A DNA stretch of 64,000 nt, taken from positions 51,646,771-51,710,770 of the forward strand of contig NC_092875.1 in NCBI RefSeq assembly GCF_028372415.1, in the 5' to 3' direction. The position numbers and the translations under genes were made by a program. The notes beneath the pieces were generated by a model that saw nothing but the letters and a program-made list of their open reading frames with translations, made no database searches and was not told where the DNA came from. Below, piece after piece: positions 1 through 64,000 of the stretch (position 1 is the first letter of the stretch; each line of letters begins with the position of its first letter). The DNA is from Notamacropus eugenii. Lineage: Eukaryota > Chordata > Mammalia > Diprotodontia > Macropodidae.

Positions 1-381
1 CCCTTCCAGGGACTCTGTTGTCCCAGCCTACTGGGGTAACCCTGGTTTAGACCTCCTGAGGGATGTGGGGGGATTGCCTGTTGTGACTAATAAGGTTAGG
101 GGGTTCTAGATCAAGGAAAAGTAGAATCCAAGTTTTAACATGAGGTTCCAGCCCAGTAGAAGAATGGGACAAGTGGGGAGGATAAGGAAAGTATGTGTGA
201 AAGCCTGTCCCTCATAGAGACAAGGAAGGGGACTACCATCAATCCCCATTAAGGATAAGAAAGAATTTTATGGTATTTCAAGATAAGGGAAAGAGGACTT
301 TAGGATACTCTTAAGAGCTACAGAATGAGCCCCAAACCCCCTCAGGAGTAGCTTCACAAAGTACTGGAAAAGCAACCCTTA
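1..381. other. Unannotated sequence before the HAL1-like element
   Basis: No gene or recognisable repeat seen. Probably an EVI5L intron, since the missing N-terminal exons are expected upstream. Confidence 0.4.
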
Positions 382-395
382 ATATTCTTTTTAAC

Positions 396-3129
396 TGGGG
401 ACAGAATCAAGATGGCGGAGTAGGACAGACCTGTAGAAGCTCCCCCCCATAGCCCATAAAATACCTGTAAAAAATGACTCTAAACTAATTCTAGAGCAGC
501 AGAAGCCACAAAATGACAGAGTGAAAGAGATTTCCAGCCTAAGACAACCTGGAAGGCTGACAGGAAAGGTCTTTTGCGGAGCACAGCCCAGTGGGACAGG
601 ACCAGAGCAGACTTCAGGATGCCACTGGCAGCAGCAGTTCCCAGATTGCTCAACCCACAGACACCAAAGACAGCTTCAAAGGTCAGTGAGAAAGCTCTTT
701 CACCTGGGTGAGAAGGGAACGTGGTCTGGCCCTGCCTGGAGCAGCCACCACAGCATCCATTTTGGAGCCTTTCCTGAGTGGCAGTCCTGGGGTGAGGAGG
801 AGCACTGGCTGGTGGAGCTGGTGGAAGCTCTGGAGAGGGAATCCTACTTGGAGATCCTGGGCAGAAAAGTGCTTGTGGTGGCTCCCAGACCAGAGCGCAG
901 ACCAGGAGAGGAGTAAGCTCCTCTCCCTTGATTGTACCACCTTGGAGGAACTGAGAACTTACAGGTCCCCAGAGTATACCCTCCTTTTGACACAGGACTC
1001 AAAAGTCAAGTAACTGGCTGGGAAAATGCCCCAAAAAGGGAAAAAAACATGACTATAGAAGGCTACTTTCTTGGTGAACAGGTATTTTCTTCCATCCTTT
1101 CTGATGAGGAAGAACAAAGCATACCGTCAGAGGAAGATCTAAAAGTCAAGGCTTCTGCATCCAAAATCTCCAAAATAAATATGCAATGGTCTCAGGCCAT
1201 GGAAGAGCTCAAAAAGGATTTTGAAAACTAAGTAAGAGAGGTGGAGGAAAAATTGGGAAGAGAAATGAGAATGATGCAAGAAAATCATAAAAGACAAGTT
1301 AACAAGTTGCTAAAAGAGACCCCAAAAAATGCTGAAGAAAATAACACATTTAGAAATAGGCTAACTCAATTGGCAAAAGAGGTCCAAAAAGCCAATGAGG
1401 AGAAGAATGTTTAAAAAGCAGAATTAGCCAAATGGAAAAGGAGGTTCAAAAGCTCACTGAAGAAAATAGTTCTTTAAAAATGAGAATGGAGCAGATGGAA
1501 GCTAATGACTTTATGAGAAACCAAGAAATAACAAAACAAAACCAAAAGAATGAAAAAATAGAAGCCAATGGGAAATATCTCATTGGAAAGACAACTGACC
1601 TGGGAAATAGATCCAAGAGAGACAATTTAAAAATTATAGGACTATCTGAAAGCCATGATCAAAAAAAGAGCCTACACATCATCTTTCATGAAATTATCAA
1701 GGAAAACTGCCCTAATATTCTAGAACTAGAGAGTAAAATAAATTTTGAAAGAATCCACTGATTATCTCCTGAAAGAGATCTGAAAAGAGAAACTCCTAGG
1801 AATATTATAGCCAAATTCCAGAGTTCCCAGGTCAAGGAGAAATATTGCAAGCAGCTGGAAAGAAACAATTCAAGTATTGTGGAAATATAACCAAGATAAC
1901 ACAAGATCTAGCAGCTTCTACATTAAGGGATCAAAGGACTTGGAATATGATATTCCAGAAGTCAAAGGAACTAGTATTAAAACCAAGAATCACCTACCCA
2001 GCAAAACTGAGTATAATACTTCAGGGGGAAAAATGGTCATTCAATGAAATAGAGAACTTTCAAGCATTCTTGATGAAAAGACCAGAGCTGAATAGAAAAT
2101 CTGACATTCAAGCACAAGAATCAAGAGAAGCGTGAAAAGGTAAACAGGAAAGAGAAATCATAAGGGACTTTCTAAAGTTGAACTGTTTACATTCGCACAT
2201 GGAAAGATAATATTTGTAAGTCTTGAAACTTTTCCTCAGTATTTGGGTAGTTGAAAGGATTATACACATATATATATATATAGACAGAGAGCACAGGATG
2301 AGTTCAATAGAAAGGGATAATATCTAAAAAAATAAAATTAAGGGGTGAGAGAGGAATATATTGGGAGGAGAAAGGGAGAAATGGAATGGGGCAAATTATC
2401 TCTCATAAAAGAGGCAAGAAAAAGCTTTTTCAGTGGAGGGGAAAAGGTGGGAGGTAAGAAGGGAAAAATGAAGCTTACCTTCATCACATTTGACTTAAGG
2501 AGGGAATAACATGCACACTCAGCTTAGTGTGAAAATCTGTCTTACACTACAGGAAAGTAGGGGAGAAGGAGATAAGTAAGGTGGGGAGGGTGATAGAAGG
2601 GAGGGCAAATGAGAGGAGGGAGTAATTAGAAGTAAACACTTTTGAGGAGGGACAAGGTCAAAAGAGAGAATAGAATAAATGGGGAGCAGGAAAGGATGGA
2701 GGGAAATACAGTCTTATACGGCATGATTATTATGGAAGTCTTTTGCAAAACTACACATGTATAGCCTATATTGAATTGCTTGCCTTCTCAGTGGGGATGA
2801 GAAGGGAGGGAGGAAGAGAGAGAAATTGGAACTCAAAGTTTTAGGAATGAATGTCAAAAATTGTTTTTGCATGCAACTGGGAGCTAAGAAATACAGGCAA
2901 TGGGGTATAGAAATCTATCTTGCCCCATAAGAAAAGAGAGAAGATGGGGTTAAGAGAAGGGAGGAGTGTGATAGAAGGGAGGGAAGATTGGGGGAAGGGG
3001 TAATCAGAATGCACAGTGTCTTGGGGTGGGGGGAGGGGAGCAATGGGGAGAAAATTTGGAACTCAAAATTTTGTGGAAATGAATGTTGAAAACTAAAAAT
3101 AAATAAATAAACATTAAAAAAGAAACAAA
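396..3129 (+). mobile_element. HAL1-like (half-L1) LINE, flanked by 14-bp target-site duplications
   Basis: It starts ggggacagaatcaagatggcgg, as L1 5' ends do. It carries ORF1 only: a coiled coil (MEKEVQKLTEENSSLKMRM), the RRM-like part (KRDNLKIIGLSESHDQKK) and the C-terminal part with RITYPAKLS, now in more than one frame. There is no reverse transcriptase. A 1-kb purine-rich 3' region ends in AATAAATAAATAAAC. Flanks atattctttttaac (382-395) and atactctttttaac (3130-3143) differ at one base. Confidence 0.85.
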
Positions 3130-3169
3130 ATACTCTTTTTAACCCTTTGGGTACCATTTGTTTCCATAT

Positions 3170-3990
3170 CACTTCCAATGAGCTTACATTCTGTTACAGG
3201 AGATAACATGTGTGTATATAATGTAACAGACAAAAAATACAAAAAAAAATACACAGTCATTAGGGAAGGAGGCCACTAGCAGCTGACGGAATCAAGAATG
3301 GCTTCAATTTTATGAGGTGTAGGGAAGATAGAATGGGATTCCAGTTCAATGCAGTGCAAAGGCTCAAAGAAAGAGACAGAAAATGGAATGCCCTGTTTGA
3401 AGAGAGAGAGAAGACCAATTTGGTTGGACCATAGGAGTCAGAGGAGAAAGAGCAGTACATAATAATCCCGGAATGATACATGGGGCCAAATTGTGAAAGG
3501 GTTTAAAACCCAGGAGAACTTATATTTGACCTTATAGGCACTAGGAGGCACTGGAGTTTGAGTAAGAGATTAATGTGGTTACATCTGCACTTAAGGAAAA
3601 TCATTGTGTCAGTTGTGTGTGGGATGCATTGGAATGGGGAGATCTGAGGTAAGAAGACCAGTGAGGAGGCCAGTGCAGTAGCTGAGGTGGAGAATAATGA
3701 AGGCCTGAATTAATGAGGTGATTATGAGTAGAAAGGAATTGGATTCAAAAGATGTTGTAGAAGCAAAAATGGCAAGATTTGGCAACAGATTGGAGAGAAA
3801 GTGATGATTCAAAGATACACCAAGGTTATAAACCTGGGGGACTGGAAGAATGGTGGAAGTTCAGTAGAAAGGAAGGTTTGTGGGAAAGACAACAATTTCT
3901 GTTTTGATGGTGTTGAGTTTTAAGTGACTGTAAACTATGATTCTAGAGGACTGAGGATGAATGATGCCATCCAATAAATAAATGACGGAT
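3170..3990 (-). mobile_element. L2-type LINE 3' fragment
   Basis: Reverse complement of the L2 3' region; it shares gccactggagttt-type phrases with the copies at 36955 and 27787. A further piece continues at 4560-4800. Confidence 0.65.
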
Positions 3991-4559
3991 TCTAACTGCA
4001 GAACAAAACAAGTATCTTCTTACACAGTCAGTATAGGAATTTGTTTTGCTGACTATACATATTTGTTACTATGACTTTTCTTTGTCATCATGAGGTAAGG
4101 CTGGGAGGATAAGGGAGAATAGGGAGGAAATAAGAAAAAAACAAAAGAAAAGAAGAGAGGCCCACTGTCATATGTGTTTTTATTTGTTTTGTTTTGTTTT
4201 GTTTTTTAATTCAAAGAACAGAAAGAAGGCCAAAAGGAAGCACAGAAAGGCAGGGCAGCTTTGAAAGTTACAGAAATTTATATTATATTTAAAAAGGAAA
4301 ACAAGCTATACATCATAGAGATCTGCATTCTCCTGGACTCTTTATCTGTTCTACTATGTTTATGGAAATAACTGTTTTGTTTAGGGTTTGTTAAATTCAT
4401 AATTTAAATTTTTTTTTAAAGGTAAAGATGTATTTCTGTGATATTCAGTTTGAAATATCAGCAACTTATGATGTGAAACGAGTTCAGGAAAGAGACTGGG
4501 ACTCTTCTGAATATAGATCTGAGAGTTTTCTGCATGATAGTGATAATTAAACCCTTAAG
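3991..4559. other. Intronic sequence without recognised feature
   Basis: A/T-rich with a run of tttgttttg near 4180; it may be an insertion that split the L2 copy. No coding signal. Confidence 0.3.
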
Positions 4560-4800
4560 AGTTGAAAAGGTTCTTGAGGTAGTATAGAGAGAAAGAAGTA
4601 CAGGTGCCAGGACAGAGCACTGGGGTAAACACGCAATTAAGGGGCATTACATGGATGTGGAAGAGACTGAAAAGGAGTTGTGAGCCAAGTAGGAGAATCA
4701 GGAGAGAATAGTATCTCAAAGATCCATCTCAAAGTAGAGGGTGGTCAGCAGTACATACAGCTGCAGAAAAGTCAAGAAAGATGAATCAAGTCATTGACTA
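4560..4800 (-). mobile_element. L2-type LINE fragment, continuation
   Basis: Contains gtgccaggacagagcactggggtaa and agaaaagtcaagaaagatga-type phrases that follow the preceding L2 piece in the family's minus-strand order. Confidence 0.5.
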
Positions 4801-4849
4801 GCCCTGTATAGCTAAAGAATCTTCATTCGGTGTCACCTTAGAGGAAGGT

Positions 4850-5335
4850 GTCGCTAGTGTTATGCTGCAAGGCTCTGCCCTCTGCCTTGTTCTGATCTAT
4901 ATTTTTATCAACAACTTAGTTGAAAGCATAGATAGCATGCTTACCAGATTTGCAGATGACATGCAAATGGAAAGGAAAGCCTAGGATGACAGAAAAGGCA
5001 TCCCTGACCAGACTGCTGTGAGCCAAATCTTAATAAAATAAAATTTATTAGGGGTAAATGCTCAGTCCTATACTTAGCAGCTGCTCAGAGTACAAGATGG
5101 GAGATTTCTGAATGTCAGTTCATATGAAAAAGACTTGAGTGTTTTTAGCTGACTGAAAGCTCAATATTTAAATTTAGTAGTGTGCCATAGGGCACAAAAG
5201 GCTAATGCAATATGAAGCTACATAAATAGAAATACAAGGTCTAAAACAAAGGAGATGATGATCCACTTCTACGGCATTGTGTTTAGTTTTGGATGCCACA
5301 GTTTAAGAGACTGAAAAGACAGAACATGTCTAAAA
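4850..5335 (+). mobile_element. CR1/L3-type LINE relic, reverse transcriptase region
   Basis: Encodes the eroded RT active site as TRFADDM near 4945, followed by sequence resembling CR1/L3 ORF2. Old and broken. Confidence 0.65.
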
Positions 5336-5339
5336 TATT

Positions 5340-6015
5340 CGAATCATAGAATTTCAAAATTGGAAGGGACCTCAATGGCCATCTAATATAACTCATACCC
5401 CACATAGTCTCCAGAATAGACAAGTGGACCCCCTGCCTCTGCCTGAAGCTCTCCAGCGGTTCCTGAGGCAGCCCATTCTACTTCTGGAAAGCCGAGATTA
5501 GTAGGAAGGTTTTCTTGACAATAAGCCAAATTTGCCTTTTTGTAACTTGCACCCATTGTTCCTAGTTCTGTCCTCTGGGACCAAGCAGAACAAGTCTAAT
5601 CCTTCTTCCACGTGACAGCTTTTCAAGTCAAGGAAAGTGGCCAGAATGGTGAGAACCCTTAAAACCATATTTATGTGAGGATCTATTGAAGAACCGAATT
5701 TTTAGAAGAGATTGTTTGGTGGGGAGGTATTGTCAAAGGCATTTAGATGTTTCAAGAGCTCTCCTGAAAGAAGGATCAGGCATTTTGAGTGGGCAGAACC
5801 AAGACCAGAGGGGTAGGAGGCATAAGGGAGCATATTTTAACTTAATAGGAGAATTTTCCAACTAGTGCTGCCCCAACACGATAAACTTCTTCATGCTGAA
5901 GGCAATATGAACAGAGACTGGATGACCTCATTGTACACAGGATTCATGCTGTGGATGAGGGGTCACCAGATGACCTCTGAGGGCCCTTCTGATTCTGAGA
6001 TTCTCTGATTCTAGT
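5340..6015. mobile_element. CR1/L3 3' pieces in both orientations
   Basis: 5340-5640 reads in the minus sense (aatcatagaatttc, then gggaccaagcagaacaag). 5690-6015 reads in the plus sense and ends in ctgattctgagattctctgattct, the CR1/L3 terminus. Confidence 0.6.
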
Positions 6016-6149
6016 GGGAGATAAAATTATAATGATAGGCAGCGTCAGGTCATGGGAGGCCTTGATTGACATCTATGAGAGTTAGAGTCTACACAGGAGC
6101 CACTGAGAGTGTTTGAGCAGGGAAGTCACACAAGCAAAAAGCCCTCTTT

Positions 6150-6300
6150 TAAGGAGAAGCAGTGAGGATTAGTGGATAGGGAATGAACCTCAGATTCAGG
6201 AAGACCTGAATTCACATCTCATCTCTGCGGTATGCTGGCTCTTTGACCTTGGGTAAGGCACTTGTCCTTTCAGCGCCCCAGGAAATTCTCTAAGGGTCAA
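6150..6300 (+). mobile_element. tRNA-headed SINE fragment
   Basis: Contains tagtggatagggaatgaacc, aggaagacctgaattc and gaccttgggtaaggcact, the head of the common marsupial SINEs. Confidence 0.7.
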
Positions 6301-6662
6301 GTCAGAAAGCATCTCCTATTATTAAACACCCACTATGTGGCTGGCATTGTAGAGAAGGTACTTCCTTGTATTGATGGTAGAAGTTCCTCACAGAAAGCCC
6401 CCTACCCTGATAAAATCACAGGTGCAGTCCAAAAAAAAAAAAAAAATCTGGTCTTGTGATATGTAGTATTGGGTGGAGCAGGGAAAGATTAGAAGTGGGG
6501 GCACCAATCTAGAACTGCTTTTTGCCTCTTTGAGGTTCTTTTCCTCCATACCTCAATGTTCTCAACCTGAACTTCTGAGCCAGAAGCTTCTTTTCTCTAC
6601 TAAACTGATAGAAGACCAAAAACTGCATTATAGCCTCTCCCATTGGATCTTCTGCTCCCCAG

Positions 6663-44076
<37,414 letters not shown>

Positions 44077-46695
44077 GGAATGACTGCCTCTCTGGCCCGC
44101 CCCACCTGGGGCCCAGACCTCTCATGTTCAGGAGGGGTAGGAGGGCAGGCTCTCCCCAACCTCCATTCAGCGTTCTTCCTGGAGGGGATGTCCCCTCCCC
44201 ACAGGGACAGGGGGAGTGGGGCACATTGCAGTGTGCCTAGCTCCTCCACAGAGTGCACCAGAGTATCTACCTTGAGTGTTGTCTACACTGCCCTCGCCCA
44301 AGGGCGCTTGTGATTCACTGTATTTAAACTCAACTCCATTCTGTGGCTCCCTTCCCACCGCCCATCACCCTCCTTCCTTTCAGGGCTTCTCGAGGGCAGG
44401 GACTGGGAGACAGAGTCACAGGCTTCTCTCCCCCTCCGAACACTTCTGTGGTCTCTAAGTTTCCGATCGTTCCCGGTGTTATTTATTTTCTACAAGAGGG
44501 TTGTTTTGTTCTCCTCCCCCCATCCCTGACTGCCCAGGACCAGAAAGCACTGCCGTTCCCTCCCAAGAGAGCAGCACAGGCACTGGGGTGAGAAGGGGCA
44601 GAGAGGACCAATGGTCAGAACTGGCCTCTGTGGCAACTGCTCTCTTCTCTGCCTCCATTCCCAGGATTAGGCTGTTTGTCCTCTTTAGGGACTTGAGAGC
44701 CTATGTACCCCAAATGTACCCCAGTACATTTTTGGAGGTGCTTTAGATTAACCAAGCCCCTGCCTGCCAGTTTTGTACCTCCACATTTAGGGGTTGGGAG
44801 GGAGGGCGAGATTCAGCCATTAGCAGATCTGACAAGGGAAGCAAGATCCCTGAGTGAAAGATTCCCTCCTGAAAAAAAAAAAAAAGAGGCCAGGTCTTGG
44901 CAGATGGGTGATGACTACAGGCCTCCCAGAGTCGTAGCCTAGTGTCAAAGCAAGGCTAGGATTGTCTTTCCTGTGAGTAAAGACCATCAGCTGCCCCTGA
45001 GCTATGGAATCCTTTGGTCAGGCTGACAAAAGGGGCTGGCTTCCACCCTTGGAGATACAGTGTGTTCATGTTGGCTGGGCCTTTTGTGGTATCTTCCACT
45101 CTAGAGCTCCTCAACCTGGCATGTTCATACTCTCAGTGACTAGCTCCTCCAATCCCAGGCCATCCCCCTAGAGCCCCTAAGGTGGAGGGACTGGCCTCAG
45201 AGTTTGGGGCAGTTCCTGTATCAGTTTGGGCAGTTGCTTCTTCCTCCCTGTGCCAATCCCATTTTCTCACCATATTGGTTCTCCTCTACCACTCCCTTCT
45301 TGCCATCAGCCAAACCAGTGCCAGGGTTAGTGCCCCTGGAGAAACAGGTCCTTTTTCTGCTAAAACCAAAGTCATCCCAGTCTGGGGAGCAAATATCTAA
45401 GAGAATGTCTAGAAGCATTTTCTAATCCTGAGCAGCTTGCCCACCCACCCGCCTGCCACTAGTCCCAACCAGGATTAAGGAAGTTCCTATGCCCAGAGGT
45501 CTGAAAAGGGTTTCTTTGGGCCACAGGTGGGAAGAAGGAACCCTCATTTGGCTCTTGAGTTAAGAGAAAAACTGCTTTGGCCACTCCTAGAGGTAGTGAA
45601 CAGCGGCTCAGACCATCATAGTCCCAGACCATGTTGCTCCCTCACCTCATCCCACCTGGAGCAGGCCTCTTCCCCTACATTCAGCACTTTGCTTTCTAAG
45701 ATTTTCCTAGTGTCTCTTTTCTTTGCCAACATTAAAGGTGCTGCCAGGCTTCCTTTCAGCCAGATGGTGACCAGTCCCTAGAGGAAGGGGAAGGGGAATT
45801 GTCACTTGAGTGTTTCATCCCGTTTGCCTCTCCCTGCAGTACAGTATCAGTATTCAGCACCCATGTATGCCCCTCTACATCCTCCACCTTCACTCCAAGC
45901 AGATCCACCAACCCAGCAGAAGTCACTTAAAAGGGGAAAGAAGTTGGGCAAAGAGGAGTAGAAGTGTTTCCCTGGTAGGCCCTGCCCTAGGAACCTGCCT
46001 CTAGAATTTGTGCCTGTGGCCATGGAAGGAAGACATGTCATATTCCCTGGAGAATAAGACTTCTGGTCTTCCATTTCATCCCTGATTCCTCCCCTCGGGC
46101 TCTGTTTGCTGAGTTTGAGAACTTAGGTGCCAAAATCCATGAAGTGTCTACTTACGCTGCTCTGGGGGCATGCTCCCATCAAACATACACACTATACTCA
46201 AGTGTTATTCTCTATCTTTGCAGGAGGATCTGCCCTATCTTTCATTCCTCACACCCTGTCCTCTTGTCCTCCCCCAATTACCGAGGGCTCATGGCTCCAG
46301 GGCAGCCCACCACATTGGTGCTCCCAAAGCTATCTCTTGACCCCTGCCACCATTTCCCCTGCCCCTTAGCTGATATCAGAAGCAAATAGTCTGATCTTTA
46401 CTTAATAGGAAAGCCCCTGTGGGGCAGGTTTCCCACTCTCTTTACTCCATCCCTTTTTTCTCACACACATACACATCACCTCGCACTGGCTCTGTCCTCT
46501 GTGCTGAGACCAGAAGTAGTTGAGGTGACAGGTACTCTGCAGGTGTCTGGCCTGCTCTGCAATGTCCTGTTAGGTGTAAGTGTATGTCCTCCATCTCCCC
46601 CTCTGCCCACCACCATCCTCACACTGCCTGTACAAACCCATGTGTTTCCACACAAGGTTGGAAAGACAAATAATAAAGCATATTTACACGGTCTT
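44077..46695 (+). other. EVI5L: EVI5L 3' untranslated region
   Basis: GC-rich, largely repeat-free sequence from the EVI5L stop to the first plausible polyadenylation signal at 46672. No conserved reading frame was recognised. The end is inferred from the signal only. Confidence 0.6.
46672..46677 (+). terminator. Candidate EVI5L poly(A) signal AATAAA
   Basis: Canonical AATAAA about 2.6 kb past the stop, followed within 60 bases by GT-rich sequence. I saw no earlier canonical hexamer after the stop. Confidence 0.55.
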
Positions 46696-47334
46696 AGAAT
46701 TGGTGGGTAGGATGTTGGCGGGGGTGGGGGAGTGGTGGAGTTTGCTGGGAGAGACCCTAACCTAAGCAAAAGGGGATGAGGCCTGAGCTTCATGGCTTAG
46801 ATGAAAACGACTTCGGGTTCTTTCCCTTCCTCAGTCTTTCATGTAATAGCAGATGGCATGAGGGGAGCAAGAGAGATGAGGACTGCTTTCATTCCCCTGA
46901 AGCACTAGGGAGTAAATTCTCTTTCAGGACAGAGTATGAATGTCAGCAGGGAAAAGAAAAAGGCCAGTCCTGGAGAACTTAGGCACAATGCGGGGGCCGG
47001 AGGTGGCACACAAACTACGAAAAGCCTTTTCTCACCTCATTCCAAGCCCTTGGGTTCCCAGGGCTTGCTTGATTGCTTTGGAGTTTTCAATGTGGCTCTA
47101 AGTCCTGACTTAAAAGTTCTCAGGAGGGGTAAGATTGCCAAGAATGAGCAGACTGTTCGGTGAGATGAAATCCCTTAGAGGCTGAGGTTGAAGTTAGTAG
47201 TGACTGGGGTTGAGGAGGGGTATGTGTGTGATAGGGAGATGGGGCTTGTGAATGACGTGTTTGCATATATTACTGTTTTAGGTGGGTGTGAAGAAGGATG
47301 TGTGGGTGGGGTAAGGAGTGTGCTTATGTGTGAG

Positions 47335-47720
47335 CAGGTTCATTAAAGTCGTCAAACATGATGTGCTAGGGGAACACAGGAGAATAAGGTTTCACTCCTG
47401 TCCTTAAGTAGCTTCTGGACAATTTAACTGAGTGAAGAAGACACATGGAAAAATAAGAACCAGAGGAAGTTTGTGGGAGTTGAGAGCACCGAGGAATGAA
47501 CAGGAGAGATTCCAGAAGGAGGTAAGACTTAAACTGGGCTCTGAAAGATAAATAGAATTTCAGTTAATTGGAAAAGTGAGAAGGAAATTGCAAAACCAAA
47601 GCCAGGAGGTAAGAATGTGTGTGTTATCTTGGGTGATGAGGTGGAAGTGGAGTGATAAATGTAACTAGTCACTGGGACCAAATTCAAGACATTATGTAGG
47701 AATTCCTGCTAGCCTTCTAG
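47335..47720 (-). mobile_element. L2 3' fragment
   Basis: gtccttaagtagcttctgg, gaaaataagaaccag-type middle and gtaactagtcactgggacc; a diverged reversed L2 3' region in the EVI5L to GFI1-like intergenic space. Confidence 0.5.
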
Positions 47721-48009
47721 TGATGGGGAGTGATATGAATGGAGCTAGACTTTAGAAAGGTGAAGCTAGCAAATGAAATACAAAGGGGAGACGCTAGAGG
47801 GAAACTTCTTTAGGAGATTGATGCAGAAGTCTAGATCAGAAATAAAGGTATAAGAACCCACCTCTGCTTTGGGAATGAATGAGCCCTTCAGACGAAACGT
47901 TAAGAGGTAAGCACCCCTAATAAATTTGGTCTCCTGGACAAGAAGCAAGGGTTTAGGGGTATAGAGAATTCATCTCCTGTTAGTGGAAGGTTTGGACTTT
48001 GGAAAAGAA

Positions 48010-48260
48010 ATACCAATTGATATTCATGTAGAACTTTAAAGTATGCAGAATATTACATATGTATGTAGTATGTATATACACACACCATCATCATCATCAC
48101 TTGAACCTCTTAGCCTTGTGAAATAAGGACTTTTGGTGCTATCTCCATTTTGCAGATAGGAAACTGAGGCTCAGGTGAAATGGCTTGCCAAAGTCACATA
48201 GATAATAAATGTCGAGTCAGACTTCAAATCCAGGTCTTTCCAGTTCAGCACTTGAGTATT
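48010..48260 (-). mobile_element. MIR-type SINE
   Basis: tgatattcatgtagaacttt, tgctatctccattttgcaga, gaaactgaggctcagg, aatccaggtctttccag. Confidence 0.65.
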
Positions 48261-48779
48261 TGATTTTCTGTATCATGGATTATACTTCAGTGGATCTGTG
48301 ATCCATCAGTGTAGATACTTTCTCCACTGCTTGAGATCACAACCCTCCACACCATCTTATCTTGTGTGATTCTTATCCATTCCTTTCTGTAAGTCCACAG
48401 AAGACTCCCTGGTTTGTGGGAAGCCTTCCAGCACTTAAGATAGAAGAAAGCTGGGCTTGTGATCAAGGCATCTCACAGGACTGGGAAAAACACCTATGAT
48501 GAGGGATTCAGTAGCCTGATCAAAAGCACTTTAAAGCACGATGTGGAGAATGTAATCATAAACTTTGGGCATGGAAGCAAACTAGAGACGATCTCATTCA
48601 ATGCCCTCATTTAACTTTGGGGCCCTAAGAGGTGAAATGACTTGATCAAAGTCACAGAAGCAGAAAAAGGAATTGAACCTAGGTTCTCTAAGATCTAAAT
48701 CCAGAGAGTTTCCTCTCCCCTCCCCCCAAATAGTGCTTTTAGTAAGAAAAGATCAAGAATGAAGCCTATGTCTTCAGTT

Positions 48780-49315
48780 ATCTTAACAGTGGCACAGTCT
48801 TGAGCAAGAGACACAAACAGCTACAACCTCATAGGTGTTATTGAGATTTAGGAGGATGGAATTCAGAACAGGAATCCATCCATGAATGATCATATCTTGT
48901 CCAAAAAGAAACATAAGGGAGGCAGTTTATACATTAAGAAGCCTATGCACAAATCTTAATCTACAAGGAGAATTAATTGGTGGGTGAAATGGGACTACAG
49001 AAACCACAAGGGGAAGTGACCATGGCATCCTAGAGTTTGTGATAGCCAAGGACAGGGACAAATACTGGAGATGTTACGCTTTGCCTCAGAGGGCAGAACT
49101 AAAGTAGAAGCTGCAAAGAGGCCAATTCACACAAGGTTATGAACTTCCTAGAGCTATCTAAGAGGAATGGACTGCCCCTTGTTAGAAGTCTTCAAGTGAA
49201 GACTGGATAACCACTTGTAAAGAGTAGTTGAAGAGTGGATTTATGCTTATGTACAGGTTGGACTAAACCTGAGATCTCTTCCAGCTCTGAGATTCTGGGA
49301 TTCTTAAATTCCAAA
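48780..49315 (+). mobile_element. CR1/L3 3' region
   Basis: gagggcagaactaaagtaga, gaatggactgccccttgtta, gactggataaccacttgtaa, ttccagctctgagattctgg. Confidence 0.75.
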
Positions 49316-50087
49316 GAATCCAGAGAAAAGGAAGGTCTGATCCTGTGCCTTAGAAGAGTGAGACACCCTTTGGGTTGGAATGGTTGGCAGACTTTGTGGA
49401 GGTGAGACTTTGATGTGTAGGCAAGATTAGGCGTGGTTGGTAAGGGGACAAAGCATGTGGGTGTGGATATGGTAGAGAGGATTTGTGTGCTGAGTTTTCT
49501 GTTCGACTTTCTCTTTGTGGGGGCTTAAGGTGAGCCTATATACCCTGTGGCCCAAGAACAGAAGGCACAGGTGGGGGGGGAGGGGTGTTAGGGTGGGGCT
49601 TCCTTGGCACTCCTGCTCAGGTCTGAGGACAGAGACTACCTAGATCCTCATTTCTTCTGGGAAGGAAATCTCTAGTTTGCAATAGAAGCTCAATTGGTGT
49701 GTGTTCCCATGCCCAATAGATAGAGGTGTGGTATGTGTGTTTGAGTATGAGGGGAGCAGTGGGAAGATAGGACAGGTCCCCAAGATAAAGCCACTTACCT
49801 TTTACAACACCAGAATGAATTGGTACCAGGATGTTGGGGGAGGGGGAAGAAGATGGAATGGCCCTAGGCATCCTGCTTCTCAGCCCTCCTCAGTTCCCAT
49901 CCTCCAAGGCATATCTGAATGTCTGATAGCTACACAAGAATCCAGGCTAATCTAAACTAGCCTCTCAAAGTGGGAGAAGTGAGGGGGTTGAAGAACTAGA
50001 CACCTGAGTCTCCAGACTGGGGGAAAAGATGTCTGGATCCTATTCTGCTTTCTTCTACCTTCCACCTCTGGTTGGGTAGCCCCCAAG

Positions 50088-50145
50088 ATGCCTCAGTCCT
50101 TCCTAGTAAGAAGTAAGAGATCCTCTGGAAGAAAAAAGTTGATTG
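50088..50145 (+). pseudogene. GFI1-like exon 1, SNAG domain
   Basis: ATG within ccccaagATGc opens MPQSFLVRSKRSSGRKKLI and one base, then donor gtaagt. P2, F5 and L6 of the SNAG box are kept; R3 is Q and K8 is R. The frame is intact. Confidence 0.85.
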
Positions 50146-50692
50146 GTAAGTATGGCCTGAGCTTTCTGAGGATCTCCAGCCCCAGAATCCTACAGGGCTC
50201 CCATGGAAAAGCTGGGTACTAAGCTGCCCAAATTCTGGAGGGAGTGAAAGGCTGAGGAGCAGAGAATGAGGATGGAATAAATGTCCAAATTCAAATTGGA
50301 ATTTAAGAGCCTCAGATAGAGGTGGGGGGAGAGGGCTTGTGTTAGGAGTCAGGATACCAGCAGAGTCAGGAGCCAGAATGTCTGGATTTTCCCACAGTAC
50401 TGAAGGAGTGATGGATTCTTCTTACATAGGCTTACTCCACGGGATCCAGCCCTGTCTGTAGGGAGCCTTGGAGGCACATGGGCTGAGAGGTCCTTATCCC
50501 CAAGCCCTGAAGCCGGCTCTTCCTTGAGGTCTCATGCCCTAGCCTGGGGTGACCTCGTTGGTAAGAGCTCCCCTGGGCTAAGGAGGTGGAAGTTGAAGGA
50601 CTGTGGGCTAAGGTCTCTAGATTGTGAGACGGTGCATGATAATTGGGTCGGAGGGGTCCCCTACTGACTGGATTCATTTGACCTAACCCCAG

Positions 50693-50841
50693 GGCTCCAG
50701 GGTCTGGCCAGTCTCTGCTGGGATGGTCACTGCCCCCAGCCCCAACTCCAGCCTCAGCCTGAGACAGGAGTTACTTCCCCAAGTCTGCAGCCACAGCTAC
50801 TGCTGCTACCACCCACAGCACAGACCCCTCACCAATTCAAG
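50693..50841 (+). pseudogene. GFI1-like exon 2, Pro/Gln-rich linker
   Basis: Acceptor ctaaccccag, donor gtaacc. Phase 1 in and phase 0 out, open through LQPQLLLLPPTAQTPHQFK. The linker is poorly conserved in the family, so support is the open frame and phase fit. Confidence 0.6.
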
Positions 50842-50987
50842 GTAACCCAGGAGGACTAGGGGGTGGAGTGACAGAACCTACTCCAGCGGCAGTCACAGCT
50901 CCTTCTTTCTGCCTCTGGGGTGGAGCGGGATGGTGTGGAAGAACCCTAGCCTTGTCCTTCCTTCCACTGCTTCCATCCTGCTCTCAG

Positions 50988-51151
50988 GAGAGACTGTTCC
51001 CCTGCGGCGTGTGCGGGAAGTTTCCGGCGCTCCTCCACTCTGTCCACATACCTGCTCATCCATTTGGGCACGCGACCCCACCCCTGCCCCTTCTGCGCCA
51101 AGCGCTTCCATCAGAAATCCGACATGAAGAAGCACACGTTCACCCACACCG
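50988..51151 (+). pseudogene. GFI1-like exon 3, zinc fingers 3 and 4
   Basis: Acceptor tgctctcag. It opens [11 protein letters not shown], then two bases are missing; the frame resumes as [15 protein letters not shown] and [20 protein letters not shown]. With two bases restored the exon would be 166 nt and end in phase 1, exactly what exon 4 needs. Finger 4 keeps all C2H2 ligands. The bases after 51151 are AC rather than GT. Confidence 0.85.
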
Positions 51152-51660
51152 ACGGGGCCCGGAAAGATGAAGATGAAAAGGGCTGGGGAGTGGGGGGTGG
51201 AGGGGGAGTGGGGGGGGTGGGGTGGAGAAGCAAGCTTCCAAGCTGCAGGAAAGGCCAGAAGGACGGCCCCTCCACTTCATCCCCTCCTATCGGGAAACAA
51301 ATCTAACCCACTCTAGGAGGGAAGTTGGAAAAGAGTCCAGTCCATTGTCAGCCTCATCTCTCCCCATATTTCACCCTAGCTGGTCCTCATGTTCATCTTC
51401 ATAACTCCTCAAACCCCTCCATTACCCTACACTGTCATTTTCTCGACTAACTAGCCACCCGAACTTTATCATCTTTACTCCCCACTAGATTCCCCATCTC
51501 CCCGTTATGTAGTCCCATAACTCCTCAATTCTGACAAGTCGTTTATCCACTCTACCCCCATAGTTCTCCTGTCCAACCCCATACTCCATACCCATTTTCT
51601 TACATATACTCCTTGCCCCGTTCCAGCACTTTCACCAAGTTCCCCTCTACCCTTCCACAG

Positions 51661-51839
51661 GAGAGAAGCCCTGTCTCTGTGGAGTGTGTGGAAAATCCTT
51701 CAGCCAGAGCTCCAACCTGCTCACTCATTGTCGGCAGCATGGGGTGAGCCGGCCCCTCTCTCTCGGAAGCCAAAGTGCCCACCCTCACAGGGATCCTCCT
51801 GCCTCAAAGAGTCACCTAACACCTCTCTGGGGGTCCTGA
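51661..51839 (+). pseudogene. GFI1-like exon 4, zinc finger 5 and read-through tail
   Basis: Acceptor cttccacag. [14 protein letters not shown] and [14 protein letters not shown] form an intact C2H2 finger. A possible donor (GGG|gtgagc) lies at 51743/51744, but no exon for finger 6 follows. Reading on gives 31 further residues to TGA at 51837. Confidence 0.8.
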
Positions 51840-52019
51840 ACCCCAGGGAGAAGGGAAAAAACTGCCCCTAAAGCCTTGTTCTCCACCTGCTCAACCACAG
51901 CATCACCATCAGCAGAAATGGGAGGGTTTTGATACAATCTGTGTAGGGAACCTCAGATACACAAGTTCCAGACAGCCCAATCCCCCTAAACACAGCAGCT
52001 ACAGCTCCACTGTCTCATC

Positions 52020-52025
52020 TTTATT
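52020..52025 (-). terminator. PRR36 poly(A) signal AATAAA
   Basis: TTTATT on the plus strand, AATAAA on the coding strand, 306 bases past the PRR36 stop. The 3' UTR thus ends about 150 bases from the last GFI1-like codon. Confidence 0.75.
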
Positions 52026-52330
52026 ACAAACTAAAAAGGCTTTAGAAAACACACAGGCACACCACACACGGACTCTAGGGACCACAGGAGCAAACCAGCA
52101 AGGACAACCTACAACATACATCTGGTGCAGGGGTTGACAAGGAGTATGTCAGGCCAACACCCTTTCAGGATGCAGATGGAAGGATGTTAGGAAGCTAGAA
52201 CATCATCAGGGCTTTTCCTCTGCCCAGTTCCCCCTGCAATGGAACTGCAGATGGGAAAGCAGGTAAAATGCAGGTATCAAACAATTCAGAGGGCACACTG
52301 GTCCTTGGAATGGGATGGGACAAAGGCATC

Positions 52331-56934
<4,604 letters not shown>

Positions 56935-57549
56935 CCTGCAACAAAGACAGAGGATGACACCTGCATCCCAATCTGTCTTGCAGCACCCAGACATACCAGT
57001 ACCTTCCCCCACCCAGTCTCTTCTGCCTTTTCCAGCACCCAACTGTCCAATCCCTCAGTCCCAGCCCCCATGCTCCCCATACTTCTTTTGTATTCTGTTC
57101 CACTGGAGGAGGGAGCCAAATACCTGCCTCCCCCTCCAGCTGGGGCCAGCTCTCCTGTGTACATCCTATAGCAACCAGCCCCTTGGCACCGGGTTGAGGG
57201 AATTAGATGGCAGATGGGGACCCCTCCCCCTCCACCCCCCCCATATACAGCTTAGAGAGAGATTAGCACCATCTACCCCTCCCCCCGAAGAGCTAGCATA
57301 GTCCTGACGCCACCACCCAGGACCCAGGCATCCTATCCTCTGCCACCCAGCAGACCCAGTCATCCTTCCCCTGATTCCACACACAAACTCGAGATCTCTG
57401 CCACCCCCAATATCTGAGGGATAAAACAGAGAGCTTCTCCTCCCCAGTACAGGTGCTATTCCTGTCTCAGTGTTCAGCCTCGACACATCTGATCCCTAAG
57501 AAGACGAGGGAAAACTGAGGTTCCAGCTAGGCCTGAGAAAGGGGCGAGG

Positions 57550-58120
57550 GATCAGAAACCTATGCCTCATTTCGAGCAGATGGAGAGCTTAGCGAAAGGG
57601 GAGCCGCTCTGCTCCTGTCTCTCGCGCGAGTGGGGGCTACTGAGTCGGGGTGTGCTCCTGGGGGTGTCTGTCTAGCATCCCCCCACCCCACTCTCACATA
57701 CACCTCGATTCCAGACACCTGCTGGCGAAAGGAGGGGATGAAGGGGGGCTGCCAGGAAGGAGTTAATGGAGACAAAGAGCCCAACGCTACGGTTGTGGTC
57801 CCCGCCTCTCGACCCCTCCCCCTCCACCTGCTCCGCTCGCCCCGCGCCCCCCAAGCCCATCTCTCAGTCACCTTCAGCCTCCAGCAGTTCCAACACCTGA
57901 GTCCCCGTGGGAGGGCCTGATCGGGCCGTAGGGCCTGGGCGCCGAACTGAGGGGAAGGGGGAGAAGAAGGAGGAAGCCAAGGAAGGGGAGGGGGCTGGGG
58001 GCGAGGAGACAACAGGCGAGCCCCGCCCCACCCCGCCCCCTGCCCCAGCTTTGGCTCGCTAGAGAGGGGCCGACGCAGGAGGGATAGGGACAGTGGCCCC
58101 TATTTACGTGGACGAGACCG
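57550..58120 (-). promoter_or_regulatory. GC- and CpG-rich block, likely PRR36 promoter and untranslated first exon
   Basis: A dense run of CpGs (ctctcgcgcgagtg, cgctcgccccgcgcc) just upstream of the first PRR36 coding exon. A donor-like site on the minus strand (gctgaag|gtgactgag, near 57873) could end the untranslated exon. The exact start site cannot be read from sequence. Confidence 0.55.
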
Positions 58121-58199
58121 AGGAAGAGATGGAGAAGGGAGCGGAGAGACACGCCAAGGGAAAGCGAGATGGGGGGAGGAGGGGAGGAGATGAGAAAAA

Positions 58200-59005
58200 T
58201 AATTAAGAGATGCAGGCGAAAGGAGGTGACAGAAGGAAAGAGGGACGAATACTGAACGAGAGCGAAGCGGGAAGAAATAAAGTGGGGGAAGATGGAGCTG
58301 ACAGAGACAGACAGAAACACAGGGAGAAAGCAGAAGGGAGACGGGATGAAAGAGGAGAGAGAGGAACAGTAGGACAGAAGCGGGAGCAAAGACCAAGGGG
58401 AGGACAAATCTCTGGGGGAGATTTTTTTAAGGGGGTGTTTCCATGGCAACTGCCTCCCGGAGTCCAGAAGGCGCATATGGGGAGTGGGAGGAAGGAGAAT
58501 TTCCGCTGCCCCTCAAATGGCCTCCCCCCATTAGATTTCACCCACCTACCCCCATCAACCACATACACATACAACCACCACCACTACCCCCAAGCCCACC
58601 CCTACCCCTAGCCCCATTCTAGCCCTTTCCCTCTCTTCAACCTACCTGGCCTCTCCAAGTCCTCTAGGAAACTGACAGGCTAGGCTTTGGACAGGTTGGG
58701 GGTGGGACTAGTACCCCATTGGTCTATTTCCTTGTGGGCAGACCAATCATCATGGTGAGTATCCTTCCACATTTGGACTCTCTGATCTGTGCCTCCACCC
58801 CGGGCTTGGTAATGAGATGTTTGGTCCTGCCCAGACTCCTCCAGGGACCCAAGAACCAGGGCCTATCTCACCAAAAGACTCCACCTTCTAAAGAGACAAA
58901 AGGATGGTCCTACCCCTGAAGGAGGAAGGCACATGGGAGTGGGGGTTGGGGGAGAGACAGGATTCCCTGTGGAAGAGGAGGGGAGAGTGAGAGAGAGACT
59001 ACTGT
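58200..59005. other. Upstream flank of PRR36
   Basis: Purine-rich sequence (58200-58400), then C-rich sequence with ccaccacc and ctacccc runs. No exon recognised; LRRC8E, the next gene in human, is not reached. Confidence 0.4.
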
Positions 59006-59009
59006 GTTG

Positions 59010-59165
59010 TTGTAGCAGAAGCACTTTGAGTTTGTCGTTGGAGGCTATAGGTTTGAAACAAGGCTTTACAACTTACAACTACGCAAACTGGAAAGGTACT
59101 TAAGCTCTCAGCTTCCCTAACTTCAAAATGGGAGGGGAGGCAGACTTTTTCTAAAGTCCCTTCTA
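59010..59165 (+). mobile_element. SINE fragment
   Basis: gaaacaaggctttacaactt, ggtacttaagctctcagctt, ttcaaaatgggaggg; a diverged tRNA-headed SINE. Confidence 0.45.
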
Positions 59166-60179
59166 ATTCTGAATGTGTGTATGCGTGTGTATGTATGTAT
59201 ATGTATTGTTATTTAATAACTATAAGAAAGATAAGGGCCACAAAAGAAATATGAATGTAAGATTTGTGGGTGTATACTATCCAATAAATAAAAGACAGTT
59301 AAGTGTGGCATAGATCTGATCAGGGGCCTGGCCCACCTTTCTACAAGAGACACTTATTTTAGCCTTTGTTGGGAATAATATGATGATCATGGCTGGCCTC
59401 TGGTTTCTTCTCTTGCTCATCTACAAGAAGAGGATTGAGCAAGAATTATAACTATATATCACACATCAAATATCTGTAAGTCTAGGAGTGCAATGTTCAA
59501 AATAAAGGGTGCTGTCCCTAATTGTTCTCAAGAGGAAGGTAATAGCTGAAAATAGCCAGCCTAACTCTCCCAACCCCACTAAACTCTGGTTATGTAAAAG
59601 ACCATCATGAATATTGTTTTGAATAAACCCATTTATCTAAGCAAAACAGTAAACAAAAGTCAGGGAAGTTATACAGATTCAGATAAACTGAAGAGTGGCC
59701 GATGGTAAAGCTGGAAGCAAACACCTCAGCTCAGCCAAAGAAGAAGGGACTGATCTCCCCCTGGAGAGTCCACTCTCAGCAGGTTCTAGGGTGGAAAGTG
59801 CAGGTTTTGAGGATGAGAGGCTGACTTCTCCCACATATCTGGCTCCAAGAAAGATTTCCAGACCTCATTTGAAAAGTCCTTGCCTTGTGTCTCCTGATCC
59901 GTCTCTCTCCAACTCTTTCTCCATGTCTCAGCCTTCTGCAGAGATCTGAGATCTCTGGGGAAATCAGGAGTCACATCTCCTAATACATCCAAAGCATATG
60001 AAGTAGAGCATAGTTCCAGAGCTAGTTTATAGGGCACCAAGTAAAAAAACAATGGGATTTTACAGAAGAAAGTGGTTACTCACATCTGGGATCATGAAGG
60101 AAGGCTCCTCCTTGGAATGGAAGATGGATTTTGAAGGATGGGAATAAAATTTCAGCAGGTGAAGTACTGGAAACTTTCC

Positions 60180-60345
60180 TTCAGAGGTGGGAGACTATAA
60201 CGCACATTTGAAAGATGGCATGTATAAGGGGCATCATAATGCTTCCCTTCTCATTGAGTGGGAGAGGGACTAGAGTGAGGGAGAGAATTGAGAACTCAAA
60301 ATTGTAAAAATAAATGTGTTTTAAAATTAAAATATTTTTAAAAAG
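60180..60345 (+). mobile_element. L1 3' end fragment
   Basis: agggagagaattgagaactc and aaaattgtaaaaataaatg, the terminus also seen at 3040-3125 and 62330-62400. Confidence 0.6.
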
Positions 60346-60369
60346 AAAATGATGATGGCTTTCTTTATC

Positions 60370-60730
60370 TTGTCTCTTCCTTGACTTCTTTATTATTTTC
60401 CCACTTCCAATCAACTGTCACATCTTCTCAGCTTTACCTCCACACTATTTCTAAGTTCCATCCTCTCCTTTCTCTTACACAATTTCTATCTCAGTTCAGA
60501 CCCTAATTACCTCTCAGCTGGATTATTTCAAGAGTCTCCAAATTGGTCTCCTGGTTCCCACTCTTTCTTTTTCTAATGCCTCTGTAAAGCAAAGAAATTA
60601 ACATTCCTGGTCACCCCCTACTCAAAACGTTTCAGTGGCTGCTATTGCCCCTAGGACAAAGCCCAAAGTCCTCAGGTTGGCATTCAAGACTTTCCACCTA
60701 ATTACTGGAATTCTTTGTTTCCTTTTGACA
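60370..60730 (+). mobile_element. L2 3' region
   Basis: ctcaaaacgtttcagtggct, ctaggacaaagcccaaagtc, aggttggcattcaagacttt; plus-sense L2. Confidence 0.75.
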
Positions 60731-60734
60731 TAGG

Positions 60735-60965
60735 GATGACTGGGTGTCACAGTATCAGCATGGTAGAGTAGAAAAAATGATGGTTTTAGAACAAGAGGAC
60801 CTGAATTCAAATCTGGACTTTTCCATTGACTAGCTAGGCGATATCGAGTAAGTCACATCTCTGGGGTTTAGTTTCTTCATCTGAAAAATGATGAGTGAGA
60901 ATTGGACTGGTAGAACTCTGAGGTCCCTTCCATCTCTAAATATATAATCCTTTGATCTAGTAATA
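60735..60965 (+). mobile_element. SINE inserted in L2
   Basis: ggtagagtagaaaaaatgat, aagaggacctgaattcaaat, tttcttcatctgaaaaatga, ccttccatctctaaatat. Confidence 0.65.
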
Positions 60966-61379
60966 GCTAAAGGTAGTTGCTCAGAGTGTAATATTTGTGT
61001 ACAAGCCACTGGGTGGCATTCTAGACACAAGCTAACTCACAAAAGAAACAGTGGGATATCTGATTCAATCATTATATGATACTCAAAATTTGAGCTCTGC
61101 CATCTCATTCCTGGTATCTGCCCAACTTACCTATGTTTGCTCTGCTGGACTTTTCCTCCTTGGTTGTTTTCCAGGGCTTTTAGGTAAGGGAAAAATTTAA
61201 TTCCTTCCTAATTCAAAATAGCTTGGCTGGTGCCTTTATTCCAGTAAGATTTCATTATATTTCTAAAGCATAATATTGGAGTCTTCTATGGCTTAAATTG
61301 GCTATTGGCTATTTACAGACTGATTGACCTTTCTCAGGTTCCTTTACTGAATCTTCATCCAGGTAATGCCCACTAACTG

Positions 61380-62210
61380 TGGATGTATCACAAGGCTCTA
61401 TCCCAGATCCTTTTCTCTCCTCTCTCCATACTGTTTCACTTGGTGAGCTCATCAATTCCCATGGATTCAACTGTCATCTCTATCCTGGTGATTCCCAGAT
61501 CTTTTTATCCAGCTCTACCCTCTCTCCTGACTTCCAGTCTCACTAAACGCTCCACAGACATCAGAAACTAAGCATTTTAAAGACAGAGCTCAATATCCTT
61601 CTCTGCATGTTCCTGTTAATATCGAGAGCATCACCATCCTCCCAGTCACTCAGGATCTTCCTAAAGCACAGGTCTGAACACATTGTCCTTCTATCCAGTG
61701 GCCTCAAAAATCAAATATAAAAACTCTCTTTTTGGCATTGAAAATCCTTCATAACATGGTTCCCCTCATACCTTTCCAATCATCTTATGCCTTAGTTTTC
61801 GTCATGTACCCTATAATCCAGCTACCCTGACTTCCTAGTCCCTAGAGCAAGGCAGTGGATCTCCCTGCTCCAAACACTGTCGCTGGCAGTCTCCCATGCC
61901 TGAAATGCTCTCCTTCTGAATCAGCTCTTGGGTTCCCTGACTTCCTACAAGTACCAGAAAAAATGCCATCTTCTACAACAAGCCTTTCTTGATTCTCTAA
62001 TATGATTATCTACACTTTGTCCTACACAGATCATTTGTACATAGGTTTTTTTTTTAATTGCTGTTCAGTCATTTCATTATATCCCTCATGTGAGTTTCTT
62101 GAAAGCAGAGACTTTTATTTTTTGCTTTTTGTCCCTAGCACTTGGTACAGTGCCTAGAATTTAGTAGGTGCTTAATAATTGCTTGTGGACTTTTATTCTT
62201 ATGAATTTAA
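61380..62210 (+). mobile_element. L2 3' region, longest plus-sense copy
   Basis: ctaaagcacaggtctgaaca, ggcattgaaaatccttcata, atgcctgaaatgctctcctt, acaagcctttcttgattctc, ending tagtaggtgcttaataattg. It is the plus-sense counterpart of the reversed copies in EVI5L. Confidence 0.8.
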
Positions 62211-62224
62211 ATTAGTTCCGTATT

Positions 62225-62420
62225 TGTGTATATACATATATCTTGAACGTGAGTTCTTTCTAATATGAAATGTTTTGCATGACTGCATGTATATAATCTA
62301 TATCAAATTGTTTTTCTTCTGGGGTGGAGGGGAAGAGAGAGGGAGAGAATTTGGAACTCAAATTTTTTTAAAATGAATGTTACAAATTTTTCTTTACTTG
62401 TAACTGAGAAAAATACCATT
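62225..62420 (+). mobile_element. L1/HAL1 3' terminus
   Basis: atcaaattgtttttcttctg, ggagagaatttggaactcaa, aaatgaatgttacaaa; it resembles the end of the HAL1-like element at 2750-3122. Confidence 0.65.
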
Positions 62421-62424
62421 GCTA

Positions 62425-63235
62425 GGTCTGTTTCCAGAGATGACTAGGAAAAAAAGGAAAAGAACCTACATATTCTAAAATATTTATCGCGGCTCTCTTT
62501 GTAGTGGCAAAGTACGGGGAATTTCATGGATGCCCATCCATTGAGGAATTGGGGAACAAGTTATGATGTATGATCTCGACTGAATACTACTGTGAAGTCA
62601 TGAACTCATTGATTTTAGAAAAACATGGACGGACTTGCAGGAAATAATAAAGAAAGAAATAAGCAGAACGAAGAGAACATTGTATACAGAAACAGCAATG
62701 TTATTTTAAGGACAACTTTGAGCGACTAAGTCATTTTGACTATTACAAATATCCAAATTAACTAACAAGGACCAGGGCAACTAGGTGGTGCTCTGGTCCT
62801 GGAGTCAGGAGGACCTGAGTTCAAATCTAGCCTCAGACACTTGATACTAGCTGTGTGACCCTGGGCAAATCACCTAACCCCAACTGCTACACACACACAC
62901 ATACACACACACACACACACACGCACACACACACACACAAAACTACAAAGAACCTATGAAGGAAGACTCTATCTGTATCTAGAGAAAGTATTACTAAAAG
63001 TATGCATAGAATGTACAGGATGATTTTACATACACATATACATGTTTGTATCTAATGGTAGGTACGGGGAGGGAGAAAAAAAAGAAAGTTAGCCAAGAAT
63101 GTTTTTATATATTTAAAAGGAATCACAAGTTGTACATAATAGATTTGCAATTTCATGTACAATCATATTTTTAAAAATTCTGTTATATATGGAAATGCTT
63201 GTTTTATTTCATAAATTAAAAATAAATGTTTTTTA
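62425..63235 (+). mobile_element. L1 ORF2/3' relic with nested SINE
   Basis: atttatcgcggctctctttg, tgaggaattggggaacaag and gaagtcatgaactcattgat match the ORF2 tail of the 38-kb L1. It is interrupted at 62766-62942 and resumes with gaacctatgaaggaag, ending in aaaaataaatgttttttaa. Confidence 0.7.
62766..62942 (+). mobile_element. MAR1-type SINE ending in (CA)n
   Basis: gggcaactaggtggtgctct, ctggagtcaggaggacctga, gtgaccctgggcaaatcacc, then a (CA)n tract of about 50 bases. The head is intact. Confidence 0.85.
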
Positions 63236-63720
63236 AATGAGTCCATTATCAGAGTGTTGCAAAAATTTTCCCAGTTACCTGCTTCCCTTTCTAATTTCAA
63301 CTGCACTGACTTTGTGCAAAAACTGTCAAATTGTATATTATAATAATCATCCCTTTCAATTTCTGTGATCCTTTCTATCCTTTTTTGATCATAAACTCTT
63401 GCCCTATCCATAGATCTGAAGGGTTTTTTTCTCTCTTTCTTCTCTAATGTGTTTATAATGTCACTCTTTATGTCTAAATAATGGACCCATTTGGTGCTTA
63501 TCTCAGTATACAGAAAGGTATGCGAGGTAGAGCTACTTTCTGCTAGACTGCTTTCCGTTTTCCCAGCATTTTTTGTCAGATGATGAGTTCTCATTCCAAT
63601 AGTTGAGAGCTTTGTGTTTATCAAACACTAGGCCACGATGTTTGTTTGCTTCTCTATATCATGGAGCCAAACTTTTTAACCTCTCTATTTCTTAACCATC
63701 ACCAAATCATAACAGTGTCA
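63236..63720 (-). mobile_element. L1 ORF2 relic, minus strand
   Basis: An open stretch on the minus strand reads HHLTKNAGKTESSL, DIKSDIINTLEKKE, FDSFCTKSVQLKLEREAGNW; it matches the order of L1 ORF2 (SFCTAKETI, W.KIF) upstream of the C-terminal domain. It is a separate copy facing the plus-strand L1. Confidence 0.65.
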
Positions 63721-64000
63721 GTTTTAAAATTTCTGAACTGGAAAATTGCAGCTCCTAGTGAGTTCCGAATGTCCAACTTCCCTTCCTTGGTTTTTTATAC
63801 CTAGCATTTCCCAGTGGGCCCACTCCCAACCATTTTGGTCTCACAAGTAAAGGGTGTGGAGCAGTTTTCATTCTGGTTCACCAGAGTCACCTCTTGCAGT
63901 CTGGCTGAACCGCTACTAACCACTGCTTGTTATCTTCATAGTCTTTTCATCCCACTTCTAGCTGTCAAATAGATGACGCCTCATGGGTCAATCACCCGAT

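Follow-up and report, generated by a model that had tools for sequence, protein, structure and literature searches.

A probable unitary pseudogene of a third GFI1-family gene between EVI5L and PRR36 in Notamacropus eugenii

Does the interval between EVI5L and PRR36 hold a third gene of the GFI1 family in Notamacropus eugenii, and does that gene still work? According to PMC2889900 humans have two GFI homologs, and PMC5003831 names Gfi1 and Gfi1b for mammals. The original prediction placed a third member here. The window, the whole stretch of 64,000 nucleotides that was analyzed, covers C14:51,646,771-51,710,770, and the genome searched comprises 3.45 Gb in 254 contigs of a single assembly. The names EVI5, EVI5L, PRR36 and BTBD8 are putative assignments, based on the original prediction and two Pfam families rather than on a vertebrate gene database. 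The locus, called the relic below, is very probably the unitary pseudogene of a third GFI1-family gene, an EVI5L-linked ohnologue of GFI1 and GFI1B. Its parts and its neighbours within the window are as follows.

6678-12421, + strand: TBC-domain exons of EVI5L, the upstream neighbour, from TBC matches
50088-51839, + strand: relic locus between EVI5L and PRR36, with a SNAG-type start exon and exons for fingers 3, 4 and 5
50088-50145, + strand: SNAG-type start exon (MPQSFLVRSKRSSGRKKLI plus 1 nt, phase 1, donor TTG/GTAAGT), from a sequence match and a splice signal
50693-50841, + strand: candidate exon 2, P/Q-rich, acceptor CCCCAG, donor AAG/GTAACC, from splice signals only
50988-51151, + strand: exon for fingers 3 and 4, acceptor CTGCTCTCAG kept, from homology to GFI1/GFI1B
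51152-51153, + strand: lost splice donor after finger 4, AC where GFI1 and GFI1B have GT (CCG/ACGGGG), from sequence comparison
51661-51740, + strand: stretch of the last exon that encodes finger 5, with acceptor CTTCCACAG and C2H2 pattern kept, from homology
52331-55451, - strand: 3' part of PRR36, the convergent downstream neighbour, with a long frame rich in proline and a Pfam BTBD8_C match at its C-terminus

Family membership of the start and finger exons

The predicted SNAG start exon is present. An ATG at 50088 opens the peptide MPQSFLVRSKR, the sole MPxSFL in the six frames of the window, which differs from GFI1 by one R to Q and two K to R replacements. The first 33 nt of the exon are identical to GFI1 at 24/33 positions and to GFI1B at 24/33, while GFI1 and GFI1B agree with each other at 27/33. 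Single-base shuffles of 47001-51000 (n=60, GFI1B probe only) reached at most 20/33 identity versus the 24 observed. With a SNAG protein probe the relic is the top place in the window, yet this match is weak alone (E 0.03). Candidate exon 2 connects exon 1 with the finger 3-4 exon in phase. Its homology search gave no Pfam match and no other genome match below E 0.57, and when the peptide of the SNAG exon and exon 2 was searched against the genome, GFI1 and GFI1B were not recovered.

Exons for GFI1/GFI1B fingers 3, 4 and 5 were also found in the predicted order, fingers 3 and 4 in one exon and finger 5 in the next. The two finger exons begin at the same codon places as in GFI1 and GFI1B, whose exon starts were taken from genomic sequence, not transcripts. 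Over the 42-aa finger 3-4 stretch the relic is 79% identical to GFI1 (C2) and 76% to GFI1B (C1), and the other finger 3-4 matches reach at most 58% (47 matches in all; best 150 of 4759 candidates scored). Besides the intact GFI1 and GFI1B, the relic was the only GFI1-type locus found in this genome search, again among the best 150 of 4759 candidates. When GFI1 finger 3-4 exon DNA and finger 5 DNA were aligned to the relic, each beat 200/200 shuffles. Finger 5 alone is best matched, after the relic itself, by GFI1B and GFI1 at 74% (55 matches; best 150 of 4864 candidates scored). Because another zinc-finger gene is equally 74% identical at this finger, finger 5 is evidence only in combination with the other parts.

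In a comparison with solved structures, the fingers joined together match 2kmk (Gfi-1, which we take to be the rat protein) in one stretch, residues 1-76, at 123 bits, and several multi-finger proteins exceed 2kmk in totals summed over repeated stretches (both among the best 60 of 212 matched sequences). When the fingers of GFI1 and GFI1B were searched as protein against the entire window, all matches other than those to fingers 3-5 were weak or generic. The C2H2 pattern is preserved in fingers 4 and 5, which contain no stop codons; their single-finger Pfam zf-C2H2 scores are 18.9 and 21 bits, below the cut-off of 25.2. By its SNAG start exon and its finger 3-4 and finger 5 exons, the relic is a member of the GFI1/GFI1B family by descent.

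Lesions in the relic

A working GFI1 or GFI1B protein has six C2H2 fingers, of which 3 to 5 must be intact for DNA binding. The relic has neither this set of fingers nor a continuous spliced frame. Its exons had been described as lying in splice phase. The entry phases do fit, but finger 3 is 2 nt short and finger 4 is followed by AC in the donor position. The splice site and the TTC of FRRSST are 34 nt apart in the relic versus 36 in GFI1 and GFI1B, so RRSSTLST lies outside the frame that enters the exon, which encodes 11 residues before it runs off. This net 2-nt shortfall, located between 50988 and 51021, breaks the frame. In addition, finger 3 has tyrosine (TAC, 51049-51051) in place of the first of its zinc-binding histidines. 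Rescue donors after finger 4 were sought in 51140-51640 at a donor score >2 with an approximate donor matrix; the GT sites at 51189, 51207 and 51216 are weak and in the wrong phase for finger 5.

The remaining fingers leave no detectable trace. DNA alignment detected no finger 1-2 remnant in 50146-50985, where the score was reached by 177/300 single-base shuffles for GFI1 and 123/300 for GFI1B. Fingers 5 and 6 share one open exon in GFI1 and GFI1B; the open frame of the relic's last exon continues to 51839 without a recognisable finger 6, and no finger 6 remnant was detected in the 150 bases from 51743 (145/500 and 361/500 shuffles reach the score). In fingers 3-5 the relic differs at 15/74 sites where GFI1, GFI1B and an approximate Drosophila Senseless sequence agree. 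The + strand polyA signals AATAAA and ATTAAA are absent from 51701-53500. Rfam gave no match on 44000-60000, and NCBIfam gave nothing relevant.

The relic has lost its reading frame, a zinc ligand and a splice donor, and its fingers 1, 2 and 6 are undetectable; in this species the locus is therefore most likely a pseudogene, and the word gene in the original prediction is not supported. With disabling lesions, and with no working copy found elsewhere in the genome (one assembly), its sequence marks it as a putative unitary pseudogene. If the relic is transcribed, and spliced by its signals, the predicted product is a protein of 129 residues that begins with SNAG, lacks any intact zinc finger and should not bind GFI1 sites. 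On the other side, exon 1 with its donor, both finger acceptors and fingers 4-5 look healthy, which is much preservation for a dead gene. The frameshift, moreover, depends on one assembly, and the gene might have been remodelled long ago, fingers 1, 2 and 6 disappearing in that way.

Neighbours, age and history of the locus

The original prediction had taken the locus to be the EVI5L-linked copy of an ancient EVI5-GFI1 pair. Neighbour order and relative orientation within the same genome support this origin. The loci compared with those of the window are listed below.

about C2:504.010-504.019 Mb, - strand: GFI1, ~140 kb from EVI5-type TBC exons
about C1:485.004-485.011 Mb: GFI1B, frame and fingers intact
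C14:51.729-51.731 Mb, C2:500.83-501.28 Mb (three) and C1:480.21 Mb: LRRC8-type genes (8 matches including a further C1 fragment, 25/25 candidates scored)

The C-terminus of PRR36 (52331-52828, - strand) matches Pfam BTBD8_C with E 1.3e-20. With 29/29 candidates scored, BTBD8_C occurs at only two places in the genome, on C14 (- strand) beside the relic and at C2:503.73 Mb (+ strand) beside GFI1. The EVI5 counterparts of the EVI5L exons lie on C2 within 504.161-504.173 Mb on the - strand and are 76 to 100% identical over seven exons. The C14 block reads EVI5L(+), relic(+), PRR36(-), LRRC8(+), and the C2 block read backwards gives EVI5(+), GFI1(+), BTBD8_C(-) and three LRRC8 genes(-). The order is the same in both blocks; the orientation agrees for the first three and differs for LRRC8. 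GFI1B is 4.8 Mb from the C1 LRRC8-type locus, and the closest TBC-domain match on C1, among those listed, is at 480.06 Mb, about 5 Mb away. As far as one genome shows, an EVI5L-linked ohnologue origin of the relic is supported.

Several other features of these neighbours were observed. PRR36 and the C-terminal part of BTBD8 look like partners from a duplication, and the proline-rich part of PRR36 (~53200-54900, - strand) contains many similar tandem units, as seen in translation. The relic and PRR36 converge (51740-52025), and a minus-strand AATAAA (TTTATT on the + strand at 52020) lies <200 bases from the frame end at 51839. An isolated LRRC8-type fragment with an in-frame TAA, at C1:694661837-694662007, is possibly a pseudogene or an exon edge.

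How old is the relic? By NG86 over 80 codons, silent differences are 0.83 between relic and GFI1, 0.63 between relic and GFI1B and 0.87 between GFI1 and GFI1B; the replacement differences of the same pairs are 0.17, 0.16 and 0.026. For the 43 codons from FRRSST, the silent difference between relic and GFI1B is only 0.375. Identical codons are not above GC3-matched random draws in the four relic comparisons (P 0.055 to 0.44), and the whole finger 3-4 exon shares 24 codons with GFI1B versus 20.0 expected from composition (P 0.10). Relative to GFI1 as well as to GFI1B, silent sites have reached saturation or come close to it, and for this reason the relic is no recent copy. It is an old lineage, in which replacements have been faster than in GFI1 and GFI1B yet far below the silent rate of the relic itself, suggesting selection for most of its history. 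If all replacements have been neutral since the death of the gene, and if the neutral rate is near 2e-9 per site and year, this event would date to at most some 85 million years ago, a rough bound that depends wholly on the assumed rate. In a four-sequence tree (82 sites, rooted with an approximate Senseless sequence) pairing with GFI1 is slightly preferred and no placement is rejected; AU p is 0.93 with GFI1, 0.072 outside both and 0.072 with GFI1B.

These observations are consistent with the following history. A third GFI1 gene probably arose when the vertebrate genome was duplicated. Like GFI1 and GFI1B, it would have acted for most of its existence as a DNA-binding repressor dependent on SNAG. 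Function would then have been lost in this lineage, with lesions that include the frame and ligand of finger 3 and the donor after finger 4.

Alternative readings and known systems

Could the relic be a living third GFI1 gene, whose frameshift is an assembly error and whose fingers 3-5 are restored by a non-obvious donor or exon? Both finger acceptors, the exon 1 donor and fingers 4 and 5, without stops, are kept as such a gene would require. Several independent rescues would be needed, however, for the 2 nt in finger 3, the Tyr ligand and the AC donor, and the only GT sites scoring >2 in 51140-51640 are the three weak ones, all in the wrong phase. We consider a living gene unlikely. Still less likely is a gene that worked into mammals and is intact in some relatives, its coding remnant in this species being SNAG-only and possibly competing for the corepressor of GFI1 and GFI1B. 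LSD1 is the corepressor used by both proteins. A short SNAG protein under selection could dock it with exons 1-2, having shed DNA binding, and act as a competitor of GFI1/GFI1B. The few changes in MPQSFLVRSKR relative to GFI1, the open exons 1-2 and their usable splice signals fit this idea, but exon 2 has no homology, the tail is frameshifted and the + strand polyA search of 51701-53500 was negative. A selected SNAG protein is very unlikely.

Two further readings concern the descent of the relic rather than its function. Over 129 nt of the finger 3-4 stretch, the relic and GFI1B are 83% identical, as might be expected if GFI1 or GFI1B had recently been duplicated or retrocopied. Conversely, introns are present, the finger 5 silent difference is 0.80 to GFI1 and 0.86 to GFI1B, shared codons are at the composition-matched expectation, and the locus sits within a paralogous block. 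A recent copy is highly improbable, and the introns and the near-saturated silent sites bear out the original prediction on this point. Chance, or a fragment of a generic C2H2 zinc-finger gene, would explain why another zinc-finger gene matches finger 5 equally well; it would not explain the SNAG exon, a finger 3-4 identity well above that of the other scored fingers, the exon starts or the neighbours, and it has almost no probability. The preferred reading is the unitary pseudogene of an EVI5L-linked ohnologue.

The unitary pseudogene points to three or more GFI1 genes after the genome duplications, of which the third persisted in this lineage long enough to be still legible. The EVI5L-PRR36 interval is a named place to look in any vertebrate genome. 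An intact copy, if relatives have one, would be a new member of a family with a central part in the development of blood and the inner ear, and would help to show what share of its work had to pass to GFI1 and GFI1B. No third mammalian GFI1-family gene was found among the literature matches listed, which are mostly open papers, and a published or annotated one may exist. In the papers searched, the name gfi1c did not occur as a whole word, nor did phrases for a third or GFI1-like gene; the word-start matches listed were Gfi1Cre mice or similar. Papers pairing PRR36, EVI5L and GFI1, judged by title and the start of the abstract, did not concern such a gene.

The closest comparisons are within the same genome. 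Like the relic, GFI1 has a SNAG start, the same finger exon starts, an EVI5-type gene upstream on the same strand and a convergent BTBD8_C downstream. Unlike the relic, in which fingers 1, 2 and 6 are undetectable and finger 3 is broken, GFI1 has all its fingers and an intact frame and donor. GFI1B also shares the exon starts, is 76% identical over the 42 aa of fingers 3-4 and has an LRRC8 gene on its own contig; it differs in its intact frame and fingers and in that its closest listed TBC match is about 5 Mb away. Zebrafish likewise has three family members in one genome, gfi1aa, gfi1ab and gfi1b. PMC5003831 describes these as two GFI1 orthologues from the teleost duplication and a Gfi1b; EVI5 goes unmentioned in its text. 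A parallel from another family is sox15, a vertebrate-duplication gene that, according to PMC8244163, was pseudogenised or lost independently during amniote diversification. The sox15 losses resemble the relic in that a duplication gene was lost, and differ from it in having been traced across species.
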